47,630 nucleotides of DNA, taken from the NCBI GenBank assembly GCA_018267005.1, contig JAFDZK010000003.1:1-47630 (forward strand), read 5' to 3'. Position numbers and translations under genes: made by a program. Source of the stretch: Bacteroidota bacterium (GTDB lineage: Bacteria; Bacteroidota; Bacteroidia; Sphingobacteriales; Sphingobacteriaceae). The notes beneath the pieces were generated by a model. That model saw nothing but the letters and a program-made list of their open reading frames with translations. It ran no database searches and was not told the DNA's origin. Positions 1 through 47,630 of this stretch are shown piece after piece (position 1 is the stretch's first letter; each line of letters begins with the position of its first letter).

Positions 1-20
1 CGAAAGTCCGAAAGAAGTAA
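1..20. repeat. GTCCGAAAG-type intergenic repeat copy
   Basis: The window opens with CGAAAGTCCGAAAGAAG. Nearly the same string recurs at about 9750-9768, and its reverse complement forms the 3' end of the RhlE-type helicase gene at about 8392-8434. This is one copy of a dispersed short repeat seen in the noncoding spaces here. Only part of the copy may be inside the window. Confidence 0.45.
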
Positions 21-80
21 TCCAAGATTATTACACCCAGCAATAGTGTTTATACTTCCGGGCTTCCGGATTAAAAAAAT

Positions 81-1271
81 TCATTTATCCTCGCCCGGCA
101 CGTAATCCAGCGGCAAAAGCTCGCCCAGCTTGTCCTTCGACCAGCTACCTTCGGCCAGGGGAACATTCTGCACCACCACGCCATTCATATCAAAAATAGC
201 ATAGGGCTTCATCAGCGTAAGTATGCTGGTCTCAAAGTTTTCCATATCCAGCGTCCGGTATACGTCCTTAAAATCCGTTTCCTCGCGCCTTTTCGTGTAA
301 ATAACGTATAAACAATCGCGGAATGACAAAACAAACAAACCGGGCTTACTTGTCTGCGCAAAAACCTGGTAAGGCTGCAGCGGAGTCTTGTCCAGGTGCT
401 CGTGGTAATACTTGGAAAGATTTTCTTTGCCAACCCAATAATTGAATGAATCACGGTTAAACCTTATTTCGCGAAAGTATTTCATCTTCGCCAGGATAAC
501 CGCTTCAGGCGGCCTGTCGGCGTTCGGCTCGCGGCTCAGGTGGTACATAATAAATCCGTCCTGCGTAAGCGTATTGTTATAAAGCGACCGGAAAAACTGC
601 CGCTGCGAACCATAATAGATCTGCTCGCGTTTCTCACGCCACTCCTTTTTCTGCTCTTCGCTGCCCTTCATTTCCTCGAAAACCACTTTGCCCTGCCATT
701 CGACAATGCCGCTAAGGCCTGAACTGGAAAAAGTATCCACCAGGAACTTTACCCTGTACCCGAGCGCCCTGTTATCGACGACAAGGAAGTCGGTTGACCA
801 GGCTTCGAGCGTGCGGCTTTTACCATGATAAACGAGGTTCATCGTTCGCGGATTGACCACATCACATTTTTTCCCGTTGTCCGATTCGCCTATAAAATCC
901 TTCCGGAACAGCTCGTAGTTTTTTTTCCAGTCGGCGTTGCTCGAGATTACCACGCCGCGAAGCATATTCATTTTGGGCAACATTTTTATATTAACCGTTA
1001 CAGGCGAACTGCTTACCAGTATAGATTCGGTGTATTCCTGGTAGCCAACGGAGCTTGCGACCAATTCATATTGTCCCGGCTTTACGCCCACCAAATGGAA
1101 CGTACCGTCCTCGGACGTTTCGGTACCGTACGATGAATTACTGAGGAACACACTAACCTTGCCGATCGGCGTAAGCGACCCGGAGGTGGTTACTTTACCC
1201 GAGATGACGGTTTGGGCGCGAGACAGAAATGGTAAAAAAACGAGAAGCAGTATGATCCTTCTGAAACTCAT
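81..1271 (-). CDS. Secreted protein with carboxypeptidase-regulatory-like domain
   Basis: The protein has 396 residues. Residues 1-19 are a signal peptide ending ...LSRAQ. Residues about 22-96 form a CarboxypepD_reg-like beta-sandwich (ISGKVTTSGSLTPIGKVSVF, then GTFHLVGVKPGQYEL), the domain also found at the N terminus of SusC proteins. The remaining 300 residues match no family I recognise; they contain many aromatic and charged residues and no transmembrane segment, and no barrel or plug follows, so it is not a TonB-dependent receptor. A location in the periplasm or on the outer membrane is likely. The gene stands alone; its stop lies about 80 bases from the window edge. A TAttTTTG box lies five bases before the ATG. 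Function unknown. Confidence 0.8.
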   Translation of the reverse strand: MSFRRIILLLVFLPFLSRAQTVISGKVTTSGSLTPIGKVSVFLSNSSYGTETSEDGTFHLVGVKPGQYELVASSVGYQEYTESILVSSSPVTVNIKMLPKMNMLRGVVISSNADWKKNYELFRKDFIGESDNGKKCDVVNPRTMNLVYHGKSRTLEAWSTDFLVVDNRALGYRVKFLVDTFSSSGLSGIVEWQGKVVFEEMKGSEEQKKEWREKREQIYYGSQRQFFRSLYNNTLTQDGFIMYHLSREPNADRPPEAVILAKMKYFREIRFNRDSFNYWVGKENLSKYYHEHLDKTPLQPYQVFAQTSKPGLFVLSFRDCLYVIYTKRREETDFKDVYRTLDMENFETSILTLMKPYAIFDMNGVVVQNVPLAEGSWSKDKLGELLPLDYVPGEDK

Positions 1272-1275
1272 TTCG

Positions 1276-1283
1276 CAAAAATA
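1276..1283 (-). promoter_or_regulatory. Bacteroidota -7 box (TATTTTTG)
   Basis: On the minus strand TATTTTTG ends five bases before the ATG at 1271. It fits the TAnnTTTG consensus and implies transcription starting at or next to the start codon. No clear TTTG -33 box lies at the expected distance. Confidence 0.4.
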
Positions 1284-1407
1284 CTTTAACAGGGCTATTG
1301 TGCCGCTAATAAACGCATTTATTGTGAATTATCTATCTCGTATCGGGCTTAGATAACTGCTAAAATATTCCGCCAAAGTAAAATTTTTAATACAGTTACT
1401 TTCGTCA

Positions 1408-2685
1408 TTAAAAATAAGTCGAGACGCCAAAGCTTATACCTCTGGTCTGGCCGATTGTTGCGCCAATGGTGCTGCCGGTAATATCGCGCTGGTTTTGGAT
1501 GCGGTAATTTAATCGCAGTACGGTTTGCGGCGTGGGCCTGAAACTAACGGCCGGCATAACGCTCCAAAGGTCGTTGTACATCGGTGTGCCGGTTGCAGCA
1601 AAGTTGCCGACATTCCAGTCGACATATTCACCACGCAAAGCGAGGTTTAAGGTGGCGTGCTGCCAGCCCAGCATCCTGCCGCTTATAACAGGCTGCACCA
1701 CATCGATAAACCCGCCGAATTGCCTGTTGCCATAGGATTGCGGGTAATTTGGCGGTATGTCGATGGCGATATAGGCCCACTCGGTTACGATATTCGTATG
1801 CGTCCAGGGCAAGATGGTGTTAAAGTCGGCATCAAATACATTTACCCGTCTTTTATCGTCGACTGTCGCTCCTTCTATCTGCCAGGTGTTGTACACCCCG
1901 CCCATATACGACAAGCCGAGCTCCCCTATCCGGTCATTTCCCAGAGAAATCTTTGCGGTATACAACGGTTCGCCGCTTGCGCTTTTGGTAAAACGGGTGG
2001 TACTTGCCTTAGTTGCGGGTAAAAAAGTCCTGCCCTGTGTATTATCGATGATCGAATCGTTAAAGCCGCCGCTGAGGTAAAACTCGTACCCGTACATCCA
2101 GTGCCCGCTGTATTCCTTGCCGTAAGCGCCAAAGCCGGGGTTGCTCCAGGTATCGGGCAGCATCTGCGTCATAGCGATCGGCCGGTCGGTAAATTCCCAT
2201 TTCGGCCCATCGTGATTTTCATTGAACGATCCTATCGGGTTAACGATCATGCCGCCGCGCAGGTTCAGCAGCGGATGCAACTCGATATCGATGGCGGCGT
2301 ATTCCACCTCGAACTTACCCCCTTCGGTGGCCTCGTCCGGATCGCCGGCCGGGTCGTCCTCATATTCTATTTCCGACAAAAATTTGATCCGGTTGGATAT
2401 GGACGACGCCGCAAAAAGACTAAACCTGCGGAACTGGAACTGGTTACCGATCGAGATACCCGACGTGCCCACATACTGCCAGTTGGCTTCCATATACCCG
2501 CCAATAGCAACGGGCAATTTGCCCATCTTCAGAAATGGCCTGTCGTAAATGGCGTCCATGCTTAGTTTCTTACGGGTGGTGTCGGTTTTTGCCATGCCGT
2601 TCAGCAGGCTGCTGTCGATTTGCGCACCGGCGGACAATGAAGTCAATAATACAATAAGGACGGGAAAGCAGTAATATCTTTTCAT
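1408..2685 (-). CDS. Outer-membrane beta-barrel (porin-like) protein
   Basis: The protein has 425 residues with a signal peptide at 1-21 (cleavage near SAGAQ). The rest shows alternating hydrophobic/polar strands, many Gly, Tyr and Trp, and a C-terminal strand ending in ISFGVSTYF, with the terminal Phe expected for barrel assembly. Residues about 57-135 (GYMEANWQYV, FQFRRFSLFA, FLSEIEYEDD) resemble phosphate-selective or other anion porins of Bacteroidota. It is the last gene of a three-gene unit: its ATG lies one base after the Rieske gene's stop. The link with two redox proteins suggests it serves the same process, perhaps as an outer-membrane conduit or substrate channel. The substrate cannot be read from sequence. 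Confidence 0.75.
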   Translation of the reverse strand: MKRYYCFPVLIVLLTSLSAGAQIDSSLLNGMAKTDTTRKKLSMDAIYDRPFLKMGKLPVAIGGYMEANWQYVGTSGISIGNQFQFRRFSLFAASSISNRIKFLSEIEYEDDPAGDPDEATEGGKFEVEYAAIDIELHPLLNLRGGMIVNPIGSFNENHDGPKWEFTDRPIAMTQMLPDTWSNPGFGAYGKEYSGHWMYGYEFYLSGGFNDSIIDNTQGRTFLPATKASTTRFTKSASGEPLYTAKISLGNDRIGELGLSYMGGVYNTWQIEGATVDDKRRVNVFDADFNTILPWTHTNIVTEWAYIAIDIPPNYPQSYGNRQFGGFIDVVQPVISGRMLGWQHATLNLALRGEYVDWNVGNFAATGTPMYNDLWSVMPAVSFRPTPQTVLRLNYRIQNQRDITGSTIGATIGQTRGISFGVSTYF

Positions 2686-2686
2686 G

Positions 2687-3118
2687 TTATGATAAAGTAA
2701 TGTGTAGTTGGTCTTCTAATATTTGTACCGGGAACGAGCGGAGACTGGTATCGGCCGGGCCGTTTTCGACGGCGCCATGATTATCGAACCTGCTGCCATG
2801 AGCGGGGCATTCCAGCCGGTCGCCAAAAACCTGCAGCTCAGCGCCCTGGTGCGTGCAGCGCATCAGCAAAGCGGTGTATGTGTTAGCGTCAAAACGATAA
2901 ACACAGACCGGGTACCGCAGCTTTTCGTGCTGTACGACGATATACTTTCGATGCGATCCGGTGCCCAAATCGAATGATGCCAGGGGCACGAGAAGCCCGG
3001 ATCGATCCATCGTCCCGGCAATCATTTTGCTGCCGCTGCAGCCTTCAAAGGCAATGCCCAGGAATGCGGCGCCCAGGCAGGCCATGCCGCACGTTTTGAT
3101 AAATTCTTTGCGCTGCAT
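2687..3118 (-). CDS. Rieske [2Fe-2S] lipoprotein
   Basis: The protein has 143 residues. The two cluster-binding motifs are complete: C-T-H at 88-90 (CTHQGAEL) and C-P-A-H at 104-107 (CPAHGSRF). This spacing is that of small Rieske proteins of the cytochrome bc1/b6f or arsenite oxidase type. The N terminus (RKEFIKTCGMACLG, then a hydrophobic run) is an export signal with a lipobox-like AFEGC at 23-27, so it is probably a membrane-anchored periplasmic lipoprotein. It lies between the di-haem cytochrome gene, whose stop directly abuts its start, and the porin gene, one base downstream. Electron exchange with the di-haem protein is the simplest reading, by inference. There is no cytochrome b gene nearby. 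Confidence 0.88.
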   Translation of the reverse strand: MQRKEFIKTCGMACLGAAFLGIAFEGCSGSKMIAGTMDRSGLLVPLASFDLGTGSHRKYIVVQHEKLRYPVCVYRFDANTYTALLMRCTHQGAELQVFGDRLECPAHGSRFDNHGAVENGPADTSLRSFPVQILEDQLHITLS

Positions 3119-4351
3119 TTATAGAGAGTTTAAGAAGGTGATCACAGCATTTTGCTCCTGTGTGCTTAGTTTGCTGAAACGCGCCGAGCTTGCTGCTGCC
3201 TCGCCGCCATGCAGCTTAATGGCTTCCTGTATGCTGTGCGCGCGGCCGTCGTGCATCAGGTAAATATTGCCGCCCTGTACATTCCTGGCCAGGCCAAGCC
3301 CCCACAGCGGCGTGGTGCGCCATTCGGAGGTTTTGGCGTCGCCTTCGGTATAACCATCGTCGAGCGCCTGGCCCATATCGTGCACCAGCAGGTCGGTAAA
3401 CGGACTGATGGTTTGGTTTGAGAGCGCCGCAATAGGTGAGTAACCGGTTTTTAGCGTTTGCTTATGGCAGGTTTCGCAGCCGATCTGCACGAACAGTGCA
3501 TTTCCTCTTTTTACAGTTGGGTCATCCGCATTGCGCTGGTTAGGCGTTTGCAGGCAGGTAACGTAAAACACGACCGAGTTAAAATCATCATTGTTTACCT
3601 CGGGCGACGATGCAGGCGGGGCGGTCTGATCCAAATAATTGTATGGGTTGATGGGCATATAGTCCGACGTGATGCCCATATCATGATTGTAGGCCGCTGC
3701 CACCTGCTGTACCAGGCTATAGGTCGACGCTTTGCGGCCAAACCGGCAGATATACTTACCATCCGCGCGCGGAACCGAACCATATAGCGGCGGAATATTG
3801 GAAGGTACGGCGCTGTAATTCGGGTGGCCGCGCACACCGTCGGGATTATTGGCGTTGCGCCGCGCCATGTTGATGATCTCGGTATCGGGTACAGCCTCCA
3901 GGAAGCCCAACCCTGCTGTAATGGGGGCGATAAACTTAGAACTGGCAGCTCCTGCCGGAATCTGCTCGGGCGTATAGCCGGGCAGGTTGCTGCTGCCTAG
4001 TTGCGGGCCGCCCTGGCCAAGGAATTTATTGCCGGTACTGTCGGTCTGCCCAAAGCGCGTCAGTATGGTAAAAGGATGACCGCGGTTATCGCTCGAGTGA
4101 CAGCCGCCGCAACTGTTCGACACAAAGTAAGGTCCCAGGCCGGTCGCTGCATCACGGATGGCGAAAAACTGGTCGTTTCCGCGAGAAAAAAGGATGGTTT
4201 GACTGTTGGTCAGGTCGTCCACCGGTCCGCATACGCCAAAATTCGGATCGATCATATCGGGCATCAGTTTTTTACAGGATGAAACGGAACCGATAGTGAT
4301 CGCCAGGGTGAGGACAAACAGGCCGGAAATGATCAGGTATCTTTTGCTCAT
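3119..4351 (-). CDS. Di-haem cytochrome lipoprotein, DHOR (PF06537-like) family
   Basis: The protein has 410 residues. Its signal peptide ends in a lipobox-like VSSC (Cys26). It has two CxxCH haem c sites: CGGCH at 81-85 and CETCH at 292-296. The overall pattern (SRGNDQFFAIRDAATGLGP, SCGGCHSSDNRG, later HDMGQALDDG and RTTPLWGLGLARN) is that of the di-haem oxidoreductase family often labelled thiol oxidoreductase. In Bacteroidota such proteins commonly lie beside imelysin-type iron-uptake genes; here the partners are a Rieske protein and a porin instead. It is the first gene of the unit and has a good promoter at 4372-4404. The haem-containing domain would act in the periplasm. The reaction is unknown. 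Confidence 0.87.
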   Translation of the reverse strand: MSKRYLIISGLFVLTLAITIGSVSSCKKLMPDMIDPNFGVCGPVDDLTNSQTILFSRGNDQFFAIRDAATGLGPYFVSNSCGGCHSSDNRGHPFTILTRFGQTDSTGNKFLGQGGPQLGSSNLPGYTPEQIPAGAASSKFIAPITAGLGFLEAVPDTEIINMARRNANNPDGVRGHPNYSAVPSNIPPLYGSVPRADGKYICRFGRKASTYSLVQQVAAAYNHDMGITSDYMPINPYNYLDQTAPPASSPEVNNDDFNSVVFYVTCLQTPNQRNADDPTVKRGNALFVQIGCETCHKQTLKTGYSPIAALSNQTISPFTDLLVHDMGQALDDGYTEGDAKTSEWRTTPLWGLGLARNVQGGNIYLMHDGRAHSIQEAIKLHGGEAAASSARFSKLSTQEQNAVITFLNSL

Positions 4352-4371
4352 GTGGTAATAGTTTGATGCAG

Positions 4372-4404
4372 CAAAAATAAATCCTTATTTAGACTTAATC
4401 CAAA
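4372..4404 (-). promoter_or_regulatory. Promoter of the di-haem/Rieske/porin operon
   Basis: On the minus strand a TTTG (-33 box, 4401-4404) is followed after 21 bases by TATTTTTG (4372-4379), matching the Bacteroidota TTTG / TAnnTTTG promoter. The start codon lies 21 bases further on at 4351. Confidence 0.5.
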
Positions 4405-4547
4405 TAAAAATAAAAATAATTTAGAAATAGAGCATCTTATCGGTAAATGCAGTCACGATTTCGAGATTATTTTCGGATATTCATTTCGGAGAAAGCCGGT
4501 GGTGCATGCCTCGAGCTTAAGGTGTTGGTCTTTCATTGTGCGCCGCC

Positions 4548-4576
4548 GGGTCCCCTTTGGGAGACCCCGCGGGGAC
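4548..4576 (+). repeat. Left inverted repeat flanking the 131-residue membrane-protein gene
   Basis: This GC-rich 29-base arm begins GGGTCCCCTTTGGGAGACC and ends CGCGGGGAC. It can fold on itself (GGGTC-CCC-TTT-GGG-A-GACCC). It pairs with 5020-5046, which in reverse complement differs by two substitutions and a two-base gap. Confidence 0.7.
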
Positions 4577-4592
4577 GTGAAAAATAGATATT

Positions 4593-4988
4593 ATGATTAT
4601 ATTCGATTTCTTAGTTTATTTCTTCGTTAGTTATTACTCCACTAAGAAAGATACCCTCTCATGGAGCAGTCCGCAAGAAAGAGCTTGCTATATACTTGGG
4701 CTTATTACTACATCATGGTTAATAGCTTTGTTATTTTTCATTTTGATTGATGTATTACATAATCCGAAATTTAATAGCGTATGCTTCTTTCTCTTTGTCC
4801 CGATTGCTTATGGTTTAATAAAATGCTGTCGGTATTTATATATCTCAAAAGGGAGGTTTGATAATTTAAAACATTCGTCGAATAGGTTATTTAAGATGAA
4901 TGCTGCGATCGGCTTTTTAATTGCGATGTTAATATTGATTATGTCTTTCAGTCTCCCCTTTTTTGTTTTGTTGGTAAATATGAAATAG
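4593..4988 (+). CDS. Hypothetical small membrane protein in an AT-rich cassette
   Basis: The protein has 131 residues with about four hydrophobic segments (roughly 1-15, 31-55, 60-79 and 102-129), separated by a short polar stretch with KDTLSWSSPQE and a basic loop (SKGRFDNLKHSSNRLFK). I recognise no family. Codon use is strikingly AT-rich compared with the GC-rich genes on both sides. The gene sits alone between two GC-rich inverted repeats (4548-4576 and 5020-5046) and is read opposite to both neighbours. Both points suggest recent acquisition as a cassette. The ATG lies 16 bases after the left repeat, and no clear TAnnTTTG box precedes it. Confidence 0.6.
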   Translation: MIIFDFLVYFFVSYYSTKKDTLSWSSPQERACYILGLITTSWLIALLFFILIDVLHNPKFNSVCFFLFVPIAYGLIKCCRYLYISKGRFDNLKHSSNRLFKMNAAIGFLIAMLILIMSFSLPFFVLLVNMK

Positions 4989-5019
4989 AAAAAATAACTC
5001 TTTTCGTAAAGACTTTGAT

Positions 5020-5046
5020 GTCCCCGCGCGGTCTCCCAAAGAACCC
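5020..5046 (-). repeat. Right inverted repeat flanking the 131-residue membrane-protein gene
   Basis: This 27-base arm runs GTCCCCGCGCGGTCTCCC then AAAGAACCC. Its reverse complement matches the arm at 4548-4576 except for two substitutions and a two-base gap. The two arms bracket one AT-rich gene. Confidence 0.7.
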
Positions 5047-5134
5047 TGCGGAACGGAAGCTTTAGTACTGACACGATCACGCCAGTGTAGGAGGTGTTGC
5101 AGGCGTTGCAGCCCATAATGATACACTACACCCG

Positions 5135-5818
5135 CTAATCCCGCCACAGGTACGGAAACAGCAGCAGCGAGGTAGCGATAACAATGACATTAATGGCGCA
5201 CAGCACGCCGATGTTCTCGTAATTGGCGCTGCGTTCCAGGCCGTCCATCGCGTTTTTGCTCAGGCGGATGAGCACTAATATGACCGGGATCACAACCGGA
5301 AAACTGAGGATAGCCATCAGGGTGCCATTATTACCCGCTTTGGAGGCAATGGCGGATATCATCGTAAAAACGGTGGAAAAACTGATACTGCCCAACAATA
5401 CAGCAAGGAAATAAAACAGCGGGTCGCCAATGGTGTTGGTAAAGAACAGCATGTAAATCACCAGCGCCAAAACGCTCAGCAGCGACATGAGCAGGATGTT
5501 ATAAATGGTTTTAGCCAGGATAATAGCCTGCGGCCCGGCTATGGTGTAATAATATAATAAGCGGCTCTTGTTCTCCTGCATAAAGCTTTTGGCGATGGCA
5601 TTTACAGCCGCAAAAAGCATAATGATCCAAAACAGCACATTCCATACCACCGGGTAACCCGAGCTGCCGGCAAAGCCAGGGGTGATCTTGAACGAGATAT
5701 AGCAAACAAACACCGTCGACACCACGTAAAGCAGCACCCCGTTGAAGGCGTATTTGGAGCGCCACTCGAGCAGTATCTCTTTTTTCAGCAGGTACCAGGT
5801 TTGGTTGAGGAGTTCCAT
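5135..5818 (-). CDS. ccmB: Haem exporter / cytochrome c maturation permease CcmB
   Basis: CcmB is the membrane subunit of the CcmABCD ABC-type machinery used in cytochrome c biogenesis. The N terminus (LLKKEILLEWRSKYAFNGVLLY) is the typical CcmB opening, and about six membrane segments follow, including SISFSTVFTMISAIASKAGNN. The length of about 227 residues fits the family. I start at the ATG at 5818 (MELLNQTWYLLKKE); the longer reading begins with TTG at 5827 and would overlap the TATCTTTG promoter box at 5825-5832. No ccmA or ccmC is adjacent in the window. The two CxxCH sites in the cytochrome gene upstream show that this cell needs c-type maturation. Confidence 0.88.
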   Translation of the reverse strand: MELLNQTWYLLKKEILLEWRSKYAFNGVLLYVVSTVFVCYISFKITPGFAGSSGYPVVWNVLFWIIMLFAAVNAIAKSFMQENKSRLLYYYTIAGPQAIILAKTIYNILLMSLLSVLALVIYMLFFTNTIGDPLFYFLAVLLGSISFSTVFTMISAIASKAGNNGTLMAILSFPVVIPVILVLIRLSKNAMDGLERSANYENIGVLCAINVIVIATSLLLFPYLWRD

Positions 5819-5824
5819 TTGGTG

Positions 5825-5832
5825 CAAAGATA
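5825..5832 (-). promoter_or_regulatory. Bacteroidota -7 box (TATCTTTG) of ccmB
   Basis: TATCTTTG on the minus strand ends seven bases before the ATG at 5818, implying a leaderless or nearly leaderless message. It also argues against the TTG start at 5827, which lies inside the box. Confidence 0.5.
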
Positions 5833-5841
5833 CTTTTGTGA

Positions 5842-5912
5842 GGTGAAAGGTAAAAGGTTAAAGGCGAAAGCTTTGATTTACGTTAAAAACCTTTAACCTT
5901 TCTCCTTTCACC
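5842..5912. repeat. GGTGAAAGG-type inverted repeat between divergent genes
   Basis: The left arm (5842-5864, beginning GGTGAAAGGTAAAAGG) and the right arm (5890-5912, in reverse complement beginning GGTGAAAGGAGAAAGG) agree at 21 of 23 positions, with a 25-base loop. The same word family recurs inside the 3' end of the helicase gene at about 8435-8467. It is a dispersed intergenic repeat and could fold into a long hairpin. Confidence 0.65.
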
Positions 5913-5941
5913 TTTCCGCCTTAAAGATGTAATTTTATCCC

Positions 5942-6424
5942 ATGCCGGTAGTCTATCACCCCACTCCCATCGGCGTCGCCAGGATCAAGGAAGAGGACGG
6001 ATTTATTTCGTCTGTAAAGATCATGGACCACGCGACGGGTGAAAGCGATGAACCTACTCCCTTGCTGCAAATAGCGGCACAGCAATTAGACGAATACTTT
6101 GCGGGTACAAGGCGCGAATTTACTTTCCCGGTTAAACAACCGGGTTCGGCATTTCAGCAGCAAGTTTGGGAATGCCTGCTTCAAATCCCTTACGGCAAAA
6201 CGATCAGCTACCTGCAGCAATCCAAAATAATGAACAACCCTTTGGCCATCCGCGCTATAGCCTCCACCAACGGCAAAAACGACCTGGCCATCGTGGTACC
6301 CTGCCACCGGGTCATCGGCTCCGACGGATCGTTAACTGGTTACGCCGGCGGCCTGTGGCGTAAAAAATGGCTGCTGGAGCACGAAGCGAAGGTGCTGGGC
6401 GTCGGGCAAACGAAGCTGTTTTAA
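5942..6424 (+). CDS. Methylated-DNA--protein-cysteine methyltransferase
   Basis: This is a 160-residue suicide repair enzyme that takes the alkyl group from O6-alkylguanine. The active-site motif PCHRV is at 120-124, with acceptor Cys121. Other family signatures are QQQVWECLLQIPYGKTISY (residues 72-90), the helix-turn-helix with the arginine finger (AIRAIASTNGKN, 102-113), and the closing YAGGLWRKKWLLEHE. The N-terminal about 60 residues form the ribonuclease H-like cap. It has no AraC/Ada domain, so it is the Ogt type. It converges on the cheR-like gene with only eight bases between the stops, and is divergent from ccmB. Confidence 0.93.
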   Translation: MPVVYHPTPIGVARIKEEDGFISSVKIMDHATGESDEPTPLLQIAAQQLDEYFAGTRREFTFPVKQPGSAFQQQVWECLLQIPYGKTISYLQQSKIMNNPLAIRAIASTNGKNDLAIVVPCHRVIGSDGSLTGYAGGLWRKKWLLEHEAKVLGVGQTKLF

Positions 6425-6432
6425 AACCCGGG

Positions 6433-7257
6433 TCAGCCGATCTTCTGGTAAATATTTCCTTTGGAGCTGATGAGCCTGAACTTGTTTTTCATTTCGGGGA
6501 AGCGGATCGTTTCCTTGGTGCCCAGGCATAAAAATCCGTGGCTGCTTAAGCTTTCATAAAAAAGCTGCAATATTTTTTGCTGCATCGCGGCTTCAAAGTA
6601 AATGAACACGTTCCGGCAACTGATCAATTGAAATTCATTGAATGGTGCGTCGGATATGAGGTTATGCGCTGAAAATAGGGTGTTTTTCCGCAGATCGCCG
6701 CGAACACGCGCCGCATCGTTCATTTTCTCGAAATGATCGGACAATTCGCCGGGCAATTCGGCATGCCGGTAGTTTTCCGCATAGCTGTCCAATTTACGCT
6801 GAGCGTAAACACCGTTGCGGGCTTCATTGAGCATTTGGGTATGGATGTCCGTGCCGTATATAAATGATCTGTCGCCCAGGCCCGACAAATACAGCAAGAT
6901 AGCTAAAGAGTAAACCTCCTCTCCCGAGGAACAGCCAGCGCTCCACACCCTGATATGCGGAAAAGTCGTTAAATTGGGTACGACCTGGATATTTAGCGCC
7001 TTATAAAAGTAGGGATCCCGGAACATTTCGGTCACATTGACGGTAATCTCCTCCAAAAACCATTGGAAAAACTTCGGATCGTCGGCAAGCAATTGTTTCA
7101 ACTGATCGAAACCGATCTTCTTCAGCATAATAATGCGTGACAGGCGCCGTTTGAGAGATGCGCGCGAATAACCCGAAAAATCGAAGCCGTGCCTGTTACT
7201 TACCAGTTCTATCAGTTCTAAAAGCTGAGGCTCGTTTATTCCGGGAGTTTCGATCAT
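6433..7257 (-). CDS. CheR-type protein-glutamate O-methyltransferase
   Basis: The protein has 274 residues. The N-terminal helical CheR domain (about 10-70, with SRASLKRRLSRIIM) precedes a SAM-binding methyltransferase domain with motif I AGCSSGEEVYSLAI (107-120) and VTEMFRDP (76-82). Later motifs are YGTDIHTQMLNEARNGVY and LISCRNVFIYF. These are the conserved CheR signatures for methyl transfer from SAM to glutamates of a receptor. There are no receptor or cheB genes around it. It is the last of a helicase-gldC operon, seven bases after the preceding stop, so its target may be a non-classical sensor. CheR-type function is well supported; the substrate is not. Confidence 0.88.
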   Translation of the reverse strand: MIETPGINEPQLLELIELVSNRHGFDFSGYSRASLKRRLSRIIMLKKIGFDQLKQLLADDPKFFQWFLEEITVNVTEMFRDPYFYKALNIQVVPNLTTFPHIRVWSAGCSSGEEVYSLAILLYLSGLGDRSFIYGTDIHTQMLNEARNGVYAQRKLDSYAENYRHAELPGELSDHFEKMNDAARVRGDLRKNTLFSAHNLISDAPFNEFQLISCRNVFIYFEAAMQQKILQLFYESLSSHGFLCLGTKETIRFPEMKNKFRLISSKGNIYQKIG

Positions 7258-7263
7258 ACCAGG

Positions 7264-7707
7264 CTATACAGCGTCTTTCTGTTCCAGGGGCTTTTCTACG
7301 GGCGCTTTATACTTTGGTTTGTCCCCTAGCGAACCAATAAGGGCCAGAGCCGGTCCGATGCACAACAGCCACCAGCCCCATTTGAATTTGATCTGCCTTT
7401 CCATAAACTTTTCGAAGGAGTGGAAAGGTATGAACGTAAACGCGTAATGGATCTTTAACAACGAAAGAACGTAAAACAGCGCAATCAATATCACCGACAA
7501 CCACGCCGTTAACCTTACCAGTTTTCGCTGCATCAATACCACACCCACAATGCCAACCACGGCTATCAGCAGAACTACGATGCCGTAAGGCATATTAGCC
7601 TTGTACATATCCCAATTAACGATGTGCAGCGGACGGAACAGGGGACAGAACGTGGCTGCAATGAGCATTACAAAACCGGCAAACGATACGAATGACGTGA
7701 GTTTCAT
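7264..7707 (-). CDS. Hypothetical four-helix membrane protein
   Basis: The protein has 147 residues with four predicted membrane helices (about 5-27, 41-60, 66-86 and 109-128) and a polar, lysine- and proline-rich C-terminal tail (KPKYKAPVEKPLEQKDAV). I recognise no family. It lies between gldC (stop three bases upstream of its ATG) and the cheR-like gene, so it is probably cotranscribed with both. Function unknown. Confidence 0.7.
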   Translation of the reverse strand: MKLTSFVSFAGFVMLIAATFCPLFRPLHIVNWDMYKANMPYGIVVLLIAVVGIVGVVLMQRKLVRLTAWLSVILIALFYVLSLLKIHYAFTFIPFHSFEKFMERQIKFKWGWWLLCIGPALALIGSLGDKPKYKAPVEKPLEQKDAV

Positions 7708-7710
7708 TTT

Positions 7711-8043
7711 CTACTTCTGGCTGATCTCCATTTTGTCGGCAAAGTGGGCGCAATAGTCGCGCAGGTCCTCCACGATGTTCTTCTCCCCCGTGGCCCTTAA
7801 AAAGCTGTCGCCCATAGTTTGCAGGGTTTCATAAAAGAACCGCTTCATGTCGTCGACCGGCATATCCTTTGTCCACAGATCGATGCGGAGTGTGTTCTTG
7901 TAATTGTGATCCCAAAGCGCCAGCATCATCGACTTTACGGGCAATGCCTCTTTGTTCTGTGCATCAGTCGATTCCCAGGTGATGGTTTCGGGAACATTGT
8001 TATCGTCAAGCTCTATCGTCAGCTTGATCTCGGCTTTCTTCAT
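7711..8043 (-). CDS. gldC: Gliding motility protein GldC
   Basis: This is a soluble protein of about 110 residues. The sequence (KKAEIKLTIELDDNNVPETI, then a region with MMLALWDHNYKNTLRIDLWT) is the GldC pattern of Bacteroidota. GldC is linked to gliding and type IX secretion, but it occurs widely in non-gliding members and its biochemical role is unclear. I start at the ATG at 8043 (MKKAEI); the reading four codons longer has no conserved residues. It sits in the helicase operon; its start lies two bases before the upstream gene's stop, so the two overlap slightly. Confidence 0.88.
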   Translation of the reverse strand: MKKAEIKLTIELDDNNVPETITWESTDAQNKEALPVKSMMLALWDHNYKNTLRIDLWTKDMPVDDMKRFFYETLQTMGDSFLRATGEKNIVEDLRDYCAHFADKMEISQK

Positions 8044-8044
8044 G

Positions 8045-8380
8045 TTATCTTGCAAGTAAAAATAAAATAATCGCCAAAGTTATAAAGCTTAGCTCCACTA
8101 TCCAGAGTTTTTTGGTCTGGCGAAAAAAATTGCGCAGGATAAGGTCCATAAATGACACCGCTATAGCAAACAGCACGAATATAGCCGTAAACATCCAGCT
8201 TTTGAGCGCATAAGGATAATGGCCGCCGATTACCCTGACCCCGTATATAGAAACATACACCGCCAGGAACAGGAAAAAAGCCGTGGCAAAGTTGAGCGGG
8301 CTGATGCGCGTGCCCCGCGTCTTTTTTAAATCTTCCCCGGCAGGGGAAACTCTGTTTTGATCCTGTTTTTGTTTTTTCAC
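8045..8380 (-). CDS. Hypothetical three-helix membrane protein (GTG start)
   Basis: The protein has 111 residues with a basic, polar N terminus (about 1-28) and three hydrophobic segments (about 32-50, 62-82 and 92-110). The initiation codon is GTG, overlapping the TGA of the helicase gene as GTGA, so translation is probably coupled. No family recognised. Its 3' end meets gldC. Function unknown. Confidence 0.65.
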   Translation of the reverse strand: MKKQKQDQNRVSPAGEDLKKTRGTRISPLNFATAFFLFLAVYVSIYGVRVIGGHYPYALKSWMFTAIFVLFAIAVSFMDLILRNFFRQTKKLWIVELSFITLAIILFLLAR

Positions 8381-9711
8381 CTTTTACGTTTTCTTTCGGA
8401 CTTACGCGGACTTTCGGACCTTCGGACTTTTGTCAAACCTTTCGCCTTTGACCTTTCACCTTTCGCCTCCTTCTTCTCATGAAAAGCTCCTTTAAACTCC
8501 GGGTTCTCTTTGCGTTTTTGCTGATCGATCTCACGTGCCTGCGCCTGGCGCTCTTCGTACGGCGTTTGCTCGACGAACACATCCTCAGGTAAAGGTAGCA
8601 CCGGGATAGGCTGCCTGGTCAGCTTTTCGATCTTGCCGACATAGTATTCCTCCGCAGGTGTGCAAAAAGTAATTGCTTCGCCCGACTGGAAGGCTCTACC
8701 TGTCCGCCCGATGCGGTGCACATAATCCTCGATCACAAAAGGCACGTCAAAGTTAATCACGTGGCTTACATCGCTTACGTCGATACCGCGTGCGGCAACG
8801 TCGGTCGCCACCAATATTTTCACTTCATCACCCCTGAACGCATTGATGGAATTGATACGTGTATTCTGCCCTTTATTGGCGTGCAGCACTTTCACTTCCT
8901 GCTCGCCGTAACGCCTGCTCAAAAACTTATACACATTTTCGGCATTGCTGCGGGTTTTGCAGAAAACCATCAATTTCCTAATCTCACCCTCTTCATCCAA
9001 TAAGTATTTGAGCAGGTTGATCTTGGTTTTGAAATTCGGTACATAGTACAGCTTTTGTTCGACGGTTTGTGCCGGTGTGGCTTGCGGGGTAACCTCGATC
9101 TCCGTCGGAAACTCAAGGAAATTGGCCGAAAGCTGGCGCACCTTATCCGACATGGTTGCCGAAAAAAGCAGGTTCTGTCGTTTGCGAGGTACTACCTCGA
9201 GGATCCGGTTGATCTGCGGCATAAAGCCCATGTCCATCATCTTGTCGGCCTCGTCCAGAACAAATACCTGTAATCCCTTCGTTACTATATTGCCTGCCAG
9301 GTAAATATCCATAAAGCGGCCGGGAGTCGCAACGATAATGTCGACACCCTTTTGGACCTGTTCGATCTGCGTTTTGGGGCCAATACCGCCGTAAAGTATT
9401 ACTGTACGTAAGTCGGTGTATTTGGCAAAGGCCCTGATGTTTTCTTCGATCTGGATGGCCAGCTCACGCGTCGGCGCGACGATCAATGCCCTGGGATTTT
9501 CGCCCTGTGCATATTTCAGTTTCATGATGATCGGCAGCACATACGCGGCGGTTTTACCCGTGCCGGTTTGGGCGATGCCCAGTACGTCCTGCCCGTTCAA
9601 TATCGGGGGAATAGCCTTTTGCTGTATATCGGTAGCTTCGGTGTAACCGGCGTCGGCGATGGCATTCAATATCTGCCGGTTAAATTTGAAGTCGTCGAAG
9701 CTTTTTGCCAT
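8377..9711 (-). CDS. DEAD-box RNA helicase, RhlE type
   Basis: This is a 444-residue ATP-dependent RNA helicase. The motifs in order are a Q motif around residues 6-31 (FDDFKFNRQIL...ATDIQ), AQTGTGKT (47-54, ATP binding), PTRELA (78-83), TPGR (127-130), DEAD (151-154), SAT, and near the C-terminal core ARGID and HRIGRTGRA. RhlE-type enzymes act in ribosome assembly and RNA turnover. The basic tail (about 400-444) is unusual: it is encoded by DNA made of two repeat families (GGTGAAAGG-type and GTCCGAAAG-type) that occur as intergenic repeats elsewhere in the window. A TATCTTTG box lies five bases before the ATG. It is the first gene of the operon leading to gldC. Confidence 0.93.
   Translation of the reverse strand: MAKSFDDFKFNRQILNAIADAGYTEATDIQQKAIPPILNGQDVLGIAQTGTGKTAAYVLPIIMKLKYAQGENPRALIVAPTRELAIQIEENIRAFAKYTDLRTVILYGGIGPKTQIEQVQKGVDIIVATPGRFMDIYLAGNIVTKGLQVFVLDEADKMMDMGFMPQINRILEVVPRKRQNLLFSATMSDKVRQLSANFLEFPTEIEVTPQATPAQTVEQKLYYVPNFKTKINLLKYLLDEEGEIRKLMVFCKTRSNAENVYKFLSRRYGEQEVKVLHANKGQNTRINSINAFRGDEVKILVATDVAARGIDVSDVSHVINFDVPFVIEDYVHRIGRTGRAFQSGEAITFCTPAEEYYVGKIEKLTRQPIPVLPLPEDVFVEQTPYEERQAQAREIDQQKRKENPEFKGAFHEKKEAKGERSKAKGLTKVRRSESPRKSERKRKR
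8392..8467. repeat. Repeat-derived 3' end of the helicase gene
   Basis: Positions 8392-8434 carry CGGACTTT-type words (reverse complement of the GTCCGAAAG repeat), and 8435-8467 carry CCTTTCACC/CCTTTGACC words (the GGTGAAAGG repeat). Both families are intergenic elsewhere (1-20, 5842-5912, 9731-9768), yet here they code for the helicase tail with K, R, S and E residues. Confidence 0.55.
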
Positions 9712-9715
9712 GCGG

Positions 9716-9723
9716 CAAAGATA
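9716..9723 (-). promoter_or_regulatory. Bacteroidota -7 box (TATCTTTG) of the helicase operon
   Basis: TATCTTTG on the minus strand ends five bases before the ATG at 9711, consistent with a leaderless transcript. No clear -33 TTTG lies at the expected distance. Confidence 0.45.
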
Positions 9724-9730
9724 GGGTTTA

Positions 9731-9768
9731 GTCCGGAAGTCCGCATAAGCCGGAAAGTCCGAAAGAAG
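9731..9768. repeat. GTCCGAAAG-type intergenic repeat copy
   Basis: This copy contains AAGTCCGCATAAG and GGAAAGTCCGAAAGAAG. It lies just upstream of the helicase gene, in inverted orientation to the related copy that makes up the gene's 3' end, so the helicase gene is bracketed by the repeat. Confidence 0.5.
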
Positions 9769-9801
9769 AGCGGCCCAAACCGAAGAGTATTTCCTATTTT
9801 T

Positions 9802-9817
9802 ACCGGCCGAAGCCGGT
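9802..9817 (+). promoter_or_regulatory. Hairpin directly before the glycosyltransferase start codon
   Basis: ACCGGC-CGAA-GCCGGT is a perfect six-base-pair stem with a tetraloop. It ends three bases before the ATG at 9821, where it would cover any ribosome-binding site in the message. Confidence 0.4.
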
Positions 9818-9820
9818 TAC

Positions 9821-10984
9821 ATGCAAAAGCTCAAAGCCTTTTTCACCAATCCCTATGTTATCCTTTTCCTATGGTTCGTGCCCAGCCTGCTGGCTGTTGT
9901 AAAAGGCGTATATTTCGGCGATGGCACAACGGCCAACTATAACAACTACATTATTTACAAGCACAATTTCCTGAATGTCATTCACCAGCATCCGCTGTTT
10001 GGGCCCGAGCCGCAATTTTATTTCGACCTGAACCACTATGGGCCTGTTTTTGCGCTGGTGATCGCACCGTTTGCACTGCTGCCCAACCATATCGGAGTGA
10101 TCCTGTGGACGATGTTCAATGCCTGGATCTTATACCAGGCGGTAATGATGCTGCCGATGAAGCGCGAACATTGCCTGCTGATCCTGTTCATCAATGCCAA
10201 CAGCATGGTGGGATCATCCGGCAATGTGGAAGTGAACCCGCTCATCACCGCTCTCATCATTTTCAGCTATGTGTTCATTAAACGCAAGCAGGATTTCTGG
10301 GCGGCGCTGGTTATTATACTGGGTACGGCAATCAAATTGTATGGCATAGTTGGCCTCGCCTTCTTCTTCTTTTCCGAAAACAAACTGAAATTCATTCTGA
10401 GTTTATTCTTCTGGTCGGCGGTGTGCTTTGTGCTGCCCATGCTCATTTCGTCACCCGCGTATATCATCAAAACCTATCAGGACTGGTACCCTGACCTTGT
10501 AGCTAAAAATGCCGCCAACGTAGTTTCCAACCGCGCCGACCGCTGCGTAATGGGTATGATCACCAAAATATTCGGCTTAAAGCATTTATCTAACTTAATT
10601 GTGTTACTGCCTGCGCTTCTGTTACTTGGCGTGTCGTACCTGCGAAATAAATTCTGGCAGAACACCCAATACCAATTATTGCTGCTGGCCTCGGTGCTGA
10701 TATTTACTGTCATCTACAGCACAGGTTCTGAGCCGCCGACCTATATCATCGCTTTTATCGGCGTCGGTATCTGGTTTATGAATTTGAACCGGCCTGCTAC
10801 GGTTTTTGAATGGTTCCTGTTCATTTTTGCCTTGCTGATAACCAGCTTTTCCAACTCGGATGTTATACCCAAATTCATTCGCGTTAATTATATCCTGCCT
10901 TACGCCCTGATCGCCCTGCCCTGTTTGATCATCTGGCTGACGACCATTTACGAAATGTTGACCAGGGACTTTGACAAGGAGTAA
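9821..10984 (+). CDS. Membrane glycosyltransferase, GT87/DUF2029 family
   Basis: The protein has 387 residues with about nine to eleven membrane helices. An early periplasmic loop holds NYNNYIIYKHNFLNVI and FDLNHYGPVFALVIAPFALLP, the typical DUF2029/GT87 pattern of polyprenyl-phosphate-dependent (GT-C) mannosyltransferases. Later AIKLYGIVGLAFFF is the family's conserved basic-aromatic segment. The acceptor in Bacteroidota is unknown; cell-envelope glycan assembly is likely. It stands alone between the helicase (divergent) and pyrC (same strand, 85 bases downstream with its own promoter box). A stable hairpin lies directly before its start codon. Confidence 0.8.
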   Translation: MQKLKAFFTNPYVILFLWFVPSLLAVVKGVYFGDGTTANYNNYIIYKHNFLNVIHQHPLFGPEPQFYFDLNHYGPVFALVIAPFALLPNHIGVILWTMFNAWILYQAVMMLPMKREHCLLILFINANSMVGSSGNVEVNPLITALIIFSYVFIKRKQDFWAALVIILGTAIKLYGIVGLAFFFFSENKLKFILSLFFWSAVCFVLPMLISSPAYIIKTYQDWYPDLVAKNAANVVSNRADRCVMGMITKIFGLKHLSNLIVLLPALLLLGVSYLRNKFWQNTQYQLLLLASVLIFTVIYSTGSEPPTYIIAFIGVGIWFMNLNRPATVFEWFLFIFALLITSFSNSDVIPKFIRVNYILPYALIALPCLIIWLTTIYEMLTRDFDKE

Positions 10985-11020
10985 TTGGCTACCCAAAAAC
11001 GCATAGTCGTTTCAAACTCG

Positions 11021-11028
11021 TACCTTTG
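11021..11028 (+). promoter_or_regulatory. Bacteroidota -7 box (TACCTTTG) upstream of pyrC
   Basis: TACCTTTG fits TAnnTTTG and would give a leader of about 35-40 bases before the ATG at 11070. The -33 box is not clear. Confidence 0.4.
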
Positions 11029-11069
11029 TAAATAAATCCGAAATCGAACATTCGAAATTCGAAATCTTT

Positions 11070-12407
11070 ATGTCTTCTCTTCTCATAAAATCGGCCACCA
11101 TTGTAAACGAGAACAAACAGTTTGTAAGCGACCTGCTGGTTAAGGATGGCCTGATCGAAAGGATAGATCAACAGATCGACGTCCATGCCGACCAGGTGAT
11201 TAATGCGGAAGGCCTGTACCTTTTCCCCGGCTGTATCGACGACCAGGTTCATTTTCGTGAACCGGGCTTAACGCACAAAGCCGACATTCATTCCGAATCG
11301 CGGGCGGCGGTAGCGGGCGGCATTACGTCTTTTATGGAAATGCCGAATACCGTACCGAATACCCTAACGCAGGAATTACTTGAACAAAAATACGAGATAG
11401 CAGCCCGTAACTCACTGGCTAACTACTCGTTTTTCATGGGCGCGTCGAACGACAATATCGACGAGGTGCTGAAAACGGACACCCAAAATGTTTGCGGCGT
11501 GAAAGTGTTCATGGGCTCCTCGACCGGCAACATGCTGGTAGATAATCCTAAAACTTTGGAGGGCATCTTCTCGCAGTCGCCGATGCTGGTGGCTGTACAT
11601 TGCGAGGATGAGGCTACCATTCGCCGCAACCTGGAGTATTACAAGCAACTGCTCGGCGAGGACATTCCCGTGACACTACATCCACAGATACGCAGCGAAG
11701 AAGCCTGCTATTTATCGTCGTCAATGGCCGTCGGGCTGGCTAAAAAGTACAACACACGGCTGCATATCTTACACATTTCGACCGAAAAGGAAACACACTT
11801 ATTTGAGAACACTACGCCGCTGAAAGATAAGCGGATCACTGCCGAGGCCTGCATTCATCACCTTTGGTTCAGCGATGAAGACTACCAGGCCAAAGGCAAC
11901 TTGATCAAATGGAATCCCGCTGTTAAGAAAGCTTCCGATAGGGAAGGGATCCTGCAGGCGGTGCTGGATGGTCGCATCGATGTGATTGCCACCGATCACG
12001 CGCCGCATACGCTGGAAGAGAAATCACAATCATACCTGAAAGCGCCATCGGGCGGGCCCCTGGTGCAGCATGCGCTGCCTGCCATGCTGGAACTGTATCA
12101 TCAAGGCAAGATCAGCCTGGAACAAATAACAGAAAAAATGGCGCACAATGTAGCCACCTGTTTTCAGGTCGACCGGCGCGGTTTCGTTCGCGAAGGCTAC
12201 TGGGCCGACCTGGTACTCGTCGATCTAAATAAACCCTGGACCGTAAACAGATCAAATATTTTATACAAATGCGGCTGGAGCCCGTTTGAAGGAACGACTT
12301 TACGGTCGAGCATTATGCATACCATCGTTTCAGGTAACCTCTCCTATAGCAACGGAAGTATTATTGAAGGTAAACAAGGCAAGAGGCTGAAATTTAACCG
12401 AATATAA
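11070..12407 (+). CDS. pyrC: Dihydroorotase (class I)
   Basis: Dihydroorotase catalyses the third step of pyrimidine synthesis, closing N-carbamoyl-aspartate to dihydroorotate. The 445-residue amidohydrolase shows the metal-site region VHFREPG (60-66), GVKVFMGSSTGNML, VAVHCEDE, LHILHIST and the catalytic ATDHAPH near residues 309-315. The usual first HxH motif reads Q-V-H here (Gln59, His61); from memory DDQVHFREPG is common in Bacteroidota dihydroorotases, so this is probably a lineage trait and not inactivation. The C-terminal composite domain (SNILYKCGWSPFEG) is complete. It converges with the GyrI-like gene. Confidence 0.92.
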   Translation: MSSLLIKSATIVNENKQFVSDLLVKDGLIERIDQQIDVHADQVINAEGLYLFPGCIDDQVHFREPGLTHKADIHSESRAAVAGGITSFMEMPNTVPNTLTQELLEQKYEIAARNSLANYSFFMGASNDNIDEVLKTDTQNVCGVKVFMGSSTGNMLVDNPKTLEGIFSQSPMLVAVHCEDEATIRRNLEYYKQLLGEDIPVTLHPQIRSEEACYLSSSMAVGLAKKYNTRLHILHISTEKETHLFENTTPLKDKRITAEACIHHLWFSDEDYQAKGNLIKWNPAVKKASDREGILQAVLDGRIDVIATDHAPHTLEEKSQSYLKAPSGGPLVQHALPAMLELYHQGKISLEQITEKMAHNVATCFQVDRRGFVREGYWADLVLVDLNKPWTVNRSNILYKCGWSPFEGTTLRSSIMHTIVSGNLSYSNGSIIEGKQGKRLKFNRI

Positions 12408-12430
12408 TTTCAATCACAGAAATTTCTGTA

Positions 12431-12901
12431 TTAAATTACGCCTAAATAAACCTCCACGCCGCTTCCGTCGGGACAATTTATGCCGGCCCGGTATACATCG
12501 TAATCGGCAATATAACTGCGGCTCGGGCTGTCCTCCCATATTTTCATCCAGGTATCTACCACGCAGCCGGGCAAATCGCCGACAGGCTTGTAACGCCTGT
12601 AACTACCTTCAGGCACCAAAGCGGAAAACAGACCCGATTCAATTTCCGGCTTTTCAACCCTGCAGCCTAATACCGTGGTGTACCAGCCTGTATGATCAGG
12701 CTCGTAATCGGTATAAACACAATAAATATCGTCCGATAGCTTGCCCGGTATACTGGCTGCAAGATTTTCCGACATGAATCTTTGCCACAAGCTGCCGATA
12801 TCCTGCTGCGCTTTATTTCGCTGGTTGGTAGTGCGCACATGAATGCCGGAAACGAAAAATCCGGCGTTCCTGATCTCTTCAAAGGTTAAAATATCGGTCA
12901 T
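12431..12901 (-). CDS. GyrI-like / effector-binding domain protein
   Basis: This 156-residue single-domain protein follows the pattern of GyrI-like small-molecule-binding (SHS2) domains related to the C-terminal half of AraC-type regulators: GIHVRTTNQRNKAQQDIGSLWQ, IYCVYTDYEPDHTGWYTTVLG, FSALVPEGSYRRYKP, and the closing YDVYRAG...VEVYLGVI. There is no DNA-binding domain, so it may sequester or hydrolyse small molecules, as other free-standing members do. It heads away from the SRPBCC gene on the same strand with a 70-base gap and converges with pyrC. Substrate unknown. Confidence 0.82.
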   Translation of the reverse strand: MTDILTFEEIRNAGFFVSGIHVRTTNQRNKAQQDIGSLWQRFMSENLAASIPGKLSDDIYCVYTDYEPDHTGWYTTVLGCRVEKPEIESGLFSALVPEGSYRRYKPVGDLPGCVVDTWMKIWEDSPSRSYIADYDVYRAGINCPDGSGVEVYLGVI

Positions 12902-12971
12902 AACGTCTCGTTATATTTAAACTTAAATAATTATTGGTCAAACTTTTATAAGTACCACCTAATAGGTTACT

Positions 12972-13406
12972 TTATATTTGGCAATTTTCGATCATTTCCT
13001 TCATCTTACCGAACACCCATTGCCAGTTATCCTCAGAATGTTTCTTTGCCTCTTCGTTTTTGATATTCTCCTGCCCGATCGTAAGTGTCGTTTTCCCGTT
13101 GCTTTCAGCCAGATCATAAGAAACAGTAACATAGTTTTCGGGTTTATCCTCCGCACCTCCCATCGAACTCCAGTAACTGTATTTTACATACCTGCCGGGA
13201 TCGATAGCCAATATCTCGCCTTTGTCCCGGTAGCTTTTGCCCTCCCACTCCCCTTCCCAGGTTATCGGGCTGCCCTTCTTCCAGTCTGACTTTACGTTGG
13301 TGCCAAAAAAGTACTGCTTTACGATTTCGGGTTTGGTCAGCGCGTCCCACACTTTCGAAGCCGGTGCGTTGATGTCGATCGATGTTTTTGAGGTTAAATT
13401 TGCCAT
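12972..13406 (-). CDS. SRPBCC (AHSA1-like) domain protein
   Basis: This 144-residue START/Bet v1-like fold protein shows the classic AHSA1 signatures: SIDINAPASKVWDALTKPEI near the N terminus, then PGRYVKYSYW, TTLTIGQENIKNEE and a C-terminal helix with NWQWVFGKMKEMIE. Such proteins bind hydrophobic ligands or act as stress proteins; the actual ligand cannot be told from sequence. It lies between the GyrI-like and EVE genes on the same strand. Confidence 0.87.
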   Translation of the reverse strand: MANLTSKTSIDINAPASKVWDALTKPEIVKQYFFGTNVKSDWKKGSPITWEGEWEGKSYRDKGEILAIDPGRYVKYSYWSSMGGAEDKPENYVTVSYDLAESNGKTTLTIGQENIKNEEAKKHSEDNWQWVFGKMKEMIENCQI

Positions 13407-13463
13407 GGTGATAATTGCCTAAATGATTTATTGTATACCGTTGGTTTTAATTTTCTAAGTGTT

Positions 13464-13904
13464 TTAGGATGTGATTGTTTCTGTCGCCAGCATTTTTTCC
13501 CTTATCAGGTCGAAGTCGTGCTTATTGATCTCGAAAAAACCAAACCTAAAATGATACCCCCATGATTTTTTATCCCGGATAAAATCCATCAAAGGTATCA
13601 GCGGAATAAAGGGTGTTTCCCTGCATGGATAAAATTTCATATCACGGCGCCAGGGAATAAAATCCTCTGACATTTGGTGCTGGTAAACTTCCTTGCCTGT
13701 CACCTGCCCTATCGCGGTAAAAGCTTGCAGCTTCTCATCGCCCTGGTAGGTCACTTTTGGCGAGTAGAATATCACCCAGTCGTTCACATGCAGCTTCTTC
13801 AACGAACCGGGCTTACCGTGGTTGGCCTGCATAAACCCTCCCGCCACGCCGCGTTTAATATGGTCTTTTGACACCACCGTTATCCAATACCGTTGTCCGC
13901 TCAT
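13464..13904 (-). CDS. EVE (PUA-like) domain protein
   Basis: The protein has 146 residues. The opening YWITVVSKDHIKRGVAGGF and then LKKLHVNDWVIFYSP and FTAIGQVTG match the EVE domain (UPF0310), a PUA-related fold that reads modified bases in DNA or RNA. The domain fills the whole chain, with no fused nuclease. EVE domains are frequent in modification-dependent restriction, but there is no restriction partner next to this copy. No further function can be assigned. Confidence 0.87.
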   Translation of the reverse strand: MSGQRYWITVVSKDHIKRGVAGGFMQANHGKPGSLKKLHVNDWVIFYSPKVTYQGDEKLQAFTAIGQVTGKEVYQHQMSEDFIPWRRDMKFYPCRETPFIPLIPLMDFIRDKKSWGYHFRFGFFEINKHDFDLIREKMLATETITS

Positions 13905-13992
13905 TTCATTTATTTACACAAAGTAACTGAGCGCAGATGACAACCCTATGTCAGCAGTGTTTTAAGGAATGAAACGAAATCGGGTGCTGGCT

Positions 13993-14059
13993 GTCATGGT
14001 GAGTCTGTCGAACCATGGGGGCAGGCCCATGCTTTACCCTTCGACATGCTCAGGATGAC
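13993..14059. repeat. Dispersed GTCAT...ATGAC inverted repeat
   Basis: An outer stem formed by GTCATGGTGAGTCTGTCGAA (13993-14012) and TTCGACATGCTCAGGATGAC (14040-14059) encloses an inner hairpin CATGGG-ggcagg-CCCATG. GTCATCCTGAGC..GTCGAAGG-type hairpins are, from memory, a widespread intergenic repeat in Bacteroidota. It lies in the gap between the EVE and WYL genes and is probably a nonautonomous repeat, not a gene-specific signal. Confidence 0.6.
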
Positions 14060-14084
14060 AACCCCGTTAATTTTTGAACAGCTT

Positions 14085-15032
14085 TTAACTGTTACGCTGC
14101 ATGATGGTTTGGGACAGTTCCCTCACTTTGTCCCTCAGGTTATCAGGACTTACGATCACCGCCGTATCGCCGTACATCATCAGCCAGCGCACAAAGCCTT
14201 CGATAAACTCGGTAAGAAAACGCATTTCGATCATGCCGTCCACCTCTTGTTCCGACACAAATCCATTGTAGTATTTCTGCTCGTTCAGATAAGGGCCGAT
14301 GCGTTTCTCGACCCTGATCACTACTTCCTGCAGGTTGCGTTCACGGGCTTGCCGTGAAATATATTCGTTCAGGCTGGGATGCAGAGTACGGAAGCGTTCG
14401 CCAGTGAGCGCTATATTGGAAATACGGTCGAGCCTGAAATCACGGTAATCCTGCCGCAGGCGGCACCACGCGATCAGGTGCCAGTAATTGTCCTGGTAAA
14501 ACACCCCCACCGGCTCGATACAGCGTTCGGTCTTTTCCTGGCTGTGCATGGCAAAATAATGGATGGAAAGCACATTCCTTTCACCAATACCCTTCAGGAT
14601 GATCTGCAGCGGGTTCAGGTCGAGGCTTTTGCCCTGCACACGCCGGCTTTTGAACACTTCGATGTGCCCGTCTATATTATCCAGGAAATCCTTTTCGGCC
14701 ATCCGCAAAACCGACCTGATCTTATACATGGCCGATTTGTAATTTTCGTCGGACGAAGGATCGGTTAACTTTTCCATCAGTTTTTCGGCGGTCAGGAAGG
14801 CTGTAGCTTCCTCGCGCGTAAACATTACCGGCGGCAGACGGTAGCCGTCCATAATAGAATACCCTACCCCCGCTTCGCCGATGAGCGGTATGCCAGCCTC
14901 TTCCAGCGTTCTGATATCGCGGTAAACGGTACGCAGACTGATATTGAACCGGTCGGCAATATCGCCTGCTTTCACCACCCTGCGCGATTGCAGGTGGATC
15001 AGGATAGCCGATATGCGGTCAATGCGGTTCAT
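14085..15032 (-). CDS. WYL-domain transcriptional regulator (YafY type)
   Basis: The protein has 315 residues from the ATG at 15032. Residues 1-60 form a winged helix (MNRIDRISAILIHLQSRRVV, DIADRFNISLRTVYRDIRTL). The middle contains the WYL ligand-binding domain (SIHYFAMHSQ, PVGVFYQDNYWHLIAWC, DYRDFRLDRISNI). The C-terminal WCX extension includes VRWLMMYGDTAVIVSP. The 11-codon upstream extension (MRNCFGYFSTI) is not conserved in the family and is discarded. WYL regulators often sense nucleic-acid or stress signals. The target is unclear; the divergent DUF2007 gene, about 60 bases away, is a candidate. Confidence 0.88.
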   Translation of the reverse strand: MNRIDRISAILIHLQSRRVVKAGDIADRFNISLRTVYRDIRTLEEAGIPLIGEAGVGYSIMDGYRLPPVMFTREEATAFLTAEKLMEKLTDPSSDENYKSAMYKIRSVLRMAEKDFLDNIDGHIEVFKSRRVQGKSLDLNPLQIILKGIGERNVLSIHYFAMHSQEKTERCIEPVGVFYQDNYWHLIAWCRLRQDYRDFRLDRISNIALTGERFRTLHPSLNEYISRQARERNLQEVVIRVEKRIGPYLNEQKYYNGFVSEQEVDGMIEMRFLTEFIEGFVRWLMMYGDTAVIVSPDNLRDKVRELSQTIMQRNS

Positions 15033-15094
15033 TATCGTGCTAAAATAACCAAAACAATTTCTCATTTTTGATATTCAACACAAGAAATACCGCC

Positions 15095-15346
15095 ATGAAG
15101 CCGGAAGAAGAAATTGTGACGTTTGAAACCTATTACAATCCTATGCTGGCCGAGATCATGCGGGCTAAATTAGAGGCAAATGGTGTTCCCTGCTTTTTGG
15201 CGGACGAAAGCCTGGGCGTACTATATCCGGTCTACAACCAGGGCGGCGGAGGCATTAAACTCAAGGTTTTTGCCACTGACGTGGAAAAAGCCAGGGAAAT
15301 AGCCGATCGCGATGATGAAATTGACGACGAAACCACTTATCTTTAA
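15095..15346 (+). CDS. DUF2007 domain protein
   Basis: This 83-residue protein starts at the ATG at 15095 (MKPEEEIVTFETYYNP). It has the DUF2007 pattern: an N-terminal strand, then the helix MLAEIMRAKLEANGVPCFLAD, a glycine-rich turn (NQGGGGIKLKVFATD), and an acidic C terminus. The family is called a putative signal-transducing protein, without known mechanism. It is followed 13 bases later by the secreted YCII-like gene and may share its transcript. Confidence 0.82.
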   Translation: MKPEEEIVTFETYYNPMLAEIMRAKLEANGVPCFLADESLGVLYPVYNQGGGGIKLKVFATDVEKAREIADRDDEIDDETTYL

Positions 15347-15359
15347 AGAAAACCTACCT

Positions 15360-15788
15360 ATGAAAAAGCTTATTCTTTTATTGGCCATATGCACTCTCGC
15401 AGCCACGGCCTTCGCTCAACAGCAAGTCATCAACCAAGGCAAGTCGCAATTTCTGCTCATCATTCGCTTCAAGGCCGATTTCCAGCCCCCATCCAACGAA
15501 GCGGTGAAGGCGAATATTAAAAAATGGCAGGATTATATGGCCGGCCTGGCTAAATCAGGCACTCTTGTAAGCGGTTACCGCCCGGTAAGCGGAGGTATAA
15601 CGATCAGCGGTCCGGGCAAGACGCTTAAAAGCGACCCCTACATCTCCGACGGGGAGGTGGTTAGCTCGGTACTAGTCATTAATGCAGCCGATATGGAAGC
15701 GGCCAAAGCGGTTGCCGATAAATGTCCTGTTTTTGAATTCGGCGGCAGTATCGAAGTGCGGCCGGTCATGAACACAGCGGGGCAATAG
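15360..15788 (+). CDS. Secreted YCII-like domain protein
   Basis: The protein has 142 residues from the ATG at 15360. Residues 1-19 are a signal peptide (MKKLILLLAICTLAATAFA). The mature part has the ferredoxin-like YCII pattern: FLLIIRFKADFQPP, a helix KANIKKWQDYMAGLAKSG, GYRPVSGGITISGPG, SSVLVINAADMEAAKAVADK, and IEVRPV. YCII domains bind small molecules or act as weak hydrolases. Secreted forms are common in Bacteroidota but their role is unknown. The longer reading from 15312 overlaps the upstream gene and lacks a signal peptide. Confidence 0.82.
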   Translation: MKKLILLLAICTLAATAFAQQQVINQGKSQFLLIIRFKADFQPPSNEAVKANIKKWQDYMAGLAKSGTLVSGYRPVSGGITISGPGKTLKSDPYISDGEVVSSVLVINAADMEAAKAVADKCPVFEFGGSIEVRPVMNTAGQ

Positions 15789-16144
15789 GAAGCTTTTGCA
15801 TCCGGCATTGTGCTTCCGGTTGGGGCATATGTCTACATTTGTCGTCCTCAATCTCGCCAAAAGGAACGCGCCCGTGTCGAATTGAATGCCATGCTGTACG
15901 ACGGCGGCTGCCCATACACCCAGCCAATCCCTATAATTCCTAAAAAAGTTCGAACTGTTATTGTCAGGCTGTGGAATATAATAGAAGAATTTATAATTAC
16001 GGGCTACATGCCCCATCCTGTCTCGAACCGACAAAAATATCGATTAAAATGTAAATTAATTAACTAATTATTAAAACAAACAGCCCAAGCCCACGGTATT
16101 ATATTAACAAATTATAACCATATAATACTCGCATAATACGCGCT
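15789..16144. other. Gene-free gap before ligD
   Basis: The gap has 356 bases. I see no convincing gene: the open frames on both strands show no family features. The last hundred bases are very AT-rich and directly precede ligD, so they probably hold its promoter, but no TAnnTTTG box is clear. An in-frame TAA at 16115-16117 closes the ligD frame upstream. Confidence 0.5.
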
Positions 16145-18187
16145 ATGAAGGGTGGCACCGGCAACAATGAATTTCAGGACATTCTGACCAAAGCGAAGGT
16201 CTCGCCCATGCCTGAAAAGATCAGCCCCATGCTCGCAACGCTTGTCGATGAACCCTTTAACGACCCGGTATGGATGTATGAAGTAAAATGGGATGGCTAC
16301 CGTGCCATTAGTTATATTGAAAAGGGGCGTGTCGATATTCTTTCGCGTAATAACAAATCGTTCAATGAAAAATATTACCCGTTGAGGGATTTATTATCCG
16401 GCTGGAGCATCGATGCGGTGATAGACGGTGAGATCGTAGTGCTGAATGAAAAGGGGCAATCCAATTTTGGAAACCTGCAAAACTGGCGAAGCGAGGCCGA
16501 CGGCGAACTCGCTTATTATGTATTTGACATTTTGTGGTATGACGGCCACAACCTGATGGAACTGCCTTTGGCCGAAAGGCGAAAAATACTACAGGCAGTA
16601 TTGCCTAAAAGCGATGACCGGGTACGTTTGAGCCAGGTATTCGCTGTAAAAGGCAACGATTTTTTCGATGCGGCCAAGCGCATGGGCCTGGAAGGCATCA
16701 TCGCCAAGAAGAAAGACAGTACTTATGCCGCCGATGCCCGGTCCAAGGAGTGGCTTAAGATCAAAGTGCATAAACGCCAGGAAGTCGTCATCGGCGGGTT
16801 TACTAAAAACGAGGGCAGCGCCAAAAAGTTCAGCTCCCTTTTGCTTGGTGTTTATGAGGGAAACAAGCTGCACTTTGTTGGTAAAGTGGGTACAGGTTTC
16901 TCTGATAAACTGCAAAACGAAATGATGGCGCAGTTCAAACCGCTGATAACCGACAAAGCGCCGTTTGTCGAAGTTCCGGATGTGAACAGTCCGTCCCGCT
17001 TCAGGCCAAATCCGCCTAAAGCGAAAGCTTACTGGCTTAAACCTGAATTGGTTTGCGAGATAAGCTTTGCCGAAGTGACCGGCGACGGCGTTTTCCGCCA
17101 TCCTTCCTTCGAAGGTATGCGCAGCGACAAAAAGGCAAAAGAAGTAGTTCGTGAAACTGAGGCGTCAACCGCGCAGGTAGTGAGCGAAGCAGAGAACAAA
17201 GATGACAATTCCATACTGAGCGCCCCCAAAAGAGGCATCCGGCGAACCCTGCTTAATCCGAATGATGAAACACAGGTACGTAAGGTCCATGGCCACGAAT
17301 TGAAATTTACGCACCTGGGCAAGGTGTACTGGCCCGAGGATGGCGTAACCAAGCGCGACATGCTTAACTATTATTACCAGGTTGCCGAATATATCCTGCC
17401 CTATCTGAAGGACCGCCCCCAAACGCTCAACCGTTTTCCGAACGGCATCAGCGGAATGAGCTTTTACCAGAAGGACATTAAAGACAAATCGCCCGACTGG
17501 ATGGACAGCTTCCCGTATGTAACCAGCGATGGCGAGCATAAAGAATTTGCCGTAGCCTGCAATGAAGACAGCCTGTTGTGGATGGCTTCGCTGGGCTGCA
17601 TCGAGATGAACCCCTGGTTCAGCAGGATACAATCGCCTGATAACCCCGACTACTGCGTAATCGATCTTGACCCGGATAAGCATCATTTCGACCAGGTAAT
17701 AGCAGCGGCTTTGGAAGTTAAAGCAGTATTGGACGCACTGGACGTGCCCTCGTATCCCAAAACTTCAGGCTCGACCGGCATGCATATTTATATTCCGCTG
17801 AACGCGAAATACACCTATGAGCAATCGCAAATGTTCGGCCGGCTGATAGCCAATTTGGTTCACGACCAGATACCGGGATATACGAGCGTAGAACGGCAGA
17901 TCAAAAACCGGCAGGGTAAAATGTATATCGATTTTTTACAGAACCGGCCGGGCGCCACGCTGGCCGGCCCTTATTCATTACGGCCCAAACCCGGCGCCAC
18001 GGTTTCCATGCCGCTGCATTGGGACGAGGTAAAGCCCGGGCTAACCATGCGCGATTTTAACATTTTTAACACGATCGGCAGATTAAAAGAAACCGGCGAC
18101 TTATTTAAAGGAGTAATGGGCAAAGGCATCGATCTTGAAAAAACGGTAAAAAAAGCGCAAAGTATCTTTTTACAAGAGGAACATTAA
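16145..18187 (+). CDS. ligD: ATP-dependent DNA ligase D (ligase plus polymerase domains)
   Basis: LigD carries out bacterial nonhomologous end joining with Ku. In this 680-residue protein the ligase domain (about 25-330) has the nucleotidyl motif EVKWDGYR with Lys48, DGEIV, and the later KIKVHKRQEVVIGG. A linker (about 330-385) leads to the primase-polymerase domain (about 390-680) with FTHLGKVYWPEDG, NRFPNGISGMSFYQK, the catalytic VIDLDPDKHHF and TSGSTGMHIYIP. The N-terminal 3'-phosphoesterase domain, common in LigD of this phylum, is absent: the frame is closed by a stop just upstream. No ku gene lies in the window. The 82-residue protein just downstream is probably in the same operon. Confidence 0.94.
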   Translation: MKGGTGNNEFQDILTKAKVSPMPEKISPMLATLVDEPFNDPVWMYEVKWDGYRAISYIEKGRVDILSRNNKSFNEKYYPLRDLLSGWSIDAVIDGEIVVLNEKGQSNFGNLQNWRSEADGELAYYVFDILWYDGHNLMELPLAERRKILQAVLPKSDDRVRLSQVFAVKGNDFFDAAKRMGLEGIIAKKKDSTYAADARSKEWLKIKVHKRQEVVIGGFTKNEGSAKKFSSLLLGVYEGNKLHFVGKVGTGFSDKLQNEMMAQFKPLITDKAPFVEVPDVNSPSRFRPNPPKAKAYWLKPELVCEISFAEVTGDGVFRHPSFEGMRSDKKAKEVVRETEASTAQVVSEAENKDDNSILSAPKRGIRRTLLNPNDETQVRKVHGHELKFTHLGKVYWPEDGVTKRDMLNYYYQVAEYILPYLKDRPQTLNRFPNGISGMSFYQKDIKDKSPDWMDSFPYVTSDGEHKEFAVACNEDSLLWMASLGCIEMNPWFSRIQSPDNPDYCVIDLDPDKHHFDQVIAAALEVKAVLDALDVPSYPKTSGSTGMHIYIPLNAKYTYEQSQMFGRLIANLVHDQIPGYTSVERQIKNRQGKMYIDFLQNRPGATLAGPYSLRPKPGATVSMPLHWDEVKPGLTMRDFNIFNTIGRLKETGDLFKGVMGKGIDLEKTVKKAQSIFLQEEH

Positions 18188-18203
18188 AAAACTAAATAAT
18201 ATT

Positions 18204-18452
18204 ATGTTAGGAGAAGGAGTGAAAAAATTGCTGGACAAATCGTATCCGGCTTCCTCTATCGAAGAAACGACCTACCGCGGCCAGGACATCGCTTTTAAAA
18301 CCGATAAAGAAGGCAGGCCCGTGTTAGTATTTATCGGCAAAAAGATCGCTCCGGGCAAAATTCGCGGCGAACGGTACGTACGCAGCATCGTTACCACATC
18401 TGATGGGAAGGTCAAAGATCACTGGGAAAGGAAGGGCAAAGCTACGCCGTAG
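18204..18452 (+). CDS. Small conserved-looking protein downstream of ligD
   Basis: This 82-residue basic soluble protein includes GEGVKKLLDKSYPASSIEET, then TYRGQDIAFKTDKEGRPVLVFIGKK and GERYVRSIV. Its ATG lies 16 bases after the ligD stop, in the same direction. It has no signal peptide or membrane segment. I cannot name a family with certainty. Its position suggests a link with end joining, by inference only. Confidence 0.65.
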   Translation: MLGEGVKKLLDKSYPASSIEETTYRGQDIAFKTDKEGRPVLVFIGKKIAPGKIRGERYVRSIVTTSDGKVKDHWERKGKATP

Positions 18453-18470
18453 TGAACTAAGTATCGGTCC

Positions 18471-18725
18471 TCACCCACCTTGATCAACTGTATCATATGT
18501 GCGGGTAGACACCGAATTTAGCCATACTTTGGTGAAGTGATGCACCTTTAAAATATCGTCCTCGACTTGTTTAAGCATATAGGGGCTTGCAGGAATATTC
18601 GCATACTTTCCTAAAGCAGCAGCATCCGGCGAGGCTGAAACTGGATTGGCAAGCGGCATTCCGGCATCCGGCAATCCGGAGCCCGAACCCCCGGTCGTGG
18701 TTTGCCTGATTGCGGGCTGAATTTC
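18471..18725 (-). pseudogene. Remnant of an Rhs/YD-repeat type protein gene
   Basis: The minus-strand frame from just after a stop at about 18726 to the stop at 18471 encodes about 84 residues without an ATG near the front. NPVSASPDAAALGKYANIPASPY resembles the opening of Bacteroidota Rhs-type proteins (usually ...SPNAAALGKYGDIPVSYYTG). It is followed at once by VHHFTKVWLNSVSTRTYD, which resembles a region much later in such proteins. Such a join would result from a large internal deletion. Recognition is from memory of the family. Confidence 0.4.
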
Positions 18726-18802
18726 CTAATCGGGCTCGGTAATACCAGACCGCTCAGCAGTGCCCAATAACATGGCAAGACAAAATTGATTCAAACAGAG
18801 AT

Positions 18803-18835
18803 AAAGCCTTTTGAAAAAAAGGCTTTTCTTGTTTT
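18803..18835 (+). terminator. Rho-independent terminator
   Basis: AAAGCCTT (18803-18810) and AAGGCTTT (18819-18826) form an eight-base-pair stem, followed by a T-rich run (TCTTGTTTT). The orientation suits transcription coming from the ligD side. It lies in the 553-base gap between 18453 and 19005, which otherwise holds only the Rhs remnant and the next terminator. Confidence 0.6.
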
Positions 18836-18920
18836 AAGCCATTTCTAACGAGTTCGGTTAAGGTTTAAAAATATTTTAAGGAGAACAGGTAGCCACTTGT
18901 AAATATTCTTTTACCTCCAT

Positions 18921-18961
18921 TAAAAAAATAAAAGCGCCTTCCATCTCACAGGAAGGCGCTT
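18921..18961 (-). terminator. Rho-independent terminator of the GH76 gene
   Basis: AAGCGCCTTCC (18932-18942) and GGAAGGCGCTT (18951-18961) form an 11-base-pair perfect stem with an eight-base loop. Read on the minus strand it is followed by TTTTATTTTTTTA, so it ends transcription of the GH76 gene that stops at 19006. Confidence 0.8.
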
Positions 18962-19005
18962 ATCAATCAACTGTAAATCTCCCGCTCAGTAAGTTGCGGG
19001 GTATC

Positions 19006-20229
19006 TTAGCGATAGGCGGACAGCATGAACTGGGTCCTTTCCATCCATGCCTGGTCGACGCCTTCGTATCTGGTATCGACGCTGCCGCCGTTTAAATCGC
19101 AAAACGTGTGATAGCCATAGTTGCTCGTCGTCCTTAAGTTAGTATTGATGAAGTCTATATTTTGTTGCGCATAATCTAACCAGGCTGTGTTGCCATCGCG
19201 CTCGTAGAGCCTGATCATAGCCTGCGATCCCCAGACACACCATGCCGGATTCACACGCTGATCGGTGGTATTGAATATATACACATGGTGTGCGCTGTTC
19301 CAAAGCGTGGTATTCATCGCGCTACCGAGATTCTGGGCTTTAGTTACGTAAGTATTGTCTGACAATACCGACGCGTACAACAGATCCGCTTCCACCATGA
19401 TCGCATTGTCGTAAGTAAAATGCGCGGTTTGTTTGACGCCGCTGGCGTCGAATTCCCAATCGTACAAGCCGGAAGCGCTATCATAAAGATTACCTTCGAG
19501 CCAGGTCATGACGGACTGCGCCCAACTCTTGTAGTACGACTGACCCGTGATCTGGTACAGGCGAAGGAACGCTTGGACAGCCAACCCGTTTGTTTGGGTT
19601 GGCTTCACGGCGCCAGTGCCTGTTCTTTGGTAAAAGCCTCCCCCGTCAGTCGAATCCCAAAGTCCGCTGTTCATCATCCAGTTCGCTACGGATTGAGCAG
19701 AGGCCAGGTAGTTTGACCTGGTGGTGCCGGACGTTACAGCATAAGCATCCAGGTAGGCATTGATCGTTACACCCGCATCGTCGACATATTTGTCGCCACC
19801 CGCGCCTGAACCGTCCAGGTTAGCTGCTGAAAAGTAACCTCCAATGCTTGAACCGAAGTCCCACATATGGTACATCCAGTTGTAGGTACTGTCCATCCAT
19901 GAACGGAACCGCCCGTCATTTCCATAAGTGGGACTAACGGCTGCCGCATCGGCATAAATCTGGCTGGTATTATACCATTCGTAAGCGCTGTTCGCCTCGG
20001 TGGTCGTGTTTCCGCGGCAACTGAAGTAGGAGGACAAGATGTTGCCGACAATAAAATTGTGCGTCTGTTCGGCATTGTTGTAGTAAGCCGAACTGGAGTT
20101 CAGGTTCCGTGCTTTTGACACCGGCATCTTAACGCCCTGTGCTTTAGTAAGCTGTTCCTTGTGGCATGCCGACAGGAGCAACACCCCGGCTAAGATCGCC
20201 GATGCCTTGAGTAGATAATTTGGTTTCAT
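19006..20229 (-). CDS. GH76 endo-alpha-1,6-mannanase lipoprotein
   Basis: The protein has 407 residues with a lipobox LSAC (Cys22), so it is probably anchored in the outer membrane. It has an (alpha/alpha)6-barrel pattern with the GH76 catalytic Asp pair at 150-151 (GDKYVDDAG). Other family signatures are SAYEWYNTSQIYADAA, WEFDASGVKQTAHFTYDNAIMVEADLLY and EGVDQAWMERTQFMLSAYR. GH76 enzymes cut the alpha-1,6 backbone of fungal mannan. It closely resembles the GH76 gene at 23911. It is separated from the main operon by an 80-base gap with its own ATGT-N4-ACAT operator at 20260-20271, so it is a second transcript of the same regulon. A strong terminator follows. Confidence 0.9.
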   Translation of the reverse strand: MKPNYLLKASAILAGVLLLSACHKEQLTKAQGVKMPVSKARNLNSSSAYYNNAEQTHNFIVGNILSSYFSCRGNTTTEANSAYEWYNTSQIYADAAAVSPTYGNDGRFRSWMDSTYNWMYHMWDFGSSIGGYFSAANLDGSGAGGDKYVDDAGVTINAYLDAYAVTSGTTRSNYLASAQSVANWMMNSGLWDSTDGGGFYQRTGTGAVKPTQTNGLAVQAFLRLYQITGQSYYKSWAQSVMTWLEGNLYDSASGLYDWEFDASGVKQTAHFTYDNAIMVEADLLYASVLSDNTYVTKAQNLGSAMNTTLWNSAHHVYIFNTTDQRVNPAWCVWGSQAMIRLYERDGNTAWLDYAQQNIDFINTNLRTTSNYGYHTFCDLNGGSVDTRYEGVDQAWMERTQFMLSAYR

Positions 20230-20259
20230 AAAGGTTTTAATTAAAGTTTATTTGTTATA

Positions 20260-20271
20260 ATGTATATACAT
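20260..20271. promoter_or_regulatory. ATGT-N4-ACAT operator upstream of the separate GH76 gene
   Basis: The palindrome ATGTATATACAT lies 31 bases upstream of the GH76 start, preceded on the plus strand by TTTGTTATA. The same 21-base string is found before the isomerase gene (34434-34454). It is probably bound by the GntR-type regulator at 34683. Confidence 0.6.
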
Positions 20272-20309
20272 TTAAAACGCAACAACTCTTCCCGAAACCC
20301 CGTCCCTAT

Positions 20310-21506
20310 TTAAATCTCACTCAACCTCGCATATAATTCGGCAATGCAAGCCTCGTCCAGCAGCCATTTACGTTTAGCGATTTCATTCTTATTTGCCGAC
20401 CAGTCATGGGTCAAAAACCCGTTTTTGTCCCGGCTGTACTGCCAGGCATAGTCCAGGTCATGATGGATGGCGTTAATGTATTTTGAATTTTTATCTACTT
20501 TGTACAAAGCCTCGTACCCCCTGAACAATACGGTAACGAACCATGGTAAATCAACCTTCAGCATCAAATGCGTATCATGCGGCTGGCTATGGTAATAATC
20601 GAAAGCTGATTTTGCAGCATCCTGTGCTTCGTGCAGGTATTCCTTCTTTTTCGTAAACCGATACAAAAGCACTGCCGCTTCGATCACGGATCCGGTATTG
20701 TAGGTCCAAAAAGTTGGATTGATCGCCCCGTCTTTTACTTTTTTATCGTTATAAAAAAGGCCGTTTGGCGCCTTTAAAGTTGTCAGCATCCAGTTATAGA
20801 AGCGCTCGCCCCATTCAAGATAGGCTTTGTCGCCGGTTGCTTCGTAAAGTTTCAATGCCACCAGCATTGCCATGCCGTTGCTGCAGGCGGGCTTTTGATC
20901 GTGATGCCCTTCCAGCCAGTACACGCCCCCGCCCAATTCGTTCGTCCAGCCGCTTGTAATAAATTTGAAAGCGACTTTCGCGCGTTCAAGATACCTGGGA
21001 TCTTTCGTATTCAGGTAAGCCTCCGCATATTCGATGCCCACGAGGCCGTTGTCATCGTAGTAACGGTCCGACTTTTCCATTGCAGGCGGATAGGCCTGGT
21101 AACCGGGCGGCACGCGCGACGTATCCTTATAGGCTTCCATACCGATCACCAAAGAATCCAGGTATGGAACATACTCACGGCGAACAGATCTGTTATGCAG
21201 TAAGGCATTAGTAGCCGACATCATCCCGGAAAACGGCCAGAGAAAGCTTACTTCTTTTACTTTAACGGCGCTTCCCTCGACATAATCTACTTTACCGGCC
21301 GTATCCCTGGGATAATATTCGAGGAAAAGACCATGATATTTTCTGACCCGGTAAAGATCCCATGTTTGGCGGTACACATGTTGTGCGCGCGACAAACATG
21401 TTGTTTTATCCGAAAGGCTCTGCGCGTTAGCGTAGCTTGTAAAAGTGACGAGCCCGACAAAAAAAACTGAAACAAGCCCTGCAATTATTCTATTTATCCG
21501 TATCAT
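20310..21506 (-). CDS. GH76-family glycoside hydrolase, divergent
   Basis: The protein has 398 residues with a signal peptide ending YANAQ near residue 29 and no lipobox, so it is probably periplasmic. The GH76 Asp pair is present at 151-152 (SDRYYDDNGLVGIEYAEAY). Further signatures are GGGVYWLEGHHDQKPACSNG and WTYNTGSVIEAAVLLY. The central region resembles the other two GH76 proteins only at motifs. It may act on shorter alpha-1,6-manno-oligosaccharides after import. It is the last gene of the main operon, nine bases after the GH92 stop. Confidence 0.83.
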   Translation of the reverse strand: MIRINRIIAGLVSVFFVGLVTFTSYANAQSLSDKTTCLSRAQHVYRQTWDLYRVRKYHGLFLEYYPRDTAGKVDYVEGSAVKVKEVSFLWPFSGMMSATNALLHNRSVRREYVPYLDSLVIGMEAYKDTSRVPPGYQAYPPAMEKSDRYYDDNGLVGIEYAEAYLNTKDPRYLERAKVAFKFITSGWTNELGGGVYWLEGHHDQKPACSNGMAMLVALKLYEATGDKAYLEWGERFYNWMLTTLKAPNGLFYNDKKVKDGAINPTFWTYNTGSVIEAAVLLYRFTKKKEYLHEAQDAAKSAFDYYHSQPHDTHLMLKVDLPWFVTVLFRGYEALYKVDKNSKYINAIHHDLDYAWQYSRDKNGFLTHDWSANKNEIAKRKWLLDEACIAELYARLSEI

Positions 21507-21515
21507 TCTTTCTGA

Positions 21516-23906
21516 TCATTGTTTTGAAGGCGGAGGATTTTTTACGCCCCAGCTTTTATTCGGTTCTTTACCCATGACAAAACTCAGGACCCCACCCTGC
21601 ATCAGGCGGCTGCGGAACATCCAGCAGTCATTAAGGGTATTATTGTTGAATGAGGCCGACTGCACATAAACGTTTTGTAAGGAATTGCTTTTTGTCAGAA
21701 CGGTCAACCGATGGCCATTGCTTAGCTTAATGTCGACGCGATCAAATAGCGGACTACCGAATTCGACGATTGGCTGGCGGTCTGTGAAGCCCTTGACATC
21801 AAATATCCCGAGCGCAGAAAGCGCATACCAGCCGCCCATTTGGCCCTGGTCCTCATCCTGCCCATAGCCATAACCATGGATCGGGTCATTACCGTAAAAT
21901 CCGCGGCCGATCTCGCGCGTCCATTTTTGCGTAAGCCAGGGTTCGCCGGAGAAATTGAACAACCAGCTAATGTGCAGGCATGGCTCGTTGCCGTGATTGT
22001 AAATAGCGTTGACGCCGGCAAAAGCATCGATAGTTTTGCCGCCACCGAAAGCTTCGTCTCGCGATTTTTCGAAAATGTCGTTCAAACGCTTGTTAAAGTA
22101 ATCCCTTCCCTGTAACCGGATAAGCGCGGCAGGGTCCTGCGGAACGAAGAGGGTATACTGTACAGCGTTACCCTCCTGAAACCCGCGCCAGGGCGCATAG
22201 GGATCAAATTTATCAATAAATTTACCGTTAGCCGTTTTCGGCTCGATCAGCTTGTTTTCCGGGTTATAAAGCAGGCGCCAGCCGTTGGAATATTTGATCA
22301 GCTTTTTGTAATCATCCGTCTTGCCGAGCGATTTGGCCATTTGCGCAGCAGCAAAAGCGCTGAAGCTATATTCCAGCGTGTGTGATGCAGAAAAGTCCGA
22401 GCCGGTGGAGTCCGTTACGAAATCGCCCCCCTTGTATTCCAAAAAGGGGACGTAGCCATAACGCACGAACGCTTTGACATCCATTTTTCCCGAGCCGAAT
22501 TTCCTGTTGTGCCATTCGAGCTCATTAGCACGGATCGCCCGGTAAGCCTCGTTGACATCATAGTCCCTTATGCCGGCTTCATAAGCAGCGGCGATCGCCA
22601 GCCCGACGAAATTAGTGCCCACGCCTGAGACATATTCGCTGTTAGCAACGCCGTCGCCGAACCAGCCCTTGTCACGGTAGAGCTGGAGTTGAGTATGAAT
22701 GAAGTCCTCATAAAAATCAGGATAGGCCAGTGACCATAGCTGCGTCAAATCCCAATAGCCGCCCCAGATCGCATCCGTATTGATGAAGTTATACAGCTTG
22801 CCGCTCGGCGCGGGCTTAAGATGACCGATCTTGCCGCCATGTTTCGGGTAGTCGCCATTTATGTCGCTGGCGATTCCGCGGCCCAGCAAGGCATGGTACA
22901 AGCCGGTGTAGAATTTGACCATATCTGAATCATTCCGACTGCGAACCGAAATCTTACCAAGTTGTTGCTTCCAGCTTTGTATAGCCTGTTTTTTCGCATC
23001 ATCGAAACTAAGTCTTGACGCTTCTTTGACCAGGTTCAATCTGGCATTAGCTTCGGAAGTGTAGGAAAGCCCGACCTTAATGACAATCTGTTCGCCCTTC
23101 CTGGTCTTGTAATTCAGAAACAGCCCCGCTCCGCGGCCGTTCGATTTCGATGAATTCTCGCGCACGACATCATCGACGAATGAGCCGACGCTTTCGGGCG
23201 CTTTGCTCAGTTCCCCGTAAATGAACATCGACACCTTGCCGTCAGGGTCGTACTTCTGCACGTATTTAGGATAAGTATCCACAAAGCCGGTAAAGTGAGT
23301 TTTATCGACCATGTGAATCTCCGCATTGGTTACCGGCCCGCTTTCGCCCTGTGTGTGGCCGATATCGAAGATCAGGTGTGCATTATCGCTTTCAGGAAAT
23401 GTATACCGGTGAAAGCCAACCCTTTTTGTGGCTGTGAGCTCTGCTGTGATGTGATAATCGTCGAGTAATACTTTGTAGTAGCCTGGTATCGCGACTTCGT
23501 TCTTATGCTCAAAACGTGACCTGTAACCTGAACCAGGCGTATCCAGGCCGCCCGGGCGTACTTTCAAAGGCCCTGTTGTGGGCATAAAACTTACCCCTCC
23601 GACCTGCCACTCATGAAAATGCACGAAACCTTCTATCGAATGATGGCGCGGATCGTAACCAACAACCTCCCAGCCCTGTTTATTTCCGTAATGGCCGTTT
23701 GTCGATGGGGCCAGTTTGGCCATACCCTCGGGTACGGCCGCGGGCGTAAAAAAGAACCAGCGGCTGTTGGCCGACCCAATGCGGGGATCGACATACTTAC
23801 TTAAGCCCTGACTGACGGCAAACGTCGAGCATTGAACCAGGAGCAGGGCCGTGCCGGCAATCCTCAGGATCTTTTTAATATTAACTAAGCTCAATAGCAT
23901 CTTCAT
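21516..23906 (-). CDS. GH92 alpha-mannosidase
   Basis: This is an exo-acting, calcium-dependent alpha-mannosidase of about 796 residues. The signal peptide is about residues 1-32. Family signatures are YVDPRIGSANSRWFFFTPAA, GYDPRHHSIEGFVHFHEWQVGG and PYAPWRGFQEGNAVQYTLFV. The general acid Glu is expected in HGNEP (Glu641 here), and the base pair in GQDEDQGQMGGW (Asp684/Asp686); this assignment rests on family knowledge. I start at the ATG at 23906, five bases after the upstream GH76 stop; the longer frame from 24023 runs through that gene. Its role is removal of side-chain mannose in the periplasm. It lies between two GH76 genes. Confidence 0.93.
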   Translation of the reverse strand: MKMLLSLVNIKKILRIAGTALLLVQCSTFAVSQGLSKYVDPRIGSANSRWFFFTPAAVPEGMAKLAPSTNGHYGNKQGWEVVGYDPRHHSIEGFVHFHEWQVGGVSFMPTTGPLKVRPGGLDTPGSGYRSRFEHKNEVAIPGYYKVLLDDYHITAELTATKRVGFHRYTFPESDNAHLIFDIGHTQGESGPVTNAEIHMVDKTHFTGFVDTYPKYVQKYDPDGKVSMFIYGELSKAPESVGSFVDDVVRENSSKSNGRGAGLFLNYKTRKGEQIVIKVGLSYTSEANARLNLVKEASRLSFDDAKKQAIQSWKQQLGKISVRSRNDSDMVKFYTGLYHALLGRGIASDINGDYPKHGGKIGHLKPAPSGKLYNFINTDAIWGGYWDLTQLWSLAYPDFYEDFIHTQLQLYRDKGWFGDGVANSEYVSGVGTNFVGLAIAAAYEAGIRDYDVNEAYRAIRANELEWHNRKFGSGKMDVKAFVRYGYVPFLEYKGGDFVTDSTGSDFSASHTLEYSFSAFAAAQMAKSLGKTDDYKKLIKYSNGWRLLYNPENKLIEPKTANGKFIDKFDPYAPWRGFQEGNAVQYTLFVPQDPAALIRLQGRDYFNKRLNDIFEKSRDEAFGGGKTIDAFAGVNAIYNHGNEPCLHISWLFNFSGEPWLTQKWTREIGRGFYGNDPIHGYGYGQDEDQGQMGGWYALSALGIFDVKGFTDRQPIVEFGSPLFDRVDIKLSNGHRLTVLTKSNSLQNVYVQSASFNNNTLNDCWMFRSRLMQGGVLSFVMGKEPNKSWGVKNPPPSKQ

Positions 23907-23910
23907 CGGT

Positions 23911-25119
23911 TTATTTATATTTTGACAATAATACCTGCACACGCTGCATCCAGGCCTGGTCCACCCCTTCCATATTCGTATACCTGCCGGCGCCGTTGAG
24001 CCCTGCATATTGATAATAGCCACTATTGGCCTTATTTTCGAGCACTACGTTGACCAAATCGATATTCGCTTTGGCATAAGTCAGCCATGTGCTGTTGCCG
24101 TCGGCTTCATACAAGCGAATGAAGGATTGAGATGCCCAGCCACAATAGCAGGGATTCACCCTTATATCGTTTGTATTAAAGATAAAACCGTTGTAATTAG
24201 CGTTGTAAAGCGTTTTGATCATGGACTGCGCGAGCGCCTCCGCCTTGCCGACATAGGTGTTATCGTTCATTGCTTTGGCCCAGAGCAAATCAGCTTCGAC
24301 CATGATCGCATTGTCATAAGTAAACTTGTAGGTATCAGCGTTGCCGTTGCTTTCGATCTGCCAGAAATACAACCCTGTTCCATTATCGAGCATCCTGCCG
24401 TTCAGCCAGGTATTGACCTGTACGGCCCAATCATGATAAACGGAATTACCGGTAAGCTGATACAGGCGCAGGAAAAGCTGCAGCGCCATACCGTTCGATT
24501 GGGTTGGTTTTACGGTTTTTTGTGTGCTCCACCAGAAGCCGCCACCAAAATTGGCGTCCCAGAGCCCGCTTTTTATCAGCCAGTTGGCACAGGCTTCGGC
24601 CGCGGTTAAATATTTCGCCTGTGCAGTGCCGGAGCTCACGTCGTATGCCGCGAGGAAAGCCACACCGGTGAGGGAGTTGTCATCGACATACTTATCCCCG
24701 GCCGCGCCGGAACCATCCAAATTTGCGGCTGCGAAATATCCGCCGTTCGGATCGTTTTTATCCCACAGGTTCTGAAGCCAATTAAAGGTATTGTTCACAT
24801 AAGGCAAATAAGACTGGTCGCCGTTAGCCACCATGGCCGCATCGGCATACAACTGACTGGCGTTATACCATTCAAAGGCGCCTGTGGTGTTGGTGGTCGT
24901 GTTAACCCGGTAGCTACCGTACGCCGTCAGATAGAAGTTTGCAATATAACTGTGTGTACTTTTGGCATTGTTGAGGTAGATGGAAGTCACGGGCGGCGGG
25001 TTACCCCCTTGATTGCCGGTCGTGTCGATACCGGTTTGTACAGGAGTCACATGCGTCTTTTTACAGGAAGCCAGCAAAATGCTTATTATCACCAGACGGG
25101 CCAACAAATTGATTCTCAT
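23911..25119 (-). CDS. GH76 endo-alpha-1,6-mannanase lipoprotein
   Basis: The protein has 402 residues from the ATG at 25119 (the longer frame starts with TTG at 25146). The lipobox LLASC places the lipid Cys at residue 19, suggesting a surface lipoprotein. The catalytic Asp pair is at 146-147 (GDKYVDDNSL). FEWYNASQLYADAA, KFTYDNAIMVEADLLW and MEGVDQAWMQRVQVLLSKY match the separate GH76 at 19006 closely, so the two are paralogues. It follows the SusE-like gene by 61 bases and precedes GH92 by five, inside the main operon. It would generate manno-oligosaccharides for SusCD. Confidence 0.91.
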   Translation of the reverse strand: MRINLLARLVIISILLASCKKTHVTPVQTGIDTTGNQGGNPPPVTSIYLNNAKSTHSYIANFYLTAYGSYRVNTTTNTTGAFEWYNASQLYADAAMVANGDQSYLPYVNNTFNWLQNLWDKNDPNGGYFAAANLDGSGAAGDKYVDDNSLTGVAFLAAYDVSSGTAQAKYLTAAEACANWLIKSGLWDANFGGGFWWSTQKTVKPTQSNGMALQLFLRLYQLTGNSVYHDWAVQVNTWLNGRMLDNGTGLYFWQIESNGNADTYKFTYDNAIMVEADLLWAKAMNDNTYVGKAEALAQSMIKTLYNANYNGFIFNTNDIRVNPCYCGWASQSFIRLYEADGNSTWLTYAKANIDLVNVVLENKANSGYYQYAGLNGAGRYTNMEGVDQAWMQRVQVLLSKYK

Positions 25120-25180
25120 AGTTACTTTTAATAAAACTACCCGCAAATGACCAATGCGGGCAGTTTTTCAATGTTACGAA

Positions 25181-26284
25181 TTAATTAAATGCTGTCGCAG
25201 TATGCGTGTACGGTCCGGTAGCCTGAAAATACAGGTCCACTTTAACGTTGTGCATGTCGGCAGCGGCCGGGAACTTATAAGTGTTGCTCCACTGGTCGTT
25301 TGATGCAGGCACCACATAGAAATAACTGGCCGGCTGACCGGCGGGGTCCACATTGTCGACATTGGCGCTGCCCCAGTATTCCAGGCCGGCATCGGTATGC
25401 AATATGAACTTATAACGCTGGTCCCTGCCCCAGGAAAATTGGAAGAAGGTTACCGGGATTTTCGGGTTTTCCCATGTACCGTTGCCTATATAGTTCAATG
25501 TGCCGATATCTGTATTGTAGGCCGACATATATAAGCCGACGGAATCGATGCGAGTAATCTTTGTCGTTGCCACCGTAAAGTTCAGATCGATCCGGTACGC
25601 TTTCTTCGCTGCGGAAACCGTCGTGCTGCCGGTACCCAATTGCAATACGCCTTTATCGTCAATATAATAATTGTTACCGCTGCCATCGGGCTTGTCGGAA
25701 AAATGATAGGTGCCGGGTTGCAGGGAAGTGTAGGATTCAAACACGCCATTGGACACCTGTTTCATCTGGATGGAGCCGCCTTCGGTTGCGGTGCCACTCA
25801 GGTAAACCGCAGCCGGCAATACGGCAAAGCCCGCCGGCCGCGTTACGGTAATGGAATGTGTTTGCGCGCTTACTTTGTTATTGGTAGCCAGGGAAACCAG
25901 CACAGCCCATTTCATCGTTCCGGTCGCGGAAGACGCGATGCCTGCAAGCGATGCTATCTTGTTCAGCGTGTCCTGGCTGATGGTCGCCTGCGCCTGAACG
26001 CCGCCCCCATCGGAAAGCACTTTATAGACCGGGTGGCTGAAATCGCCGCCAGTTTTGGCAAAGGCCACCTCGTACAATACCGGATCGGGAGTAGATGTCG
26101 CCTGCCATTGAAAAGTGACATTACCGCCACCCGGGCTGAGTGAAAAGCTTGCCTGGTCCGCAGGCGCAGACAGCGTAGTCACGGCATTTACATTCATGTT
26201 CAACTGATGCTCGTCCTTCTTACAGGAAGCCAGGGCGGTGATGGCTATTAAAACCAGCGTGCCCAATTTGGATAACGTTTTCAT
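25181..26284 (-). CDS. SusE/SusF-type glycan-binding lipoprotein
   Basis: The protein has 367 residues with a signal peptide and lipobox LASC (Cys21). The SusE N-terminal immunoglobulin-like domain (about 30-150) shows LSAPADQASFSLSPGGGNVTF and YEVAFAKTGGDFSHPVY. Carbohydrate-binding-type domains follow at about 155-265 (AVYLSGTATEGG) and 265-367 (YFYVVPASNDQWSNTYKF). SusE/F proteins sit on the cell surface and hold glycan for the SusCD importer. It lies 22 bases after susD in the operon. The binding preference (alpha-mannan) is inferred from the neighbouring hydrolases. Confidence 0.85.
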   Translation of the reverse strand: MKTLSKLGTLVLIAITALASCKKDEHQLNMNVNAVTTLSAPADQASFSLSPGGGNVTFQWQATSTPDPVLYEVAFAKTGGDFSHPVYKVLSDGGGVQAQATISQDTLNKIASLAGIASSATGTMKWAVLVSLATNNKVSAQTHSITVTRPAGFAVLPAAVYLSGTATEGGSIQMKQVSNGVFESYTSLQPGTYHFSDKPDGSGNNYYIDDKGVLQLGTGSTTVSAAKKAYRIDLNFTVATTKITRIDSVGLYMSAYNTDIGTLNYIGNGTWENPKIPVTFFQFSWGRDQRYKFILHTDAGLEYWGSANVDNVDPAGQPASYFYVVPASNDQWSNTYKFPAAADMHNVKVDLYFQATGPYTHTATAFN

Positions 26285-26306
26285 GATCTTTTCTTTATGT
26301 GGGGTT

Positions 26307-27938
26307 TTAATAGCCAGGATTTTGTGTTAGATTTTTATCCAGTTGCGTTTCGTTCAGCGGGATGGGCCACAGGTAATCCCTTTGGGGGTTAAACTGTCTT
26401 TTTTGAGCCCTGATATAGCCGTTGTCGGTCGTCGGGTCGCCGGAAAACTGCGCGCCGTGCGCATAGCCGTTCATAACGACGTTGCCAATCTTCCAGCGCC
26501 TGATATCATCGGTACGAAGGCCTTCCATGGCCAGCTCAACGCGGCGTTCGCGGCGGATGATGACGGTCATGTCGGTGTTACCCGGATAATTGAGAGCGTT
26601 AGGATCTGTAAAGCCGGCCCGGGCGCGAAGCGCGCCAATGGTCTGGTTCCAAACCGTCGCGTTCATCTGCCCCAGTGCGTTCTGTGCTTCTGCATAATCC
26701 AGCAGGATCTCAGCGTAGCGGAACAGGTGGAGGTTGTTACCCGACTGGAAATTTGCCAGGGAGCTATAATCAAAATATTTCCTCCAATAATACCCCGTAG
26801 GCGACGAACTTTCGGATGTTTTGCTGTACTCGTCGGGGCCGGGTTGAACCGGATCGCTGCCTGGCCTGATATAAATGGTCTTGCTGGGCCCGTTCACATT
26901 ACCTTCATTGTTCCAGAAATACTTGTCATAAACAACGGTGGCTGTCAGCCTCGGGTCGCGATTGACATAAGGATTGCCCTGATCGTAGCCCGAGCCGGCC
27001 TGGCTGATGCTATCTCCGTTCAGCATAATATAATCATTCACCAGTTCCTGCGTGGGAGCAAGCGCGTTCACACGGCCGCCGACGCTCCTGGGGCAGAAAT
27101 CCCAGAAATTGTTCCAGGTACGTGTAGTCGCCGGTACGTATTGCAGGGAAAGTATCGATTCGCTGTTGTTCTTATTGGTCGCCGGGTCATTGAACAATGC
27201 TTCATAGCTGGGAGCTAATGCGTATGTTCCATTAGTGCCGCTCATCAATGCCTGGCAGGTGGTAACGACATCCGCCCACTTGCTTTGATACAGCAATGCT
27301 CTCGCTTTAAGCGCAAGAGCAGCGCCTTTGGTTATCCGGCCGTTCTCGGCGGCAGAAAGCTGGTCCTTCGAGGGCAACGCGGGAATGATAGCGTCCATTT
27401 CACTGACGATAAACTGGTAAACCTGCGCCTGCGGCGTCTTGCTTACTACTTTAGCCTGGTCCTCCGTGATGTTGGTGTTGATCAGCGGAATGTCGCCGTA
27501 CCATTTGGTAAGGTTGAAGTCTTCGAAGGCGCGGATAAAACGGGTCTCGGCCTTAAGGCGCGCCAGGGTGGCCGCGTCCAGCGTTTTGTTCTGGTCGACG
27601 AACGTCAGGAATTCATTACAGGATTTAATACCCGAATAATAAAAGGCCCAGTCGTTCTGGAACTCAGGCGTCTGCGAATTCGCGGTACCGCTGGAAATTA
27701 ACAGCAAGTCGCTGTTATTCGCGGAATAGGCGTTGTCAGACGTGCCTTCCAGGTTAAAATACAGGTTACTGTTATACATCAGGCTGTAGTTGTTGTTGAG
27801 CGCGTTGTATACATTGGCACTGGTCGTCCAAAAATTCAGGCTGGAATACTGGTCGTTCGGCGCGATGTCCAGCTTTCTGCAGCCTGGGTATATTGCGGCC
27901 GCAGCGAACAAAATGGCTATGTTTCTTAATATTTTCAT
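26307..27938 (-). CDS. SusD/RagB-family nutrient-binding lipoprotein
   Basis: The protein has 543 residues with lipobox YPGC (Cys20). Typical SusD features are the TPR-like helices (FDDFN-type segment AFEDFNLTKWYGDIPLI, about residues 142-158), EILLDYAEAQNALGQ, and the C-terminal segment VIIRRERRVELAMEGLRTDDIRRW followed by YLWPIPLNE. SusD forms the lid of the SusC transporter and binds oligosaccharide. It lies 21 bases after susC. A 291-codon frame runs antisense to it and is a coding shadow. Confidence 0.95.
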   Translation of the reverse strand: MKILRNIAILFAAAAIYPGCRKLDIAPNDQYSSLNFWTTSANVYNALNNNYSLMYNSNLYFNLEGTSDNAYSANNSDLLLISSGTANSQTPEFQNDWAFYYSGIKSCNEFLTFVDQNKTLDAATLARLKAETRFIRAFEDFNLTKWYGDIPLINTNITEDQAKVVSKTPQAQVYQFIVSEMDAIIPALPSKDQLSAAENGRITKGAALALKARALLYQSKWADVVTTCQALMSGTNGTYALAPSYEALFNDPATNKNNSESILSLQYVPATTRTWNNFWDFCPRSVGGRVNALAPTQELVNDYIMLNGDSISQAGSGYDQGNPYVNRDPRLTATVVYDKYFWNNEGNVNGPSKTIYIRPGSDPVQPGPDEYSKTSESSSPTGYYWRKYFDYSSLANFQSGNNLHLFRYAEILLDYAEAQNALGQMNATVWNQTIGALRARAGFTDPNALNYPGNTDMTVIIRRERRVELAMEGLRTDDIRRWKIGNVVMNGYAHGAQFSGDPTTDNGYIRAQKRQFNPQRDYLWPIPLNETQLDKNLTQNPGY

Positions 27939-27959
27939 GATTCTTTCTTGTTGATGGAT

Positions 27960-30900
27960 TTAAAAAGTAACATCGAGGCCCATTCCATAAAATTTCGGCA
28001 GCAGGTATTGGCGCGCGCTGTTAGAATAGGTCCCGGCAGCAGTGACATTATTGTCGAACTCAGTTGTTTCAGGGTCGATAAAGTTGAGTTTCGAGAACGT
28101 CAGAATATTCTGGCCGATCACCGAAATCCTCAACCTGTCGATACCGATCTTTTGGGTAAGTTCTTTGGGCAGCGTATAGCCCAGGTTAATGTTCTTCAGG
28201 CGCACATAGGCCGCATTGAATTTGTACAAGTCTGAGCCGGTCCGCCAGTTATTCGTGTTCGATGCAGAACCGATCGTTGCGAGCCTGGGAAACCTGGCAT
28301 CGGTATTTTCCGGGGTCCAAAAGTTCAACTGATGATCGTAGATGGTCGCCCCATAGTTGTAATGGAACGGTTCGACGAGCTCACCGCGCAGGAATTCATC
28401 CCGTTTGCCAACGCCCTGGATGAAGGCTGTAAAGTCAAAGCCCCCGACCGCGATCCTGTAGGTAAAACCGAAGGTATAATGCGGGAATGGGTCGCCGAGG
28501 AAAGTTTCATCTTTGGAGTCGATCTTTCCGTCGCCGTTCAGGTCTTTGAATTTAAGGTCACCGACACCTACGACCGCACCGGCTGGCTTCGGGTAGTTGT
28601 TTACTTCGTTCTGGTTCTGGAAAAACCCGTTGGTTTCATAACCGTAGTATTCGGTGATCGGATGACCAACCTGGCGAACCAGTTGCCAAACGTCTTCGTT
28701 GTATAATATCTGCTGCGTGTTCCCGGTAAGCTGCAGGAGCGTGTTTTTAGAATTGGCGACGTTCGCGCTGAAGCTTTGGGTGACGCTACCCGTTTTCAGG
28801 GTATAAGTTAACTGTACTTCCCAGCCTTCGTCCCTTACTTTGGCGACATTGGCCACCGGCGGGGCGGCGCCGAACAGTGCAGGTACGTCCAGCGGCTGCT
28901 GTTCTATATCGCTGGTAACTTTGTTGAAATAATCGACAGAACCGGTCAGCGCGTTGTTAAACAAGCCAAAATCAGCACCTATGTTGAAGGTCGCGGCGCG
29001 TTCCCATGTGAGTGCAGCGTTCGAAAGATTGGTACCGGCGCCGCCCTGCAGGACATTGTTGAAACCGTAAGCTCCCGGATAATTGAAGTATGTTGTTTGG
29101 TAGGTATAATCGCCTGCCGTCTGGTTATTGCCGACAACACCATAGCTCGCCCTAAGCTTCAAGTTGTTAACCGTATTCCTGATATTCTCCATGAACGATT
29201 CGTCGGAAATCAGCCAGCCTGCGTTAACGGAGGGGAAAAATCCATTTCTATGTCCTTTGGCAAATTTGGACGACGCATCATCGCGGAACACGAAATCGAG
29301 GAAATACCTGCCCTTATAATCGTAATTGACGCGACCGAATGCTGATAACAAGCTGTTGGCGTCTACAGCCAGGCTGTTATAGGAGTTCGTCGCATCGATC
29401 AGCGTACCGGTTGTCGAAGTACCGAATGTCGGGTCAGTCAATGTTTTCTGCAACTGGAAACCCCGTTCATAATAATTTTCACTGGAAACGCCCAATGTCG
29501 CGCTCAAGTGATGATCCTGGTGTAAGGTCTTGTCGTAGGAGGCATATAACTGTGTATTGAAGGCATTGGATTTTGCGTTGTTGTCAAACGTCGTCAGGTC
29601 GTTGCCGTAGATTCCACCGGGTACATAATTCACCTCGGTCCTGCGGAAAAAATTGCCGTTATTCTGTATTGTTCCGCCAAACACACCCGTCAGTTTCAGC
29701 TCCTTAGTGATGGTCAGCGTGCCGTTCAGGTTTCCGAAAACGCGGTCGTTATCGGCCTGGTCCCAGCCTCCCTGTTCCAGTACGCCATACTCATTGTACT
29801 GCGAGGCAACCGGGTTGGTCAGGAAATTTCCCTGCGCATCTTTCCAGCTATAATTTGCTGGAACACGATTAGCATCGGCGATGATGTTGTTGTCGCCCAC
29901 GCTGTTGGTCTTGTTCCTGGTTTTGGTATATTCAAGTATACTGTTAAACTTAAACCTGCCGATGATGCTCGTCTGGTTCATGCGGAAATTATATTTCTGA
30001 TAACCGAACTTGTCGCCGGAACCGCCATTGCCGATAAAATTGCTCAACTGGTTCTGGTAACCGCCGGATACGAAATAGGTATTCGTGGCGCCACCGCCGC
30101 TGATGCTCACATTTTGCGTTTGCAGGGGCGCATCGTATAACAGGTGCTGGATATCCCAGGTACCGTTGCCCTGGGCTGCCAACTGTTGTATCTGTTCAGG
30201 TGTGTAAGCCGGAGGCAGACCCGAGTTTTCCAGCGCCTCGTTTTTATAATAAGCGTTATCGGCTGCGCTTACTTTATGCACCAGCACATCCGGCACCTGC
30301 AGTCCGTAACTGCCGTTATAGGTCAGCGTCGGTTTTTGGTTTAATTTGCCGCTTTTCGTGGTCACCAGGATGACGCCGTTGGCGCCCCTTGAACCATATA
30401 TCGCCGCCGAACCGGCATCTTTCAGCACGGTGACGCTGGCAATGTCGTCCGGGTTGAGCAGGTTCAGGTCGTTGACATTTTGTGACACGATCCCGTCGAT
30501 AACCAGCAGCGGGTTGTTATTGCCGGTGGTAGCGATACCGCGAATATTGATATTGACGTTAGCTCCCGGGTCAAGCGCCGATTGCTGGATGATCAGGTTG
30601 GGCGATTCACCCTGTAATGCCTGGTACGGGTTGAGCACCGGTTTGTCGCCGATATCTTTGGCCCGAACGGTATTCAGCGAGCCGTTCACCGTAGCCCTTT
30701 TCTGGGTACCATAGCCGACAACGACGACCTCGTTCAACACGTTGTTGGGCTCGGGCTGCAGCGTCACATTGATAACCAGCTTGCCTTCTATTGTCACCTC
30801 CTGTTTCAGGTAACCGATGAAGGAAAAGCGTAATTTCCCCGATATCTGATCGTCGGGAATACTCAGTGCATACTTCCCGTCCTTGTCGGCGACAGTACCG

Positions 30901-31136
30901 ATGTTGGTTCCGACCAGGAGGACGGAAACGCCGGGCATAGGCTGACCACGCTCGTCTGTCACCTGCCCCGAGATGGAGATGTTGCTTTGGACACGCATTT
31001 GTGCGGCGCTAACTTTATTCGCGGCGTATGCAGGCGCAAACCGGGCGCCCACCAGCAGCAGGGGAATGATCAGCCCGTATGATTTACCGAGTCGCCATCC
31101 AAGTTTTACCACATTGAGTAATAATTTAATTCTCAT
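27960..31136 (-). CDS. SusC/RagA-family TonB-dependent transporter
   Basis: The protein has 1058 residues. After the signal region comes a carboxypeptidase-regulatory domain (about 52-130, SGQVTDERGQPMPGVSVLLV), a TonB-box-like segment (EVVVVGYGTQKR, about 137-148), and the plug with ALQGESPNLIIQQ, the family signature NINIRGIATTGNNNPLLVID and DAGSAAIYGSRGANGVILVT. A long barrel follows, ending FYGMGLDVTF with terminal Phe. It imports manno-oligosaccharides together with SusD, by inference from the locus. It follows the sugar transporter gene by 30 bases. Length is normal. Confidence 0.96.
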   Translation of the reverse strand: MRIKLLLNVVKLGWRLGKSYGLIIPLLLVGARFAPAYAANKVSAAQMRVQSNISISGQVTDERGQPMPGVSVLLVGTNIGTVADKDGKYALSIPDDQISGKLRFSFIGYLKQEVTIEGKLVINVTLQPEPNNVLNEVVVVGYGTQKRATVNGSLNTVRAKDIGDKPVLNPYQALQGESPNLIIQQSALDPGANVNINIRGIATTGNNNPLLVIDGIVSQNVNDLNLLNPDDIASVTVLKDAGSAAIYGSRGANGVILVTTKSGKLNQKPTLTYNGSYGLQVPDVLVHKVSAADNAYYKNEALENSGLPPAYTPEQIQQLAAQGNGTWDIQHLLYDAPLQTQNVSISGGGATNTYFVSGGYQNQLSNFIGNGGSGDKFGYQKYNFRMNQTSIIGRFKFNSILEYTKTRNKTNSVGDNNIIADANRVPANYSWKDAQGNFLTNPVASQYNEYGVLEQGGWDQADNDRVFGNLNGTLTITKELKLTGVFGGTIQNNGNFFRRTEVNYVPGGIYGNDLTTFDNNAKSNAFNTQLYASYDKTLHQDHHLSATLGVSSENYYERGFQLQKTLTDPTFGTSTTGTLIDATNSYNSLAVDANSLLSAFGRVNYDYKGRYFLDFVFRDDASSKFAKGHRNGFFPSVNAGWLISDESFMENIRNTVNNLKLRASYGVVGNNQTAGDYTYQTTYFNYPGAYGFNNVLQGGAGTNLSNAALTWERAATFNIGADFGLFNNALTGSVDYFNKVTSDIEQQPLDVPALFGAAPPVANVAKVRDEGWEVQLTYTLKTGSVTQSFSANVANSKNTLLQLTGNTQQILYNEDVWQLVRQVGHPITEYYGYETNGFFQNQNEVNNYPKPAGAVVGVGDLKFKDLNGDGKIDSKDETFLGDPFPHYTFGFTYRIAVGGFDFTAFIQGVGKRDEFLRGELVEPFHYNYGATIYDHQLNFWTPENTDARFPRLATIGSASNTNNWRTGSDLYKFNAAYVRLKNINLGYTLPKELTQKIGIDRLRISVIGQNILTFSKLNFIDPETTEFDNNVTAAGTYSNSARQYLLPKFYGMGLDVTF

Positions 31137-31166
31137 AGTAATTGGTTTTGAATGTTATGTATTGTT

Positions 31167-32609
31167 TTAAGTTTTAATTGTTCTGACCACTGGCTTATGA
31201 CCGATATCCCGATCTGCATTTTCCTTCCAATATTGATCGATGCTCTCCAATGAGCGTCCTTTTGTTTCGGGTATAAGTTTCCAGGTCACCCATACAGCGG
31301 GCGAGCAAAACAAGGCGAAAAGGAAGAATGTCGCGGCGGGTCCCAGGCCTTCGAGCGATAGAGGGGTAAGCTGCCCGACCAGGAAATTGCCGATCCACAG
31401 CGATAAGGTGGCCAGTGACATGGCCTTGCCGCGTATGCTGTTGGGAAATATCTCGCCCACGACGACCCAGCACACCGGGCCGAAGGAAAAGGCAAAACAG
31501 GCGATAAATAAGAGGATGAAGATCAGTATCGCCGGACCATGGGTTACGCCCAGGCCAAACAGCGCGCCGATACAGATGAGGGAAACCACGGCCCCGATGA
31601 TACCGGTATACAAAAGCGGCCTTCTCCCCCACCTGTCGACAGTAAAAATGGCCACGAACGTGAAAATGACGTTGACGATACCGATGGTTACCTGCCCGCC
31701 CAGCGCGTTACTCAGGGTAAAGCCGGCCCCTTCCAATATTTTTGGCCCGTAATAGATAACCGCATTAATGCCGCACACCTGGGACAGAAAGGGAAGCAAC
31801 AGACCGATGTATAACGCTTTGCGGTAAACCGGGCTGAAAAGCTCGTTGCCATTTGATGCGGGTTCGGTTTTTCGCATGGCCCTGAACGCGCTAATCTCGG
31901 CTTCAGCTTTTTGCACACCATCGATCTTCACGAGTATAGCCCTTGCTTTAACGACCTGGTTGCGGAGCAATAACCAGCGCGGCGACTCGGGTACAAGGAA
32001 CAAACAGATCAAAAATATCCCCGAGGGAAAAAGCCCCAGCCCCAGCATGGCGCGCCAGGGTTCGGTCACAAAAATCTGCTGTAAGGCGGCGCTGTGCCAG
32101 CCAGCGTCACGCAGACCTTCGATATAGGCGTTCGAAAAATAAGCGACCACTATACCCACTGTCAGTGCAAGCTGGTAAAGCGACACCATCATTCCCCGGT
32201 ATTTGGCCGGAGCGAACTCCGATATGTAAAGGGGCGACACCATCGAGGCCACGCCGATGCCTAATCCACCGATCAGCCGGAAAACCACCAATTGCGAGAA
32301 CGACGCGCAGGCTATACAACCGACGGCGGACACCAGGAATAACATTGCTGAAAGGATGAGGACGATCTTACGGCCGTACCTGTCGCTCAATTTCCCAGAG
32401 AACGCGACGCCGACGATGCAGCCGAGCAGCGCGCAGCTTACGAACCAGCCCTCGTGAAGTGCGTCGAGTTTAAAATCGCTTTTGACGAAGCCAACAGTGC
32501 CGGATATTACCGCGGTATCGAAGCCAAACAGAAAGCCGCCCAATGCAGCGATTAGGCAAACGAGGTACAAAAACCCTCTCCGGCGATGCTGATCTGTAGC
32601 TGATCTCAT
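31167..32609 (-). CDS. Sugar/H+ symporter, MFS sugar porter family
   Basis: The protein has 480 residues with twelve membrane helices. It has the sugar porter signatures GGFLFGFDTAVISG (about 24-37), SDRYGRK (loop 2-3), PESPRWLL, FTVDRWGRRPLLY and PETKGRSLESI near the C terminus. Related proteins (XylE, GalP type) import monosaccharides with protons. Here the substrate is most likely mannose set free in the periplasm. The ATG overlaps the isomerase stop as ATGA, showing close coupling of uptake and phosphomannose use. Confidence 0.92.
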   Translation of the reverse strand: MRSATDQHRRRGFLYLVCLIAALGGFLFGFDTAVISGTVGFVKSDFKLDALHEGWFVSCALLGCIVGVAFSGKLSDRYGRKIVLILSAMLFLVSAVGCIACASFSQLVVFRLIGGLGIGVASMVSPLYISEFAPAKYRGMMVSLYQLALTVGIVVAYFSNAYIEGLRDAGWHSAALQQIFVTEPWRAMLGLGLFPSGIFLICLFLVPESPRWLLLRNQVVKARAILVKIDGVQKAEAEISAFRAMRKTEPASNGNELFSPVYRKALYIGLLLPFLSQVCGINAVIYYGPKILEGAGFTLSNALGGQVTIGIVNVIFTFVAIFTVDRWGRRPLLYTGIIGAVVSLICIGALFGLGVTHGPAILIFILLFIACFAFSFGPVCWVVVGEIFPNSIRGKAMSLATLSLWIGNFLVGQLTPLSLEGLGPAATFFLFALFCSPAVWVTWKLIPETKGRSLESIDQYWKENADRDIGHKPVVRTIKT

Positions 32610-34432
32610 AGGTCATCTTTTATAAAGGCCTTGATCACTTTGGCCCGGGTGTTACCAAGATTTGTTATCGTGAGTGACTCGGCGGCTGCGGGAATAACAA
32701 ACGTTTCGGCATAGGCGAACCGTTGTTTAAATCCATTTTGGGTTTCGACCAGGATGGCCTCTCCTTCGACCAGCATCATTACCAAACAGGATCGGTCCGT
32801 CGAAAGAGAAACTGTCCCGTCGAATTCAAGCCGGTGGACATCATAAAAATGATCGTTATGCGTGGGTAAATGAACCAGCCGCATATCCTGCGCATAGTCC
32901 AAAACGACCGCTTTAGAAATCAATTCATCTTTAACCTTAGCGCCTTTTCTTTCAAAATCGAGGTTGTTAAAGGCGTGTTCGATGTTAATGGGGCGTGGGT
33001 TGCCGTCAAGATCGAGCCTAAGCCAGTCGTACATTTTAAAGGTAAAAATGTAAGGGGTGGCGCTGATCTCCAGCACAAGGTTTCCTGCGCCGGCGCTGTG
33101 GACGGTGCCGTGTGGTATGAGAAAAAGATCGTGTTTCTGCGCGGGATGATACTGAACAAAATCTGTGATCTTTACCTCCACATTGTTAGCCTGGCTGTCT
33201 TCCAATGCCTGCCTGTATGCTGCAGGATCAATATCTCCCTGGAATCCCAGGTATACCCCCGCCTCTTTTTCACAATCCAAAATATAGTAGGTCTCGTCCT
33301 GGGTAAAAGATTCGCCAAATTGTTCGCGAATATATTGGAGCCGCGGATGACACTGGATAGAGAGGTTACCCCCTTTTACCGTATCGAGGAAATCAAACCT
33401 TATAGGGAATTCATTACCAAACCTCGCCGCATTCTTTCCCATAACCTGCTCCCTGTTACAGAACATTAAAAAGTCAAAAGAGATTTCGAGGAGATTTCCA
33501 TCGCTTTCGAGGACAATCCCGTTCTCAGGCACGATCAGTTCAAACGACCAGGCATAATTGACGACATTTTTGTTAATACCGGAGATCTTCTCCTTTATCC
33601 ACTGACCGCCCCACGCACCCGGCTCAAACCATGGGCGCACCCGGATCACTGAACTGGCCATTTTAGCCAATCCATCCAGCAGATGCTCTTTTTTGATCCA
33701 ACTGATTGCGGTTGGCCATTGGCCGTCGGCGACGATCCCAATCCGATTTAACAATTGCTGTTTATGATCGTTGCACAGAACCCAGTCGACGAAATAATAT
33801 CTTTTATACATCTGAAAGGGCTCATATAATTGCGAACTGCCGATATTACGGATCGAACCCGCCCGCATGCGGAACTGCAGTTCGTTCTTTGGGAGATCGA
33901 TATAAATTACCGGCGTTTTCCAGTCGGCGAGTGCAGCGCCGGTACCATATACAATATTGACGTCACATCCGGAGTCTGGCGACAAGCGGCTAATCGCCGG
34001 AGCATCAAAAACATCAGCCAGGGTCAGCAGGCATTTTGTCCCCCACACCGAATCAGCAGGCCCAAGAAACGGAGCAATCAGCTGATCTATCTCATCCTCC
34101 TTTTTCAAAAAATCGCCGGCATTAATCCATTTCACGTTAAGGTTCAATTCCGCAAAGCACTTTTCCAATTCATTCTTTACGATATGCCAAAAAACGCCGG
34201 TGTAACCGTCGATCATCACATTTTTATGTTTTATGATCCATTTAGCCAGTGAGCCATAATCATTATGAATGCGTTCGCCGCCGACATTAAAAACAGGGTA
34301 AATGTTATAACCCGCCTGATCAGGGAGTGCGTTGACCGTATTGGGCATCAAAAACTGCGCGGTCTTCCTTAAAGGCATTCCCTCGTCGAATTCTATATCA
34401 TTTAAAGTCTTGGCGTTTTGCAGAATACTCAT
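32606..34432 (-). CDS. Class I mannose-6-phosphate isomerase with N-terminal kinase-like extension
   Basis: The protein has 608 residues. The C-terminal part (about 265-608) is a class I phosphomannose isomerase: RPWFEPGAWGGQWI, metal-site QCHPR, then TYYILDCEKEAGVYLGF and IPHGTVHSAGAGNLVLEIS. It would convert mannose-6-phosphate to fructose-6-phosphate. The first 260 residues are extra: VMIDGYTGVFWHI (about 72-84) looks like a P-loop kinase start in which the GxxGxGK[ST] lysine is missing, and later NIVYGTGAAL and VIYIDLPKNELQFRMR resemble uridine-kinase-like strands. Thus a degenerate kinase-like domain may be fused to the isomerase. It is the first gene of the mannan operon; an operator abuts the ATG. 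Confidence 0.84.
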   Translation of the reverse strand: MSILQNAKTLNDIEFDEGMPLRKTAQFLMPNTVNALPDQAGYNIYPVFNVGGERIHNDYGSLAKWIIKHKNVMIDGYTGVFWHIVKNELEKCFAELNLNVKWINAGDFLKKEDEIDQLIAPFLGPADSVWGTKCLLTLADVFDAPAISRLSPDSGCDVNIVYGTGAALADWKTPVIYIDLPKNELQFRMRAGSIRNIGSSQLYEPFQMYKRYYFVDWVLCNDHKQQLLNRIGIVADGQWPTAISWIKKEHLLDGLAKMASSVIRVRPWFEPGAWGGQWIKEKISGINKNVVNYAWSFELIVPENGIVLESDGNLLEISFDFLMFCNREQVMGKNAARFGNEFPIRFDFLDTVKGGNLSIQCHPRLQYIREQFGESFTQDETYYILDCEKEAGVYLGFQGDIDPAAYRQALEDSQANNVEVKITDFVQYHPAQKHDLFLIPHGTVHSAGAGNLVLEISATPYIFTFKMYDWLRLDLDGNPRPINIEHAFNNLDFERKGAKVKDELISKAVVLDYAQDMRLVHLPTHNDHFYDVHRLEFDGTVSLSTDRSCLVMMLVEGEAILVETQNGFKQRFAYAETFVIPAAAESLTITNLGNTRAKVIKAFIKDDL

Positions 34433-34442
34433 ATTTGTTATA

Positions 34443-34454
34443 ATGTATATACAT
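34443..34454. promoter_or_regulatory. ATGT-N4-ACAT operator at the isomerase start
   Basis: The palindrome ATGTATATACAT, preceded on the plus strand by TTTGTTATA, lies 10 bases before the isomerase ATG at 34432. The full 21-base string is identical to that at 20251-20271. Bound regulator there would block the leader or early elongation. Confidence 0.6.
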
Positions 34455-34528
34455 ATTAATTTTTAGACCGATAAAATCACTACTTTAAATGTTATAATTG
34501 GTTAACGAAAATCGACTGATTTGTTATA

Positions 34529-34540
34529 ATGTACAAACAT
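34529..34540. promoter_or_regulatory. ATGT-N4-ACAT operator, second copy in the divergent region
   Basis: The palindrome ATGTACAAACAT is again preceded by TTTGTTATA (34520-34528). It lies 86 bases from the neighbouring copy, so paired binding by dimeric regulator molecules is possible. Confidence 0.6.
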
Positions 34541-34644
34541 AATTATAATTCTTTCACATGCAAGAGTTTTAACATAATATTTTTTAAGTAAATTGCCATT
34601 TTGCGCGAACACGTAAACCGTCTTCGTCAAAAAAAATGAATAAT

Positions 34645-34656
34645 ATGTCCGAACAT
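34645..34656. promoter_or_regulatory. ATGT-N4-ACAT operator upstream of the GntR-type gene
   Basis: The palindrome ATGTCCGAACAT lies 27 bases before the regulator ATG at 34683. It shares the ATGT...ACAT half-sites but not the TTTGTTATA flank of the other copies. It would serve autoregulation. Confidence 0.5.
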
Positions 34657-34682
34657 AATCACAATTGTTTTACTTTCGGTGT

Positions 34683-35411
34683 ATGAAATACACGATCAAT
34701 CATAAAAGTCCTGTTCCCCTTCACATCCAGGCCGAGGAACTATTGCGGCAAATGATCCAGGATCCGGATTATAAAAGCGGAAAGATCCTGCCCAATGAGG
34801 TTGAGTTGTCGAAACAACTGGCCATTTCGCGAACCACGCTGCGACAGGCGATCAATAAACTTGTGTTTGAGGGACTGCTGATCAGGAAAAAGAAAACCGG
34901 CACCAAAGTAGCTGAGATACCCGTCAGTTCGAAATCCAATAATTGGCTAAGCTTTTCGCAGGAAATGAAGCTGCGGGGAATTACGATCAGGAATTTCGAG
35001 CTGCATATTACGTGGGTGAAACCTGATGACGAGGTGGCCCGGTTTTTCGAGATCAAAAAGGACAAAATGGTGCTGCGCATGGAGAAGGTACGCGGCCGGC
35101 CGGAAGAGCCATTCGTATATTTCGTATCGTATTTTCATCCGCGCATTGGGCTCACGGGGGAAGAAGATTTTTCGCTGCCTTTATACGAAATGTTGGAAAG
35201 CGAGCATTCAACCGTTGCAACTTTATCAAAAGAAGAGATCAGCGCACAAGCGGCAACGGCAGAGATCGCTAAAAAGCTGCGTGTAACCGAAGGCAGCCCG
35301 ATTCTTTTTCGAAAGCGTTTTGTGTACGATCACGGCCAGCGGCCGATGGAATTCAACCTGGGATACTACAAGGCCGACAGTTTTGTTTACACGGTTGAAA
35401 GCACGCGGTAG
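34683..35411 (+). CDS. GntR-family regulator, HutC/UTRA type
   Basis: The protein has 242 residues from the ATG at 34683. Residues about 10-75 form the GntR winged helix (PVPLHIQAEELLRQMI, ILPNEVELSKQLAISRTTLRQAINKLVFEGLLIRKK). The UTRA ligand-binding domain follows (about 90-240: WLSFSQEMKLRGI, VLRMEKVRGRPEEPFVYF, GSPILFRKRFVYDHGQRPMEFN). UTRA regulators sense sugar phosphates or related metabolites. It is divergent from the mannan operon and close to four ATGT-N4-ACAT palindromes, so it probably represses the locus until a mannose-derived signal appears. It is an unusual controller for a Sus-type locus, where hybrid two-component or sigma/anti-sigma systems are more usual. Confidence 0.9.
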   Translation: MKYTINHKSPVPLHIQAEELLRQMIQDPDYKSGKILPNEVELSKQLAISRTTLRQAINKLVFEGLLIRKKKTGTKVAEIPVSSKSNNWLSFSQEMKLRGITIRNFELHITWVKPDDEVARFFEIKKDKMVLRMEKVRGRPEEPFVYFVSYFHPRIGLTGEEDFSLPLYEMLESEHSTVATLSKEEISAQAATAEIAKKLRVTEGSPILFRKRFVYDHGQRPMEFNLGYYKADSFVYTVESTR

Positions 35412-35500
35412 GATTTAAAATCAGAAACTTAGTGGCTGAATTATTCCTTCAGGCAAAAACGACTAGTGCAACTTCATTAATTTAGGTCACCAAACATCTT

Positions 35501-37075
35501 TCACACCAGCTTTTGGCTACCTTCACGCGGGGGTTCGAATACCATCAGGTTCACCTCTTGGGACAAACGAGAAAAACCATCGTTTGTCCCTTTTTTATTT
35601 CTGTCCAACTTGCTGTTAATCAGGTATATCCAATTAAATATTTCGCTTTGTTTAGGAGTTCGACCTTTTAAATCCTCAATAGTGAACTTTTCAGGGTAAA
35701 TCGAACTCACAATTTTTCGCTTTTGATAATTATCTGAATTAGAATACATTGCCTGTAAATCTGTTAGCTTAAGCAGTGCCGAATCCAGCGTTTTCTCAAC
35801 CTCCGCTATTCCCATTTTGTTTACGTGCAGCTCGGCAATTTTGCATTCAAGCACACTTATTTCCCGCTCCGCTTCTACTTTCACCGCCCGAAAATCTGAT
35901 GCGTCAATGTCTTCATTCAATAACAGTTCCCTCGCCTTCGTGACCTTATTATTAAGGGCCGTAATGCGTCCAATGTACTGCTTACGTGTTTCACCTGTCT
36001 GCTGATGCTCTTTGCCGTATTCGTCGAGTATGGCTTTTTTAAACCAACTTGCAGTGACTTCATTCAATTCGTAATCCTGCAAATGCTCAATAAATAATTC
36101 GTTTGCCTGCACCGCGTTTTTGCGATAACCGCAACTAGATTTGCAATGATAATAGTGGATGTATTTAGTTTTACCTTTGGATGCGCTTCCTGTCAGCATC
36201 CTGCCGCATCTTGGGCAAATAATAGAGCCTTTTAAAGCCAGGATTTCTTCGGCCACGATCTTTGTAGTAGTTTTCCTTTTGCGCCCGTCAAGAACATCCT
36301 GAACCTCGTAGAAAACGGCAGGTGTAACAATAGGCTCGTGCAACCCGTCAACCGTATAGCTTTCTTCATTCTTTAATTTAGGAATAACGATCTTTCCCAT
36401 GTAGACCGGGTTCCGCAAGGCGTGCCAGAAATTATTTTTACTACAGGTTAGCCCTTTAACTTTTGCCTGACGCCAAATCTCTGCGATCGTGTGCTCACCG
36501 AGGCTCAACTCCTTGAATGCCCAAGTCAATATGGATGCAGTCGGTTCATTTGGCACGATGGTTTTCTTACCTCCTTCCTGTGTTTTGTTTTTATAACCGA
36601 TTGGTGCACTGGCCATCCACCGCCCTTCTTTACGCGCCCTGCGCATCCCATAAAATACATTTAAAGCCCTGCGGTCATTTTCAATTTCAGGCGCGGTCAG
36701 GTAAATGGCCAGCATCATTTTATTCTCCGGCACTTCCATATCAAGTGGCTGCTCAATGGCCTGGGGTTCTACGCCTAACTTTTTCAGCGTGGCGATCATT
36801 TGATATGCGTCCGGCGCATTCCTGCTAAAGCGATCCCATTTGGTGAACAATACCAGGTCCGTCTTATTCTTTTGCTGACGCAGGATGTTAAGCAGCTTTG
36901 TCCATTCAGGGCGAATAAATGTTTTTGCCGAATGATCTTCGAAAATGATTTTACGGACTTGAATCCTGTTGATCTCGCAATACTTTAATAATACCTCTTG
37001 CTGGCTGCGCTGAGAATAACCCTTGTCCGCCTGCTCATCGGTACTTACCCTGATGTATAAATCTGCTGTTTTCAT
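35501..37075 (-). CDS. Large serine recombinase (integrase of the mobile element)
   Basis: The protein has 524 residues. The resolvase catalytic domain (about 1-145) opens with DLYIRVSTDEQADKGYS, with nucleophile Ser11, and continues with LVLFTKWDRFSRN. The Recombinase domain (about 155-260) holds APIGYKNK and NPVYMGKIVIPK. A zinc ribbon follows with CPRCGRML and later HCKSSCGYRK (about 288-318), then a coiled-coil-like stretch (about 360-450). This is the standard layout of phage- and transposon-type large serine integrases. It lies at the left edge of the element, so the attachment site is probably between 35412 and 35500. The ATG overlaps the stop of a 54-residue gene. Confidence 0.92.
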   Translation of the reverse strand: MKTADLYIRVSTDEQADKGYSQRSQQEVLLKYCEINRIQVRKIIFEDHSAKTFIRPEWTKLLNILRQQKNKTDLVLFTKWDRFSRNAPDAYQMIATLKKLGVEPQAIEQPLDMEVPENKMMLAIYLTAPEIENDRRALNVFYGMRRARKEGRWMASAPIGYKNKTQEGGKKTIVPNEPTASILTWAFKELSLGEHTIAEIWRQAKVKGLTCSKNNFWHALRNPVYMGKIVIPKLKNEESYTVDGLHEPIVTPAVFYEVQDVLDGRKRKTTTKIVAEEILALKGSIICPRCGRMLTGSASKGKTKYIHYYHCKSSCGYRKNAVQANELFIEHLQDYELNEVTASWFKKAILDEYGKEHQQTGETRKQYIGRITALNNKVTKARELLLNEDIDASDFRAVKVEAEREISVLECKIAELHVNKMGIAEVEKTLDSALLKLTDLQAMYSNSDNYQKRKIVSSIYPEKFTIEDLKGRTPKQSEIFNWIYLINSKLDRNKKGTNDGFSRLSQEVNLMVFEPPREGSQKLV

Positions 37076-37236
37076 TTTTTAAAGTTCTGAATTACAATCA
37101 ATTTAGCGAAAAAATATAATAAATCCAAAAGCTTTTCGGCCTCATTTTCAGATATTTCGATACCTCTTTTCCGGTAATCCTCGACCATATCCTTTGCAGT
37201 CCACTTTCTCTTTTGTGTCAGATGTCCATCACTCAT
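37072..37236 (-). CDS. Small protein (54 residues) coupled to the serine recombinase
   Basis: The start ATG is at 37236 and the stop TGA overlaps the recombinase ATG (ATGA), so the two are translationally coupled. The sequence runs MSDGHLTQKRKWTAKDMVED, then YRKRGIEISENEAEKLLDLL and YFFAKLIVIQNFKK. It is basic at the start and helical at the end. The frame stays open a further 21 codons upstream but without a usual start. I recall similar short proteins beside recombinases in other Bacteroidota elements. A role as a directionality or accessory factor is possible, by inference. Confidence 0.65.
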   Translation of the reverse strand: MSDGHLTQKRKWTAKDMVEDYRKRGIEISENEAEKLLDLLYFFAKLIVIQNFKK

Positions 37237-37574
37237 TTTTGCGGCATAAGCCGCAATGGTCGCGACAACTGAAAATTCTTTATCACGAGCTTTCCGGTAC
37301 TACCGAAAGATTTTTTTTCAGCCGGGCTGGTTAAAAAAGCAAAGTGCAATGAACATTAAATGCCATTGCACCGCTTAAACAACCGGCAGCGATAGGGAGG
37401 AAAATAGTCAAGGGTGGCGCTGCCGAAAAAAATATAAATTAACCATATCAGCGCCATTCACATGCCCTTGACGATTTTCCGACCGGGCTAACTTTGTGGT
37501 GGCGGTGACAATACAAGATTACAGCCCTACAGTGCCACATCCTAAAACCGTAAGTAGTAAATTATAACTCTGAG
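37237..37574. other. Structured noncoding stretch of the mobile element
   Basis: No gene is supported in these 338 bases. They hold a small hairpin GTGCAATG (37344-37351) / CATTGCAC (37364-37371) and a larger system at 37384-37480. There, 37399-37422 (beginning GGAAAATAGTCAAGGG) pairs with 37449-37480 (ending CCCTTGACGATTTTCC) except for one mismatch and an eight-base insert. CGGCAGCG (37384-37391) can instead pair with CGCTGCCG (37418-37425), and the two folds are mutually exclusive because both use CGCTG at 37418-37422. Candidates are a regulatory RNA or leader, an attachment or recombination site, or a transfer origin. Confidence 0.55.
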
Positions 37575-37724
37575 TTATTGCTCTTGTCCCTTACGAGTGA
37601 ATAGCGATTTGATATAACGGAATAACCTGGCTATTTGCCTGTCCAGCCAATGGGTTTGAGTTTTATAGACCCGGACGTAATAAATAATGATGACAGCAAG
37701 AAATAACCATTCGAAAATTCCCAT
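37575..37724 (-). CDS. Tiny membrane protein
   Basis: The protein has 49 residues from the ATG at 37724: one membrane helix (about 2-20, GIFEWLFLAVIIIYYVRVY), then a basic tail (RQIARLFRYIKSLFTRKG). A longer frame begins with TTG at 37763, but a promoter with TACCTTTG at 37733-37740 lies inside that extension and supports the ATG. No family recognised. It lies alone between the structured stretch and the HEPN-like gene. Confidence 0.45.
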   Translation of the reverse strand: MGIFEWLFLAVIIIYYVRVYKTQTHWLDRQIARLFRYIKSLFTRKGQEQ

Positions 37725-37732
37725 CGTGAGAC

Positions 37733-37763
37733 CAAAGGTATCGTAGTCATGAACCACATACAA
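37733..37763 (-). promoter_or_regulatory. Promoter of the tiny membrane protein
   Basis: On the minus strand TTG (37761-37763) and TACCTTTG (37733-37740) are separated by 20 bases, a good Bacteroidota promoter. The ATG follows nine bases after the box. Confidence 0.5.
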
Positions 37764-37891
37764 TAGCTAAAAACCAAATATCGGTTGCGCGATAGCGCGT
37801 CCGATGATTCGAAACGAGGCTGACGGCGAATGAAATATAGCATGTGATAACAGCGTGATGTAATGAGCCGTTTGCCGCAGTTTCTTTCCGC

Positions 37892-39355
37892 TTACAGGGT
37901 TGATGCCAGTACATGTTTTTGATGCACAACCTCTAACACCACAATCATTTCTTTTACCAAATCAGATAAAGCCAATACAGCCTTTGGATCACTTTCATAG
38001 TTGTCGCGATACCTTACATCAACATAAGCTCCTTTAAGTACATTAAACAGCTTCCTGTTTTCCTCATCCTCCAGATTAAATACAGCAGCAATGTCAGCCG
38101 TGAACATTTGCGTTAGTTTTAATAACCTTTCGAGGTTGTGCGTATTGATGTCGTACCCGGTAATAAACCGGACGATAGCAACAAGCAAACATTCTGCGGT
38201 TTGATTAAGGGAGAACAGCGCAGCATTGTATGCACCAATCCTCAGGTAATATCCTGCACCTTTTAAAAATTCCAGGCTTTGACTGTGCCAGCGTTGCCAT
38301 TTCCGGAATGCGATTTCTTTAACAAAAAAATAGTCAGCTTCCTTCTGTTTCGGTAATATCAGGCCTCCTGAAAGATAGATCACTGGGCAACCAGCGGCTT
38401 TTTTCAGGAACACATTTTTTTCATCTGTAGCCGTTATCAAACTGGCCGCATGATGCACCAGAATAAATACGTTTGCAACCTTCTTACAAGATTCTTCGAG
38501 ATGGTTGCTAATATCCTGTGCCAACCCTTGCTCGTTATTATCTGTCAGAACGAGCAAATAGATTGTTGCCTGCCCGGTTGGAGGTACACCCAAATAAAAA
38601 ACAGCTTGTACCGAGGGTGCCCTCTCTTTGATAATTGCCACAAGCTGACCTAACTGATCATGCTGGTCCGAAGTGATTATAGTATTGAGTTTGTATACCA
38701 CTGGTTCGGGTGTTTCGATGCGGGCGGGCTTTGAAGTACCATCGTTACTTTGAGCAATGTCATTGAGATATGGGTCACCAGACATACGCTGATGAATCAG
38801 GAATGCTGCACCATAGAGTTTTTGCAGATTTTCATACACAGCAATGATCTTAGAGGATTCCATCCATTTATCCGCTGACTGGTTGGATAAACCGCTTTCA
38901 AGCCACTCTTCCAATTGTTCACGATATTCCTGAAGGCTAAAACCGTTGAAAAATGCCTCGATCACAGCTAAAGGATTTATCAATTCCGCTTCGTTCAATA
39001 GCGTTGGAAAGTGCGACCAATTTTGTTTTTCGCATTCGAGTTGTTCCGCGTTTTTTGCCATAGATTGGCTATAGTGATGATACCCGTTCCTATAAGCGGC
39101 ATTGATCAGGTAAGAAGCTTCAACTAATTTGAGGTTGTTTTTATATGCCGTATATAAGCTAACAGGACTTCCCTTGGAGTCGACAAAAAAACTTGGCTCA
39201 AGGATAGCTTTTCGCCATTTATGCAGTTCCTCAATATGTTGCGGGAGCCACGCGGATGAAAAAAAGTCGTCCAAGACTTCTAAGGGATTTGCTATTTGCG
39301 CTGCTGGCAGGTTGATCGGCAGGTGCTCCCACTGGTTAAAAATAAGTTCTGACAT
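37892..39355 (-). CDS. Duplicated N-terminal module + nucleotidyltransferase-like + HEPN-like protein
   Basis: The protein has 487 residues from the ATG at 39355. Two similar modules lie at the front: NPLEVLDDFFSSAWLPQHIEELHKW (about 23-47) and NPLAVIEAFFNGFSLQEYREQLEEW (about 127-151). A middle region (about 220-340; LGQLVAIIKERAPSVQAVFY, TIYLLVLTDNN, VFILVHHAASLI) has the strand pattern of a minimal nucleotidyltransferase without its GSxxxG...DxD signature. The C-terminal part (about 355-480; SLEFLKGAGYYLRIGAYNAA, SLNQTAECLLVAIVRF) is HEPN-like. HEPN/nucleotidyltransferase pairs are toxin-antitoxin or defence modules; here both would be in one chain. The activity is unproven. It is divergent from the XRE gene. 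Confidence 0.65.
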   Translation of the reverse strand: MSELIFNQWEHLPINLPAAQIANPLEVLDDFFSSAWLPQHIEELHKWRKAILEPSFFVDSKGSPVSLYTAYKNNLKLVEASYLINAAYRNGYHHYSQSMAKNAEQLECEKQNWSHFPTLLNEAELINPLAVIEAFFNGFSLQEYREQLEEWLESGLSNQSADKWMESSKIIAVYENLQKLYGAAFLIHQRMSGDPYLNDIAQSNDGTSKPARIETPEPVVYKLNTIITSDQHDQLGQLVAIIKERAPSVQAVFYLGVPPTGQATIYLLVLTDNNEQGLAQDISNHLEESCKKVANVFILVHHAASLITATDEKNVFLKKAAGCPVIYLSGGLILPKQKEADYFFVKEIAFRKWQRWHSQSLEFLKGAGYYLRIGAYNAALFSLNQTAECLLVAIVRFITGYDINTHNLERLLKLTQMFTADIAAVFNLEDEENRKLFNVLKGAYVDVRYRDNYESDPKAVLALSDLVKEMIVVLEVVHQKHVLASTL

Positions 39356-39483
39356 AACCTTGTTTTTAATGCCTGGCTTTATTGACAGGCATTTCAAAGA
39401 AAATGCAGATATTAGCCGTACCGAACCACACGCAGTTGTACTTTACAAATCGCGGGTTGTTTCTTACATTTACAGAATACCAA

Positions 39484-39491
39484 TACCTTTG
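39484..39491 (+). promoter_or_regulatory. Bacteroidota -7 box (TACCTTTG) of the XRE gene
   Basis: TACCTTTG ends five bases before the ATG at 39496. The predicted transcript would be leaderless. TTTC at 39460-39463 is the nearest -33-like sequence (20-base spacing). Confidence 0.45.
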
Positions 39492-39495
39492 ACCT

Positions 39496-39891
39496 ATGGC
39501 AAAGACTATACATATCGGACGAAAAATCAGCAGGATACGTGAATTACGCGGGATGAAGCAGGAAGCTTTAGCTTCTTTAATGGGAGTGAGCCAACAAGCT
39601 ATATCTAAAATCGAGCAAAGCGCAGAAGTTGAAGATTTAGCGTTAGAAAAGATCGCTCAAGCATTAGGAGTTACAGTCGACGCTATAAAGAATTTTAGCG
39701 AAGAGGCTGTAATTAATATTATTTCAAGCACGTTGCACGATAATGCAGGGTCAATTAATAATAATTGCACCTTGACATTTAATCCAATAGATAAATGGCT
39801 TGAGGTTATTGAGGAAAATAAAAAATTGTATGAGCGGCTTTTAGCAAGCGAACGCGAAAAGGTCGAGTTGCTGAAAAATCAAGCGAAATAA
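39496..39891 (+). CDS. XRE-family helix-turn-helix regulator
   Basis: The protein has 131 residues. Residues about 7-65 form a Cro/CI-type helix-turn-helix (IGRKISRIRELRGMKQEALA, LMGVSQQAISKIEQS, ALEKIAQALGVTVDAI). A variable middle follows, then a helical C terminus (IDKWLEVIEENKKLYERLLA) that probably dimerises. It is divergent from the HEPN-like gene with a gap of about 140 bases, so it may control that gene and itself. A terminator lies about 20 bases after its stop. Confidence 0.88.
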   Translation: MAKTIHIGRKISRIRELRGMKQEALASLMGVSQQAISKIEQSAEVEDLALEKIAQALGVTVDAIKNFSEEAVINIISSTLHDNAGSINNNCTLTFNPIDKWLEVIEENKKLYERLLASEREKVELLKNQAK

Positions 39892-39914
39892 TTCTCTTCT
39901 TAAAAATATACATC

Positions 39915-39941
39915 AAAAGGGGTGCGATAGCACTCCTTTTT
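39915..39941 (+). terminator. Rho-independent terminator of the XRE gene
   Basis: AAAAGGGGTGC (39915-39925), loop GATA and GCACTCCTTTT (39930-39940) form an 11-pair stem with one G-T pair, followed by T. It lies 23 bases downstream of the stop at 39891. Confidence 0.75.
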
Positions 39942-39942
39942 C

Positions 39943-39983
39943 ATTTAAAAATAAACCCCCTGGCACTCGCTGCTTGGGGGTTT
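39943..39983 (-). terminator. Terminator of the mobilization genes
   Basis: AAACCCCC (39953-39960) and GGGGGTTT (39976-39983) form an eight-pair stem. On the minus strand it is followed by ATTTTTAAATG, fitting transcription coming from the relaxase gene. Between here and 40142 I see no gene; a perfect small hairpin CCCCGAT-GATA-ATCGGGG lies at 40105-40122. Confidence 0.6.
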
Positions 39984-40142
39984 AAACCTAAACCTTATCA
40001 CAATTCGGCATTTTGAGTAGCCGATTGAATGACAAATCTAAAGAAAAATATTGCATTACGGATTGGAAGCGTATCCTTCGCAGAAGATATAGCGGAAAGC
40101 CGGACCCCGATGATAATCGGGGAAATGCCCAGATACATCAAA

Positions 40143-41330
40143 TCACCTGGAGTTCGTGCGCGGATGATGCTTCCTCCGCCTGTTCCGTCCCAGAATAGCT
40201 TCATCGTCGATATCATCGCTAATAGCTATATCCGGTATTGGGTAAAAATTGTCCCCAGCTTCAACAGAACGTTCGTTCGCAGGGGTATAGTCGAAATCGA
40301 CTTCCGGCAGAAATTGAATGGCATCATCTAACTGCTGATTTTCATCGTTTGTGTTTCGCATTTTCTTACCATTCGATAGTTCTTCTTGAGTGTTAGGCGC
40401 GGTTAAATTGAACTTAGAGAGAGTATGTTTATTTGCTTCCGAAATAGCTGCGTTATCCCTTTCAGGATTGTAAGGAACATTTTTGATTAACTCCCACCAT
40501 TTAAACTGATTGCCTAATGCCTGACCTTTAGCCTTAAAATCTTTGAAGAAATAAGTAACGCCGGAAACTCTGCCTGTTGATGCCTGATTGAACAGAAAGT
40601 TTACGCCGGCTTTTTCTCCAATTCTGATGAAATCAGTTACCGATTTAGGCTTAAAACCTAATAATTGACTCAACACTTCCTGTAATAGCAATTTGTCGGA
40701 GACTTTTCCCTTTCTGCTCATCATCGCTATCTCGTCTCTGTTTACCCGACGAGTTACACCGTTATATTGTTTCCTTGCTATAACGATACCCTGATCTGTT
40801 CTTACAGTGTTCTTAAGTTCGAAAGATACACCGTTACTTGGTTTGAACGCTACAAACTTACTTTGCTCTACAGCTTTAAGGTTATATCGATATTCCAGGG
40901 CGCGCAGCACCTTTTCACTTTTCCTGTAATTGTTACTATCAGATATTACATTACCGTCAAAACCTATACGATTTACAAGCAAGTGGATATGTGGGTGACC
41001 CGCATCGTAGTGCCGGAAAATCATGTATTGATTGTTCGTAAAACCCATTGCAAACAGGTAATCCTCGGCAATAGCCTTAAGTTTTTCGTTGTTCAATGAT
41101 TGCAATTCCTCGTTAGAGAAATTCAAGCTGGTGTGATAGACATATCGCGAAAGATTAGGTCGCATTGCGCGTACTAGATTAACTTCCTTGCGAACAATAC
41201 CTTTCTCCAGAGAGGCAAAGTTGGTGGCCAGTAATTCAGCGCGAAGCCTTTGATCGGGATGGTAAAATTTATTCATATTGTAAAGAAAAGCTCCCATAAA
41301 GCTTTTACCGATCTTCTGGATTGCGATCAC
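40143..41330 (-). CDS. Relaxase / mobilization nuclease (MobB type)
   Basis: This is a conjugative relaxase that nicks the transfer origin. I start at the GTG at 41330, giving IAIQKIGKSFMGAFLYNMNK as the usual relaxase N terminus; the upstream 13 codons lie inside the mobC-like gene. That makes 395 residues. The metal-binding triad sits in FRHYDAGHPHIHLLVNRIGF (about residues 105-124, with HPHIH), and the catalytic Tyr should be near the N terminus. The C terminus is acidic then basic (GRNRRRKHHPRTNSR). It overlaps the accessory gene upstream by 26 bases, a usual arrangement. The element has no visible conjugation apparatus, so it is probably mobilized in trans. Confidence 0.9.
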   Translation of the reverse strand: MIAIQKIGKSFMGAFLYNMNKFYHPDQRLRAELLATNFASLEKGIVRKEVNLVRAMRPNLSRYVYHTSLNFSNEELQSLNNEKLKAIAEDYLFAMGFTNNQYMIFRHYDAGHPHIHLLVNRIGFDGNVISDSNNYRKSEKVLRALEYRYNLKAVEQSKFVAFKPSNGVSFELKNTVRTDQGIVIARKQYNGVTRRVNRDEIAMMSRKGKVSDKLLLQEVLSQLLGFKPKSVTDFIRIGEKAGVNFLFNQASTGRVSGVTYFFKDFKAKGQALGNQFKWWELIKNVPYNPERDNAAISEANKHTLSKFNLTAPNTQEELSNGKKMRNTNDENQQLDDAIQFLPEVDFDYTPANERSVEAGDNFYPIPDIAISDDIDDEAILGRNRRRKHHPRTNSR

Positions 41331-41661
41331 GAAGGAGAATTTTGATGATGAGTTGTTGCTGGTCTGCAAGCTTTAATAGCAGTTCCTTAATGCCTGTCGG
41401 CAAACGGCCTGAATTAGCGATACGGGTTAATTGGTTAAGGTTTACACCGATCCTCTTTAATTCAAGGTAAACCGCATGATCAATTTCTGATACAATGGTT
41501 TTCTGCACTCTGCCGTCCAGAATTTTCAACCGGCCATAGGCATAAGCTTTCAAGCCTTTGCTCTTAGCGACTTCTTCAACTGTTTTACGCTCTTCGGCGT
41601 TGAGCCTAATAATAAGCCTGTAGTTTTTTTTGGCATCAGCTGCCTTTCTTGGTCTTGCCAT
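41305..41661 (-). CDS. MobC-type mobilization accessory protein
   Basis: The protein has 118 residues and a very basic start (MARPRKAADAKKNYRLIIRL). It is followed by a ribbon-helix-helix pattern (NAEERKTVEEVAKSKGLKAY) and the C-terminal MobC segment (IDHAVYLELKRIGVNLNQLTRIANSG). MobC proteins help the relaxase open and bind the transfer origin. Its 3' end overlaps the relaxase start. Confidence 0.88.
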   Translation of the reverse strand: MARPRKAADAKKNYRLIIRLNAEERKTVEEVAKSKGLKAYAYGRLKILDGRVQKTIVSEIDHAVYLELKRIGVNLNQLTRIANSGRLPTGIKELLLKLADQQQLIIKILLRDRNPEDR

Positions 41662-41744
41662 AAGGCAAAACTTCTCCTAAATTATTTCAGGTTATCAGGA
41701 GTATTTCGGTAGTGGGGATAAATAAATGATCAGGGATATAAATG

Positions 41745-41770
41745 ACAAAGCCTGCGGGAGCAGGCTTTGT
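41745..41770 (-). terminator. Hairpin terminator between the H1-like and mobC-like genes
   Basis: ACAAAGCCTGC (41745-41755), loop GGGA and GCAGGCTTTGT (41760-41770) form a perfect 11-pair stem, 21 bases after the H1-like gene's stop on the minus strand. The following sequence is only moderately T-rich (CATTTATAT). Confidence 0.6.
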
Positions 41771-41791
41771 GTTATCCTTGCATTGAAGTGT

Positions 41792-41971
41792 TTACTTGTC
41801 TTTGTTTTTCAGCTCTGTTACCTGGGCGCGTACTTCACCCGCCAGTGTTTTTAATTTTTGCATGCCATTCCTTACCCTTGTTCCGGCCGCTTTATTACCC
41901 TTGTTGTAAAATTGTTCAGCGTCCTGTTCTACAGCAGCGATCACTTCTTTGATTTGATTGAATTTTTCCAT
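41792..41971 (-). CDS. Histone H1-like (Hc1-type) protein
   Basis: This 59-residue protein runs MEKFNQIKEVIAAVEQDAEQ, then FYNKGNKAAGTRVRNGMQKL and KTLAGEVRAQVTELKNKDK. It matches, from memory, the short Hc1/histone H1-like proteins of Bacteroidota (usually MEKF..LK..V..LE.DA.KFYNKGNKAAGTRVRKGMQ). These bind DNA and may help compact it or silence genes. It has no partner gene; it stands between the mobilization genes and the restriction-like cargo. Confidence 0.82.
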   Translation of the reverse strand: MEKFNQIKEVIAAVEQDAEQFYNKGNKAAGTRVRNGMQKLKTLAGEVRAQVTELKNKDK

Positions 41972-42358
41972 TATACGTTTTTTAATATCCGCAAACTTAA
42001 AAACTTGCCATAAATAATATATCAGCTACCTCTGTTTTTTATATGCAGAACGAAGTGAAAGCATATCGGGTCCGGGTATCCCGGCAAGCGTATCGGGGCA
42101 CCCGATACATGGCTTGCTTTACTTAAACTTCACAACTTTTTAGACGTAAATCAGTACCTCGCAAAGCACCTGGTTATTCAATGGTAAATAGAATACCTGT
42201 CCGTATTTTCATATCTTTGGATTCTAGAAAAATTGCTAACCTTGTTCGGCAAACTAATAATTGCTCAACTTAACTTCTGATATTTATAAATAACATTCGA
42301 GTATTTCAATATTTGAAGACAGTAAGGCATTTGGCGTTTTATCAGATATGAAGTAAGA
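41972..42358. other. Gene-free gap before the methyltransferase, with hairpins
   Basis: These 387 bases hold no supported gene. A long hairpin joins GCAAGC (42084-42089) and GTATCGGG (42090-42097) with CCCGATAC (42101-42108) and GCTTGC (42112-42117). Just before it CCGGG-TAT-CCCGG adds another stem. A promoter box lies at 42212-42219, leaving a leader of about 135 bases. Confidence 0.55.
42212..42219 (+). promoter_or_regulatory. Bacteroidota -7 box (TATCTTTG) upstream of the methyltransferase
   Basis: TATCTTTG matches TAnnTTTG and points towards the methyltransferase at 42359. The -33 TTTG is not clear. Confidence 0.4.
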
Positions 42359-45085
42359 ATGAATGCAGTTGAGATTGAAGAAGCTATTTCCTTATTAGCA
42401 GAGCAGCCTTTTGTGCCAGCTGAATTTCCGTATGCCTTCTTAGAAGCATTTGGTAACAAATCGACAACTATTAAACGCCTGCAAACCGGAAATAACAACA
42501 AATCCGATATCGAAAAGGGCGTACTGCAACATAACAATATCCATCTCGCCGTATGCGATGAAGGCAAGGTTGCCGAAACCCTTAAGAAGCTGAAAGAAAG
42601 CCCCACCACAACGAAGGCAAAAGCTAAATTTATTTTGGCTACGGACGGCGTTGAATTTCAAGCAGAGGACCTGAACAGCGGTGAAACTGTTGCTTGTGAA
42701 TATCCAAATTTTCATAATTACTTTGGATTCTTCCTGCCTTTGGCGGGCATTAGCACCGTCAAACAAATCCGTGAAAATGCTTTCGATATAAAAGCTACGA
42801 GCCGCCTTAACAAACTCTATATCGAATTGCTACGACATAACCCGGAATGGGCAACAGCGGAACGCCGCCATGATATGAACCATTTCCTGGCACGTTTGAT
42901 CTTCTGTTTTTTTGCAGAGGATACGGGTATCTTTACAAGCGATGGTCTTTTCACAGATACCGTGCAACAAATGAGTGCAGGTGATGCAACCGACACCCAT
43001 GAGATTATTGGTGAGATCTTTAGGGCGATGGACACAAAGCAGGAGGAACGCGTCGAAAAGAAAGTCAAAAATTGGGCCTATAAATTTCCGTATGTCAATG
43101 GACAACTATTTTCTGGATCGACTGAAACGCCAAAATTCACAAAAATAGCACGGTCGTACTTGCTTCATGTCGGTATTTTGGACTGGAAGAAAATCAATCC
43201 CGATATTTTCGGATCGATGATCCAGGCTGTGGCCGACGACGATGAACGCGGAGCATTAGGTATGCATTACACATCGGTGCCGAATATCCTAAAAGTGTTG
43301 AATCCATTATTCCTTGATGATCTTAGGGCGCAACTGGAAGAAGCAGATGGTAATGCTCGAAAGCTTCTAAACCTTCGCAAACGCATATCGCATATCCGTG
43401 TGTTTGACCCAGCTTGTGGGTCCGGCAATTTCCTAGTGATTGCTTACAAACAAATGCGGGAAATCGAATATGAAATCAACAAACTACGAGGGGAAAATAA
43501 TCTGCCAACAGAAATTCCACTAACCAATTATAGAGGGATTGAATTGCGGGATTTTTCTGCGGAAATTGCGAGACTTGCCCTTATCATTGCCGAATACCAA
43601 TGCGATGTACTTTATCGCGGGCAAAAATTGGCTCTGGCAGAATTTTTGCCGCTTAATTCAGAAAACTGGATTACTTGCGGCAATGCTCTAAGAATTAACT
43701 GGCTTTCAATCTGCCCGCCAACTGGGGTCGGAGTTAAACTTTATGCGGACGACTTATTCAGTACTAATCTCGCCCAATCGGAAATTGATTTCGAAAATGC
43801 AGGGGGTGAGACTTATATATGTGGCAATCCGCCTTATCTAGGTGGTAAAAAACAAGATCAATCGCAGAAACTTGATATGATATCTGTTTTTGGGAAAGAC
43901 TTCCCATATAAAAACCTTGATTATATCTGCGCTTTTTTCGAGAAAGCATCTCTTTATCTATCAAAATTTGATCGGGCTGCATTTGTAACTACTAGTTCTA
44001 TAAATCAGGGTTCGCATGTTCCAACATTATGGCCTCGTCTAATTCATCGAGGTATTTCCATTTTGTTTGCATACAAGCCCTTCAAATGGGCTAACAATGC
44101 AGCTAATAACGCCGGTGTATATGTAACAATTCTAGGGATCTGCAAAGAAAGGAAATGCTCGCCTGTAATTTATAGTGATGGTTTAAAGAGGGAGGTTGCG
44201 CATATTAACAGCTACCTTATTGCTGCTCCTGAAATCATTGTAGAGAAAGAAAGTCAGCCAATATCCAATATATCGAAGATCATTACTGGAAATGCCGCTT
44301 ATGACGCCCAACACCTCCGACTCACAGACTCAGAGGTAAATCTTTTAAAGAAAATTCCAGAATCTACCCAAATTATTAGAAGGATGGTAGGAACTTCGGA
44401 ACTGTTGACCGGAACCCCCGGCAAATGTCTATGGATAGATGACATTCATTTACAGGATGCACTAAAAATTCCTATTATAAGTGAAAAAATAGAAAAAGTG
44501 AAACTCTATCGCGAAAGTGGTGGAGAAGTTGCAAGAACGCTTGTTACTCGCCCGCACCAATTTCGATTTCGCAATGTGGCGAAAAGAAAACAAATAGTTG
44601 TACCACAAGTTTGCTCCGCGGAATTTAAGATTCTCCCTGTAGACCTTCTAGAACCCGATATCATTGTTACTCATCTTGCTCATGTGATGCTAGATCCTGA
44701 AATATATAATTTATCAATCATTAGCTCAAGATTACATTTTGCCTGGGCTTTGGCTTTATCTGGCAGGCATGGGGATGGTCTTCGATATGGTTCCAATCTT
44801 TGCTGGAATACCTTTCCAGTACCCTTACTAACAGAAAAAAATAAGGAAGACTTGACCTTATGTGCAGAAGAAATTCTAATTGCTCGTGAGAGGCATTTTC
44901 CAGCAACAATTTCTGAACTTTATAATTCGGAAGAAATGCCCGAGGATTTACAACTTGCCCATGACCGGAATGATGAAGTTTTAGAACGTATCTATATTGG
45001 CCGGAGATTCAAAAATGACACAGAACGCCTCGAAAAATTATTCGATCTGTATACTGAAATGACTATTAAAAGAAAAGCTGTATGA
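42359..45085 (+). CDS. Class I N6-adenine-type DNA methyltransferase (MmeI/YeeA-like)
   Basis: The protein has 908 residues. The gamma-class methyltransferase core is clear: GMHYTS (301-306), SAM-binding motif I FDPACGSGNF (349-358), and catalytic NPPY (490-493, CGNPPYLGGKK). The N-terminal about 300 residues (HDMNHFLARLIFCFFAEDTGIF at about 171-192) are of the MmeI/YeeA kind, but I see no D...ExK nuclease motif where type IIG enzymes carry one. The C-terminal about 400 residues include a target-recognition region (LKIPIISEKIEKVKLY) and SRLHFAWALALSGRHGDGLRY. It therefore looks like a modification subunit without its own nuclease. The stop overlaps the helicase start as ATGA. Confidence 0.88.
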   Translation: MNAVEIEEAISLLAEQPFVPAEFPYAFLEAFGNKSTTIKRLQTGNNNKSDIEKGVLQHNNIHLAVCDEGKVAETLKKLKESPTTTKAKAKFILATDGVEFQAEDLNSGETVACEYPNFHNYFGFFLPLAGISTVKQIRENAFDIKATSRLNKLYIELLRHNPEWATAERRHDMNHFLARLIFCFFAEDTGIFTSDGLFTDTVQQMSAGDATDTHEIIGEIFRAMDTKQEERVEKKVKNWAYKFPYVNGQLFSGSTETPKFTKIARSYLLHVGILDWKKINPDIFGSMIQAVADDDERGALGMHYTSVPNILKVLNPLFLDDLRAQLEEADGNARKLLNLRKRISHIRVFDPACGSGNFLVIAYKQMREIEYEINKLRGENNLPTEIPLTNYRGIELRDFSAEIARLALIIAEYQCDVLYRGQKLALAEFLPLNSENWITCGNALRINWLSICPPTGVGVKLYADDLFSTNLAQSEIDFENAGGETYICGNPPYLGGKKQDQSQKLDMISVFGKDFPYKNLDYICAFFEKASLYLSKFDRAAFVTTSSINQGSHVPTLWPRLIHRGISILFAYKPFKWANNAANNAGVYVTILGICKERKCSPVIYSDGLKREVAHINSYLIAAPEIIVEKESQPISNISKIITGNAAYDAQHLRLTDSEVNLLKKIPESTQIIRRMVGTSELLTGTPGKCLWIDDIHLQDALKIPIISEKIEKVKLYRESGGEVARTLVTRPHQFRFRNVAKRKQIVVPQVCSAEFKILPVDLLEPDIIVTHLAHVMLDPEIYNLSIISSRLHFAWALALSGRHGDGLRYGSNLCWNTFPVPLLTEKNKEDLTLCAEEILIARERHFPATISELYNSEEMPEDLQLAHDRNDEVLERIYIGRRFKNDTERLEKLFDLYTEMTIKRKAV

Positions 45086-47133
45086 CCGAAAGGAAAGCCA
45101 TACCAACTGTTACGGTAAATTATAAAAGCACCGGAAGATCGACAAAATCTAACGAGTTAGGTATGCGCGCAATGCAGGAACGCGCCTATGAAAAGCGCGG
45201 CGAACAATATTTGTTAATCAAGTCACCGCCGGCATCCGGCAAAAGCCGAGCTTTAATGTTTATTGCACTTGACAAGTTGCACAATCAAGGAATTAAGCAA
45301 GCTATTATCGCTGTACCTGAAAAGTCCATCGGTTCAAGCTTTTCGGATGAGCCGCTTACAAAATTCGGTTACTACTACGATTGGCACGTGAAACCAAAAT
45401 GGAATCTTTGCAACGCACCTGGTGAGGATGGTAGCAAAGTCAATTCGGTTAGGTCTTTCCTCGAAAGTGAAGACAAGGTATTGGTCTGTACACATTCAAC
45501 GTTTCGCTTTGCTATAGAGCGTTTAGGGGTTGAAGTTTTTGATGACCGACTGATCGCTATTGACGAATTCCACCATGTTAGCGCCGACGAAGGCAATGTG
45601 CTCGGGTCGCAACTCAAGCAATTAGTTACACGGGATAAAACGAATATCGTGGCCATGACCGGCTCGTATTTTCGTGGGGACGCAAACCCTGTCTTGATGC
45701 CGGAGGACGAAGCAAAGTTCGATACGGTTACTTATACATATTATGAGCAGCTCAACGGCTACGAATATTTGAAGTCGCTGAACCTAGGTTATTATTTCTA
45801 TAGTGGCGCTTATGCTGATGAGATTTTAAATGTTCTTAACCCGAATGAAAAAACAATCATTCATATACCGAACGTCAACTCTCGTGAAAGCATGGGTGAT
45901 AAAATAAAGGAGGTCGAGCATATTATTGAAGAATTGGGAAGCTGGCAGGGTATTGATCCTGCAACTGGCTTTCATTTGGTTAAAACGCTAGCTGGCAAAA
46001 TTTTGCGGATTGCCGATCTCGTGGAAGATGATGCGGCAAAGCGTAATAAAGTTTCTGCGGCATTAAAACTACCAGAAGCCAAAACTAACCGCGACCACGT
46101 TGATATTATCATTGCATTAGGCATGGCAAAAGAAGGTTTTGACTGGATATGGTGTGAACATGCACTAACCGTGGGTTATCGTTCGAGCTTGACAGAAATC
46201 GTTCAAATTATTGGGCGTGCAACCCGTGATGCACCTAATAAAACCCATGCTCGTTTCACAAATTTAATTGCTGAACCGGATGCTTCGGAAGGGGCTGTTA
46301 CGGATGCGGTAAATGACACTCTAAAAGCCATTTCTGCAAGTTTATTGATGGAACAAGTGCTGGCGCCAAGATTTAATTTTACACCGAAAAAACCGCAGAA
46401 CGGCCCGATAGAAGGTTTTGATTATGGAGAAGGAGGGTACAATCCAGACAAAGAGAATATAGGGTTTAATGAGGAAACGGGCCAGTTCCAGATAGAGATC
46501 AAAGGCCTTTCGATGCCAAAAAGCCCGGACGCACAGCGTATTTGCAAGGAAGATCTGAACGAGGTGATCGCAGCTTTCGCACAGGACAAACAAACCATTG
46601 AACGCGGTCTGTTTGATAAAGAAGTTGTACCACAAGAGTTGACCCAAATACGGATGGGAAAAATAATTAAAGAGAAGTATCCGGAATTGGATCAGGAGGA
46701 TCTGGAGGCCGTTCGGCAACATGCCATTGCGGCGCTGAACCTGACCCAGAAGGCAAAAGAAACACTGAATAAGGATGATGAATTAAGCAGTCGTGGGAAT
46801 ACAGCCCTGATTGATGGAATACGTAGATTTGCCATGGATGTGCGAGATCTTGATGTAGATTGGATTGACAGCATTAATCCATTTAGTGAAGCTTATGCTA
46901 TTTTATCCAAATCAATGACGGAGCAAAGCTTAAAAGCTATGGCAGAAGTCATTTCAGGTAAAAAACCGAATATTTCACTAGAAGAAGCACGGGAACTTGC
47001 GAAACGGGCTCTGAAGTTTAAGAAAGAACGGGGTAGATTGCCGGAAATCAAATCTGCTGACCCATGGGAACAACGCATGGCCCAGGGTATTGCCTTCCTT
47101 GCCCGTATAAAAGCTGAAGAAAAGAATGGCTGA
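45082..47133 (+). CDS. SF2 helicase/ATPase of a restriction-like system
   Basis: The protein has 683 residues. Motifs are Walker A SPPASGKS (48-55), the DExH box DEFH (161-164), motif III TGSYF (193-197), and motif VI QIIGRATRD (375-383), so it is an active-looking superfamily 2 DNA translocase or helicase. After the motor (to about 420) comes a region of about 260 residues without recognised domains. Its end (KERGRLPE, 648-655, then WEQRMAQGIAFLARIK) resembles the N-terminal segment of the next protein. It resembles motors of type I/III restriction systems but lacks their nuclease. The start overlaps the methyltransferase gene by four bases, and the end overlaps the next gene by eight. Confidence 0.88.
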   Translation: MTERKAIPTVTVNYKSTGRSTKSNELGMRAMQERAYEKRGEQYLLIKSPPASGKSRALMFIALDKLHNQGIKQAIIAVPEKSIGSSFSDEPLTKFGYYYDWHVKPKWNLCNAPGEDGSKVNSVRSFLESEDKVLVCTHSTFRFAIERLGVEVFDDRLIAIDEFHHVSADEGNVLGSQLKQLVTRDKTNIVAMTGSYFRGDANPVLMPEDEAKFDTVTYTYYEQLNGYEYLKSLNLGYYFYSGAYADEILNVLNPNEKTIIHIPNVNSRESMGDKIKEVEHIIEELGSWQGIDPATGFHLVKTLAGKILRIADLVEDDAAKRNKVSAALKLPEAKTNRDHVDIIIALGMAKEGFDWIWCEHALTVGYRSSLTEIVQIIGRATRDAPNKTHARFTNLIAEPDASEGAVTDAVNDTLKAISASLLMEQVLAPRFNFTPKKPQNGPIEGFDYGEGGYNPDKENIGFNEETGQFQIEIKGLSMPKSPDAQRICKEDLNEVIAAFAQDKQTIERGLFDKEVVPQELTQIRMGKIIKEKYPELDQEDLEAVRQHAIAALNLTQKAKETLNKDDELSSRGNTALIDGIRRFAMDVRDLDVDWIDSINPFSEAYAILSKSMTEQSLKAMAEVISGKKPNISLEEARELAKRALKFKKERGRLPEIKSADPWEQRMAQGIAFLARIKAEEKNG

Positions 47134-47630
47134 AAAAAAAATACTTACAGACGAAGATGATGCACTTTTGGAGGAACTCGGAATCGAGATTGAGGCCAGG
47201 AAAGTTGCACGCTACAACGCGCGTGAGGAACGGATAATCGCCGGTTTTGAAGTAATCCAAAGATTTGTGAAAGAAAAGGGCCGCTTACCGGAGCACGGTG
47301 AAGATAAAGATATTTTTGAGCGGTTGTATGCAGTTAGACTTGATCAAATCCGCAAACAGCCGGACTGTACAAACCTTTTAAAAGAAATGGATCATCAAAA
47401 ACTTTTGGATGGTAATTATACACCAGAAATGGAAATTCCAGATGATTTAGATGACGATGAATTGCTATTGCAACTGGGTGTAAATGAAAATGAAGAGAAT
47501 TCCATTACAAACCTGAAATATGTAAAATCTCGTGCAGAAAAAAACGCAGCCGAAGAAATCGCCAACCGTACTCGCTGTGAAGACTTTGAGCGATTTAAAC
47601 CTCTATTTGAGGCCGTAAAAAAAGATATTG
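47126..47630 (+). CDS. Third gene of the methyltransferase-helicase set (partial; possible GIY-YIG nuclease)
   Basis: The ATG at 47126 lies inside the helicase end; the frame is open to the window edge (168 residues visible). Visible features are an acidic opening DEDDALLEELGIEIEARKVA, KEKGRLPE (49-56) followed by FERLYAVRLDQIRK as in the helicase C terminus, an acidic stretch DDLDDDELLLQLG, and ITNLKYVKSRAEKNAAEEIA then FERFKPLFEAV. From memory, proteins with this type of N terminus beside such methyltransferase-helicase pairs continue into a GIY-YIG/T5orf172 nuclease domain, but that part lies beyond the window. The product is named tentatively. Confidence 0.7.
   Translation, partial: MAEKKILTDEDDALLEELGIEIEARKVARYNAREERIIAGFEVIQRFVKEKGRLPEHGEDKDIFERLYAVRLDQIRKQPDCTNLLKEMDHQKLLDGNYTPEMEIPDDLDDDELLLQLGVNENEENSITNLKYVKSRAEKNAAEEIANRTRCEDFERFKPLFEAVKKDI

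What the first reader, a model, noticed from the sequence alone, without database searches (positions are those of the whole stretch)
4540..5052. AT-rich membrane-protein gene framed by GC-rich inverted repeats: a possible mobile cassette
Arms at 4548-4576 and 5020-5046 match in inverted orientation apart from two substitutions and a two-base gap, and the left arm can itself fold into a hairpin. Between them is exactly one gene (131 residues, about four membrane helices, no known family), clearly more AT-rich than both neighbours. There is no transposase. This could be a nonautonomous cassette moved in trans, a small toxin- or immunity-like membrane gene carried by a repeat, or a repeat-bounded defence gene.
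Basis: seen in the sequence. Interest (0 to 1): 0.65.

Follow-up and report, generated by a model that had tools for sequence, protein, structure and literature searches.

The report
Orphan toxin-immunity gene between palindromic repeats
A small membrane-protein gene sitting between two copies of a scattered palindromic repeat is probably a stand-alone immunity gene that protects its owner from a rival bacterium's membrane-attacking toxin, rather than a repeat-bounded mobile cassette.

Summary
Two GC-rich arms (4543-4576, 5020-5056) frame one AT-rich 131-codon membrane gene (4593-4988). The window comes from a Mucilaginibacter draft genome.

The arms are copies of a genus-wide palindromic repeat. 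In relatives this repeat flanks a RAYT (HUH/Y1) transposase on both sides in 7 of 7 cases, so the arms are REP-like elements. They are neither terminators nor tailor-made ends. The window pair points inward, unlike most close pairs, which point outward. It shows no target duplication, and the extra DNA relative to the empty site is wider than the arms. The "cassette bounded by its arms" reading is therefore not supported.

The gene belongs to a patchy, fast-diverging family: 15 intact copies in 14 of 149 genus genomes, plus 3 outside the genus. None of the other 14 genus copies has this repeat nearby. Five of the 18 lie directly downstream of an Rhs or pretoxin gene or remnant. One distant homologue is a full NCBIfam "Bfi1 family immunity protein", next to an Rhs carrying a "Bfe1 family T6SS effector" end.

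The parts
3119..4351 (-). left neighbour: di-haem oxidoreductase-like gene (PF06537); its start faces the inserted region
4384..4410 (.). conserved left anchor upstream of the neighbour (CTTATTTAGACTTAATCCAAATAAAA), shared with the empty site of three relatives; coordinates approximate
4420..4542 (.). about 120 nt left of the left arm with no counterpart in the empty-site relatives and no other match in the loci held
4543..4576 (+). left arm: REP-like palindrome, GACG (CGTC) end towards the gene
4593..4988 (+). 131-aa small membrane protein, probable orphan Bfi1-like immunity protein
5020..5056 (-). right arm: REP-like palindrome in inverted orientation, hairpin partly decayed
5067..5131 (+). 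a second dispersed repeat (about 10 places in this genome, candidates capped), also beside the solo REP copy on G000:C220
5135..5827 (-). right neighbour: CcmB-like ABC-2 membrane protein; its stop is the right edge of the inserted region

Best explanation
The gene is an orphan immunity gene of a polymorphic (Rhs) toxin. Its product is a small inner-membrane protein, distantly related to the Bfi1 immunity family, which would sit in the cytoplasmic membrane and block a membrane-acting C-terminal toxin domain delivered into the periplasm by a competing bacterium. Its owner lacks a detectable cognate toxin, so the gene would protect only against others. The two arms are unrelated to that function: they are old copies of a RAYT-associated REP repeat that came to rest in the same enlarged intergenic region. 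Shown: the repeat family and its RAYT association; the empty site; the gene family; its adjacency to Rhs/pretoxin genes in 5 of 18 intact copies; the Bfi1 link of distant members. Inferred: that the window protein is made, that it binds a toxin, that the toxin forms pores or otherwise acts on the membrane, and how the gene arrived.
For: (1) In G175 (Mucilaginibacter sp. OK268) and G117 the family gene lies 79 and 38 nt downstream, same strand, of 1316- and 1301-aa Rhs proteins (DUF6443 + RHS). Their last ~100 residues share a domain after the Rhs core. (2) Independent of how that domain model was built: a genus-wide search with it (149 genomes) hit G151 directly upstream of another family copy (remnant, L161/L130). 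(3) Searching the class with the immunity family (395 genomes) found G235, 4 nt after an Rhs, and G808, overlapping the end of a pretoxin-HINT ORF. (4) NCBIfam names the G235 protein 'Bfi1 family immunity protein' (E 5.8e-53, above cut-off) and its Rhs end 'Bfe1 family T6SS effector' (E 1.5e-27, below cut-off); the G808 protein matches Bfi1 at 2.2e-7, below cut-off. (5) 5 of 16 family members hit the Bfi1 model (best 2.4e-4, all weak). The genus family profile aligns with the G235/G808 pair at hhalign probability 94, E 1.4e-7. (6) Patchy and strongly diverged (18-31% identity to the window protein among the other 13 of A3) while the neighbouring CcmB is 88-89% identical in the closest relatives: the pattern expected of immunity genes. 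(7) Bfe1 kills when sent to the periplasm (PMC6692515, passages read), which suits a membrane immunity protein. (8) No toxin-domain hit in the window's genome.
Against: The window protein itself does not reach the Bfi1 model at E <= 10. Thirteen of 18 intact copies have no toxin beside them. One of four credible hits of the toxin domain (G171, an 88-aa free-standing ORF) has no family member beside it. The domains upstream in G235 and G808 are not demonstrably homologous to the Mucilaginibacter toxin end (hhalign probability 5.8 and 0.1). No structure: the model has pLDDT 52. No function was tested. Whether the window's genome (95.8% complete, 598 contigs) holds a T6SS or an Rhs was not searched.
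Confidence: 0.7

Rival explanations
1. Repeat-bounded non-autonomous cassette: the two arms are its ends and a transposase (for example the RAYT of this REP family) moves arms and gene together in trans.
For: The same repeats flank a RAYT gene on both sides in 7 of 7 cases. Only 3 copies exist in the window's genome and two of them frame this gene. An empty site exists in relatives. Two other family copies are framed by different inverted repeats: G040 (54 nt, 76%) and weakly G142. That is 3 of 15 framed, against 1 of 28 control genes, Fisher p 0.11.
Against: Pair orientation is opposite to that of the RAYT units and of 18 of 27 close REP pairs; only 2 of 27 are '+ -'. No target duplication. 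The extra DNA is wider than the arms on both sides. None of the other family copies has these REPs. No cognate RAYT was found in the window's genome at E <= 1e-15.
Confidence: 0.12
2. Ordinary small membrane gene of unknown housekeeping or regulatory function, unrelated to toxins; the adjacency to Rhs genes is coincidence.
For: 13 of 18 intact copies have no toxin neighbour. No Pfam family.
Against: Five of 18 copies directly downstream of Rhs/pretoxin ORFs or remnants in three genera is far more than scattered rare Rhs genes would give. Named Bfi1 homologue. Patchy distribution, 14 of 149 genomes.
Confidence: 0.12
3. The gene is itself a small membrane toxin or a single-gene phage-defence protein.
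For: Small, AT-rich, hydrophobic, patchy.
Against: No PADLOC match in 14 members; no relative found in viral contigs, phages or plasmids. Position after the toxin ORF is that of an immunity gene.
Confidence: 0.05

Closest known systems
Bfi1 immunity protein of the Bacteroides fragilis T6SS effector Bfe1 (NCBIfam NF053699 / NF053698)
   Same: Small multi-helix membrane protein of about 131 residues. The distant homologue in G235 is a full member and sits 4 nt after an Rhs gene with a Bfe1-like end. 5 of 16 family members hit the model weakly.
   Different: The window protein itself does not match the model. The toxin end next to the Mucilaginibacter members is not recognised as Bfe1, and the window copy has no toxin beside it.
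Orphan immunity genes and rAID islands of gut Bacteroidales
   Same: Immunity-type gene without cognate effector, diverged from cognate copies (PMC12247911, abstract and introduction read).
   Different: Single gene between housekeeping genes. Not an array, and no recombinase among the neighbours listed. Soil-type genus. PMC6692515 (passages read) reports bfi1 itself absent from the known immunity islands.
REP/REPIN elements with RAYT transposases
   Same: Short palindrome with an unpaired tag at one end, intergenic, often in inverted pairs, flanking a RAYT in relatives.
   Different: The tag reads CGTC (12 of 21) or TGTC (8 of 21), whereas PMC3733652 (passages read) found no transposase beside CGTC-tagged REPs; the stem also differs from its four CGTC families.

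Membership tests
RAYT-associated REP element (arms) | short palindrome repeated at many intergenic places | tested here: met
   124 distinct copies among the listed hits of 12 of 13 genomes; only 3 in the window's own genome; hairpin in the left arm
RAYT-associated REP element (arms) | same repeat flanks a RAYT gene | tested here: met
   7 of 7 RAYTs with >= 57% identity to the G012 one, repeats on both sides; none found in the window's own genome
REPIN (inverted pair as one mobile unit) | pair in the family's usual orientation and short spacing | tested here: not met
   window pair is '+ -' with 431 nt; 18 of 27 close pairs are '- +'
Transposon / MITE-type cassette | target-site duplication next to the arms | tested here: not met
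   no adjacent direct repeat of 2-11 nt with three definitions of the ends
Transposon / MITE-type cassette | empty site closed exactly at the arms | tested here: not met
   empty site present in G009, G033, G023 (gaps 120-133 nt against 783 nt) but the extra DNA runs past both arms
Bfi1 family immunity protein (NF053699) | score above the curated cut-off of 100 bits | tested here: not met
   window protein has no hit at E <= 10; 5 of 16 relatives hit weakly; the G235 homologue passes
Polymorphic-toxin immunity gene | encoded directly after the toxin C-terminal domain | tested here: inconclusive
   not so for the window copy; true for 5 of 18 intact homologues
Orphan immunity gene | no cognate effector in the genome | tested here: met
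   no hit of the toxin-domain models A2 and A4 in G000; genome 95.8% complete; only this toxin type sought
Polymorphic-toxin immunity gene | neutralises the toxin | not testable with these tools
   needs co-expression
rAID immunity island | array of immunity genes with a recombinase | tested here: not met
   single gene between conserved neighbours

The most novel reading that the evidence does not exclude
In Mucilaginibacter a divergent Bfi1-like immunity family, paired with an undescribed Rhs C-terminal toxin domain (motif FMVFGGEE), spreads as single orphan genes that settle in repeat-rich intergenic regions; dispersed palindromic repeats such as RAYT REPs would provide the breaks or homology by which these immunity genes are captured. 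That would be a recombinase-free counterpart of the rAID islands of gut Bacteroidales.
Probability: 0.12. Interest if true: 0.65.

Novelty: new member of a known kind. Interest (0 to 1): 0.4.

Why it matters
It gives a testable function to a gene with no family name and links an environmental genus to the Bfe1/Bfi1 type of toxin and immunity described in gut Bacteroides. It adds an apparently undescribed Rhs C-terminal domain whose immunity partner is known by position. It also warns that 'gene between inverted repeats' can arise where REP-type palindromes are common, without the repeats moving the gene.

Tried and rejected
Terminators: no terminator-like site at 4200-5300. Known RNA: no Rfam match in the window; no tRNA. 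Phage or plasmid carriage: no relative in viral contigs, phages or plasmids. Known defence family: none in PADLOC. Structure: the model from two sequences has pLDDT 52, so no fold search was made. General rule that this gene family is framed by inverted repeats: 3 of 15 against 1 of 28 control genes, p 0.11, not convincing; a first version of that test stopped with an error after 14 of 15 loci and was repeated in full. Small ORFs beside some orphan copies looked immunity-like but have no Pfam match. The G235 and G808 upstream toxin ends could not be aligned to the Mucilaginibacter toxin domain.

Full report
WHERE IT IS. The window is contig C333 of a 598-contig draft genome (4.77 Mb, 95.8% complete). 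A relative in the same genus grouping is Mucilaginibacter sp. OK268 (G175; its contig came back by name), so the genus is Mucilaginibacter.

THE OBSERVATION. Arms, gene and AT-richness are as described. The arms are far beyond chance in the window (0.00 expected). The left arm is a good hairpin, the right one is decayed.

WHAT THE ARMS ARE. In the own genome the core occurs at three places: the two arms and a solo copy on C220 between two other genes. BLAST with the C220 region found arm-type or neighbouring-repeat matches in 14 of 61 genomes (candidates per genome were capped). Aligning copies gives the consensus CGCAGGGTCCCTTTCAGGAGACCCTGCGGGGAC. In G012, G025 and G008 the ORF between copies is a RAYT-like HUH protein (the name RAYT and its HUH motif are recalled, while the Y1_Tnp family PF01797 was used for the genome search). 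With the G012 protein as query, 11 of 61 genomes matched at E <= 1e-15. Seven of these had a match of at least 57% identity (two of the seven genes carry an internal stop), and all seven such genes have the repeat on both sides. The own genome has none at that threshold. Its two RAYT-like genes (C444, C195) have no arm-type repeat nearby.

ORIENTATION. A covariance model of the repeat searched 13 chosen genomes: 12 had matches, and 3 copies lie in the own genome (at most 150 candidates scored per genome and the listing was cut). Among 124 distinct copies listed there were 27 neighbouring pairs within 150 nt: 18 '- +', 4 '- -', 3 '+ +', 2 '+ -'. RAYT-bearing pairs are '- +'. The window pair is '+ -', 431 nt apart, so it is not the usual unit. 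It could be two separate elements or the facing halves of two decayed units.

EMPTY SITE. Of 29 CcmB loci of relatives looked at (L044-L072), 3 keep the di-haem oxidoreductase gene next to CcmB: G009, G033, G023 (flanks of 1.5 kb only). Their intergenic gaps are 120-133 nt, against 783 nt in the window. The shared edges are the AATCCAAATAAAA tract on the left and the CcmB stop on the right. The extra DNA thus includes about 120 nt outside the left arm and a second dispersed repeat outside the right arm, besides arms and gene. No target duplication borders the arms. In the closest relatives by CcmB (G040 89%, G051 88%) the oxidoreductase is not next to CcmB, so they do not inform on the site.

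THE GENE FAMILY. A first search found intact relatives in 4 of 100 genomes searched, not counting the own genome (E <= 1e-6; weaker hits there were broken or short). A profile search of 149 genus genomes found matches in 15: 15 intact copies in 14 genomes and two broken ones (G152 C12, G111 C22). Outside the genus, intact distant relatives are G409 (399 genomes), G235 and G808 (395 genomes); G463, G402 and G721 are broken, and a weak hit in G004 has a stop. Identity to the window protein is 18-31% for the other 13 members of alignment A3. Copies lie at different places; the only strong shared neighbour in the 14 loci where the script recognised the gene is the Rhs gene of G175 and G117. The one other shared pair, L127/L136, is 23% identical and lies at different distances.

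TOXIN LINK. The G175 and G117 genes follow Rhs proteins with DUF6443 whose ends, beyond the Rhs core, share a domain of about 100 residues. Searching 149 genomes with it gave 5 hits in 4 genomes: the two sources, G171 (88-aa free ORF, no family gene beside it), G151 (remnant ending a few bases before a family copy) and a weak, broken second hit in G117 (E 0.006) lying in an unrelated locus, which I dropped. A second search at family rank (399 genomes) gave only G117, G175, G171. The independent finds are G151, G235 (family gene 4 nt after an Rhs) and G808 (family gene overlapping a PT-HINT ORF). In all, 5 of 18 intact copies have a toxin gene or remnant directly upstream. NCBIfam names the G235 pair Bfi1 immunity and Bfe1 effector; the G808 protein and 5 of 16 family members hit Bfi1 below cut-off. 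The genus profile and the G235/G808 pair align at hhalign probability 94.

HOW IT WOULD WORK. Bfe1 is a T6SS effector that kills Bacteroides when directed to the periplasm (PMC6692515, passages; PMC6099711, table passage). The Mucilaginibacter toxin ends are Gly/Ala-rich with one or two mildly hydrophobic stretches, which suits a membrane target but does not prove one. The immunity protein, with three clear membrane segments, would sit in the inner membrane and block insertion or action of the toxin. Without a toxin of its own the window copy would be an orphan immunity gene, a known kind (PMC12247911, abstract and introduction). The delivery route in Mucilaginibacter is unknown.

WHAT REMAINS OPEN. 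Function is untested and the window protein itself is below detection by the Bfi1 model. How the gene arrived is unknown; repeats may have helped, but the test across the family is not significant (3 of 15 against 1 of 28, p 0.11). In the paper searches made here I saw no listing on this Mucilaginibacter family, but the library is partial and most listed papers were not opened.

Noticed in passing
L145-L151 (RAYT loci in G012, G008, G018, G025, G004, G002, G027): The arm-type REPs carry a CGTC or TGTC end (20 of 21 in A6) and flank a RAYT in 7 of 7 loci. A 2013 survey (PMC3733652, passages) reported that CGTC-tagged REPs lack a dedicated transposase; this family may be a counter-example, although its stem differs from the four CGTC families described there.
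   Followed up: partly
window 5067-5131; L002 1550-1605: A second dispersed repeat (CTGACAYGATCAY.CCAGTGT...GTTGCA...ATACACTACAC), about 10 places in this genome (candidates capped), lies beside both the right arm and the solo REP copy on C220, but in opposite orientation relative to the REP.
   Followed up: partly
L006/L109 69-122 and 844-897 (G040): Another copy of the gene family is framed by a different inverted repeat of 54 nt, 76% complementary; no other copy of it in the loci held.
   Followed up: partly
L160 1459-1725 (G171): Free-standing 88-aa ORF homologous to the Rhs toxin end, without Rhs or immunity gene beside it.
   Followed up: no
L103 1440-2160 (G000:C444): RAYT of the window's own genome flanked by another palindromic repeat (TGTCCGTAGTC...GACTACGGACA), a GTAG-type tag by eye.
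   Followed up: no
window 5841-5864, 5890-5913, 8433-8469: Three copies of a purine/pyrimidine repeat (AGGTGAAAGG...) beside CcmB-like, ogt and DEAD-box helicase genes.
   Followed up: no
window 20249-20276, 34432-34459, 34518-34545: Three copies of TATTTGTTATAATGTATATACAT, holding the palindrome ATGTATATACAT in two of them, possibly a regulator site.
   Followed up: no
L172 5875-6267 and 6343-6780 (G409): A distant family member in another genus lies in tandem with a second small membrane-protein ORF, perhaps a small immunity array.
   Followed up: no

Follow-up and report, generated by a model that had tools for sequence, protein, structure and literature searches.

Three co-directional genes occupy the right-hand end of the window, which is the whole stretch of DNA analysed here (47,630 bases). 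All three are in-frame open reading frames on the + strand, spanning 42359-45085 (908 aa), 45082-47133 (683 aa) and 47126 to the end (168 aa, open). The first two overlap by 4 bases (ATGA) and the last two by 8 bases (ATGGCTGA), as stated in an earlier sequence-only reading of this DNA. The window is a complete contig of a 598-contig assembly, so the third gene, already recognized as incomplete at the edge, is truncated because the assembly breaks off at position 47,630, however the window had been chosen. When the genome was searched with a profile, no further piece of the third protein turned up elsewhere. Dozens of independent genomes show the same order of genes and the same overlaps, which excludes a chance origin.

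The genes are preceded by a region of distinct composition, in which GC content drops from ~0.50 to ~0.41 at ~34-35 kb of the GC profile. This low-GC region encodes a large serine recombinase, the probable integrase of the element (35501..37075, −; Pfam Resolvase and Recombinase), a MobA/VirD2-type relaxase (40143..41369, −; Pfam Relaxase E 6.9e-32) and a MobC/NikA-like mobilization protein (41305..41661, −; Pfam). Given this combination ahead of the cluster, the data fit an integrative mobilizable element on which the cluster rides and whose far end lies past the contig; the set is thus mobile-element cargo, as had been proposed. The probable left edge of the integrated element is located at 35411-35501, between a GntR/UTRA regulator gene and the serine recombinase gene, and no tRNA was found in the window as an integration site. 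The element also carries a HEPN-domain protein of 501 aa (37892-39397, −; Pfam HEPN 6.5e-12) and, divergent from it, an XRE-type regulator (39496-39891, +), which could form a further defence or toxin-antitoxin-like pair. Such an element is not a constant companion of the cluster, since the same-genus locus L096 has no MobA-type relaxase beside its cluster and among same-genus loci only L097 has a MobA-like neighbour.

The first protein (42359..45085, +) is a DnmA/YeeA-type gamma-class m6A DNA methyltransferase (MTase) of the MmeI family. According to Pfam, it comprises in order an N-terminal domain (MmeI_N, E 1.2e-33), a helical spacer (hel, 1.9e-26), the MTase (1.3e-102), a target recognition domain (TRD, 2.3e-55) and a C-terminal bundle (C, 4.5e-16). 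The motifs FDPACGSGNF and NPPY are present, and MmeI itself (5hr4, E 2.9e-120) is the only close solved structure in the PDB. The cutting site of MmeI is formed by D70...E80-M81-K82, and alanine at any of three positions abolishes cleavage (PMC4833311). Its counterpart in the window, identified by alignment with canonical MmeI-type proteins, consists of residues 49-64 (42503..42550, +; SDIEKGVLQHNNIHLA) and contains no E.K. All 68 homologues examined share ‘IH’, 65 of them ‘NIH’, and none has an aligned D...ExK. The same region in canonical relatives from other genomes resembles IDLLWKGxILIEMK, and the D..ExK that these relatives carry is absent from residues 1-160 of the window protein; the register of the lost ExK differs between alignments and is uncertain by two residues. 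Because the aligned site lacks the motif that canonical relatives display, the N-terminal domain is, as read from this alignment, retained yet nuclease-dead, in line with the initial description of an MmeI-type gamma-MTase without D...ExK. A hidden PD-(D/E)xK site in this region was rejected by comparison with the canonical relatives; a nuclease fold there had been named as a finding that would speak against the proposed division of labour. Four regular-expression matches to D..ExK among the 68 homologues lie at differing, non-aligned positions.

The second protein (45082..47133, +) is a YeeB-type SF2 (DExH) motor, recognized by Pfam DEAD/ResIII, by its invariant motifs and by Foldseek. Walker A SPPASGKS, DEFH, TGS and QIIGRATR are invariant in 20 homologues and Pfam detects no nuclease domain, in agreement with the first description. 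The AlphaFold model is of low confidence (pLDDT 60) and too weak for firm fold assignment; used in Foldseek, this modest model points to SF2 helicases, among them HsdR of EcoR124I.

Of the third, YeeC-type protein, the N-terminal 168 residues are visible (47126..47630, +), and they share 84% identity with the start of a complete same-genus protein of 402 aa (L096). YeeC homologues are ~400 aa long, and the complete ones examined end in a T5orf172/MUG113 (that is, GIY-YIG) domain with Pfam E values of ~1e-11 to 1e-13, in which Y276, G298, R307 and E339 are invariant in 21 complete homologues. In view of the identity to a complete homologue of this type, the window protein almost certainly ends in the same domain, which would lie beyond the assembly; such an ending had been expected in the earlier reading. 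The AlphaFold model of YeeC (pLDDT 72) is again of low confidence and too weak for firm fold assignment, and its best structural matches, KOW/eIF5A-like, are little informative. Among open-licence papers, no report of biochemical cleavage by YeeC was found. A short helical motif, F..ExGRLPxx..D..ER.A, is shared by the C terminus of YeeB (46945-47130) and the N terminus of YeeC (47213-47398). With hhalign E values of 0.0026 for chosen segments and 0.01-0.07 for whole profiles, the statistics are suggestive only, and the motif may be a module for contact or for binding DNA.

Scanning 84,980 species genomes with the helicase yielded at least 565 confirmed relatives, of which the best 80 were kept. 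These 80 come from Bacteroidota, Proteobacteria, Nitrospirota and others, with motor identities of 72-91%. The YeeC gene directly follows the motor gene in 80/80 loci, most often with an overlap of exactly 8 bases, and an MTase lies upstream of the motor in 74, or in 75 counting L012, in which it was missed solely through an alternative start codon. Five or six of the 80 have no MTase in the stretch read, several of them at contig ends. The motor is also matched by 264 plasmid records, 118 of them conjugative; the two plasmids opened show the order MTase-helicase-GIY-YIG, with the MTase of one annotated in two pieces. Divergent homologues of the whole set exist in the same genus and are ~48% identical to the window motor. 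Relatives adjoin SIR2-HerA, DRT3, PDC-S06 and other defence genes, and in some loci the YeeC gene is directly adjoined or overlapped on its downstream side by genes for SIR2-HerA, a DRT3a reverse transcriptase and PDC-S06 (for example, L049:10250-11530, L059:8492-11807, L044:10249-11595 and L034:10271-12877).

The association of the motor and YeeC with the state of the MTase has been examined in a sample in which MTases were chosen by the MmeI_N domain alone, irrespective of their neighbours, in same-genus and same-phylum genomes. This sample spans the score range, and 26 MTases were read with their surroundings, two of which (L137 and L139) end near a contig edge; the MmeI_N search also matches the B. 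subtilis control genome. YeeB and YeeC accompany all nine nuclease-dead MTases and none of the 17 canonical MmeI-type MTases with D..ExK. The regular expression for this motif missed or mis-registered it in three of the 17, which were read by eye. If the samples were independent, the probability of such a partition would be ~3e-7 (1 in C(26,9)); they are not fully independent.

Comparison of individual domains reveals where the set varies. Between the window and L096, the N domain is 91% identical, the spacer 93%, the C domain 87% and the motor 94%, whereas the TRD (residues 623-823; 44225..44827, +; delimited by MmeI_TRD) is only 32% identical and finds its best match, at 62%, in an alphaproteobacterial copy (L042). 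To judge from these domain-wise identities, the TRD of the window MTase is swapped. Specificity would then be exchangeable without altering the motor and nuclease, and since the TRD changes while they do not, the MTase may be taken to guide both. In MmeI, base 6 of the target is set by a residue pair, E806/R808 specifying C:G and K806/D808 specifying G:C (PMC4833311). Across the 68 homologues, the corresponding pair is E-R in 23, K-D in 22 and R-D in 19. In the window MTase it is G-G, a pair for which we know of no specificity rule.

Identification of the three genes as a DnmA-YeeB-YeeC (yeeABC) cluster on an integrative mobilizable element is virtually certain. Such dnmA-yeeB-yeeC clusters have been described in B. 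subtilis by Nye et al. 2020 (PMC7261158) and in a 2023 mBio paper (PMC9973331). As cited in both, Morgan 2009 had found MmeI homologues that lack the endonuclease motif and are followed by yeeB and yeeC, and had made a ‘Type I-like’ proposal; Makarova 2011 is cited there for defence islands. The suggestion that the layout was new is not supported, and the match to an already named system, which had been listed as grounds for abandoning it, is precisely this one. PADLOC v2, recommended in the earlier reading, assigns the first gene to type IIG and lacks a good model for either of the other two. The cluster is widespread, with at least 565 relatives and its many plasmid records, yet only its first gene is modelled there.

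What the cluster does is disputed, being negative for restriction in B. subtilis and positive in Vibrio, as cited in PMC9973331. We consider it probable that the set restricts DNA in an ATP-dependent manner under guidance of the MTase, motor and cutter being separate chains. The MmeI-type protein would find an asymmetric site through its TRD and methylate one adenine; at an unmethylated site it would instead recruit YeeB into a complex, YeeB would travel along DNA with ATP, and YeeC would cut through its GIY-YIG domain. Chain 1 would thus hold modification and recognition, chain 2 translocation and chain 3 cutting, a division of labour like that of types I, ISP and III in which the usual motor-nuclease subunit would be split in two. 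This reading is favoured by the presence of YeeB and YeeC with the sampled nuclease-dead MTases and not with the canonical ones, by a full MmeI domain set devoid of D..ExK, by a TRD that differs beside a constant motor, by the alternating base-6 residue pairs, by the linkage of the three genes among the best 80 relatives, by the invariance of GIY-YIG residues and motor motifs in homologues, and by defence-gene neighbours and presence on many plasmids.

The need for a motor can be rationalized. MmeI-family enzymes modify a single strand only, according to the title of Morgan 2009 as cited in PMC7261158. Such modification leaves one replication daughter unmodified. Type III enzymes solve this unmodified-daughter problem by requiring two inversely oriented sites and movement along DNA. 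A motor would fit the same need, as it could let the enzyme compare two sites and so spare freshly replicated host DNA.

Experiments on relatives weigh on both sides of the restriction mechanism. Against it counts the B. subtilis locus, where deletion of dnmA leaves transformation unchanged and deletions of dnmA, yeeB or yeeC leave the plating of three phages unchanged (PMC7261158, PMC9973331); in its favour counts V. crassostreae, in which deletion of dnmA or yeeB increases phage sensitivity, as cited in PMC9973331. The authors of the B. subtilis studies call the locus a relic, and the missing phenotypes together with an effect of DnmA on how some genes are expressed (PMC7261158, PMC9973331) would be explained if the MTase were an orphan regulatory enzyme and motor and nuclease no longer functional. 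As an account of the window, this is unlikely: all visible motifs are intact, the motor is highly conserved across phyla with invariant motifs among the best 80 relatives, gene order is strictly kept and the TRD is swapped beside a constant motor. Moreover, YeeB and YeeC of B. subtilis lack C-terminal stretches found in the V. crassostreae proteins (PMC9973331). For testing, an intact, highly conserved relative is preferable to the copy in B. subtilis, and guidance by the MTase could be probed directly through the swapped TRD.

Exclusion of the BREX/Pgl kind, in which an MTase-guided motor would block phage replication without cutting and YeeC would mainly bind DNA, is similarly improbable. 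The MTase core is weakly similar to PglX/BrxX, and T5orf172 has been described as a largely uncharacterized domain whose predicted functions involve DNA binding (PMC9973331); however, the catalytic GIY-YIG residues are invariant in the 21 homologues, no BrxL, BrxC or PglZ match occurs among the neighbours examined, and BREX MTase models reach 31-38 bits at best, compared with cut-offs of 400-900. Least probable of all is that YeeB and YeeC form a defence pair of their own that senses its target independently and has simply been inherited together with an MmeI-type MTase protecting the host. This might be suggested by the MTase-motor junction that takes inserts, by the never-broken motor-YeeC junction among the best 80, and by the five or six loci lacking an MTase in the stretch read (some through contig end). 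Against it, the MTase is upstream in nearly all of these 80, YeeB-YeeC were sampled with nuclease-dead MTases only, and TRD exchange would demand a matching partner change, of which none was seen.

The inserts just mentioned define an accessory slot between the MTase and motor genes. In 34 of 74 loci from the best 80 of at least 565 relatives, these genes are separated by more than 150 bases, nearly always containing a co-directional gene (for example, L032:4456-6998, L065:5175-6866 and L015:6582-7004). The slot gene usually begins inside the final 4 bases of its MTase neighbour. By single-linkage clustering, slot genes form 21 unrelated families, which include RhuM/PDC-S05, PDC-S67, PDC-S42 and DUF1016/PDC-S02, one protein each of the HEPN, Schlafen-AlbA/HATPase and DUF3800 types, and a second, weak match to T5orf172. 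In L052 (5276-6826), the slot has an additional opposite-strand gene of 516 aa. The slot is empty in the window, and the motor-nuclease junction is uninterrupted in all of the best 80 loci. Among open-licence papers, none was found that treats this slot. A tentative extension of the restriction mechanism, which we regard as rather doubtful, is a modular platform with a fixed motor-nuclease core, an MTase of swappable specificity and an MTase-motor port for a single accessory gene drawn from many unrelated ones (RhuM, DUF1016, PDC families, HEPN, Schlafen-AlbA and possibly a second GIY-YIG), probably back-up effectors, the motor comparing two head-to-head unmethylated sites.

Each known system shares part of this architecture. 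BREX and DISARM likewise combine a helicase with an adenine MTase of the PglX/DrmMI superfamily, but the window set has none of their other components: its partner genes match no BREX model and, for DISARM, a DrmMI-like superfamily match to the MTase stands alone, the other two proteins matching no Drm partner. Type I, type ISP and type III systems also associate an MTase/recognition subunit with an ATP-dependent SF2 motor; unlike them, with motor and PD-(D/E)xK nuclease in one chain, the set has a predicted separate GIY-YIG nuclease protein. Nor does it follow the type I scheme of an HsdR motor with nuclease and a separate HsdS, as Pfam shows no nuclease in the motor, and MTase and TRD share one chain. 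From MmeI (type IIL, 5hr4) it retains the spacer, gamma-MTase, TRD and C-terminal domains, with recognition and modification on a single chain; MmeI, however, cuts in cis, whereas the window protein has lost this site and is followed by two further genes, so that MTase and PD-(D/E)xK nuclease are not united in one chain as in types IIL and IIG. The closest agreement is with dnmA(yeeA)-yeeB-yeeC of B. subtilis and V. crassostreae, in the three genes and their order, the nuclease-less MmeI-like MTase, the SF2 helicase immediately downstream and the protein with C-terminal T5orf172, the last predicted for the window from homologues, as well as in the location of such clusters on mobile or defence-rich DNA. 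Compared by description with those two sets, the window belongs to another subgroup, highly conserved and differing in its TRD, and is a fresh copy of a described anti-viral gene set.
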